Both the position numbers and the translations under genes were made by a program. The notes beneath the pieces are model-generated. The model was not told where the DNA came from. It worked only from the letters and a program-made list of their open reading frames with translations, and ran no database searches. Below are positions 1-34,075 of a stretch of 34,075 nt of DNA, piece by piece (the first letter of the stretch is position 1; each line of letters starts with the position of its first letter). The stretch is taken from assembly GCA_002683345.1 (NCBI GenBank), contig NYSX01000088.1, positions 1 through 34,075 on the forward strand. Reading direction: 5' to 3'. The DNA comes from Flavobacteriales bacterium (GTDB lineage Bacteria > Bacteroidota > Bacteroidia > Flavobacteriales_D > Sanyastnellaceae).

Positions 1-4
1 GACC

Positions 5-2110
5 ATGGCCGAGGTGCTCCCATCCACTCCTGTAGAATTTCTCAAAGGCGTCGGGCCCAAACGGTCCGACGCCCTTGTTTCTGAGCTGGGCATTCGGACG
101 TGCATGGACCTGCTCCTGCACCTGCCGTTTCGGTACGAAGACCGCAGCCAGTTTCACCGCATTGTGGACATTCAGGGCGAGCACACGGCAGTGCAAATGC
201 TGGGCGTCATCACCCAAGCCAAAGAAGTAAGGGGGGCGCGAGGGAGCCGGCTGATCGCGGTGTTTGACGACGGCGAGTCCACCCTCGAATTGCAGTGGTT
301 CCGAGGGGCGCAATGGATCCTGCGCAACCTGCCTGTTCAAAAGGAGGTGGTGATTTACGGCAAGCCCAGCTTGTACAAGGGCAAATGGAACATCGCCCAC
401 CCCGAGGTGGAGCTGTTGTCCCACTTTGAGACGAGGAAGGGAGATGGGCTGCATCCCGTGTACTCTAGCACGGAGAAGCTCGGCCGTCAGGGCCTGCACA
501 GCCAGGGCCTCGCCAAGTTGATTCGCAATGTGGCCGCCGCGGTGCAGCCGGCGATGACGGAGACGCTGCCCGAACGGGTGTTGCGGGAAATGAGGTTGAT
601 GGGACGGGCAGAGGCCCTTCGCACCGTGCACGCCCCAGCCACGCCCCAAGAGGCGGAGCGGGCGCAAACCCGCCTGCGCTTTGAGGAGCTCTTTCTATTG
701 CAGTTGACCCTGCTTCAGCACAAGAAGACCGTGACCGAGGACATGCCCGGGGTGCGGTTTGCGGAGGTCGGCGAGGCCTTCAACACGTTTTACCACGACC
801 GACTGCCCTTCGAGTTGACCGACGCGCAAAAACGCGTCCTCCGGGAGATCCGCGGCGACCTCAACACGGGCTGGCACATGAACCGGTTGTTGCAGGGGGA
901 CGTCGGCAGCGGCAAGACGGTGGTGGCGCTGCTGACGGCCCTGCTTGCCAAAGACAACGGTTACCAAGCGGCCATCATGGCCCCGACGGAAATCCTTGCC
1001 CAGCAGCACCTCGAAGGTCTGAGAGAAATGCTTGGGCCGATGGATGTGCGTGTGGAACTCCTCACGGGTTCTGTCAAAGGCGCCGCCCGCAAAACCATCT
1101 TGGAAGACCTCAAGACGGGGGACATTGACATCTTGGTGGGCACGCATGCCTTGATTGAACCGACCGTGGTCTTTGACCGGTTGGGACTCGCGGTCATTGA
1201 CGAGCAGCATCGGTTTGGGGTGGCCCAGCGCGCCAAGCTTTGGAAGAAGGCCAAGGTGGCTCCCCACATCTTGGTGATGACGGCCACGCCGATCCCGCGC
1301 ACGCTCGCCATGACGGCCTACGGCGACCTTGACGCCAGCATTTTGGACGAATTGCCTCCGGGGCGGAAACCCATCCAAACGGTCCACCGCACCGATGCCG
1401 CCCGACTCGGGGTGTTCCAATTTTTGGAAGACCAAATCGCCGAGGGCAGACAGATCTACCTCGTGTATCCGCTGATTGAGGAGAGTGCCACGCTCGACCA
1501 CAAAGACTTGATGGACGGCTACGAAAGCATCGTCCGTCGCTTCCCGCCGCCGCAGTACCAGGTGGCCATCGTGCACGGTCGGATGAAGCCTGACGACAAG
1601 GCGTGGGAGATGGACCGGTTTGCCAAGGGGCAAGCCCAAATCCTCGTGGCCACCACGGTCATCGAAGTGGGGGTGAACGTGCCCAACGCGAGTGTCATGG
1701 TCATTGAGAGCGCCGAGCGGTTTGGGTTGTCACAATTGCATCAGCTCCGTGGCCGGGTGGGGCGGGGCGCAAGCCAGAGCTATTGCATCTTGATGTCGTC
1801 GTCGGACCTCGGCCAGGACGCGCGCCGACGCCTCGAGACCATGTGTCGCACCAACGACGGTTTCGAGATCGCGGAAGTGGACATGGAATTGCGCGGCCCC
1901 GGGGACGTGATGGGCACGCAACAAAGCGGGGTTCCCGACTTGAAAGTGGCGGACTTGGTGCGCGACAGGCCCTTGCTCTCCAGCGCACGGTACCTCGCCC
2001 AAACCGTGCTCGAAGAGGACCCCGATTTGGGCCGCCCTGAGCACACGGCGCTCCGTGAAGCGTTGGAAACTGCGTTGAAAGCCCGCAGCAATTGGGTGCG
2101 GATTTCCTGA
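5..2110 (+). CDS. recG: ATP-dependent DNA helicase RecG
   Basis: RecG is a superfamily 2 helicase that remodels stalled replication forks and branch-migrates Holliday junctions. The 701-residue length is normal for the family. The N-terminal part (about residues 1-230) is the wedge/OB region that grips branched DNA and starts with a helix-hairpin-like LKGVGPKR. The helicase core follows: Walker A GDVGSGKT at residues 298-305, Walker B/DEQH box at 399-402 followed by RFG, motif III TATPIPRT, and late motifs TTVIEVGVNVPNAS and QLRGRVGRG (motif VI, with its arginines). The ATG at position 5 has only four bases visible before it, so its promoter cannot be seen. A gene of unknown function starts 22 bases after the stop. 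Identification is firm. Confidence 0.97.
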   Translation: MAEVLPSTPVEFLKGVGPKRSDALVSELGIRTCMDLLLHLPFRYEDRSQFHRIVDIQGEHTAVQMLGVITQAKEVRGARGSRLIAVFDDGESTLELQWFRGAQWILRNLPVQKEVVIYGKPSLYKGKWNIAHPEVELLSHFETRKGDGLHPVYSSTEKLGRQGLHSQGLAKLIRNVAAAVQPAMTETLPERVLREMRLMGRAEALRTVHAPATPQEAERAQTRLRFEELFLLQLTLLQHKKTVTEDMPGVRFAEVGEAFNTFYHDRLPFELTDAQKRVLREIRGDLNTGWHMNRLLQGDVGSGKTVVALLTALLAKDNGYQAAIMAPTEILAQQHLEGLREMLGPMDVRVELLTGSVKGAARKTILEDLKTGDIDILVGTHALIEPTVVFDRLGLAVIDEQHRFGVAQRAKLWKKAKVAPHILVMTATPIPRTLAMTAYGDLDASILDELPPGRKPIQTVHRTDAARLGVFQFLEDQIAEGRQIYLVYPLIEESATLDHKDLMDGYESIVRRFPPPQYQVAIVHGRMKPDDKAWEMDRFAKGQAQILVATTVIEVGVNVPNASVMVIESAERFGLSQLHQLRGRVGRGASQSYCILMSSSDLGQDARRRLETMCRTNDGFEIAEVDMELRGPGDVMGTQQSGVPDLKVADLVRDRPLLSSARYLAQTVLEEDPDLGRPEHTALREALETALKARSNWVRIS

Positions 2111-2120
2111 CGACAGCCAC

Positions 2121-2128
2121 GAACTTCG
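2121..2128 (+). promoter_or_regulatory. Possible -7 element (GAACTTCG) four bases before a start codon
   Basis: GAACTTCG lies exactly 4 nt (ACCC) before the ATG at 2133. It is one base away from the TAnnTTCG element found at the same distance before four other genes in this window. If active it would give a leaderless mRNA for the gene at 2133, independent of recG. The mismatch in the first base and the short 22-nt gap to recG leave co-transcription from recG equally possible. Confidence 0.35.
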
Positions 2129-2132
2129 ACCC

Positions 2133-3872
2133 ATGCGTGCGTGGATCTTTCCAGTCTTTTCCTTGCTCCTTGCGGGGGTGGTGACCTTTTTTCATGTCAC
2201 CAACCCTGTGGAAGGAGGCGAAGTGGCGAATCCGATGCTTTGGGCTTCGGACGGTTGGACTGAGTGGGTGCAAATGACGCCGGAGGCCGCGGAACGTCGA
2301 TTGCCGCAGGGCGCGGAGGTGCCCACCACCACCTGGGTCAGGGCGTTTTTTGATGAAGCTGGCCATGGCGTGTGGCACACTGAAAACGCTTGGTCGGTTT
2401 TGCCGGACGGTTGGGACCAACGCACATGGCGAGGTGGTTGGTTGAGTGGCTCGGAAGCATCGCTGGCCCGTTGGGAGGAACGCCCCGGCGAAATGGCAGC
2501 GCGCTGGCGTGAAGGAGAAGATGGGACGGCGTTGCATCGGACGGATTTTGGTTGGCAATTCCAAGGAGAGGGGGTGCTGTTTTGGCCGGAATTGGACATG
2601 GGGTGCGGCAAGGACAATGCGTCGGTCCGCCCCACTTTGTTCGCGCCGCGGGGTGCCGGTGCGCCAAGCGATTGGTGGTCGGGCCGCCTAGGAGAAGCCC
2701 CCACCGACTTCGCCTCATTGGACTTGACGTTTTGCGAGGCAGGCATTCGAGTGTCCGCTTGGGGAACGCGTTGGGAAGACGGGGGCAGATGGCACGTCGA
2801 GCCCCAGTGGCGTGAAGACTTTCAAGCCTTGGCAACAGCCCGCGGGTGGTCCATCAGCTGGGAGGGATACGACGTCATTGTGAATGGGTCGCCCGATTGG
2901 ACATGGGCGGTCCTCGAAGACGAGCGCACGGGTCAAACCCCGTCCTCCACTTGGACGGGATCGGCGATGGACAATGGGGTGGTGGTTTGGGTTCCTCAGC
3001 GAGCAGACGAGATGGACGATGTCAGGTCCTCCCCAAATCCGGTTGCCGTCAACCTCGGTACGGCGAGAGACGGCGTTGTGGGAAGGGTGCGGAACCACCG
3101 GACTGCATCGGAAATGACCCTGAGTTTGGGGGCCGAGACGCTTCTGGCAGCGCAAGACAATGGGGCTGCGGTGTGGTCCATGACCTTGGCCTCCCCTTTG
3201 CTGGTGGGGGGCGCGTTGGAGGTGGATGTCTATGCCAACGGGAAGTACCAAGCCATGTTCTGTGAGCCGTCTGCACTGCACCTGGTGGACGTCAAAGGAC
3301 GCGAAGTCTCGGGCTTCCCCCTCAAACCTGCACGGGGGGAGTGGACGGCCTGGGCGCTTGTGGATTACGAAAACACGAGGAAGTACAGGTACCTGGTGGC
3401 GTCCGGGGCAAGCGGGTTGGTGGAGAACTTCAGAGGGGAAGGAGAGCGAACCACCGGCTGGAAACACCGCCCCGGAGACGGGGTGGACGTGTCCTCGCCG
3501 ATTCGTCACATCCGTCACTTGAGGCTTGGGTCCAAAGACTACCTCTACGTGGGACGCGAAAACGGGCAAGTGGAGCTGCTAAAGCGAAACGGCAGCACCC
3601 GGGCGACCACGCCCGTCAGGGTGGATCCCCGACACGCCCCCGTCTTTCGGAAGGGCGCCAACTTGGACCGCACGTCTGTGTTGTACGTCGACGAGACGGG
3701 GTGGGTGCGTGAATTCACCTTGGGCCAAGGCGAAGAAGTGGGTTTGTCAGGGTTGACCCGTGCAGACCGCATCGAAAAGCGTGACGTCGACAAGGACGGA
3801 CGCGACGAAATCGTCACATGGCTGCGCGGCGAGCGCTCCGTGTGGAACGCCAGAAACGAGCAGGTGAATTGA
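2133..3872 (+). CDS. Secreted or membrane-anchored protein of unknown function, propeller-like C-terminal half
   Basis: 579 residues. Residues 1-22 form a signal peptide or N-terminal membrane anchor (MRAWIFPVFSLLLAGVVTFF), so the protein should face the periplasm or outside. No enzyme motif is recognised. From about residue 340 the chain has short alternating beta-type segments (a WSMTLASPLLVGG stretch, repeated 'YLYVGRENGQ' and 'SVLYVDETG'-like strands) suggestive of a beta-propeller, and it ends with an FG-GAP/VCBS-like calcium loop, DVDKDGRDEI at 551-560. From memory, the C-terminal half resembles a conserved region of large uncharacterised Bacteroidota proteins whose strands end in similar 'GKDYI' and 'DGRDE' segments; this was not checked by search. 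It starts 22 nt after recG and ends 30 nt before a convergent gene. Function unknown. Confidence 0.8.
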   Translation: MRAWIFPVFSLLLAGVVTFFHVTNPVEGGEVANPMLWASDGWTEWVQMTPEAAERRLPQGAEVPTTTWVRAFFDEAGHGVWHTENAWSVLPDGWDQRTWRGGWLSGSEASLARWEERPGEMAARWREGEDGTALHRTDFGWQFQGEGVLFWPELDMGCGKDNASVRPTLFAPRGAGAPSDWWSGRLGEAPTDFASLDLTFCEAGIRVSAWGTRWEDGGRWHVEPQWREDFQALATARGWSISWEGYDVIVNGSPDWTWAVLEDERTGQTPSSTWTGSAMDNGVVVWVPQRADEMDDVRSSPNPVAVNLGTARDGVVGRVRNHRTASEMTLSLGAETLLAAQDNGAAVWSMTLASPLLVGGALEVDVYANGKYQAMFCEPSALHLVDVKGREVSGFPLKPARGEWTAWALVDYENTRKYRYLVASGASGLVENFRGEGERTTGWKHRPGDGVDVSSPIRHIRHLRLGSKDYLYVGRENGQVELLKRNGSTRATTPVRVDPRHAPVFRKGANLDRTSVLYVDETGWVREFTLGQGEEVGLSGLTRADRIEKRDVDKDGRDEIVTWLRGERSVWNARNEQVN

Positions 3873-3874
3873 GA

Positions 3875-3894
3875 GCGACTCCCCAGGAGGTCGC
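3875..3894. terminator. Weak imperfect hairpin between convergent genes
   Basis: GCGAC at 3875-3879 pairs with GTCGC at 3890-3894, with partial pairing inside. It sits in the 30-nt gap between two gene ends that face each other, where a bidirectional terminator is expected, but no T-tract follows on either strand. It may only be a chance palindrome. Confidence 0.25.
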
Positions 3895-3902
3895 GGCGTG
3901 GA

Positions 3903-5045
3903 TCAGTCCGCCAGAACGGATCGGCTGATCACGATTTTTTGGACCTCTGACGTGCCTTCGTAGATCTGTGTGATCTTGGCATCGCGCATCAGGCGCTCCA
4001 CGTGGTATTCCTTGACGTAACCGTATCCGCCGTGGACTTGCACGGCCTCGACGGTTTGCTTCATGGCCACTTCAGAGGCGTACAACTTGGCCATGGATGA
4101 GGCCAAATCGTAGTTCTCCCCCGCGTCCTTGAGGGCCGCGGATTTCAAGGTCAACAAACGAGCCGCCTCAATTTGTGTGGCCATGTCGGCCAGCTTGAAG
4201 GCAATGGCCTGGTGCTTGTGGATTTCCTTTCCGAAGGCCTTGCGCTCTTTGGAGTAAGCGATGGCGAGCTCCATGGCGCCAGAGGCGATGCCGAGGGCTT
4301 GGGCGGCGATGCCAATGCGGCCACCACTCAAGGTTTTCATGGCAAACTTGAATCCGAATCCATCTTCGCCAATGCGGTTTTCCTTGGGCACTTTGACGTC
4401 TTGGAACATCAAGGTGTGGGTGTCGGAACCCCGGATGCCCAATTTGTCTTCTTTGGCACCGATTTGGAAGCCAGGCATGTCGCGCTCGACAATCAAGGCG
4501 TTGATGCCGCGGTGTCCCTTTTCAGGGTCGGTTTGGGCGATGACGAGGTACGTTGAGGCGCTGTTGCCGTTGGTGATCCAGTTCTTGGTGCCGTTGAGGA
4601 GGTAGTGGTCCCCCATGTCGACGGCGGTGGTGCGTTGGGAGGTCGCGTCGGAGCCGGCTTCGGGTTCGGAAAGGCAGAAGGCGCCGATTTTTTGACCTGA
4701 CGCAAGTGGGACAAGGAACTTCTCTTTTTGCGCCTCTGTCCCAAATTCTTGGAGGCCGTAGCACACGAGGGAGTTGTTCACACTCATGCACACACTCGTG
4801 GACGCGTCCACCTTGCTGATCTCTTCCATGGCGAGCACGTAGCTCACCGTGTCCATGCCAGACCCTCCGTACTTGGGATCCACCATCATGCCCATGAAGC
4901 CGAGCTCTCCGAGTTGCTTGACTTCCTCTGCAGGAAAACGTTGGTCTCTGTCGCGTTCAATCACGCCTGGCTTGAGGACGTTTTGGGCGAAATCGCGGGC
5001 GGCGTCGCGCACCGCAAGTTGTTCTTCTGTGAGGTTGAGGTTCAT
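3903..5045 (-). CDS. Acyl-CoA dehydrogenase (short/branched-chain type)
   Basis: FAD enzyme that oxidises acyl-CoA to the trans-2-enoyl-CoA, passing electrons to electron-transfer flavoprotein; role in fatty acid or branched-chain amino acid breakdown. 380 residues, the usual length. The N-terminal helical domain begins MNLNLTEEQLAVRDAARDFA. The FAD/substrate signature CLSEPEAGSD lies in the middle, and the second family signature is in the C-terminal helical domain, ending HGGYGYVKEYHVERLMRD and QIYEGTSEVQ. Glu363 in YEGTSE is at the position of the catalytic base of short-chain and butyryl-CoA dehydrogenases. The substrate chain length cannot be set from sequence alone. It is a single gene, divergent from anmK. 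No clear -7 element was seen upstream of the start at 5045. Confidence 0.93.
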   Translation of the reverse strand: MNLNLTEEQLAVRDAARDFAQNVLKPGVIERDRDQRFPAEEVKQLGELGFMGMMVDPKYGGSGMDTVSYVLAMEEISKVDASTSVCMSVNNSLVCYGLQEFGTEAQKEKFLVPLASGQKIGAFCLSEPEAGSDATSQRTTAVDMGDHYLLNGTKNWITNGNSASTYLVIAQTDPEKGHRGINALIVERDMPGFQIGAKEDKLGIRGSDTHTLMFQDVKVPKENRIGEDGFGFKFAMKTLSGGRIGIAAQALGIASGAMELAIAYSKERKAFGKEIHKHQAIAFKLADMATQIEAARLLTLKSAALKDAGENYDLASSMAKLYASEVAMKQTVEAVQVHGGYGYVKEYHVERLMRDAKITQIYEGTSEVQKIVISRSVLAD

Positions 5046-5111
5046 TGCCTGCTTCCCTTAGAGGTGAAAAAGTCCAGATGTCAGCGTCGTTCGGTCACTC
5101 CTGTTGCGCAG

Positions 5112-5119
5112 TAATTTCC
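5112..5119 (+). promoter_or_regulatory. Possible -7 element for anmK (TAATTTCC)
   Basis: TAATTTCC lies 6 nt before the ATG at 5126 and matches the first six informative bases of TAnnTTTG except at the end. Its position supports the downstream start choice for anmK, since upstream alternatives would place the promoter inside the coding region. The match is incomplete. Confidence 0.3.
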
Positions 5120-5125
5120 ATCCCG

Positions 5126-6250
5126 ATGCGTGGCGAAGATAACAGCAGGTGCCCTCTCGATGGGTGGCATGCCCTCGGTCTCATGAGTGGCACGTCCGTG
5201 GATGGCTTGGATGTGGCCTCCGTGTGCTTCAAGCAAGACCCCCAAACCCTGGCATGGTCCTTCACCATGAATGCCTTTGCCACACTTCCCTACCCAGAGG
5301 CGTTGCGCGACCAGCTTTGGCATGCCATGACGTTGGGCGCGGAAGACCTCATGCGTCTCGACACAGCGTGGGCAGAATGGACCGCCGAGGAGGTCGAGGC
5401 TTGGATGAACCGCGTGGAGGTGTCCAAGCCCCATGTCGTGGGTTCTCACGGTCACACGGTCTTTCACCGTCCCGACGAAGGGTGGACCTGTCAGATTGGA
5501 CATGGGGCCGTGTTGCACGCACATCTCGGCGTTCCGGTGGTGAGTGATTTGCGGAGCTTGGATGTGGCGACGGGTGGGCAGGGCGCGCCCTTGGTGCCGC
5601 TTGCAGACCAGATGCTGTTTGGCCACTGGGACGTTGCACTCAACCTCGGAGGATTCGCCAACCTCAGCATGGACAACGCCACCGGAACCCGCGTGGCCTG
5701 GGATGTGGGGCCCGCCAACTTGCTGTTGAATCGCTTGGTCCAAACGGTCGGATTGGACATGGACCGCGACGGGGCCATGGCCGCAGAAGGCTCCATTTTG
5801 CCAGACCTTCTCAAATCCTGGCAAGCGCTCCCGTTCCACGTCCAAACGGCCCCAAAAAGCTTGGGTCGGGAATGGCTTGAGCAGAAGGTGTGGCCGCATG
5901 CGGAGCAGGCCTTGCAAGCGCATTCGTTGAACGACGTCTTGGCCACGGCCGTGGCTTACGCAAGTTGGGCCGTGGCCCGCGACGTCCCCATTGGATCGCG
6001 CGTGCTGGTGACGGGTGGGGGCGCCTGCAACCCCACATTGATGGCGGCGCTCAGACAGGCAACGTTGGATCGTGACGTCACCTGGCACGTGCCGGAAGAG
6101 ACGTTGGTTCATGGCAAGGAGGCGCTGGTCTTTGCCTGGCTCGGATTGCTTCGGTGGTTGGGTCAGCCCAACGCCTTGCCCAGTGTCACGGGCGCTCGGA
6201 TGGCCACGTCTGGCGGCGCCTTGTGGGGGGTCGGTCCTCGAGGCCTTTGA
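5126..6250 (+). CDS. anmK: Anhydro-N-acetylmuramic acid kinase
   Basis: AnmK phosphorylates and hydrates 1,6-anhydro-MurNAc to MurNAc-6-phosphate in the cytoplasm, recycling murein fragments released during growth. Signatures seen: GLMSGTSVDGLDVA at the N-terminus (ATP-binding loop of the family), GSHGHTVFHRP in the first half, and WDVGPANLLLNRL, matching the family's DTGPGN segment with the Asp kept but Thr and Gly changed to Val and Ala. VTGGGACNP near the C-terminus is also typical. From the ATG at 5126 the protein has 374 residues, close to E. coli AnmK (369). The reading frame stays open back to 5045, where it would touch the divergent acyl-CoA dehydrogenase start; the family motif begins 16 residues after the 5126 start, so this start fits best. 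No etherase (murQ) is visible nearby. Confidence 0.93.
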   Translation: MRGEDNSRCPLDGWHALGLMSGTSVDGLDVASVCFKQDPQTLAWSFTMNAFATLPYPEALRDQLWHAMTLGAEDLMRLDTAWAEWTAEEVEAWMNRVEVSKPHVVGSHGHTVFHRPDEGWTCQIGHGAVLHAHLGVPVVSDLRSLDVATGGQGAPLVPLADQMLFGHWDVALNLGGFANLSMDNATGTRVAWDVGPANLLLNRLVQTVGLDMDRDGAMAAEGSILPDLLKSWQALPFHVQTAPKSLGREWLEQKVWPHAEQALQAHSLNDVLATAVAYASWAVARDVPIGSRVLVTGGGACNPTLMAALRQATLDRDVTWHVPEETLVHGKEALVFAWLGLLRWLGQPNALPSVTGARMATSGGALWGVGPRGL

Positions 6251-6288
6251 CCCCGGTTGGAAGGCAGTCGCCACGGAGGGGTTTGGCC

Positions 6289-6296
6289 TAACTTCG
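6289..6296 (+). promoter_or_regulatory. -7 promoter element TAACTTCG for the GDH-family gene
   Basis: TAACTTCG fits TAnnTTYG and lies 14 nt before the ATG at 6311, predicting a short leader of about ten bases. Starting the gene upstream at 6257 would place this element inside the coding region, so it also helps decide the start. No clear -33 TTTG was found at the normal distance. Confidence 0.5.
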
Positions 6297-6310
6297 CGTC
6301 CGCGTTTGAA

Positions 6311-7549
6311 ATGAACCGCATGAAAGACCTACTGAAAGCCTACGAAAACCGCGCACCAGAAATTGTGTTTGCGTGGCAAGACAGCGAAACGGAAGCCCGT
6401 GGATGGGTGGTCATCAATTCCTTGAGAGGCGGTGCGGCCGGTGGCGGCACGCGGATGAGAAAAGGGCTTGATCAGCGCGAGGTGGAGAGTCTGGCGAAAA
6501 CCATGGAGGTGAAGTTCACCGTCTCGGGTCCGCACATTGGGGGCGCCAAAAGCGGCATCGACTTCGATCCGGCAGACCCACGCAAAAAAGGCGTTCTCGA
6601 ACGTTGGTACAAGGCGGTGACGCCGCTTTTGAAGCACTACTACGGGACGGGAGGTGACCTCAACGTCGACGAGATCCACGAGGTCATTCCCATGACGGAA
6701 GCCAACGGCGTGTGGCACCCGCAGGAAGGCGTATTCACGGGACACTTTCAGCCCAACGAAGCCCAAAAAGTGCGCCGCATCGGCAACCTCCGCCAGGGGG
6801 TGTCTCAGCCGGTGGAAGACCCGGCCATCAGCCCGGACATCCAGCGAAAGATTCGCGTGGCCGACTTGATCACGGGATACGGCGTGAGCGAGTCTGTGCG
6901 TCACTACTACGAGTTGTCGGGGTCCAGCGTGGCGGGCAAAAAAGTGGTGGTTCAAGGCTGGGGCAACGTCGGCGCAGCTGCAGCGCTGTACCTCGCCCAA
7001 GCCGGTGCAAGCATCGTCGGCATCATCGACCGCGTTGGCGGTTTGATCCGCCCGGAAGGCATGAGCTACGACGAAGTCAAGGGCTTGTTTCTGGCCAAGG
7101 AAGGCAATGCACTGAAAGCTGAGGGACTGCAGTCGTTTGAAGAAGTCAACGCGGCCATTTGGGATGTGAAGGCGGATGTGTTCTTGCCCTGTGCGGCAAG
7201 TCGATTGGTCACCCAAAATCAGGTGGAGCGCATGGTCGCGGCCGGGGTGGAGGTCATCTCGTCTGGCGCCAACGTCCCGTTTGCGGATGCGGAAATTTTC
7301 TATGGACCCATCGCCGAGTACGCAGATGCGCACATGACTGTCATTCCCGACTTCATTGCGAACTGCGGCATGGCGCGGGTGTTCGCCTATTTGATGAGCG
7401 ACGAAGACGTGGACATGTCGGACGCAGCCATCTTTGAAGACACTTCGCAGTTGATTCGGGAGGCACTGGCCAAGGTCAAGGAAACCCATCCGGACGCCAC
7501 CCATTTCACGGCCAAGGCGTTTGAACGCGCTTTGGGCTTTTTGATGTGA
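6311..7549 (+). CDS. Glu/Leu/Phe/Val dehydrogenase family protein
   Basis: NAD(P)-dependent amino acid dehydrogenase that interconverts an L-amino acid with its 2-oxo acid and ammonium, joining nitrogen and carbon metabolism. 412 residues from the ATG at 6311. Visible motifs: GGAAGGGTRMRKG, the catalytic-lysine region GGAKSGIDFDP (Lys80), GTGGDLNVDE, and a Rossmann fingerprint GWGNVG at 216-221, followed by FLPCAASRLVTQNQV and SSGANVPFAD in the dinucleotide domain. This is the short Bacteroidota type rather than the roughly 450-residue classical GdhA, so leucine or another amino acid as preferred substrate cannot be excluded. ATG at 6320 is an alternative start that loses only three residues. 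It stands between anmK and nhaD with its own promoter-like element, so it is probably transcribed alone. Confidence 0.92.
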   Translation: MNRMKDLLKAYENRAPEIVFAWQDSETEARGWVVINSLRGGAAGGGTRMRKGLDQREVESLAKTMEVKFTVSGPHIGGAKSGIDFDPADPRKKGVLERWYKAVTPLLKHYYGTGGDLNVDEIHEVIPMTEANGVWHPQEGVFTGHFQPNEAQKVRRIGNLRQGVSQPVEDPAISPDIQRKIRVADLITGYGVSESVRHYYELSGSSVAGKKVVVQGWGNVGAAAALYLAQAGASIVGIIDRVGGLIRPEGMSYDEVKGLFLAKEGNALKAEGLQSFEEVNAAIWDVKADVFLPCAASRLVTQNQVERMVAAGVEVISSGANVPFADAEIFYGPIAEYADAHMTVIPDFIANCGMARVFAYLMSDEDVDMSDAAIFEDTSQLIREALAKVKETHPDATHFTAKAFERALGFLM

Positions 7550-7615
7550 GCAACTTGTTGTTCTGTTCACGCGTGAGCGAACAAACCGGCTCATCTTGCC
7601 CTTAGACATTCAACC

Positions 7616-8992
7616 ATGGACATTTTCATTCTCGTCGTTTTCATTCTGGGGTATGCGTTCATCGCCCTGGAGCACAACATTCACATTGACAAGGCGGCCT
7701 CGGCCCTGGTGACAGGCACCGTGTGTTGGGCCTTGTTCGTGCTCGGATGGCACGACGTGCCCGCGCACCTTGCCGAGGAATACCACTTGTTCGCGGCCGA
7801 TCACGGCGCAGGGGGTCACGGCGGTTTGGCGCAGTTTTTTGAACACAGGCTGCTCCACCACATGGAGGAAATCAGCAGCATTTTGTTCTTCCTCATGGGG
7901 GCCATGACCATCGTGGAATTGGTTGATGCGCATGAGGGATTTCGGGTCATCACGGACCGCATTCAGACCCGAAACAAGGTCAAAATGCTGTGGATTGTCT
8001 GCATCCTCACCTTCTTCTTTTCCGCGCTGCTGGACAACCTGACCACGTCGATTGTGATGGTGTCGTTGTTGCGTAAGCTCATCGACGACCGCCAAACCCG
8101 CTGGCTTTTCGCCGGGATGGTGGTCATCGCGGCCAATGCCGGTGGGGCTTGGTCTCCGATTGGGGACGTCACCACGACCATGCTGTGGATCGGTGGACAG
8201 CTGACCACCACCACCATCATTGCCAACCTCATTTTGCCCAGCGTGGTGTGCTTGTTGGTGCCCCTCGTCGCGTTGAGTGTGCGTCTGAAAGGGGAAATCG
8301 ACCGCCCTGTTTCTGAGGACGAAGAAGAGTGGGATCCGACCACCCCGTTCGAGCGTAACTTGGTGTTTGGCGCCGGGGTGGCGGGCCTGTTGTTTGTGCC
8401 GGTGTTCAAGACGGTGACCCACCTGCCTCCCTTCATGGGCATGATGCTCAGTTTGGGGGCGCTGTGGATGCTCACGGAGCGCCTTCACCATTCCAAAAAC
8501 ATCGAAGAGAAAGCCCACCTCACCGTCATTGGGGTGTTGCGCAAAATCGACACGGCTTCGGTGCTGTTTTTCCTAGGCATTCTGCTGGCTGTGGCTTCCC
8601 TGCAAGAGGCGGGGCACCTGCTGCTTGCCGCCGATTGGCTGCGGACCAGCCTTGACGACGTGTACCTCATCGACCTGGCGATTGGCCTCTTGAGCGCCAT
8701 CGTCGACAACGTGCCACTCGTGGCTGCGAGCATGGGCATGTACGACATCGTTCCCGCGGCTGCGGTGACCGATGGGTGGACGGGCATGTTTGTGCAGGAT
8801 GGCATTTTTTGGCAGTTCCTCGCCTATTGCGCAGGGACAGGCGGATCCGCCTTGATCATCGGCTCCGCAGCCGGGGTCGCGGTGATGGGCTTGGAGCGCA
8901 TCGATTTTGTGTGGTACCTCAAGAAAATCAGCCTCTTGGCGGTGTTGGGGTACTTCGCAGGTGCCGGGGTGTACTTGCTCATGTTTGCGTGA
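7616..8992 (+). CDS. nhaD: Na+/H+ antiporter of the NhaD family
   Basis: Inner-membrane exchanger that expels Na+ (or Li+) against protons, for sodium and pH homeostasis in salty water. 458 residues, mostly hydrophobic helices of the ion transporter (ArsB/NhaD) superfamily. Family motifs: SALLDNLTTSIVMVSLL (Asp140), NAGGAWSPIGDVTTTMLW (Asn174, Asp184), VDNVPLVAASMG (Asp364) and GTGGSALIIGSAAGVAVMG; the two inverted halves each carry an Asp-Asn pair. Residues about 45-80 are a His-rich hydrophilic loop (HDVPAHLAEEYH through FEHRLLHHMEE), plausibly pH-sensing, although this loop occurs in other bacterial NhaD proteins. A plant-like transit region is absent. The ATG at 7616 begins directly with the first membrane segment. 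The gene is single, with 66 nt before it and 124 nt after it. Confidence 0.92.
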   Translation: MDIFILVVFILGYAFIALEHNIHIDKAASALVTGTVCWALFVLGWHDVPAHLAEEYHLFAADHGAGGHGGLAQFFEHRLLHHMEEISSILFFLMGAMTIVELVDAHEGFRVITDRIQTRNKVKMLWIVCILTFFFSALLDNLTTSIVMVSLLRKLIDDRQTRWLFAGMVVIAANAGGAWSPIGDVTTTMLWIGGQLTTTTIIANLILPSVVCLLVPLVALSVRLKGEIDRPVSEDEEEWDPTTPFERNLVFGAGVAGLLFVPVFKTVTHLPPFMGMMLSLGALWMLTERLHHSKNIEEKAHLTVIGVLRKIDTASVLFFLGILLAVASLQEAGHLLLAADWLRTSLDDVYLIDLAIGLLSAIVDNVPLVAASMGMYDIVPAAAVTDGWTGMFVQDGIFWQFLAYCAGTGGSALIIGSAAGVAVMGLERIDFVWYLKKISLLAVLGYFAGAGVYLLMFA

Positions 8993-8997
8993 CGAGA

Positions 8998-9049
8998 CCC
9001 CTCACGGCGTCAGGGCGTTGTGAACCCACAGCATTGAATAACTGAGGGG
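8998..9049. repeat. 7-bp inverted repeat in the nhaD-exbB gap
   Basis: CCCCTCA at 8998-9004 is exactly complementary to TGAGGGG at 9043-9049, with a 38-nt loop, just after the nhaD stop. There is no T-tract after it, so it is not a standard rho-independent terminator. It could be an mRNA-stabilising stem or chance. Confidence 0.25.
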
Positions 9050-9087
9050 CGCAGGGTGGGCAAAGGGCCAATATTCAGGGGAACTTG

Positions 9088-9095
9088 TACGTTCA
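9088..9095 (+). promoter_or_regulatory. Possible -7 element (TACGTTCA) for exbB-exbD-tonB-folC
   Basis: TACGTTCA matches TAnnTT at the 5' end of the Bacteroidota -7 element and lies 21 nt before the exbB ATG. It is the only candidate of this type in the 124-nt gap. No -33 element is obvious. Confidence 0.3.
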
Positions 9096-9116
9096 AACCC
9101 TGGAATCCTTCCATCC

Positions 9117-9818
9117 ATGCAATCGACCCTCGCTTTTTTCCTGCTTCAAGCCACCCCCAACGCGGTGGACGCCGCCCCTGAAATCACAGAGGTGGATGTG
9201 AATGTGCTTCAGCTGCTCATGGAGGGCGGATGGTACATCATGCTCCCCTTGGCGCTGATGAGCTTGATTGGGATGTACGTGTTCTTCGAGCGCTTTTTGG
9301 CCATCCAAAAAGCCGACAAGGTCAGCCCCGACTTCATGAACCGCCTGAAGGATTACATCTCGCAGGGCAATTTGAGCAGCGCGCGGAACCTGTGCACCGA
9401 CAGCAACACGCCCCTCGGTCGCATGCTCGACAAGGGCATCAGCCGCATTGGCAAGCCGCTCAAGGACATCAGCGTGGCGATCGAAAATGTGGGCAAGCTC
9501 GAGATCTACCGCCTCGAGAAAAACCTCAGCACCCTCGCCACGGTGGCGGGTGCGGCGCCCATGGTCGGTTTCTTGGGGACGGTCATCGGGATGGTGAATG
9601 TGTTCTTGGACATGGAGGCGGCCGGGACGGTGCAAGTCAGCGACATCTCATCGGGCACCAAGCAAGCGATGGTGACCACGATTGTGGGATTGATTGTCGG
9701 GATTTTGGCTTACATGGCGTACAACCACTTGGTGAGCAAGGTGAGCAAGGTGGTACACCGTATGGAGGCGAACAGCCTCGAATTCATTGACATCCTCGAA
9801 GAACCTGCACGCGGATGA
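9117..9818 (+). CDS. exbB: MotA/TolQ/ExbB proton channel family protein (ExbB-like)
   Basis: Forms the proton-conducting pentamer of the TonB motor, using proton flow to energise outer-membrane TonB-dependent uptake. 233 residues. Three membrane segments are seen at about 37-57, 140-164 and 183-204, the normal ExbB plan with a large cytoplasmic loop between the first two. The second segment (TVAGAAPMVGFLGTVIGMV) carries the family-typical APxxGLLGTVxGM-like signature. Residues 1-20 look like a short hydrophobic start that may be a cleaved signal or a periplasmic extension. The stop overlaps the exbD start by 4 nt (ATGA), so the two are translationally coupled. TolQ or a gliding/adhesin motor are alternatives; the TonB-like gene two positions on favours ExbB. 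Confidence 0.88.
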   Translation: MQSTLAFFLLQATPNAVDAAPEITEVDVNVLQLLMEGGWYIMLPLALMSLIGMYVFFERFLAIQKADKVSPDFMNRLKDYISQGNLSSARNLCTDSNTPLGRMLDKGISRIGKPLKDISVAIENVGKLEIYRLEKNLSTLATVAGAAPMVGFLGTVIGMVNVFLDMEAAGTVQVSDISSGTKQAMVTTIVGLIVGILAYMAYNHLVSKVSKVVHRMEANSLEFIDILEEPARG

Positions 9819-10219
9819 ACCTCGGCCAACGCAACAAAGTCAGCGTGACGGGCAACATGTCGTCCATGACGGACCTCGTGTTCCTGCTGCTCATCTTTTT
9901 CGTCATTCTCTCGACGCTGGTGAGCAACGGCGTGAACGTCGATTTGCCCACCTCCAAGGGCACCACGTCTGTGACATCCCGCTTGACGGTCAGCATCCAG
10001 GAAGATGGTTCATATCACCTCAATGGAGAAGTTCGGCCCATCTCGCGGGCGGATTTGGAGCCCAAATTGAGGCTGGAAATGGACAAGCAGTCCGAGAAGG
10101 TCTTGTACCTGCAAGTAGACAAAAGCGTCCCCACAGGCCAAACCGTCGAGCTCATTGGCATGGCCAAGGCCAACCAGTGGAAGATCATGCTGGGTTCGAA
10201 CCCGGCCAGCACCAAGTAA
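9815..10219 (+). CDS. exbD: Biopolymer transporter ExbD/TolR family protein
   Basis: Partner of the ExbB channel: a single-helix protein whose membrane aspartate carries the proton. 134 residues. After a short cytoplasmic N-terminus the segment SSMTDLVFLLLIFFVILSTL (about 16-35) holds the invariant Asp20; the rest is a periplasmic ExbD domain. It overlaps exbB by 4 nt and precedes the TonB-like gene by 15 nt. Only one exbD is present, whereas many Bacteroidota tonB loci have two. Function is inferred from family and gene order. Confidence 0.9.
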   Translation: MNLGQRNKVSVTGNMSSMTDLVFLLLIFFVILSTLVSNGVNVDLPTSKGTTSVTSRLTVSIQEDGSYHLNGEVRPISRADLEPKLRLEMDKQSEKVLYLQVDKSVPTGQTVELIGMAKANQWKIMLGSNPASTK

Positions 10220-10234
10220 CCCCCTGCGACCCTC

Positions 10235-11050
10235 ATGTCGAACAAGGAACAACTCGAGCAAGCGCGCGTCTCTTTGGAGAAGCGCAACCAACGGCAAGCC
10301 GCTGCGTTGAGCGGCCTCTTGTTCGTCGGGGTGCTCGCGCTGTGTTTCTTTTTGACGGCCTTCACGATCCAAGACCCGCCGCCGGGAGAGCAATTCGTTG
10401 CCGTCGGGTTTGCGGACCTCGGTTCGACCGAGGAGGCGGGAGGGGACACGGAGTCGGAGACCCCAAGCGAGGTGGTGCAGGAAGCGGAGGAAGAAGCCGT
10501 GGCGGCTTCGGAACCGGAGCCGGTGGTGGAAGAGGCCGCGGAAGAGGTCGTCACCCAGGAGTCCAGTGAGATGGCCGTGAACGTCAAGCCGGATCCCGAC
10601 CCAGAACCCGAGCCCGATCCCGAACCGGTTCGCCAAGACCGAACGGCCCATTTGTTCCGCAATCCAGGAGATCCCAGCGCCGGCGGCGGCGGGTCTCAGG
10701 GAAGCACCCAAGGCACGGGCAACGAAGGCGAGGAGACCGGCAAAATCGAGGGGCGTGGCGTGGTGTCCGGGGATGTTGGAGAAGGCCTGGTCGGAGGCGG
10801 AAGCATGATTGGCGACCCGAGGTTGGACGAGAAACCCCAAGAGGCCGGGACGGTCCGCATGCGTATTCAAGTCGGTGCCGACGGCAAGGTCATCAGTGCG
10901 AGCCCGGTGTATGAATCGAGGTTGACGACCCTGACGGATTCGTACCACGTCAAACTGGCACAACGGGCGGCGATGACGGCCCGGTTTGAAGGCAGTGCGA
11001 CGCAGAGCCGTCGTTTGGGGTACATCACCATCACCTTCGACCTTGAGTGA
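10235..11050 (+). CDS. TonB-like energy transducer with acidic linker
   Basis: Links the ExbB-ExbD motor to outer-membrane receptors across the periplasm. 271 residues: a cytoplasmic N-terminus of about 24 residues rich in charge, one membrane helix at about 25-43 (LSGLLFVGVLALCFFLTAF), then a linker very rich in Glu and Asp-Pro (residues about 60-135, ending PDPDPEPEPDPEP), a Gly-rich spacer (about 145-190) and a C-terminal domain beginning near VRMRIQVGADGKVISASP, which is typical of the TonB C-terminal fold. The linker is acidic rather than the Pro-Lys/Pro-Glu mix of classical TonB. It sits 15 nt after exbD and its stop touches the folC start region. A TolA-like role is the alternative. 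No TonB-dependent receptor is nearby. Confidence 0.8.
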   Translation: MSNKEQLEQARVSLEKRNQRQAAALSGLLFVGVLALCFFLTAFTIQDPPPGEQFVAVGFADLGSTEEAGGDTESETPSEVVQEAEEEAVAASEPEPVVEEAAEEVVTQESSEMAVNVKPDPDPEPEPDPEPVRQDRTAHLFRNPGDPSAGGGGSQGSTQGTGNEGEETGKIEGRGVVSGDVGEGLVGGGSMIGDPRLDEKPQEAGTVRMRIQVGADGKVISASPVYESRLTTLTDSYHVKLAQRAAMTARFEGSATQSRRLGYITITFDLE

Positions 11051-11051
11051 G

Positions 11052-12326
11052 ATGACCTACGCCGAAGCGGTGAACGCCTTGTTCACGCAGCTTCCCATGT
11101 TTCAACGGCAGGGTCCCGCGGCGTACAAAGCGGACTTGAGTGCGACACGCTTGGTGTGCGCAGCGTTGGGGAATCCAGAGAAGGACCTGAAGTTTGTACA
11201 TGTGGCCGGGACCAACGGCAAGGGCACGGTTTGTCACATGGTGGCGGCGGCGTTGCAGCAGGCCGGTTGTCGTGTGGGGCTGTTTACGTCTCCCCACCTC
11301 GTGGACTTTCGCGAACGGATTCGGGTCAACGGGGAGTGCATTCCCGAGAAGGCCGTGGTGAACTTTGTCGTGCGGTGGCAAGCGTCCGAAGGCACTTGGG
11401 GCACGCCGTCGTTTTTTGAGCTGACGTTTGGGATGGCGCTCGTTCACTTTGCCCAATTGCAGTGCGATGTGGTGGTGCTGGAAACAGGCATGGGCGGGCG
11501 GTTGGATTCGACCAACGTCATCCCTGCGCCTGAGGTCGCCGTGGTCACGAACATTGGCCTCGACCATCAACAATTCCTTGGGCCAGACATCCGGAGCATC
11601 GCCAAGGAAAAAGGAGGCATTTTCAAGGACGGCGTGCCCGTGGTGCTCGGTCCCATGCGGCCCGAGGCGCAATCCGAATTGCTGGCGGCCGCCTTGCGGT
11701 CGTCTTCAGAGGTGCACTTTGCACGGGACGTGGAAGGCGAGGCATCGGCTCACCTTCACGAGGAAGCGTCGTTTGTGACGCGTCAAAACCTGAGCACTGC
11801 GCTCGCTACGTTGAAGGTCCTTCAAGCCAGGGACTGGGCCATTTCGAAGGAGGCCATTCAATCTGGGCTGTCAGATTATGCGGCAATCACGGGGCAACGC
11901 GGCCGATGGCAGGAGGTGGCCGTTCCGAGGCAGCCACTTGTCATTCTCGATGGGGCACACAACATCGATGGGGTTGCGGCCATGGTGCGCGCGCTGGAAG
12001 CCAAGGTCCAAACACGAGGTGGGAGACTGTGGGTGATTTGGGGTGCTGTGGCGGATAAGGACCACCATGAAGTCATGTCGTTGTTGCCTGAAAACGCGTC
12101 CTTCGTGTGGTGCGCGGCGGACATTCCTCGCGCCATGGAGGCGTCCAAGGTCGCCTCTCTGCGTCCAGCATTGTCGGGTGCGGTGGTGAGTGTGCCGGTC
12201 GAGGCCCTGGCCCATGCGATGGATGCTGCAGGGGAAAACGACGTGATTTGGGTGGGTGGCAGTTTGTTTGTGGTGGGGGATGTCCTTCGGGACGCGCCGC
12301 AGCGGATCGCGGATTGGCCGGTCTGA
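11052..12326 (+). CDS. folC: Bifunctional folylpolyglutamate synthase/dihydrofolate synthase
   Basis: Ligase of the Mur superfamily that adds glutamate to dihydropteroate and then extends folate polyglutamate tails, using ATP. 424 residues from the ATG at 11052. The P-loop GTNGKGT is at residues 53-59, followed by a TSPHLVDFRERIRVNG segment typical of FolC. The central domain has LETGMGGRLDSTN and TNIGLDHQQFLG, and the C-terminal domain begins LVILDGAHN. The frame is open to 10986, but that would run back into the tonB-like gene; the ATG at 11052 lies one base after that gene's stop, so translation is probably coupled. It is the last gene of the exbB operon, with a tRNA facing it downstream. 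Confidence 0.95.
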   Translation: MTYAEAVNALFTQLPMFQRQGPAAYKADLSATRLVCAALGNPEKDLKFVHVAGTNGKGTVCHMVAAALQQAGCRVGLFTSPHLVDFRERIRVNGECIPEKAVVNFVVRWQASEGTWGTPSFFELTFGMALVHFAQLQCDVVVLETGMGGRLDSTNVIPAPEVAVVTNIGLDHQQFLGPDIRSIAKEKGGIFKDGVPVVLGPMRPEAQSELLAAALRSSSEVHFARDVEGEASAHLHEEASFVTRQNLSTALATLKVLQARDWAISKEAIQSGLSDYAAITGQRGRWQEVAVPRQPLVILDGAHNIDGVAAMVRALEAKVQTRGGRLWVIWGAVADKDHHEVMSLLPENASFVWCAADIPRAMEASKVASLRPALSGAVVSVPVEALAHAMDAAGENDVIWVGGSLFVVGDVLRDAPQRIADWPV

Positions 12327-12425
12327 CACTTCATTCTGAGAGGGACTACCTCCCTCGCGTTGCTACGGTCGGTGGACCCGGAAGGGGCCCTGACTCAAAC
12401 GAGCTTGGCGCATGTTGGGGGCATC

Positions 12426-12449
12426 AAAAAGCCCCTGCAATGCAGGGGC
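12426..12449 (-). terminator. Rho-independent terminator of tRNA-Val
   Basis: An 8-bp perfect stem (GCCCCTGC at 12431-12438 with GCAGGGGC at 12442-12449, loop AAT) is followed on the minus strand by TTTTTG (12430 to 12426 and beyond). This is a standard intrinsic terminator 20 nt after the tRNA 3' end. On the plus strand only CTTTG follows the stem, so it may act weakly for folC too. Confidence 0.85.
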
Positions 12450-12468
12450 CTTTGTGGTGGAATTTGGG

Positions 12469-12543
12469 TGGGCGGTGAGGGACTCGAACCCCCGACCCCC
12501 TCGGTGTAAACGAGGTGCTCTGAACCAACTGAGCTAACCGCCC
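12469..12543 (-). tRNA. tRNA-Val(UAC)
   Basis: 75-nt cloverleaf on the minus strand. Acceptor stem GGGCGGT/ACCGCCC, D arm GCTC...GAGC, anticodon stem CCTCG/CGAGG with loop TTTACAC giving anticodon UAC (valine), T arm GGGGG-TTCGAGT-CCCTC and discriminator A. The 3' CCA is not encoded (the bases after A73 are CCC). All stems are consistent; one G-U pair lies in the T stem. A TATCTTCG element sits 8 nt upstream and a terminator 20 nt downstream, so it is a single-gene unit. Confidence 0.96.
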
Positions 12544-12551
12544 GGGGACCG

Positions 12552-12559
12552 CGAAGATA
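12552..12559 (-). promoter_or_regulatory. -7 promoter element TATCTTCG for tRNA-Val
   Basis: On the minus strand TATCTTCG ends 8 nt before the first base of mature tRNA-Val. Allowing about 4 nt from element to transcription start, the primary transcript would have a 4-nt leader for RNase P to remove. Because tRNA genes need a strong core promoter, this supports TAnnTTCG as a working -7 element in this organism. Confidence 0.6.
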
Positions 12560-12565
12560 GCGAAG

Positions 12566-12573
12566 TATGTTTG
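12566..12573 (+). promoter_or_regulatory. -7 promoter element TATGTTTG for the methyltransferase gene
   Basis: TATGTTTG is a perfect match to the Bacteroidota consensus TAnnTTTG and lies 7 nt before the ATG at 12581, leaving a leader of only about three bases. It is back to back, 6 nt apart, with the minus-strand element of tRNA-Val. Confidence 0.6.
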
Positions 12574-12580
12574 TTGCCCC

Positions 12581-13432
12581 ATGGCCGACCATCATGCATC
12601 CCTCGCGTCTCGAACACCGTCTTTGAAGGACCGGTGGTTGCGCTTTCGGGACACCCGTCTGGTGGCACCATGGTTGGGAACCTCTTGGCGAAAGTTGCAT
12701 TCGCCCACCCTGTTTACGTGGGGGAGGGCCCTTCAATCCAATCCCAAACATTGGCCCCATTCTGCCCCGGTGGAGGAGGATGCCATCGACGCCATCGCGG
12801 CGTGGCGGACGCAACTGAGCCGCACGAGCGACCTTGTCGTTCGTCGTGATTTGGGGGCGGGTGAGCGCAAGAGCGGGAAGAAGCAGGCAACGGTGTCTGT
12901 CCAAGACATGGCATCGCGGGCCTTGACGCCCGAGGAGGATGCACGCGCCCTTGGTCGTTGGCTCCGATGTGTTGCACCCAAGGGGCGGTTTTTGGAGTTG
13001 GGCACATCGCTCGGAGTCATGTCCGCCCACGTGGCGGCCACAGGTTGGGACGTGGAGACGTGGGAGGGATGTCCCCAGACCTTGGCTTGGGCCCAAAAAG
13101 GGTGGGACACGCTGGGATGTTCCAGCGGCATTCACGCCCAATGCGGCAACTTCGTGGAATTGGTTGGCCGTGTGGGGAAAGGAGAATTCTGGGACGTCGT
13201 GTACTTGGACGGGTTTCACGAGGAAGGGGCCACGCTGCATTTGGCAGATGCGTTGGCGCCTCATGTGCGTGAGGTGCTTGTGATCGATGACATCGCCTGG
13301 AGCCATGGCATGCATCGCGCTTGGCGGGAGTTGCAGTCACGGCCTGAATGGCGGGTGAGTTTCTCTTGGCGTGGCAGGGGGTTTCTCCTCAAGGCACCAC
13401 ACATGCGGAGGCAGCATGTGCGGATGGCGTGA
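12581..13432 (+). CDS. Class I SAM-dependent methyltransferase, Bacteroidota family
   Basis: 283 residues. The C-terminal two thirds has a class I methyltransferase core: the SAM-binding motif LELGTSLG at 139-145, an acidic strand end WEGC at 161-164, and VVYLDGFHEE and VLVIDDIAWS in place of motifs III/IV, as in O-methyltransferase-3/YrrM-like enzymes. The N-terminus carries LHSP (39-42) and DLGAG (90-94). From memory, Bacteroidota relatives show 'HSPF' and 'DFGAG' at these places, so this appears to be a diverged member of that uncharacterised family. Substrate unknown. It is a single gene divergent from tRNA-Val. The 3' end is 91 nt before the next start, with a promoter-like element between. 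Confidence 0.8.
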   Translation: MADHHASLASRTPSLKDRWLRFRDTRLVAPWLGTSWRKLHSPTLFTWGRALQSNPKHWPHSAPVEEDAIDAIAAWRTQLSRTSDLVVRRDLGAGERKSGKKQATVSVQDMASRALTPEEDARALGRWLRCVAPKGRFLELGTSLGVMSAHVAATGWDVETWEGCPQTLAWAQKGWDTLGCSSGIHAQCGNFVELVGRVGKGEFWDVVYLDGFHEEGATLHLADALAPHVREVLVIDDIAWSHGMHRAWRELQSRPEWRVSFSWRGRGFLLKAPHMRRQHVRMA

Positions 13433-13468
13433 CGCCCGCAAACCACTTTGTTCCGTCGTGTTCCTCCT

Positions 13469-13502
13469 TTTGCGCCCAAACGCGTTCTTCTTGCTACCTT
13501 GG
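13469..13502 (+). promoter_or_regulatory. Promoter: TTTG - 22 nt - TACCTTGG
   Basis: TTTG at 13469-13472 and TACCTTGG at 13495-13502 are spaced by 22 nt, near the 19-21 nt usual between -33 and -7 elements in Bacteroidota. The ATG of the next gene is 21 nt further on. It would drive the small secreted protein and the overlapping histidine kinase. Confidence 0.5.
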
Positions 13503-13523
13503 AGGTCCATAAAACACACGGAC

Positions 13524-13970
13524 ATGAAAACTTGGATGATGACACTTGGCCTGCTGACCATGGCGGCCACCATGACAGCGCAAGATGCACGGATGGGCAG
13601 CAGGAATGACGGGAAAGGGGGCGCGCACCGCACCCACATCAATTCCGGCGAATTCTATGGCACATTGGTGGCATTCAATCAGTCCAACACGGAGGTGGTT
13701 CGCTTCAACATCGACGACGTGGTGATGCGGGCAACCCGTGATCCACAGTTCTTGTCTGCAACCAAGAAGCTCAAGACCCACCGTTTCGAAAGCACTTCAC
13801 AGGCGTTGAACGTGTTGGCATCTCATGGTTGGGTGGTGCGCTCCACCATGGTGTTGCGGGGCCGAAGTGGGGACGAACGTCACTACGTCATGGCTCGCCC
13901 CATGGATTACATTTTGCCTTTGACCCCATGGCTGGAAGAAGGTTCGAGAGACCGCTCTGGGCAGCGGTGA
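13524..13970 (+). CDS. Small secreted protein of unknown function
   Basis: 148 residues with a clear signal peptide (MKTWMMTLGLLTMAATMTAQ, cleavage near residue 20). The mature part begins with a short basic, Gly-rich stretch and then one small alpha/beta domain: a strand region EFYGTLVAF, a charged segment, and FESTSQALNVLASHGWVVRS followed by DERHYVMARP near the end. The 'ALNxLxxxGW' plus 'hYxxxR' pattern resembles small DUF4177-like domains, but no firm assignment is possible. The frame is open upstream to 13371, but that would overlap the methyltransferase gene and hide the signal peptide. The 3' end overlaps the start of a histidine kinase, suggesting a joint function. Probably periplasmic or extracellular. 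Confidence 0.72.
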   Translation: MKTWMMTLGLLTMAATMTAQDARMGSRNDGKGGAHRTHINSGEFYGTLVAFNQSNTEVVRFNIDDVVMRATRDPQFLSATKKLKTHRFESTSQALNVLASHGWVVRSTMVLRGRSGDERHYVMARPMDYILPLTPWLEEGSRDRSGQR

Positions 13971-14827
13971 CCCCAGGGGTTCGAGGCATTTGGCTCGTGC
14001 GCGTGCTTGGCGCGTATGTGCTTCTGCAATTCAGTTGGTGGGCCTACCTCCTGGCAAGCACAGGCGGCGCCCGCGAACGTTGGATGGTCCTCGGGGAGGG
14101 TTCTGTTTTTGCGGCCCTTTTGGTCCTTGGAGTGATGCGATTGGAGCGCAACTTCAGGCAAGAACGCATGCGTCTTGCCCGCGAACGCAATTTGCTTTTG
14201 GGGGTCACCCATGAGCTGAAGACCCCCCTCGCCAGCGTGCAGCTTGGCGTGGACTCTTTGAGGCGACTGAAGTTGTCCGAGGAGGACCGCGCCGCAGTGC
14301 TGGAAAACATGCAGAACGGCGTGCAAGATTTGGGTCACCGCGTGGAGGAGATGTTGGTCGCCACCCGGCTGCAACGCCAAACTGACGTGCAAGCGTCCAC
14401 CTTCGATTGGGGCGACATGCTTGACGAGGCCGTGGGGCGCGTGTCGGGCGTACAACGCGACCGAATCCGATTGCATCGCATCGAGGGTTCTCAAGAGGTG
14501 CGCGGCGACCGGGCACTTTGGGTACTGTCGGCATCCAACCTCATTGAAAACGCCTTGAAATACAGCCAAGGCGCTGTCGAGGTGCGGGCAGAGGTGATCG
14601 GGGCAGACGCGGTGCTGGAGGTGTGTGACGAAGGGGAGGGCATTCCCAAGGCTGATCGCGAGTCGGCCAAGGCGCCTTTTGTGCGGCTCAAGGAGGAAGG
14701 TTCGGGCACAGGTCTGGGACTGCACCTTGTCGCCCAGACGGCACTCTTGCACGGCGCCCTCATGGACATGCGCGACCTCGATCCTGTGGGTTTTGCGGTT
14801 CGGGTGGTTTGGCCTCAGGGACGTTGA
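13928..14827 (+). CDS. Sensor histidine kinase without an adjacent response regulator
   Basis: 299 residues from the ATG at 13928. Two membrane helices (about 20-43 and 53-70) are separated by a loop of only about ten residues, so there is almost no extracellular sensor domain. Then come a HisKA region with the phospho-acceptor His95 in THELKTPLASVQLG, an N box (SNLIENALKYS, Asn204 and Asn208), a G1 box DEGEGIP at 234-240 and a G2 box GTGLGLH at 260-266. It should autophosphorylate and pass phosphate to a response regulator, none of which is nearby. The ATG start overlaps the previous gene by 43 nt; a GTG at 13967 would overlap its stop by just 4 nt (GTGA) and shorten the protein to 286 residues, and is about equally likely. 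Confidence 0.9.
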   Translation: MAGRRFERPLWAAVTPGVRGIWLVRVLGAYVLLQFSWWAYLLASTGGARERWMVLGEGSVFAALLVLGVMRLERNFRQERMRLARERNLLLGVTHELKTPLASVQLGVDSLRRLKLSEEDRAAVLENMQNGVQDLGHRVEEMLVATRLQRQTDVQASTFDWGDMLDEAVGRVSGVQRDRIRLHRIEGSQEVRGDRALWVLSASNLIENALKYSQGAVEVRAEVIGADAVLEVCDEGEGIPKADRESAKAPFVRLKEEGSGTGLGLHLVAQTALLHGALMDMRDLDPVGFAVRVVWPQGR

Positions 14828-14836
14828 GTCAGCCCC

Positions 14837-14844
14837 TACCTTCG
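14837..14844 (+). promoter_or_regulatory. -7 promoter element TACCTTCG, 4 nt before gpmI
   Basis: TACCTTCG, then CGGC, then the GTG start at 14849. The spacing predicts transcription starting at the first base of the start codon. It lies only 9 nt after the histidine kinase stop, so gpmI need not depend on read-through. Confidence 0.6.
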
Positions 14845-14848
14845 CGGC

Positions 14849-16351
14849 GTGAAAACGGCATTGATCATCCTGGACGGTTGGGGCCTCGGCAACGCCGACG
14901 GCAACAACGCGATTGAAGTGGCGCAGACGCCCTATGTGGACACCCTGAACGCCCACACCCCCCACGCCACGCTCCGGACAGACGGGGAGCATGTGGGCTT
15001 GCCTGATGGCCAAATGGGCAACAGCGAAGTGGGACACATGAACATCGGTGCGGGCCGTGTGGTGTACCAAGATTTGCTGCGCATCGACCGTGCTGTGGCC
15101 GACGGTTCCATGGCGAAAGAGCCCGTGTTGCAAGAAGCGCTTCGTGTCGCTTCAGAACCGGGCAAGCGCCTGCACCTCATGGGATTGGTGTCGCGTGGCG
15201 GGGTGCACAGCCAACAGGCCCACTTGCACGCATTGGTGGATGCCGCAGAGGCCGCAGGGGTGTCCGATTGTGTCATCCATGCCTTCACCGATGGCCGGGA
15301 CACCGCGCCTCAGATGGGCACGACCTACCTCGCCGATTTGGAAGCCCACTTGGAGGGCAAACAAGCCCAAATCGCCTCGGTGCACGGCCGCTACTATGCC
15401 ATGGATCGAGACAAACGCTGGGAGCGCGTGGCACATTCCTACCGCGCCTTGGTGGGAGAAGTCGAAGAGCGACATGCCTCTGCCGTGGAAGGGGTGCAGG
15501 CGCACTACGATCAGGACATCACCGACGAGTTTGTGGTGCCCTTCCAAATCGAAGGCGTCGACGGCCACATCCGTCCCGGGGACGTCGTCCTCTGCTTCAA
15601 CTTCAGAACAGATCGCTGCCGCGAAATCACCCAAGCCCTGACGCAGCAGTCGTTCCCCGACCAGAACATGGCGCCGCTGGACTTGCACTACGTCACCATG
15701 ACCAACTACGACGAGAGTTTTGAAGGGGTGCACGTGCTGTACGACAAGCCCAATTTGGTGAACACCTTGGGCGAGGCGGTCAGTGCCCAGGGCCGAACCC
15801 AGCTCCGGATGGCGGAAACCGAAAAGTATCCCCACGTGACGTTCTTCTTGAGTGGGGGGCGTGAGGAGCCCTTCGAAGGGGAGCAGCGCACCATGGCCGC
15901 GAGTCCCAAAGTGGCCACGTACGATTTGCAGCCGGAGATGTCGGCACCTGAGCTCACCGAGAAGGCCGTGGAAGCCTTGACGTCATGGCAGCCCGATTTT
16001 CTCTGCTTGAATTTTGCCAACCCAGACATGGTCGGCCACACCGGCGTGTTTGAGGCAGTGGTGAAAGCCGTCGAGACCACCGATCGGTGCCTGAAGAAGG
16101 TGATGGAAACCGCCAAGGCCGAGGGGTACGCCGTGGTCGTCATTGCGGACCACGGGAATGCCGACCTCGCGCGCAACACCGACGGCACGCCGCACACAGC
16201 GCACACGACCAATCCGGTGCCGATTTGGGTGCACGGTCCAGAGGGAATCAAGGTGAGCGACGGCATCCTCGCGGATGTCGCCCCAACCGTCCTTCAATTG
16301 ATGGGCTTGAATCAGCCTGCCGAGATGACCGGAAGGTCTCTCATTGGATAA
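14849..16351 (+). CDS. gpmI: 2,3-bisphosphoglycerate-independent phosphoglycerate mutase
   Basis: Mn-dependent glycolytic enzyme of the alkaline phosphatase superfamily that interconverts 3- and 2-phosphoglycerate. 500 residues, close to the usual 510. Metal site DGWGLG at 9-14, catalytic serine Ser59 in GQMGNSEVGHMNIG, then the inserted transferase domain with HAFTDGRDT and the arginine-rich FNFRTDRCREI, and the C-terminal metal ligands in NFANPDMVGHTG and VIADHGNAD. The start is GTG at 14849: the protein begins KTALIILDGWG, exactly the family's N-terminus, and no ATG is available in that place. It is convergent with a large secreted-protein gene only 6 nt away. Confidence 0.97.
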   Translation: MKTALIILDGWGLGNADGNNAIEVAQTPYVDTLNAHTPHATLRTDGEHVGLPDGQMGNSEVGHMNIGAGRVVYQDLLRIDRAVADGSMAKEPVLQEALRVASEPGKRLHLMGLVSRGGVHSQQAHLHALVDAAEAAGVSDCVIHAFTDGRDTAPQMGTTYLADLEAHLEGKQAQIASVHGRYYAMDRDKRWERVAHSYRALVGEVEERHASAVEGVQAHYDQDITDEFVVPFQIEGVDGHIRPGDVVLCFNFRTDRCREITQALTQQSFPDQNMAPLDLHYVTMTNYDESFEGVHVLYDKPNLVNTLGEAVSAQGRTQLRMAETEKYPHVTFFLSGGREEPFEGEQRTMAASPKVATYDLQPEMSAPELTEKAVEALTSWQPDFLCLNFANPDMVGHTGVFEAVVKAVETTDRCLKKVMETAKAEGYAVVVIADHGNADLARNTDGTPHTAHTTNPVPIWVHGPEGIKVSDGILADVAPTVLQLMGLNQPAEMTGRSLIG

Positions 16352-16357
16352 GGTCAA

Positions 16358-18502
16358 TCAGTTCTGACGAAGAAGCGTGAGCTCTCCGGTTTCACGGAGT
16401 CCGTCTGCGCGGAGAAGCACCCATTGGTAAGAGCCTTCTGGCGCTTCGTTGCCATTGGCATATCGTCCGTCCCAAAACAGCTCAAACTCAGCATCCGTGG
16501 CGGTTTCGTCTTGGAATACAACGGTGCCATATCGGTTGTAGACGACGAGACGCGACCCCATGAAGCCGTCAAGGCCTCGAATGCGAAACGTGTTGTTGCC
16601 ACCGAACCCGTCAGGCGTAAAGACGTTGGGAACCACACAATCTCTGACCCGAATCAGGGCCTCTGTTTCGTATCCACATGTGTCTACCAAGGTCACTGTG
16701 CCTTGCCAGGTGTCTTCGACGACATCCGCTGAAATGCCATTCAGCTTCCAACGTTCTCCGTTGGCGGTGACATCGACCGTCAATGGTGCATCCGGGCTGC
16801 CCGTGATGAATGAAATGCCATTGTAGAGCACATCTTCCACAAGGATGCCCGAGTTGAACGCTGGAAAGTCTTGCTGTGCCCCTCCACAAATTTCGGCCTC
16901 GGTCATGACGGGGTACAACACCTCTTGCTCGAACGGGAAGGATTTGCCGCATTGGTCGACCACAATCAGTTCAATGATGTGGCTCGACTGCAGCTGTCCT
17001 TCTGCATCAGTCATCGTGAACAAAGAGTCAAAGGAGGTCACCCAATCGGCGGGATCTTCCAAGGCATTGTTCCACACGTTTCCATCCCAGACGTAATTGA
17101 AGGGTCCATATCCTGAGATGTTGTCGTATCCCAGGACTTGGGTTCCATCCAAATTCTGGCAATCCACCTCTGAGGCTGTGGCTTGTACGGGGATGGGGTC
17201 CAGAATCACCACCTTGGACGTGGTGGAGATCAGCTCACCACATCCGTTGATGTATTCGTAGGTAATTTCCACGAATTCCACGCCTTCATCGGCACCGTCA
17301 TCCACCACGCCGAGGGTGATTTCACTTTCGGTTTGGCCCGGGGTCATGATGACCTCGTTGAAGGTGTCGCTGTAGTCCAATCCGAGCACCGCTGAACCAG
17401 CAAGGTCGAGGTAAAGGGTGTCCAAGAGCTCGGACTCCACCTCAGGGCGAATCACGGTGAACCTCGCGTCGTTGCAGCCTTCGATGATGACGGCATCGAT
17501 GACCGTTTCTTGTCCGTCCACGGTCACCACGATTTCATTGTTCGCAGACCAATCCTCGAAGGGGAAAGACTCCCCGTTGGGGTAGTCGAAGACGGCGGGA
17601 AGGCCCACAGACGATTCGTAGGGAACCAGATTTTCAAGACCTCCAGCGGAGAAAGGGACAGCGTCAGCCTCAAGATTCACCGCATTCGAGCTGAATGAGC
17701 CGGCTTCAAGCACCACAAAAGACTCCAACGCGGTGTCCGAACCGTCTGCAATCGCGAGCTTGATGTGATACGTCTCCCCGCATTGCACTGCAGCCGCAGC
17801 GGTGAAGGTGGTTGTGTAGCCGTTGGTGCAGATGCCGTCTTGAAGGGGATTGTCAATGTAATACGCGCTGTTCGTCACGTTGTTGACCGAGCTGATGGTA
17901 ACGGGCAACAGGGGGTCTGAATCAGGAACTTGGGCAATGTTGATGGCGCCTTCGGGAAATCCTGCAGGCGAAGCGTAGGGACCGGAGATGCCCGGGCCAC
18001 TGAGGAAAAAAGCGAAAATGTCGTTATACGTGGTGTTGACGTAGGTGAGGTATTCGTCAGATCCAAACACGTAATTGAACGCAATGCTGTCGCCTCCAGC
18101 CTCGAAATCAAACTCCAGAATGCACAAATCGTTGACACTGCTCACCGTGAAGGACTGGCCGATGAGTGCGGGCACAGAGTTGGCCACACTGAGCAAATCT
18201 GCATCAGGCACAGTGCCGCCCAAGCAGTCTGCACAAAAACCCTCGCATGTCGCGTCATCGGTGTTGAGCATCAAGCCCGACTCCACTGAAAATAAGCCGG
18301 ATCCATTCTCCAGAAACCCCAATTGCGCGAGGCTACCGGTGTACGTGATGTTGGTTGCGGTCACGCCGTCACCAAGCAAGATTTCTTGGATGTACTCCTC
18401 CGCCGTGGCATACGGTTGGGTGATGGTCACCTGTCCCCACAAGTCGCAGGAAAAGATGAGGGTTGCTGCCGCAAAGCCGAGGGTTCTGAGAGAGAGGATC
18501 AT
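16358..18502 (-). CDS. Large secreted protein: choice-of-anchor L domain and T9SS type B C-terminal domain
   Basis: 714 residues exported in two steps: a Sec signal peptide at 1-23 (MILSLRTLGFAAATLIF...) and a C-terminal gliding-motility-associated (CHU_C/type B) sorting domain at 624-714, starting VPNVFTPDGFGGNNTF and containing VYNRYGTVVF and WDGRYANG. Residues about 45-250 form the choice-of-anchor L domain, with VFGSDEYLTYVNTTYNDIFAFFL-like segments, often linked to surface adhesins. The middle (about 290-620) is Ig-like beta repeats with paired cysteines. Type B domains usually send the protein to the cell surface or to SprF-like partners; no sprF gene is nearby. A promoter-like TAAGTTTG lies 38 nt upstream of the start. 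The ligand is unknown. Confidence 0.9.
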   Translation of the reverse strand: MILSLRTLGFAAATLIFSCDLWGQVTITQPYATAEEYIQEILLGDGVTATNITYTGSLAQLGFLENGSGLFSVESGLMLNTDDATCEGFCADCLGGTVPDADLLSVANSVPALIGQSFTVSSVNDLCILEFDFEAGGDSIAFNYVFGSDEYLTYVNTTYNDIFAFFLSGPGISGPYASPAGFPEGAINIAQVPDSDPLLPVTISSVNNVTNSAYYIDNPLQDGICTNGYTTTFTAAAAVQCGETYHIKLAIADGSDTALESFVVLEAGSFSSNAVNLEADAVPFSAGGLENLVPYESSVGLPAVFDYPNGESFPFEDWSANNEIVVTVDGQETVIDAVIIEGCNDARFTVIRPEVESELLDTLYLDLAGSAVLGLDYSDTFNEVIMTPGQTESEITLGVVDDGADEGVEFVEITYEYINGCGELISTTSKVVILDPIPVQATASEVDCQNLDGTQVLGYDNISGYGPFNYVWDGNVWNNALEDPADWVTSFDSLFTMTDAEGQLQSSHIIELIVVDQCGKSFPFEQEVLYPVMTEAEICGGAQQDFPAFNSGILVEDVLYNGISFITGSPDAPLTVDVTANGERWKLNGISADVVEDTWQGTVTLVDTCGYETEALIRVRDCVVPNVFTPDGFGGNNTFRIRGLDGFMGSRLVVYNRYGTVVFQDETATDAEFELFWDGRYANGNEAPEGSYQWVLLRADGLRETGELTLLRQN

Positions 18503-18539
18503 GTGCTGAGTTCCAGGGGTTCTGAAGGGCTGTATCTCC

Positions 18540-18547
18540 CAAACTTA
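18540..18547 (-). promoter_or_regulatory. -7 promoter element TAAGTTTG for the T9SS type B gene
   Basis: Perfect TAnnTTTG match on the minus strand, 37 nt before the start codon at 18502, giving a leader of roughly 30 nt. It is one half of a divergent promoter region shared with the ABC ATPase on the other strand. No -33 TTTG was found at normal spacing. Confidence 0.5.
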
Positions 18548-18563
18548 CAAAAGGGGTTGAGGG

Positions 18564-18591
18564 TTGTTTGGGAGCGTCAAACCTAACTTCG
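18564..18591 (+). promoter_or_regulatory. Promoter TTG - 17 nt - TAACTTCG, 4 nt before the ABC ATPase start
   Basis: TAACTTCG at 18584-18591, spacer CACC, then ATG at 18596. A TTG at 18564-18566 lies 17 nt before the element and could be the -33 half. The arrangement predicts a leaderless mRNA. Confidence 0.6.
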
Positions 18592-18595
18592 CACC

Positions 18596-19282
18596 ATGGC
18601 TGGTGGACAACCCTTGATTCACGCGCGGGACTTGCGCAAGACGTACCATGTTGGAGATCAGGTGGTTCATGCATTGGACGGATTGGATTTGGACATCCAC
18701 GCCAACGAATACGTGGCCCTGATGGGCCCGTCGGGCTCCGGAAAGTCCACGCTGATGAACATGCTCGGATGCCTTGACAGTCCGACTTCAGGGAGGTACA
18801 TCCTGAACGATCAGGACGTGAGCCGTTTGGAGGACGATGCGCTTGCCGACATCCGCAACCGCGAGATCGGATTTGTGTTTCAGACGTTCAACCTGCTGCC
18901 GCGCTACACCGCCTTGGAAAACGTGGCGCTGCCCATGGTTTATGCGGGGATAGGCAAAGCCGAGCGCATGGCGCGGGCCGAGGAGGTGCTTCACCAAGTG
19001 GGCTTGGGCGATCGAATGGACCACCGCCCCAATGAATTGAGTGGGGGACAGCGCCAGCGTGTGGCCGTGGGCCGGGCCCTGGTCATGAAGCCAAGCATCA
19101 TCCTGGCCGACGAGCCGACGGGCAATTTGGACACCGCCACGTCGCAAGAGGTGATGGAGCTGTTTGGGGACATTCAAAAGGCGGGAAACACGGTGATTCT
19201 CGTGACCCACGAAGAGGACATCTCGGCATACGCCCATCGGACTGTCCGCCTGCGCGACGGTCGGGTGGATTCGGGCGCCTGA
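18596..19282 (+). CDS. ABC transporter ATP-binding protein, LolD/MacB type
   Basis: 228-residue cytoplasmic ATPase of the family that powers lipoprotein release (LolCDE), macrolide export (MacB) and cell-division FtsE systems. Walker A GPSGSGKS at 44-51, Q-loop in [18 protein letters not shown], signature [10 protein letters not shown] at 148-157, Walker B ILADEP at 169-174, D-loop GNLD and H-loop His205 in VTHEEDI, so it should be fully active. [16 protein letters not shown] is characteristic of the LolD/MacB branch. No permease gene is next to it, so the partner is encoded elsewhere; in many Bacteroidota the LolD-like ATPase is likewise separate. It has its own promoter element and is followed 91 nt later by asnS. 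Confidence 0.9.
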
Positions 19283-19329
19283 CGCGCGAAATTCCTGCTT
19301 TTGGCGCAGGGAAGCCGGGCACTCTGTCT

Positions 19330-19337
19330 TTACTTTG
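19330..19337 (+). promoter_or_regulatory. Possible -7 element (TTACTTTG) for asnS
   Basis: TTACTTTG differs from TAnnTTTG only at the second base and lies 36 nt before the asnS ATG. The predicted leader contains a small 5-bp hairpin (CCCTC at 19346-19350, GAGGG at 19356-19360). No tRNA-sensing T-box features were seen. Confidence 0.35.
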
Positions 19338-19373
19338 TAAGAGCACCCTCTCCACGAGGGCAAAGCCATTGAC

Positions 19374-20822
19374 ATGACGGATTCTCAGACCTCCAAGCGC
19401 ACGCGCATTTCCCTTTTGTTGAACGACTCCATGGTGGGTCAAACCCTTCGGGTTTGCGGGTGGGTCCGCACCTTCCGAAACGACCGTTTTCTCGCCGTGA
19501 ATGACGGCTCGACCTTGCAGAATTTGCAGTTGGTGGTGGACAAGGAATCCACGGATGCGGAGGTGCTGAAACAACTCCACACCGGTGCCGCCATTGAAGC
19601 GGTTGGCGAGTTGGTGGAGAGCCAGGGAGGAGGCCAGGCCACGGAGCTCAAGGTGTCGACCCTGACCGTGCTCGGTGGCGCCGACCCCGAAGAGTTCCCC
19701 ATCCAAATGAAGCGACACAGCTTGGATTTTCTCCGGGAAAAGGCCCACCTGCGTTTCCGCACCAACACGTTTGGCGCGGTGTTCCGCGTTCGGCATGCCT
19801 TGCAGTACGCGGTGCACACGTTCTTCCACGAACGGGGATTTTACCAATTGCACACGCCCATCATCACGGGGAGTGATGCAGAAGGCGCAGGTGAGATGTT
19901 CCGCGTGACCACCATGGATTTGGACAACCCACCGCGCACCGAAGATGGCGCCGTGGACGTCAGCCAAGACTTTTTTGGCAAGGAGTCCAACCTCACCGTG
20001 AGTGGCCAGCTCGAGGCTGAGTTGGGCGCCATGGCGTTGGGGCAGGTGTACACGTTTGGACCAACGTTCCGTGCAGAGAACAGCAACACCTCACGCCACC
20101 TCGCAGAGTTCTGGATGATCGAGCCGGAAATCGCCTTTGCCGACCTCAAGGACGACATGGCGTTGGCAGAGGATTGCCTGAAATACGTCCTGGGCTACGC
20201 TTTGGAGCACTGCGCGGAGGACCTCGCCTTCTTGGAAAAGCGGGAGTTGGACGCCGAGAAGCAATTGCCACAAGCGGACCGCCACGATCACCCATTGCGC
20301 GCACGGTTGCAGGCTGTGGTGGACGCCCCCTTCACCCATTTGACCTACACCGAGGCCATCGACTTGTTGCGCAACTCCAAGCCCTACAAGAAGAAGAAAT
20401 TCAAGTTTCCCGTGGAATGGGGCGTGGACTTGCAGAGCGAGCACGAACGCTGGTTGGTCGAGAAGCACGTGGGTGGTCCCGTCATCGTGACGGATTATCC
20501 TGCGGGCATCAAGGCCTTTTACATGCGGGCGAACGACGATGGCAAGACGGTTGCGGCGATGGATGTGTTGGTGCCAGGCATCGGTGAAATCATAGGCGGA
20601 AGCCAACGCGAAGAACGTCTGGATGTGCTCAAGCAAAAGTGTGCGGACTTCAACATTCCGGAGGACCACGTGTGGTGGTATTTGGAGACCCGAAAGTTTG
20701 GGTCGGCCCCGCATTGTGGGTTTGGCATGGGTTTTGAAAGGCTGGTGATGTACGTCACCGGAATGACCAACATCCGCGACGTCATTCCCTTCCCGAGAAC
20801 CCCGCTTAGCGCAGAATTCTAA
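19374..20822 (+). CDS. asnS: Asparagine--tRNA ligase
   Basis: Class IIb aminoacyl-tRNA synthetase that charges tRNA-Asn with asparagine using ATP. 482 residues. An N-terminal OB-fold anticodon-binding domain is present (VCGWVRTFRNDRFLAVNDGS...). The catalytic domain has motif 2 starting FRAENSNTSRHLAEFWMIEPE (FRAE at 232-235) and motif 3 starting at 449, GFGMGFERLVMYVTGMTNIR with the ATP-binding Arg456. The wording GMTNIRDVIPFPRTP at the end and ENSNTSRHLAEFW in motif 2 distinguish it from AspRS. It is followed 3 nt later by rpoN, a gene order often seen in Bacteroidota. Confidence 0.97.
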   Translation: MTDSQTSKRTRISLLLNDSMVGQTLRVCGWVRTFRNDRFLAVNDGSTLQNLQLVVDKESTDAEVLKQLHTGAAIEAVGELVESQGGGQATELKVSTLTVLGGADPEEFPIQMKRHSLDFLREKAHLRFRTNTFGAVFRVRHALQYAVHTFFHERGFYQLHTPIITGSDAEGAGEMFRVTTMDLDNPPRTEDGAVDVSQDFFGKESNLTVSGQLEAELGAMALGQVYTFGPTFRAENSNTSRHLAEFWMIEPEIAFADLKDDMALAEDCLKYVLGYALEHCAEDLAFLEKRELDAEKQLPQADRHDHPLRARLQAVVDAPFTHLTYTEAIDLLRNSKPYKKKKFKFPVEWGVDLQSEHERWLVEKHVGGPVIVTDYPAGIKAFYMRANDDGKTVAAMDVLVPGIGEIIGGSQREERLDVLKQKCADFNIPEDHVWWYLETRKFGSAPHCGFGMGFERLVMYVTGMTNIRDVIPFPRTPLSAEF

Positions 20823-20825
20823 CGC

Positions 20826-22289
20826 ATGCTCAAACAGAGTCTCCAACAAAAGCTTCTCCAGAAGCTGTCGCCCCAGCAGATTCAGCTGATGAAGCTGCTG
20901 CAAGTGCCGACGTTGGAGCTCGAAGCACGCATCAAGCAGGAGCTTGAGGCCAATCCGGCCCTTGAGGAAGGCGCGGAGCGCGACGAATCCTTGGACGATT
21001 TGGACGTCCAAGAGCAGGAGACGTCGGACGCTTTGGAGGACTTTGATTTTGACGAATACCTCGACGACGAAACGCCCGATTATCAACTGAGCGTCCGCAA
21101 TCATGGGGCCGACGTAGAAGACCGAGACATTCCCTTGGGGAGTGGTGCGACCTTCCGAGAATTGCTCGTCGACCAGCTGGGCTTGTTGGATGTGTCCATC
21201 GAGATCCGTGCCCTCGCCGAGCATGTTGTGGGGCACCTTGACGACGACGGTTACTTACGCAGGGATTTGGAAAGCATTGTCAACGACTTGGCCTTCACCC
21301 AAGGCATCGATGTGCCCAAATCACAACTCGAGGCCGCCTTGGACGTGGTGCAGACCTTGGACCCGGCTGGCGTCGGTGCCAGAGATCTGAAGGAGTGCTT
21401 GGCCTTGCAAGTTGCGCGAAAGCGCGAGGAAAAGCCGGCCGACGATCCCCGCCAAGCGGCCCTGGCCCATGCCGCGTTGTTGTTGAGCGACCATTACGAA
21501 GCCTTCACCAAGAAGCACTACGACAAACTCCAAAGCGCCTTGGATTTGGACGAAGATGGATTGCGTGCGGCCCTGGACGAGCTGACGCGACTCAACCCCA
21601 AGCCCGGCAATGCAGGCAGCGAATCTTCGCGGGTCGTTCACCATGTGATTCCAGACTTCTTGTTGTCCGTGGATGGCGAGGACATTGTGTTGCAACTCAA
21701 CGGCAGGAATGCCCCAGAGCTGCGCGTGAGCCGCACCTACCGAGAGATGATGGACACCTACGCGCAGGGAGGCAAGCAGGACAAATCCACCCGCGAAGCC
21801 TTGACGTTCGTCAAGCAGAAAGTGGATGCGGCGAAGTGGTTTGTGGACGCGATTGCCCAGCGGCAGAAAACCTTGACCCAAACCATGCAAGCCATCGTGG
21901 CTCACCAGCGTGCCTACTTCTTGAGTGGCGATGAGGTGGATTTGAAGCCCATGATTTTGAAGGACATCGCCGAACGCATCGGCATGGACATCAGCACGGT
22001 GTCGCGCGTTGCGAACAGCAAGTACGTGCAAACCCCTTACGGCACCCTGTCATTGAAGTCGTTCTTCTCGGAGGGCATCAGCACGGACAGCGGGGAAGAA
22101 GTCAGTTCGCGCGAAGTGAAGAAGATCCTCAAGGACGCCATTGCCGAAGAGGACAAGCGCAAGCCGTTGAGCGACGAGAAGCTTGGCGTGTTGCTCAATG
22201 CCAAGGGCTACAACATTGCCCGACGCACCGTCGCCAAATACCGCGAACAACTCGGCTTGCCCGTGGCCAGACTCAGGAAGGAATTGTGA
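20826..22289 (+). CDS. rpoN: RNA polymerase sigma-54 factor
   Basis: Alternative sigma factor that reads -24/-12 promoters and needs AAA+ activators. 487 residues. Region I at the N-terminus is the Gln/Leu-rich LKQSLQQKLLQKLSPQQIQLMKLLQ; a very acidic region II follows (about 45-105); then the core-binding domain with LDPAGVGARDLKECL; a helix-turn-helix near IGMDISTVSRVANSKYV; and the RpoN box ARRTVAKYRE starting at 465. All parts are present, so it should be active. It starts 3 nt after the asnS stop and overlaps the next gene start by one base (TGATG), so the three are an operon. No enhancer-binding activator is seen here. Confidence 0.96.
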   Translation: MLKQSLQQKLLQKLSPQQIQLMKLLQVPTLELEARIKQELEANPALEEGAERDESLDDLDVQEQETSDALEDFDFDEYLDDETPDYQLSVRNHGADVEDRDIPLGSGATFRELLVDQLGLLDVSIEIRALAEHVVGHLDDDGYLRRDLESIVNDLAFTQGIDVPKSQLEAALDVVQTLDPAGVGARDLKECLALQVARKREEKPADDPRQAALAHAALLLSDHYEAFTKKHYDKLQSALDLDEDGLRAALDELTRLNPKPGNAGSESSRVVHHVIPDFLLSVDGEDIVLQLNGRNAPELRVSRTYREMMDTYAQGGKQDKSTREALTFVKQKVDAAKWFVDAIAQRQKTLTQTMQAIVAHQRAYFLSGDEVDLKPMILKDIAERIGMDISTVSRVANSKYVQTPYGTLSLKSFFSEGISTDSGEEVSSREVKKILKDAIAEEDKRKPLSDEKLGVLLNAKGYNIARRTVAKYREQLGLPVARLRKEL

Positions 22290-22891
22290 TGACGGGAATC
22301 GCCAAGTTGGTCAGTGCGGTGTTGCATCCGCTGTGCATGCCCTTGCTGACATTGGGACTGCTGCTGGCCACCGACGGATACCTGGCGCATCGTTTGGGCT
22401 TGTTTGCCTACCTCTTCGTCCTGCTTCTCATCAACACGCTCGCGCCAGCGCTGTCGATGTTCATCCTGAAGAAGCGTGGGGTCATCAGCGACTGGGACCT
22501 TCGGATGCGCCACGAGCGCCCTTGGCCGTTCTTGCTTGTGCTGGCCTACTACCTCATGGCCTACGTGCTTGTGGTGAACAGCACGGCGGTCGAAGTTCCA
22601 TTGTTTTACCAAAACGTCTTGCTCTCGCTAGTGGTGGCCATCGCGTCTGCTTGGGTGGTCACTTGGAAGGCCAAAATCAGTATGCACATGCTCGCCCAAG
22701 GGGGCATCATGGGGATGTACCTCCACGTGGCCATGACCGACCAAATGTGGAGCCTCGGCTGGGTCTCGCTCTTGGTGTTGGGCGCAGGACTGGTCGGATG
22801 GAGTCGGCTCCACCTCAGCGCGCATACCCCAGGGCAAGTCTACGCGGGGTACGTCCTCGGCGTTGCCACGGTGTGGATTACCTTGTTTTGA
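22289..22891 (+). CDS. PAP2-like integral membrane protein
   Basis: 200 residues, at least six hydrophobic helices. It has a degenerate PAP2 phosphatase signature: Arg77-Pro78 in RMRHERPW (first motif, with its lysine position replaced by Asp), His133 in SMHM (the PSGH motif reduced to its histidine), and SRLHLSAH (Ser172, Arg173, His179) with Gln183 where the classical third motif has Asp. The two catalytic histidines are kept, so a phosphatase acting on lipid phosphates such as undecaprenyl-PP is possible but not certain. The ATG at 22289 overlaps the rpoN stop by one base; a GTG at 22286 adds one residue. Its 3' end overlaps galE, on the other strand, by 14 nt. Confidence 0.78.
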   Translation: MTGIAKLVSAVLHPLCMPLLTLGLLLATDGYLAHRLGLFAYLFVLLLINTLAPALSMFILKKRGVISDWDLRMRHERPWPFLLVLAYYLMAYVLVVNSTAVEVPLFYQNVLLSLVVAIASAWVVTWKAKISMHMLAQGGIMGMYLHVAMTDQMWSLGWVSLLVLGAGLVGWSRLHLSAHTPGQVYAGYVLGVATVWITLF

Positions 22892-23930
22892 GCCGCTGCT
22901 GCCAGCGCCAGGCGTCGGCGAGTGCCTCCTCGAGGCTGCGTTCGGCCGTCCAGCCCAGTTCCTCCTTGGCCCTTGAAGCATCCGCCCAAATGGACACCAC
23001 ATCGCCACTTCGGCGTTCGCCCATCGTGAAGGGCACGGTTTCGCCTGTGGCGCGCTCAAAGGCCTGAATGACCTCCAGGACGGACGCGCCTTGTCCCGTG
23101 CCAAGGTTGAACGACCGCACGACAGGGGTGTGGGCGGTTTGGTCGAAACACCATCGCAGGGCTGCGACATGCGCCTCTGCCAAATCCATCACATGCAGGT
23201 AGTCGCGAATGCACGTGCCATCCGGGGTCGGGTAGTCCCCACCAAACACGGTCAGGGCGCCACGGATTCCCGCCACGGCCTGGGTGAGGAAGGGAATCAG
23301 GTTGTTCGGCACGCCCAAGGGCAATTCGCCCAGGAGGGCGCTTGGGTGCGCCCCGATGGGGTTGAAGTACCGCAAAAGCGCGACGCGGTGCGCCACGTGA
23401 GTGGCGGCATGGTCTTTCAACACACGCTCGCAGGCCTGTTTGGTCCAGCCGTAAGGAGATTCGGCCTCTTGAAACGGGGTGGACTCATCGACGGGCACGA
23501 CGTCAGGCTCTCCATAGACAGTGCAGCTGGAGGAGAACACCACGTTCCGGACGTCAAATGCACTGGCCACTTGCAAGAGTGTGCCGAGGCCTCCCACGTT
23601 GTTGGACGCGTACATGGCAGGGTGGGCGACGCTTTCTCCCACGGCCTTGTGGGCTGCGAAATGAAGGATGCCTTGAATGGGATTGCCCGCTTCTATGCAG
23701 TCGCGAAAAAGCGACTCCAGCGCCGAAGCGTCCCGCACATCAATCGCATGGAAGGGCACCTCGTGGTCACAGAGTTTCCGGACCCCGTCCACAACCTGCA
23801 TCTCCGAATTGTGCAAGTTGTCCAAAAGCACAGGGGCATACCCGGCTTCGTGCAAAGCCACCGCAGCATGGCTGCCAATGTATCCGGCTCCGCCGGTGAC
23901 CAACACATGCGTCTTGGGGGTTGGACTCAT
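22878..23930 (-). CDS. galE: UDP-glucose 4-epimerase
   Basis: NAD-dependent short-chain dehydrogenase that interconverts UDP-glucose and UDP-galactose (or the GlcNAc/GalNAc forms), supplying sugars for LPS and exopolysaccharide. 350 residues. NAD loop GGAGYIGS at 13-20, then HFAAHKAVGESV, the serine triad region VFSSSCTVYG, the catalytic YGWTK (Tyr160, Lys164) and RYFNPIGAHPS; the C-terminal part has the UDP-sugar site with DGTCIRDYLHVMDLAEAH and FNLGTGQGASVLEV. The start at 23930 lies 4 nt after a TAGATTCG element on the same strand. It is the only gene of its kind here, and its 3' end overlaps the PAP2-like gene. Confidence 0.95.
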   Translation of the reverse strand: MSPTPKTHVLVTGGAGYIGSHAAVALHEAGYAPVLLDNLHNSEMQVVDGVRKLCDHEVPFHAIDVRDASALESLFRDCIEAGNPIQGILHFAAHKAVGESVAHPAMYASNNVGGLGTLLQVASAFDVRNVVFSSSCTVYGEPDVVPVDESTPFQEAESPYGWTKQACERVLKDHAATHVAHRVALLRYFNPIGAHPSALLGELPLGVPNNLIPFLTQAVAGIRGALTVFGGDYPTPDGTCIRDYLHVMDLAEAHVAALRWCFDQTAHTPVVRSFNLGTGQGASVLEVIQAFERATGETVPFTMGERRSGDVVSIWADASRAKEELGWTAERSLEEALADAWRWQQRLKTR

Positions 23931-23934
23931 GTTG

Positions 23935-23942
23935 CGAATCTA
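23935..23942 (-). promoter_or_regulatory. -7 promoter element TAGATTCG, 4 nt before galE
   Basis: On the minus strand TAGATTCG is followed by CAAC and the ATG at 23930. A GTTA lies 19 nt before the element where a -33 box is expected. The spacing predicts a leaderless galE mRNA. Confidence 0.55.
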
Positions 23943-23961
23943 CACCGCACCACGTCGGATG

Positions 23962-23969
23962 TAACTTTT
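23962..23969 (+). promoter_or_regulatory. Possible -7 element (TAACTTTT) for the Hpt gene
   Basis: TAACTTTT matches TAnnTTT and lies 26 nt before the ATG at 23996. An alternative, TAATCCCG at 23985-23992, is 3 nt from the start but lacks the TT core. The stretch is AT-rich compared with its surroundings. Confidence 0.3.
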
Positions 23970-23995
23970 TTATACGCGAACCCGTAATCCCGGCC

Positions 23996-24385
23996 ATGGA
24001 CCGTCATTACGACTTGACATATCTCAATCAAGTGTTTCATGGAAACGAATCCATGGTCCAGGAAATCGTACAGCTGTTTCTAAGTCAGGCCCCGCAATTT
24101 GGGCAAGACATGAATGCATGCATCCGACAATCTCGGTGGTCGGATTTGCATCCGTTGGCCCACAAACTCAAGTCCAGCGTCAACATGCTGGGCATGGCGG
24201 GTTTGGTGCCGCTGGTGTTGGACATCGAACGCATCAGCAAATTTGAGGAAGAGCCTTCGAGGCTCCCTGAATTGGTGTCCACGCTGACTTCCGACATGGA
24301 AGTGGTATGCAGGGCGCTTTCTCAAGATTTGAGCGAGGCGATGGCGGGCAGAACGCTTGCTTCGAAAGGACTGCGTCGCGCTTAA
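23996..24385 (+). CDS. Hpt domain phosphotransfer protein
   Basis: 129 residues, all one histidine-phosphotransfer four-helix domain. The phosphorylated histidine is His56 in PLAHKLKSSVNMLG, the classical AHxLKSS Hpt signature. Such proteins relay phosphate between a hybrid histidine kinase and a response regulator. No receiver domain, kinase or regulator is next to it, so its partners must lie elsewhere; the nearest kinase in the window is the one at 13928. The frame is open upstream to 23921, but those residues overlap the galE promoter region and do not resemble Hpt; the ATG at 23996 gives MDRHYDLTYLNQVF, as expected for the first helix. It ends 32 nt before the DUF4301 gene. Confidence 0.87.
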   Translation: MDRHYDLTYLNQVFHGNESMVQEIVQLFLSQAPQFGQDMNACIRQSRWSDLHPLAHKLKSSVNMLGMAGLVPLVLDIERISKFEEEPSRLPELVSTLTSDMEVVCRALSQDLSEAMAGRTLASKGLRRA

Positions 24386-24405
24386 ATCGGCGCATGGGTT
24401 GACCG

Positions 24406-24413
24406 TACCTTCG
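24406..24413 (+). promoter_or_regulatory. -7 promoter element TACCTTCG, 4 nt before the DUF4301 gene
   Basis: TACCTTCG, spacer GAGC, then ATG at 24418. It lies 20 nt after the Hpt stop, so the DUF4301 gene probably has its own leaderless mRNA. No -33 TTTG was found at normal spacing. Confidence 0.6.
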
Positions 24414-24417
24414 GAGC

Positions 24418-25791
24418 ATGGAAGCGTCGAAGGATTCGCTGTTTCAACTGACCAACGAAGCGTACCGCGCATACTTTGAAAATCCTCCCCAGGGCGCGGA
24501 CGTGGTTCGCCCTTGCACACCAGGGGACGGCGTGGAACAGTGGTCTGACGAGGAGGTCGATGCGTGGAGCCAACGACACGACGCGGACATGGCCGAGCGC
24601 TGCGGACTTTGGGTCCCTGCCTCTGGCGCGGCCACCCGCATGTTCAGTTTTTTGAAGTCGAATGAGGAAGCCCAGCGTGAGCTGTGGGCGTCCGTGGATC
24701 GACTGGCTTTTGGCGAAGCATGGAAGGACGCTGTTGTGGCTCGATTTGGGTCCACGGAAGGGGTGCCAGCCCATGAAGCGTGTGAACTGCTCTGGACAAA
24801 CATGGATCAAGGAGGCAAGCTCAAAGGGCTCGTGCCATTCCACGTCGTCGAAAACGCGGTCGAAAACGCGTTTGACGCACATGTGGCCATGTGGCGCATG
24901 TTGTTTCCGCAGCATTCCAAAATGTGGTTCACCGTGCCCCGGGCCAAACACGATGAGGTGGCGAGCCACCTTGTGGAGGTGGCAGGGGAGGTGGACTGGC
25001 ATTTGCCCCATCAGAATCCCGCCACAGACATTCCTGTTTGGACCCGTGAAGGCGTGTGGCTGACTGACGATTCAGGAGACATCGTCCGCCGTCCCGGAGG
25101 CCATGGGGCGCTCCTGCCATTGTTGGAAGAGGTGGACGTCCCCATGGTGGTCATTCGAAACATTGACAACGCCCCTTCGCCGCAAGCGAGGAAATCACGT
25201 GCACATTGGACCCAAGCCATGGTCGCCGCATGCGATGCGTGGGCGAGCGAACGCACACGATTGCAAGAGGAATTGAAGCAGGATGCCCGAACGCCGGACT
25301 CGGTCCTGGAATGGTTGCGTCAGGCAGGCGCAGGCCTGAGTGACGACATCTTGCTTTCCAAGACGGAAGCGCTTGCGTGGCTGGATCGCCCCATGCGGTT
25401 GGTGGGGGTGGTGCGCAATGAGGGGCAGCCCGGGGGAGGGCCCTATTGGGTCCGCATCCATTCGGGCGTGGACGCAGGGCTCGTTCGCCCTCAGATTGTG
25501 GAGTCCATCGAGTTTGAAGAAGACCAAAAGGCCCTCATGGCCCACGCCACCCATTTCAATCCTGTGGACATGGTGTGCGTGCTGCGTTCCGGTCAATCTT
25601 TGGAACCTTTCGTGGATGCTTCCCGGTACATGATGGCCACCAAGGAGGTGCTCGGGCAAAAGGTGAAGGTTTTGGAGCATCCGGGATTGTGGAACGGGGG
25701 CATGTCCGCTTGGCTCACCCGGTTTGTCGAGATTCCGTCTTTTTGTTTCCAGCCCGTCAAGTCCGCCCTCGACTTGATCGATCGGAAGTGA
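24418..25791 (+). CDS. DUF4301 family protein
   Basis: 457 residues, cytoplasmic, with no signal peptide or membrane segment. The motif VPASGAATRMFSFL near residue 65 is the hallmark of DUF4301, a family confined mainly to Bacteroidota and of unknown function; the Gly-Ala-Ala-Thr-Arg loop looks like a nucleotide-sugar or phosphate-binding loop of the nucleotidyltransferase type, but this is inference. Later conserved-looking parts are LKGLVPFHVVENAVENAF, GGHGALLPLLEEVD, and in the C-terminal half RLVGVVRNEGQPGGGPYWV with Asn and Glu residues in a glycine-rich loop. It is monocistronic: its own -7 element is 4 nt upstream, and a strong terminator hairpin lies just after the stop. Confidence 0.8.
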   Translation: MEASKDSLFQLTNEAYRAYFENPPQGADVVRPCTPGDGVEQWSDEEVDAWSQRHDADMAERCGLWVPASGAATRMFSFLKSNEEAQRELWASVDRLAFGEAWKDAVVARFGSTEGVPAHEACELLWTNMDQGGKLKGLVPFHVVENAVENAFDAHVAMWRMLFPQHSKMWFTVPRAKHDEVASHLVEVAGEVDWHLPHQNPATDIPVWTREGVWLTDDSGDIVRRPGGHGALLPLLEEVDVPMVVIRNIDNAPSPQARKSRAHWTQAMVAACDAWASERTRLQEELKQDARTPDSVLEWLRQAGAGLSDDILLSKTEALAWLDRPMRLVGVVRNEGQPGGGPYWVRIHSGVDAGLVRPQIVESIEFEEDQKALMAHATHFNPVDMVCVLRSGQSLEPFVDASRYMMATKEVLGQKVKVLEHPGLWNGGMSAWLTRFVEIPSFCFQPVKSALDLIDRK

Positions 25792-25796
25792 AACGA

Positions 25797-25832
25797 AAAC
25801 GGCCCGAACCTTTGGAGAGGTTCGGGCCGTTT
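25797..25832. terminator. Bidirectional intrinsic terminator, 15-bp perfect stem
   Basis: AAACGGCCCGAACCT (25797-25811) is perfectly complementary to AGGTTCGGGCCGTTT (25818-25832) with a 6-nt loop, TTGGAG. A-rich and T-rich flanks serve both strands: plus-strand reading ends GTTTGG, minus-strand ends GTTTTCGTTT. It lies between the stops of the DUF4301 gene and the minus-strand T9SS gene, both of which run into it. Confidence 0.9.
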
Positions 25833-25864
25833 GGTCTTTGTTCAATGTGTGTGAGGCAGACTAA

Positions 25865-27142
25865 TCAGCGCTTCATGATCGTGGTGTTCTTCACGCTGTC
25901 GCCTTGGATGACGCGCAAGGCGTAGTAGCCAGGGCGCTCGATGTCGCGGGTCTCAAAGGTGATTTCACCTTCGTGGTTCTTCACGAACACCATGTCCGAG
26001 CGCAACACGTTGCCTGAGAAGTCGAGGAGCTGAATCACCGCCTTGCCTTCGTTCACATTCTCGAGGCGCACAGAGATGCGGTCAGAGAAGGGGTTGGGGA
26101 AAGTCGTGATCTTGGCATCCTGGAGGTCCATACGGGCTGGCGTGTCGTCGTTTGACTCCGCGGTGTAGGCCGTGAATTCCAAGTTGCTCTCGATGGTTTG
26201 ACCGTTGCGCTTGAGAACACCCTCATTGCCCATCGAGTTGGTGTGCAAGGCAATGCGCTGGTTTTCACCTGTCTTGATGCCAAACATCAATTCGTCACCT
26301 TGCTCAATACGAACGTTGAGAGGAAGGTTCAACACGCCGTTCTCGATGTTGCGTGCAGCGATGCGTTGGCTGTGAAGCACTTCGCCATCTGCATTCTGCA
26401 AGGTGAAACGGCCCTGGAAATCGGGGAAAGAGATTTGGATGCCCACTGAAAGGTGCTCCAAAACGCCGTTTGAGCATGCCGTGAACGTTTGTGTAGCTTC
26501 GTTTCCGAGGCCGTCCAAAGAGATGCGGAAGTCGTGTCCGACAACTTGGGTCTTGCACTGGCCTTCCAACGCACGGTTTTGGGCTGCAAAGTCGCCACGT
26601 CCTTCGTTCATGGCATCCACATCCTGCAGGTTGTGCTTGACAAAGCCAATGGTGCAGGTCAACTCACCGCGGACGGGGTTGCCGTTGTTCCACAAGGTGC
26701 CCATGGGGCCGTGGGCGTAACGGAGTGAAATGTTCTGTCCTTCAGCGGCAGTGATTTGGATGGCGTAATTCTTGCCAGCCTGCACTTTTGCCGTGAGGGG
26801 CAACTCGAGATTGCCATCGACCACGTTGCGCTTGGTGAAGCGCACGACGTCCACGGCATTGCCTCGGAAGTCAACGAGTTCGGCCATGTACCAAGCGTCA
26901 TCGCTGGCGCCTTTGACAGAAAGGGTTGCTCCTTTCAATTGACCTGTTGTGCAGGCCGTGAATTCTTGGGTGATCACACCGCCTTCAAAGTCGAGGGTGC
27001 GGTTGGCGTCAGAAACGGTCTTCACGCAGTCGTACATCGACGTGGTGTTGTTTTCCGCACTTGACAAAGCGGCTTCCTGAGCGAAGAGGTTGCCGGTAAA
27101 AAGGGCTGCGGCTGCAGCGAGGGGGTAAATAAACTTGTTCAT
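25865..27142 (-). CDS. Secreted protein with T9SS type A sorting domain and two tandem homologous domains
   Basis: 425 residues. Signal peptide at 1-21 (MNKFIYPLAAAAALFTGNLFAQ). Residues 39-166 and 196-326 are two copies of one beta-rich domain, each opening with a Cys, then about 25 residues on 'Q.FTAC..G.L', then an 'RN...G.L.LPL...V..G' segment and a 'GQ.I.L' / 'GE.QRIAL' strand. From about 348 to the end is a Por secretion-type C-terminal domain (FPNPFSDRISVRLEN ... GYYALRVIQGD ... TIMKR), the T9SS type A signal, so the mature protein should be released or tied to the surface. Function unknown; the repeats look like binding modules rather than an enzyme. Codon use is less GC-biased than in the neighbouring ABC gene. 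The promoter was not found. Confidence 0.9.
   Translation of the reverse strand: MNKFIYPLAAAAALFTGNLFAQEAALSSAENNTTSMYDCVKTVSDANRTLDFEGGVITQEFTACTTGQLKGATLSVKGASDDAWYMAELVDFRGNAVDVVRFTKRNVVDGNLELPLTAKVQAGKNYAIQITAAEGQNISLRYAHGPMGTLWNNGNPVRGELTCTIGFVKHNLQDVDAMNEGRGDFAAQNRALEGQCKTQVVGHDFRISLDGLGNEATQTFTACSNGVLEHLSVGIQISFPDFQGRFTLQNADGEVLHSQRIAARNIENGVLNLPLNVRIEQGDELMFGIKTGENQRIALHTNSMGNEGVLKRNGQTIESNLEFTAYTAESNDDTPARMDLQDAKITTFPNPFSDRISVRLENVNEGKAVIQLLDFSGNVLRSDMVFVKNHEGEITFETRDIERPGYYALRVIQGDSVKNTTIMKR
26165..26557 (-). repeat. Second copy of the internal domain (residues 196-326)
   Basis: Protein-level repeat inside the T9SS type A gene, pairing with 26645-27028. Shared positions include the paired cysteines (196 and 223), QTFTACSNG, RNIENGVLNLPL and the RIALH strand. 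The DNA sequences have diverged, so the duplication is old. Confidence 0.6.
26645..27028 (-). repeat. First copy of the internal domain (residues 39-166)
   Basis: Partner of the copy at 26165-26557. Cysteines 39 and 64 correspond to 196 and 223 of the second copy, and each pair may form a disulfide once secreted. The match runs QEFTACTTG, RNVVDGNLELPL, NISLRYAHG, GNPVRGELT. Confidence 0.6.
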
Positions 27143-27225
27143 CGGTAGAAAGATGAGAGGGTTGAAGATTTTCCCCCTGTTACGCCCCGGGTCCCGATGT
27201 GGTTACATTCGTCCTCGAACTTTTT

Positions 27226-27852
27226 TTAGATTTCCAGCATTGACGGGGCTTTGGGAGCCTCTTTTTCGATGTCGTTGGTGGCCACGATGGTGGTGGTTTG
27301 CCCTGAAACCTCAGTCAAAACGCGTTGATACCACAGGATGCCATCGCTGTCCAGGTTGCTGGCCGGCTCGTCGAGAAGGATGGCGGTCGCTTGGGTCCCC
27401 AGGGCCAAGGCCAAGGCCAATCGCTGTTGTTGTCCAGAGCTCCACTGTCCCAAAGGCACGGAAGTGCCCACACGAAGCCCTGAAGCGTCGAGCAACGCTT
27501 GCCAACCCAAGGCTCCTTGGCGCGAAGTCCTGAACGTACCATGAAAGGTCAATGCTTCTTGAAGGGTCAGGTGCTTGGGAAGGGCCATCCATGGCGCCGC
27601 CAAAGACACCGAGGTCATCCAGCGCTCCGGTTCCACGGCGCCGAGGTCCGTTTCCAAACGCACGTTGCCCGCATCGGGAGCGACTTGGCCCGCGAGCATC
27701 GCAAGGGTGGAGCTTTTGCCGGATCCATTGGCCCCTACAATGGCACACGGACCTTGAAGGGACCACGTGGCATTGTCCCAAACCACCCTCGTGCCGCGCC
27801 GGAGGGAGAGCCCTTCGGCGAGAAACGTGGCGAGGATGGGAGATGGGGTCAT
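27226..27852 (-). CDS. ABC transporter ATP-binding protein with altered nucleotide-binding motifs
   Basis: 208 residues. Walker A GANGSGKSS at 40-48 and Walker B AILLDEP at 157-163 with SNLD after it are intact. Three positions differ from canonical ABC ATPases: the Q-loop region reads SLAAPWMALP with no Gln, the signature is WSSGQQQR (137-144) with Ser for the second Gly-type residue, and Asn193 (VATNDIEKE) stands where the H-loop His belongs. From memory, Bacteroidota homologues near lpxA share 'IAAP', 'SSG' and 'SNQ'-type motifs, so this looks like a family trait, not decay. No permease is adjacent. The start is taken at 27852, 4 nt after the lpxA stop; a longer frame runs back into lpxA. 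Last gene of the lpx operon. Confidence 0.82.
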   Translation of the reverse strand: MTPSPILATFLAEGLSLRRGTRVVWDNATWSLQGPCAIVGANGSGKSSTLAMLAGQVAPDAGNVRLETDLGAVEPERWMTSVSLAAPWMALPKHLTLQEALTFHGTFRTSRQGALGWQALLDASGLRVGTSVPLGQWSSGQQQRLALALALGTQATAILLDEPASNLDSDGILWYQRVLTEVSGQTTTIVATNDIEKEAPKAPSMLEI

Positions 27853-27856
27853 GGGG

Positions 27857-28651
27857 TCAAAATGGGCCGCGAATGATGCCTTTGTCCGACTGTCGGATGA
27901 AGGACAATACAACGTCTTTGTCTTCGGACGTTGGAAGTTCCAGTTCCGCAGCATTCACGGCCTGTGACATGTTGTTGTTGAGCACATAGAGGGTGCGGTA
28001 AATGTCCTCAATGGCCTGGATGCGGTCAATGTCAAACCCACGGCGCCGCAGCCCAATCCCATTGATGCCGATGTAGCTGAGGGGCTCTCGTGCAGCTTTG
28101 ATGTAGGGAGGCACATTTTTTCGGACCAAGGAGCCGCCTGCGATGAAGGCATGGGTGCCGATTCGAACGAATTGTTGGATGCCCACCATCCCTTCAATGA
28201 TGACGTGGTCTTCGATGACCACGTGGCCGGCCACATTCACGGAGTTGGCCAGAATCACGTGGTTTCCAACTTGCACGTCGTGGGCCACATGGACGTAGGC
28301 CATGATGAGGCAGTCGTGTCCGACCCGGGTCACCATGCGGTCCGTGGTGGCACGGTGGATGGTGACGCACTCGCGGATGCTGGTTCGATCGCCGATTTCC
28401 ACTGTGGTGGGCTCGCCTTTGTATTTCAGGTCCTGAGAGTCGGCGCCCACCACGCATCCAGGAAAGAGCTTGCAATCCTGTCCCACTTTGGTGTTCCCAA
28501 GGACGGTGGCGTTGGGGCCCACCCAGGTTCCTGCACCGATGTGCACCTTGGGACCGATGAAGGCGAACGGCTCCACCACCGCGTTCGCGCCGATGTGCGC
28601 AGAGCCGTCGACGTGGGCGAGGGGGGAAACTTGGGCCGAATCGTGAATCAT
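27857..28651 (-). CDS. lpxA: Acyl-ACP--UDP-N-acetylglucosamine O-acyltransferase
   Basis: First enzyme of lipid A synthesis: moves a 3-hydroxyacyl chain from ACP to the 3-OH of UDP-GlcNAc. 264 residues, the normal size. A left-handed beta-helix of hexapeptide repeats (I-G-x-x-x-x type) fills residues about 10-190. The catalytic His124 is in AYVHVAHDVQVGN, corresponding to E. coli His125, and GNVVGADSQDLKYKGE-like wording and the C-terminal helices with NGIGLRRRGF are typical of LpxA rather than LpxD. The start overlaps the lpxC/fabZ stop by 4 nt (ATGA), so the genes are translationally coupled. Confidence 0.96.
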   Translation of the reverse strand: MIHDSAQVSPLAHVDGSAHIGANAVVEPFAFIGPKVHIGAGTWVGPNATVLGNTKVGQDCKLFPGCVVGADSQDLKYKGEPTTVEIGDRTSIRECVTIHRATTDRMVTRVGHDCLIMAYVHVAHDVQVGNHVILANSVNVAGHVVIEDHVIIEGMVGIQQFVRIGTHAFIAGGSLVRKNVPPYIKAAREPLSYIGINGIGLRRRGFDIDRIQAIEDIYRTLYVLNNNMSQAVNAAELELPTSEDKDVVLSFIRQSDKGIIRGPF

Positions 28652-30066
28652 GATTCTTCTTTGGGCGCGCGGTCGCGCACGATTTGGGCCAACATCTCGG
28701 CCTCAGAAACCAATTCGCCACGGACGTAGGCGCGTCCTTTCATGTTGACCAGCCCTCGGCGAATTGGGGAGACCAGCGTCAGGTAGAACACCACCGTGTC
28801 TCCGGGCAACACTTTCTGCTTGAATTTGACCCCATCAATCTTCATGAAGTAGGTCGAGTAATTCTCGGGATCTTCCACCGTCGAGAGGGCAAAGATGCCC
28901 CCCACCTGAGCCATCGCTTCCACTTGAAGCACGCCAGGCATGACGGGATTGTTGGGGAAGTGTCCCTGAAAGAACGGCTCATTCATCGTGACGTTCTTCA
29001 CACCTGTGATGCTCTTGTCGTCCATGTCCATGATGCGATCCACCAGCAAGAAGGGGTAGCGGTGTGGGAGCATCGCCGCGATGTCGTTGATGTCCATCAA
29101 GGATTCCCGGTCGGTTCTGAAGTCGGGCAAATCCTCTTGAGCGCGAATCACCTTCGCCAATTCTTTGGCGAATGCCACGTTGGCGGCATGTCCTGGTCGG
29201 GCGGCAAGCACGTGGCCCTGAATGAATCGCCCCGTCAAGGCCAAGTCTCCCACGATGTCCAGCAGCTTGTGTCGTGCAGGCTCGTTGGGAAACCGAAGGT
29301 CGGAGGGATTGACCACGCCGGGTTGGTCGGCCGCACCGTTCAAGGTCGCACGGCCAAGGGATGAGGCGATGTCTTTCATCTCTGACTCGCTGTACGCGCG
29401 TTCGGCGAGCACAACAGCATTGTCAATGTCACCACCTTGAATCAGGCCTTGTTCGGCCAGGGAAGCCACCTCCTTCAAGAACACAAACGTGCGGCAGGCC
29501 GCGATGTCCGTTTTGAAGGCGCCAAGGTTTTCCATTCGGGCGTGTTGGGTGCCGAGGACAGGACTGTTGTAGTCCACCATGACGGTGACCTTGAAATCGT
29601 CTTCCTCGAGGGGGACAACAAGCATTTCGACGCCGTCCTCTCCTCGGTAACTGATGTTCTTTCGGACTTTGAAGAAACGTCGGTCGGCTTCTTGCTCGGT
29701 GGTGCCGACTTTCTCGATTTGGGACATGAATGGCAGCGCCGATCCGTCTAGAATGGGAACCTCCGGACCGTCGAGTTCGAGGACGGCGTTGTCGATGCCT
29801 GACGCATACAACGCGGCAAGCACATGTTCCGTGGTGTGCACAGAGACGTCGCCCGATTGCAGCGTGGTGCCTCGCAAGGTTTCTCCCACATTAGATACAT
29901 GGGCTTCAATCGAGGGTGCTCCTTCCAAGTCTTTCCGGACGAAAACATACCCCGTGTTCGCTTCACCTGGCAGGATGCGCAGTTGGGCCTGTTTCCCGGT
30001 GTGGAGGCCAATGCCTTCGAATTGAAGGTCCGTGGCCAACGTGTGTTGACGATTCGACGAAATCAT
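28648..30066 (-). CDS. lpxC/fabZ: Fused UDP-3-O-acyl-GlcNAc deacetylase / 3-hydroxyacyl-ACP dehydratase
   Basis: 472 residues joining two enzymes. Residues 1-310 are LpxC, the zinc deacetylase that commits the pathway to lipid A: the zinc ligands are His81 in HTTEHVLAAL, and His266 and Asp270 in HKLLDIVGDL; GHAANVAF holds the conserved late histidine. Residues about 325-472 are FabZ, which dehydrates 3-hydroxyacyl-ACP: catalytic His335 in LPHRYPFLLVDR and Glu383 in VMPGVLQVEAMAQ. The fusion is a known Bacteroidota feature and ties lipid A flux to the same 3-hydroxyacyl-ACP pool that FabZ consumes. It lies 31 nt after lpxD and overlaps lpxA by 4 nt. Confidence 0.97.
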   Translation of the reverse strand: MISSNRQHTLATDLQFEGIGLHTGKQAQLRILPGEANTGYVFVRKDLEGAPSIEAHVSNVGETLRGTTLQSGDVSVHTTEHVLAALYASGIDNAVLELDGPEVPILDGSALPFMSQIEKVGTTEQEADRRFFKVRKNISYRGEDGVEMLVVPLEEDDFKVTVMVDYNSPVLGTQHARMENLGAFKTDIAACRTFVFLKEVASLAEQGLIQGGDIDNAVVLAERAYSESEMKDIASSLGRATLNGAADQPGVVNPSDLRFPNEPARHKLLDIVGDLALTGRFIQGHVLAARPGHAANVAFAKELAKVIRAQEDLPDFRTDRESLMDINDIAAMLPHRYPFLLVDRIMDMDDKSITGVKNVTMNEPFFQGHFPNNPVMPGVLQVEAMAQVGGIFALSTVEDPENYSTYFMKIDGVKFKQKVLPGDTVVFYLTLVSPIRRGLVNMKGRAYVRGELVSEAEMLAQIVRDRAPKEES

Positions 30067-30097
30067 GGCTGCAAACCTACGTCAGCGCTTGGAAAGG

Positions 30098-31162
30098 TCA
30101 ACGGACTTGATCCTGCGCGGTTCGCGAAGTTTCCAACGCCTGTTCAATGGCGTCAAGTCGCTCTCCCAGCGGAATGCGCGCAAGTCGACGGAGGGCAATT
30201 TGGAACTTTTGGAATTGCTTGACCGGCACGGCAGGGTTGCCTTGGTACGTCAAGCCCTCTTGGATCAAGCTGGCGGATACGCCTGACTTGGCTGCGATTT
30301 TGCTGCCTGCGGCCACCTTCAAATGACCTCCGATGCCGACCTGTCCGCCAATCATGCAACGTGCACCGATGGTGGTGGAGCCTGCAATGCCTGTTTGGGC
30401 TGCAATGACAGTCGCCTCTCCAATCACCACGTTGTGGGCCACTTGAATGAGGTTGTCGAGTTTGCAGCCTCTGCGAAGGATGGTGCTTCCCAAGGTGGCA
30501 CGGTCGATGGTGGTCAATGCACCCACGTCACAATGGTCTTCAATGACAACATTTCCCGTCTGTGGGACTTTGGCGTAAGTGCCGTCGTCTTTGGGCGCAA
30601 ACCCAAACCCATCTGAGCCCACCACAGCCCCAGCTTGAAGCGTGCATTGTTTGCCCACAACGCACCGATCCAAGACCTTGGCGCCGCTGTGAAGCACGCT
30701 GTCGTGTCCAATCCTTGCATCGCGTCCCACATGGGCATGGGCGTGCAATTCAACACGGTCCCCGATGACCGCCCCGTGTTCAATGACCACAGAAGGACCC
30801 ACAAAGCAGCCTTCGCCCAACACGGCGTTCTCATCCACAACAGCGGACGGGTGAATCCCCTCTTGGCGCTTTAAGACAGCGTCATAGGCTTCCAACAACC
30901 GGGCAAAGGCGCGATAAGGGTCCTCAACGCGCAGCAGCGTCAGCCCGTGGGGGAGAGGTTCGCTGGCTTCGAACGTATCGGAGACAATGACGATGCTCGC
31001 TTCGGTGGTGTAGATGAAACGCTCGTACTCCGGATTGGCAAGAAAGGACACCGATCCGGGGCCTGCAGATTCAATTTTGGCCAGACGGCGAACCCGAACG
31101 TCAGGATTTCCTTTCACATTGCCGTCGAGGAGGACGGCCAATTCTGCGGCGGTTTGTTGCAT
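30098..31162 (-). CDS. lpxD: UDP-3-O-(3-hydroxyacyl)glucosamine N-acyltransferase
   Basis: Adds the second acyl chain, on the amino group, in lipid A synthesis. 354 residues from the ATG at 31162. The N-terminal uridine-binding domain contains GSVSFLANPEYERFIY. The hexapeptide beta-helix then runs through about residue 300, with the catalytic histidine in QVAHNVVIGEATVIAAQTG and GSDGFGFAPKDDG typical of LpxD. The frame is open upstream into aroB, but the ATG at 31162 overlaps the aroB stop by one base (TGATG) and gives the normal N-terminus MQQTAAELAVLLDG. Third step of the operon's pathway, though the gene order puts it before lpxC. Confidence 0.95.
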   Translation of the reverse strand: MQQTAAELAVLLDGNVKGNPDVRVRRLAKIESAGPGSVSFLANPEYERFIYTTEASIVIVSDTFEASEPLPHGLTLLRVEDPYRAFARLLEAYDAVLKRQEGIHPSAVVDENAVLGEGCFVGPSVVIEHGAVIGDRVELHAHAHVGRDARIGHDSVLHSGAKVLDRCVVGKQCTLQAGAVVGSDGFGFAPKDDGTYAKVPQTGNVVIEDHCDVGALTTIDRATLGSTILRRGCKLDNLIQVAHNVVIGEATVIAAQTGIAGSTTIGARCMIGGQVGIGGHLKVAAGSKIAAKSGVSASLIQEGLTYQGNPAVPVKQFQKFQIALRRLARIPLGERLDAIEQALETSRTAQDQVR

Positions 31163-32268
31163 CAGTTTGAATCGTCGGAGTGTGCGTTGTTCCAAGAACG
31201 CACAAACGCGTTCCAAGTTGCCTCGAAGGAATCCTTTTTCCAATGAACAGGCCAAACCACCTCGCCCACGCCCCGCCAAGCCACGTCTCGGACCTCATTG
31301 GCGACGTTCTTTTTGTCGTGCACCATGTGCGCCCAGAGGTCGTGGGCTCCAAAAGGCCAGATGTTGGGCACCGGGACGTATTCATGCAGCCATTGGACCA
31401 TCCGGGCAGCCTGCACCTCAGCCTGCGCTTCCCGGGGACGTTCACTCAAGGCAAGTTGAGACATCTCAAAAAGTGCAAAGTGCAAACCCACGGCCACGGC
31501 CTCGCCATGGAGCCAAGGTTCAGTGCTCGATGCCGTGAACGCTTCAATGGCATGCGCCACGGTGTGCCCCAAATTCAGAATGCACCGCACTCCACGCTCC
31601 TCGGGGTCTTCTTGGACGACGTTCTGCTTGACTTGTGCCGATTGCTTCAGGAATTGGGTCCATGCCAGGTGTCCTTGCGCTGAAGGGGGCCATGGCGGCA
31701 AGTTGTCGCTGCACGCTGCAAAGGCTGTTTTGTCAAGCAGAGCGTGCTTGGCAACTTCAGCCAAGCCTGCGTGGAATTCCCTGGAAGGCAGCGTGCGCAT
31801 CCATCGGGCATCTACGTGCACGATGAGGGGTGGGGCAAAGGTCCCAAGTTGGTTTTTGGACCCACCCCAGTTGATGCCGGTTTTGCCGCCCCACGCAGCG
31901 TCCACTGCGGCAAGTGGGGTTGTGGGGATGTGAATCAACCGCACTCCTCGCTTCCAAATGGCGGCGGCAAAACCCACCGCATCGCTGAGTGCGCCGCCGC
32001 CTGTCGTGACCACAACAGAGGTCCGGGTGACGCCCCAATTCCGGAAATGCATGAGCAGCCGTTCGATTTGCTCCCACGTTTTGAGTGGTTCACCACCTGC
32101 AAGGCTGCATTCGCCGGCCAGGCTGCCACAAATGGCGTGCAACGCTTCTCTGTATTCCTGCAAGAGCTCCTCTTGAAGGTCGCGCTCGCGAATCCAAACG
32201 ACGCGATCGGGCTCGGCGCGCCGAAGAATTTCAAGCCAGTTGGGTTGAGAGGGAGATGGACAATCCAT
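31162..32268 (-). CDS. aroB: 3-dehydroquinate synthase
   Basis: NAD- and zinc-dependent enzyme making 3-dehydroquinate from DAHP in the shikimate pathway to aromatic amino acids. 368 residues from the ATG at 32268. Signatures: TTGGGALSDAVGFAA, RLIHIPTTPLAAVDAAWG, GKTGINWGGSKNQLGTF, the metal-ligand glutamate in GLAEVAKHALL, and histidines in LNLGHTVAHAIEAF and LHGEAVAVGL. The frame continues upstream through the tRNA-Phe terminator and gene, which rules out the longer start. The promoter-like GACCTTTG lies 3 nt before the chosen ATG. First gene of the aroB-lpxD-lpxC/fabZ-lpxA-ABC unit. Confidence 0.95.
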   Translation of the reverse strand: MDCPSPSQPNWLEILRRAEPDRVVWIRERDLQEELLQEYREALHAICGSLAGECSLAGGEPLKTWEQIERLLMHFRNWGVTRTSVVVTTGGGALSDAVGFAAAIWKRGVRLIHIPTTPLAAVDAAWGGKTGINWGGSKNQLGTFAPPLIVHVDARWMRTLPSREFHAGLAEVAKHALLDKTAFAACSDNLPPWPPSAQGHLAWTQFLKQSAQVKQNVVQEDPEERGVRCILNLGHTVAHAIEAFTASSTEPWLHGEAVAVGLHFALFEMSQLALSERPREAQAEVQAARMVQWLHEYVPVPNIWPFGAHDLWAHMVHDKKNVANEVRDVAWRGVGEVVWPVHWKKDSFEATWNAFVRSWNNAHSDDSN

Positions 32269-32271
32269 GGT

Positions 32272-32279
32272 CAAAGGTC
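32272..32279 (-). promoter_or_regulatory. Possible -7 element (GACCTTTG) for the aroB-lpx operon
   Basis: On the minus strand GACCTTTG is followed by ACC and the aroB ATG. It differs from TAnnTTTG only in its first base and sits in the few bases between the tRNA-Phe terminator and aroB. It is the only candidate promoter for the operon if the terminator is efficient. Confidence 0.4.
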
Positions 32280-32282
32280 CAC

Positions 32283-32311
32283 AAAAAAAGGCTGCGTTTG
32301 AGCAGCCTTTT
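32283..32311 (-). terminator. Intrinsic terminator of tRNA-Phe
   Basis: On the minus strand an AAAAGGCTGC stem (32311-32302) pairs with GCAGCCTTTT (32295-32286) around a 6-nt loop, and the run continues as seven T in total (32289-32283). It begins 6 nt after the tRNA 3' end and separates the tRNA from aroB. Confidence 0.88.
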
Positions 32312-32316
32312 GAGTG

Positions 32317-32389
32317 TGGTACCACCGGGATTCGAACCTGGGACACACGGATTTTCAATCCGTTGCTCTACCAACTGAGCTATGGTACC
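32317..32389 (-). tRNA. tRNA-Phe(GAA)
   Basis: 73-nt cloverleaf on the minus strand. Acceptor GGTACCA/TGGTACC, D arm GCTC/GAGC with AGTTGGTA loop, anticodon stem ACGGA/TCCGT with loop TTGAAAA giving anticodon GAA (phenylalanine), T loop TTCGAAT, discriminator A. CCA is not encoded (CAC follows A73). The T stem CCAGG/CCCGG contains one A-C mismatch at its third pair, unusual for a tRNA. Confidence 0.95.
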
Positions 32390-32402
32390 ATTTGGGCGAG
32401 CG

Positions 32403-32410
32403 CAAACATA
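32403..32410 (-). promoter_or_regulatory. -7 promoter element TATGTTTG for tRNA-Phe
   Basis: Perfect TAnnTTTG on the minus strand, 13 nt before the first base of mature tRNA-Phe, giving a 5' leader of about 9 nt. Confidence 0.6.
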
Positions 32411-32665
32411 CACAACAATTTGATTTCGCGTGTGCCAGGCGCAACTTTTTGGACTCAAAGGGGGCGTTTCACGCCTGGACGAAAAAGGCAAGATCACGAC
32501 GAACAGCATGTTTCTCGGTCGAATTATATGTGGATTTGGTCGACAGGAAAATCAGATTCACGAAAAATTAACGAATGGCCTCATTTGGGCTTTATACAAT
32601 GAAAATCCCCGAGAATCCTCAAGGATGTGATTGCATTATGTAATGATGCGACAAGTGGACACACA

Positions 32666-32695
32666 TTGCACCAAGAAATGGCGTATAAAAGTTTG
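32666..32695 (+). promoter_or_regulatory. Possible promoter TTG - 19 nt - AAAGTTTG for the secreted repeat protein
   Basis: TTG at 32666-32668 and AAAGTTTG at 32688-32695, one base from TAnnTTTG, are spaced by the normal 19 nt. The leader to the ATG at 32798 would be about 95 nt, long for this organism. Confidence 0.35.
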
Positions 32696-32797
32696 GTTTT
32701 ACACTGGATTCCGTTGCTTTTTTACCCTGTCTAAGTGTTTTCCGACACCTCGACATGTTGAATTGAAATTCTTTATTTAAACCAATCTGTTATCGCT

Positions 32798-34075
32798 ATG
32801 CGTACATTTTTCACTGCCCTTGCGGCGCTGTGTATGACGGGGCTTCAGGCTCAGTTCCTGTCGCCCGGTGTCTTTGCACCAGCTCCTGAGGGTTACTGTA
32901 TCTCCATGGAGGAGGTTGTGTCTCATACCGGCGGAGTGCTGGATGGTCAAACGACCTACCGCCTCTACCTCAACTGTCTCAACGAGACTGATTACTTGTC
33001 CTCGTGCTCTGGAGACGGCGGCAATCCATTGATCATCAACTCCACTGAGGATTGGTACAACGATGCTGCGTCCACAACATGGAACGCTCAGGGAGTTAAT
33101 CCTGCGTTCTTGGGGTTCTTCCCAGACTTGGCGTTTGACAGCTTCCTCACCATTGGTGCTGAAGATGCCACGACGCCTGCAGCTCAGCACCCCTCCACAG
33201 TTTGGGGTGATATCGATGCTTCTACCCAGTTCGTGGGAGGTCCTGGTTCCAGTGTGACGGTCGACGATGCTACTGGTGGAGCGTGGTACACCCCATTCCC
33301 AGGGGCTGAGGCTGCTGGTTCTCACGCGGCCTTCGCAGGTCCGGATTTGCAGATCCTCATCATGCAAATCACCACTGCAGGTGAATTGTCGGGTCAAGCT
33401 CAACTTCAGGTGTTCATGAATGCCGACCAGGACCAGGAGTGGCGTGACTTGCTCGCCTTTGACGCTTGTGGAACGGCTGGTTGCACTGATGAGACAGCCT
33501 GCAACTACAGCATTGAGGCTACAATCGACGACGACTCCTGTGTGTACATCGCCGATGGTGAGTGTGATTGCGAAGGCAATGTCCTCGACGAGTGTGGTGT
33601 TTGCGGAGGTGAAGGGCAAGACCTGGACATGGACGGCATTTGTGACGACATCGACGATTGCGTTGGTGAATACGATTTGTGTGGAGAATGCAATGGCGCC
33701 AATGATTGCGTGGGTTGCATGATTGCCATTGCTTGCAACTACGATCCTAACGCCACGGTCAACGACCTTGACTTGTGTGAGTACGACTCATGTGCTGGTT
33801 GTACGGACGCAGACGCTTGCAATTTCGATCCTGATGCCACTTTTGATGATGGCACCAACTGCACGTACATCGCTGACGGCGAATGTGATTGCGATGGCAA
33901 CGTCCTTGACGAGTGCGGCGTGTGCGGCGGTGACGGCATCGCTGACGGCGCTTGTGACTGCGATGGCAACGTCCTTGACGAGTGCGGTGTGTGCGGCGGT
34001 GACGGCATCGCTGACGGCGCTTGCGACTGCGACGGCAACGTTCTCGACGAGTGCGGTGTATGTGGCGGTGACGGC
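32798..34075 (+). CDS. Secreted Cys/Asp-rich repeat protein, 3' end beyond the window
   Basis: 426 codons visible, still open at the window edge. Signal peptide MRTFFTALAALCMTGLQAQ. Residues about 20-225 are a folded N-terminal domain (TTYRLYLNCLNETDYLSS ... VNPAFLGFFPDLAFDSFLTI ... GAWYTPFPGAEAAGSHAAF ... LQILIMQITTAGELSGQ) that I recall from secreted proteins of marine Bacteroidota but cannot name. After it come three GCTDxxACNYxxxAT modules (228-248, 306-327, 334-355), a TSP3-like calcium segment DLDMDGICDDIDDC (275-288) and 23-residue Cys repeats GNVLDECGVCGGDG (251-273 and from 358 on). Such proteins usually end in a T9SS domain; that part is not visible. Likely a calcium-stabilised surface stalk or adhesin. 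Codon use is less GC-rich than in neighbouring genes. Confidence 0.9.
   Translation, partial: MRTFFTALAALCMTGLQAQFLSPGVFAPAPEGYCISMEEVVSHTGGVLDGQTTYRLYLNCLNETDYLSSCSGDGGNPLIINSTEDWYNDAASTTWNAQGVNPAFLGFFPDLAFDSFLTIGAEDATTPAAQHPSTVWGDIDASTQFVGGPGSSVTVDDATGGAWYTPFPGAEAAGSHAAFAGPDLQILIMQITTAGELSGQAQLQVFMNADQDQEWRDLLAFDACGTAGCTDETACNYSIEATIDDDSCVYIADGECDCEGNVLDECGVCGGEGQDLDMDGICDDIDDCVGEYDLCGECNGANDCVGCMIAIACNYDPNATVNDLDLCEYDSCAGCTDADACNFDPDATFDDGTNCTYIADGECDCDGNVLDECGVCGGDGIADGACDCDGNVLDECGVCGGDGIADGACDCDGNVLDECGVCGGDG
33479..33862 (+). repeat. Three GCTDxxACNY modules (33479-33541, 33713-33778, 33797-33862)
   Basis: Coding modules of 21-22 residues with the pattern G-C-T-D-x-x-A-C-N-[YF]-D-P-x-A-T-x-D-D-x-x-C. 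The second copy has lost the TD (GCMIAIACNYDP). Each has three cysteines. The type is common in large secreted proteins of marine Bacteroidota; its ligand is unknown. Confidence 0.75.
33548..33616 (+). repeat. Diverged early copy of the 69-bp repeat
   Basis: Encodes IADGECDCEGNVLDECGVCG and GEG, matching the tandem copies downstream but with many synonymous DNA changes. Separated from them by about 250 nt holding the TSP3-like segment and two GCTD modules. Confidence 0.75.
33869..34075 (+). repeat. Tandem 69-bp coding repeat, three copies in view
   Basis: Copies at 33869-33937, 33938-34006 and 34007-34075, each encoding IADGxCDCDGNVLDECGVCG plus GDG (23 residues, four cysteines). Copies 1 and 2 differ at four bases; copies 2 and 3 differ at six bases, all synonymous. 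The array probably continues past the window edge, which falls exactly at a repeat boundary. Confidence 0.9.

Follow-up and report, generated by a model that had tools for sequence, protein, structure and literature searches.

The stretch of DNA analysed here, referred to as the window, is 34,075 nt long and comes from a Flavobacteriales genome that is 73% complete. On its forward strand, an open reading frame at 13524..13970 encodes a small exported protein of 148 amino acids, and the gene overlapping its end codes for a histidine kinase of 299 amino acids (13928..14827, forward strand, with ATG 13928 as the favoured start), in which the Pfam domains HisKA and HATPase_c both score above their cut-offs. 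The first-pass annotation had described an exported protein of 148 residues whose gene overlaps a kinase gene, and both are present at these positions. The small gene is preceded by a conserved methyltransferase-like gene (12581..13432, forward strand), which has a weak match to Methyltransf_24 below the cut-off, and the kinase gene is followed by gpmI, coding for a phosphoglycerate mutase (14849..16351, forward strand; TIGR01307, 655.8 bits). A tRNA-Val is encoded on the minus strand at 12467-12543, just before the methyltransferase-like gene.

Two lengths had been proposed for the overlap, 43 nt with ATG 13928 as the kinase start (13928..13970, forward strand) or 4 nt with GTG 13967, from which the kinase frame would run to 14827 and code for 286 amino acids. 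Six other genomes of the genus have an ATG at the position of ATG 13928 and one has a GTG, giving overlaps of 40-43 nt, whereas at the position of GTG 13967 the three aligned relatives read ATA, GTA and GTA. As ATG 13928 is kept in the relatives and GTG 13967 is not, the longer overlap is favoured over the shorter one; this start-codon conservation makes 43 nt the most likely length of the overlap, with the 4-nt GTGA as a side effect of the TGA stop codon. Among the ten same-genus loci, the window included, the overlap is 40-43 nt in eight, 4 nt in one (G007) and 0 in one (G001). Outside the genus, the small gene and the kinase gene are mostly 0-170 nt apart and do not overlap. In one genome (G010, L070:1433-2209), the kinase open reading frame is only 258 amino acids long and residues 105-188 of the window kinase are unmatched, which reflects either a deletion or an assembly fault.

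Judged by eye, the N-terminus of the small protein (residues 1-19, 13524..13580, forward strand) resembles a signal peptide that ends between TMTA and QD, and, also by eye, there is no cysteine for a lipobox. Residues M1, K2 and Q20 are invariant in the 10 aligned sequences of the genus. In an AlphaFold model of the monomer, which has low-confidence ends, a confident domain of strands, helices and strands spans residues 40-129 (about 13641-13910, forward strand), with pLDDT values of 82-96 over the block of residues 41-130. Using VIA, the best matches among solved structures were KCTD1 (Z 8.1), KCTD8/12/16 (6.1-6.5) and GFRP (6.0), and the top 16 rows comprised KCTD1/8/12/16, GFRP and a kinetoplastid protein with Z scores of 5.6-8.1, whereby a Z near 8 is borderline and also common without kinship, and a Z of 6-8 may reflect only a common arrangement. 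The first 17 rows of a Foldseek search were KCTD1 and KCTD12. Sequence identity to the KCTD1 and GFRP structures is 10-15%, and when solved structures were searched by sequence with the small protein, the best E value was 0.1. The small protein is therefore predicted, from these structural matches, to fold like GFRP and the C-terminal domain of KCTD1, which are pentameric regulators, although this fold gives no certain function. It should be kept in mind that the likeness concerns the monomer, the form in which the small protein was modelled, and that GFRP and KCTD1 are eukaryotic proteins whereas the small protein is bacterial. As described in the literature, the KCTD1 C-terminal domain and GFRP have a common fold, are both pentameric, and GFRP acts as an allosteric metabolic regulator (PMC7618933). 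Membership of the small protein in DUF4177 (PF13783) was considered and rejected, as it scored 14.2 bits against a gathering cut-off of 25 bits; the match is also weak in homologues, being seen in 8 of 20 at E <=0.5 with a best value of 0.00037 (21.1 bits), all below the cut-off.

Two hydrophobic helices of the kinase are separated by roughly ten residues, in agreement with the first-pass description of two membrane helices with about ten residues outside. In a structure model of low confidence (mean pLDDT 63), which was used for the helix ends only, these helices span residues 16-44 and 48-96. The region contains a putative intramembrane input module, Y30-x3-Q34-x2-WW37/38 ... M53-x2-GE56/57-x3-F61 (13985..14209, forward strand), which ends just before the phospho-acceptor His95 (14210-14212). 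Across the order, Y, Q, W, W, M, G, E, F and one L are invariant in 27 aligned modules, and in a sequence outside this alignment (L073 of G023) WE replaces GE. By the positive-inside rule, the WW and GE pairs would be located at the outer ends of the helices. When 150 genomes of the order were searched with a profile of the module, 127 gave one strong match each (E <=5.9e-18), and the sole further match among those listed was at 7.4e-4. The phospho-acceptor histidine follows GE at a distance of 39 in 59 of the 60 loci measured, the exception (27 in L107) being a pattern artefact, and the distance from WW to GE is 19 in the window genus and 27-44 elsewhere. This second distance was rejected as a correlate of linkage to the small gene: linked and other loci (25 vs 35) did not differ overall (p 0.45), in a test that kept L063 (45) and L107 (49), both of which are linked and pattern artefacts, and in which L073 was unmeasurable.

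Kinases that sense within the membrane have been defined by two helices, an extracytoplasmic linker of under 25 residues and the absence of an extracytoplasmic domain (PMC4388633). All of this applies to the window kinase, and some of its relatives outside the genus may exceed the linker limit with their WW-GE distances of 27-44. We conclude that the kinase belongs to a family of histidine kinases, probably of the intramembrane-sensing type, which extends across the order with one copy per genome, and that the part which the kinase retains is the module and not the small protein. The WW/GE signature is found in kinases with and without the small gene, which suggests that sensing most likely takes place in the membrane and that the small protein is an optional modulator. 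It had been proposed that the kinase is unable to sense by itself; this proposal is not supported, as the same two-helix module is present in 127 of 150 genomes and the small gene lies immediately upstream in 22 of these 127.

In the following, f1 denotes the family of the window genome and f4 a second family. Nine of the 10 other genomes of the window genus carry both genes in the same order, which is more than chance; the tenth (G006, 80% complete) has no kinase match and a weak match to the small protein (E 0.066). A sample of 80 genomes included 49 of f1, 42 of them with a kinase match at E 1e-20. Of these 42 genomes, 22 have the small gene directly before the kinase, 3 have it nearby (one gene between, or inverted) and 4 elsewhere in the genome, and in 13 it was not found near the kinase, the last class including G016, in which the contig begins at the kinase, and G043, for which the surroundings were not fetched. 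In the four genomes with the small gene elsewhere (G014, G020, G028 and G039), it stands by the methyltransferase gene and away from the kinase, whereby in G014 both genes are near contig ends and may be linked after all. The usual order in f1 is methyltransferase, small gene, kinase and gpmI. Of 61 loci, 49 have gpmI as the first gene after the kinase, and two of the remaining 12 run off their contigs. In the 150-genome sample, the 22 genomes with the small gene immediately upstream are divided between f1 (14) and f4 (8), the small gene is one gene away in 2 more of the 127, and it was not seen beside the kinase in any sampled family other than f1 and f4.

In f4, a small exported gene is present just upstream of the kinase in 8 of 8 genomes of the 150-genome sample; the proteins of four of them (G051, G062, G069 and G075) were part of the search alignment and the other four were outside it. 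On a PorX tree with 62 rows, the root of which serves for drawing only, a fully supported branch separates f1 from f4, f4 is placed beside f2 (support 92), and linkage of the small gene needs at least 6 changes. We also considered the linked f4 proteins as the nearest relatives of the window small protein and rejected this, since in hhalign comparisons the f1 small proteins were closer to unlinked exported proteins of other families (E 1.9e-19) than to the linked f4 proteins (9.9e-11). The small gene may have come to adjoin the same kinase on two occasions, and such a double origin would favour a functional tie between the two, short of proof. The pair stands without gpmI in four f4 neighbourhoods and in others where the downstream side is visible. 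In addition, a different methyltransferase-like gene was seen by eye in f4 (L079, L087, L091, L145 and L146), divergent and beside the small gene, and the profile of the f1 gene does not match it.

Whether linked to the kinase or not, members of the exported family were found at E 1e-5 in 46 of the 127 genomes with the kinase module, in one copy each, and in none of the 23 genomes without the kinase (Fisher p 1.3e-4, relatives treated as independent). Within f1 alone, it was found in 20 of 35 genomes with and 0 of 6 without the kinase (p 0.02). With another profile and a threshold of E 0.01, partial N-terminal matches appeared in the kinase-less genomes G048 (0.005) and G070 (0.007), which we read as signal-peptide matches. 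An exported family of about 120 amino acids, DUF4177-like below the cut-off, is present in several families of the order (L152-L162, e.g. L160:5114-5467), with one copy per genome where found and apart from the kinase there.

The first-pass annotation had also pointed out that no response regulator is encoded next to the kinase, and BLASTP searches with two regulators of the window genome, PorX and an OmpR-type protein, likewise found none in the kinase neighbourhoods L062-L121 and L143-L147. The OmpR-type regulator is an orphan encoded at C31:3451-4155 (L164:952-1656, L233), beside menaquinone-type genes, and it scores below the cut-off of every named NCBIfam model among those listed. These two orphan regulators of the genus were tried as candidate partners. 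For the OmpR-type protein, orthologues (E <=1.5e-51) are set apart by a clear gap from other regulators (>=3e-42), and E <1e-45 was taken as the threshold for an orthologue. Of the 118 genomes of good quality (completeness of 90% or more, contamination of 5% or less), 101 have both kinase and regulator, 2 the kinase only (G045 and G165), 1 the regulator only (G053) and 14 neither, so that the regulator is also missing from 14 of the 15 that lack the kinase (Fisher p 3e-15 for the co-occurrence, relatives treated as independent). In all 150 genomes, the corresponding numbers are 117 with both, 10 with the kinase only (one of them, G089, with a regulator fragment), 4 with the regulator only and 19 with neither, where the kinase-less state of G153, G158 and G161 was assigned by absence from the listed module matches. 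The joint absences fall into four groups (g10, g18, f8 and f13), and the starred branches of the PorX tree provide three independent pairs, which differ in the same way 2.6 times on average and in the opposite way 0 times; this number of pairs is too small for a sign test. PorX does not follow the kinase, as it is present in 143 of 150 genomes and in 15 of 15 good kinase-less ones, and it was rejected as the partner. Judging from these co-occurrence patterns, the partner of the kinase is most likely the orphan OmpR-type regulator encoded elsewhere in the genome.

The regulator is near a MenD-like gene, assigned by BLAST clustering, in 11 of 19 neighbourhoods, which belong to f1, f4 and, in one case, f2, and no such gene was clustered in the other 8, from f1 (2), f3, f6, f9 and f11. 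In two regulator loci searched with Pfam (L238 and L243), genes for a TPP enzyme and a chorismate-binding protein, which we take to be MenD and MenF, are present in both and a gene for a 4HBT thioesterase in one.

Based on these results, we propose, at about even odds, that the kinase is an order-wide membrane-sensing kinase with a distantly encoded OmpR-type partner, and that the small exported protein is its accessory modulator. The input would be received by the membrane module, in which the two adjacent tryptophans would stand near the outer end of the first helix and GE at that of the second, the latter at a fixed spacing to the phospho-acceptor histidine. The kinase would then phosphorylate the orphan OmpR-type regulator, which in f1 and f4 is encoded beside menaquinone biosynthesis genes. 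The small protein, made from the same operon as the kinase in at least two lineages, would adjust the kinase from the periplasm through contact with its helices at their outer ends. One might speculate further that the order has an envelope switch of three scattered parts, in which the kinase reads the membrane through a WW/GE pocket, perhaps by way of menaquinone, and a periplasmic GFRP-like pentamer, attached independently in separate lineages, sets its gain, a version that we regard as a long shot; the one reason to think of menaquinone is that the regulator adjoins MenD-like genes.

Other explanations need to be weighed against this proposal. The small protein had been suggested to be the periplasmic sensor or ligand of a kinase unable to sense alone. 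The linkage agrees with a functional connection of this kind, as the two genes are adjacent in 22 of 42 f1 and 8 of 8 f4 genomes and overlap in the genus, the exported family is absent from the 23 kinase-less genomes searched, and the WW-GE spacing is shortest in the window genus (19 vs at least 27 elsewhere, the value of 45 for L063 being an artefact). Conserved co-occurrence, which had been named as support for such a pair, does extend beyond the genus, but the observation that had been named as its refutation, kinases routinely found without the small gene, was made as well: 13 of 42 kinase-bearing f1 genomes have no small gene near the kinase and only 22 of 127 in the 150-genome sample have it immediately upstream. 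An obligatory sensor is thus quite improbable.

The small gene could instead be a translational device whose translation drives that of the kinase, as in cbrX-cbrA, while its protein does something else. The 43-nt overlap in the genus would fit, and CbrX acts by being translated and not via its sequence (PMC6591292). However, outside the genus the genes are mostly without overlap, with gaps up to about 170 nt, and yet adjacent, and the exported small protein forms a conserved domain with a confident predicted fold, so that we find this explanation very doubtful. It is also unlikely that neighbourhood inertia accounts for the adjacency, in which case methyltransferase, exported protein, kinase and gpmI would form a general cluster and the small protein would have no functional tie to the kinase. 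The frequency of gpmI as the next gene after the kinase (49 of 61 loci) and the four genomes that have the small gene near the methyltransferase gene and away from the kinase are in line with such inertia, whereas the f4 pair stands without gpmI and beside a methyltransferase-like gene that is, by eye, a different one, and the exported family was found in 0 of 23 genomes where the kinase is missing.

The proposed accessory modulator of a membrane-sensing kinase resembles known systems in part. In the SaePQRS system of Staphylococcus aureus, SaeR is encoded with the kinase SaeS, and SaeP is a lipoprotein, whereas the small protein of the window has no lipobox. Like the window kinase, SaeS has two helices and a short linker, of nine residues, without a sensor domain, and SaeP and SaeQ lower its kinase activity (PMC4388633). 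This likeness rests on architecture, as the WW/GE signature was left out of the comparison. In the enterobacterial QseE-QseG system, an envelope accessory protein binds and activates the kinase (PMC12691602), but the sensor domain of QseE, residues 38-171, is periplasmic, and the window kinase has only about ten residues outside. The cbrX-cbrA pair of Pseudomonas putida resembles the window pair in that a short gene overlaps the start of the kinase gene, and the two are translationally coupled (PMC6591292); however, the overlap there is 17 nt and CbrX is predicted to be a membrane peptide of two helices, whereas the small protein is an exported folded domain. The claim of a new sensory pair was too strong, since short-loop kinases that depend on extra components are known, namely SaeS, LiaS and BceS (PMC4388633). 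The principle of a short-loop kinase with an accessory protein is thus known; within the literature searched, novelty lies in the combination, in the predicted fold and in the dispersed arrangement of the genes. No description of the kinase family or of a GFRP-like periplasmic protein was found in the open-licence literature among the matches listed. The analysis turns a local curiosity into an order-wide signalling system that is open to testing. An orphan kinase present almost throughout the order is given, by prediction, a regulator as its partner and a site of sensing, and with them an exported protein as an optional modulator, the predicted fold of which is known above all from pentameric regulators of eukaryotes. 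Should the link to menaquinone be borne out, this would be a sensor of respiratory quinones in a large bacterial order.

PorY, the kinase of the T9SS, is likewise a Bacteroidota kinase encoded apart from its regulator. However, the window kinase reaches 51.3 bits with the PorY model (NF052314) against a curated cut-off of 350, and it was rejected as a member of this family. None of 11 genomes searched contained a protein that reached the NF052314 cut-off, and PorX in the window group may therefore use a kinase other than PorY. The PorX orthologue itself is encoded at L163:367-1944 on contig C23 (NF052313, 747 bits). Further regulators of the genus, named by eye, are of the NtrC type in L170 and LytTR-like in L165 and L168.
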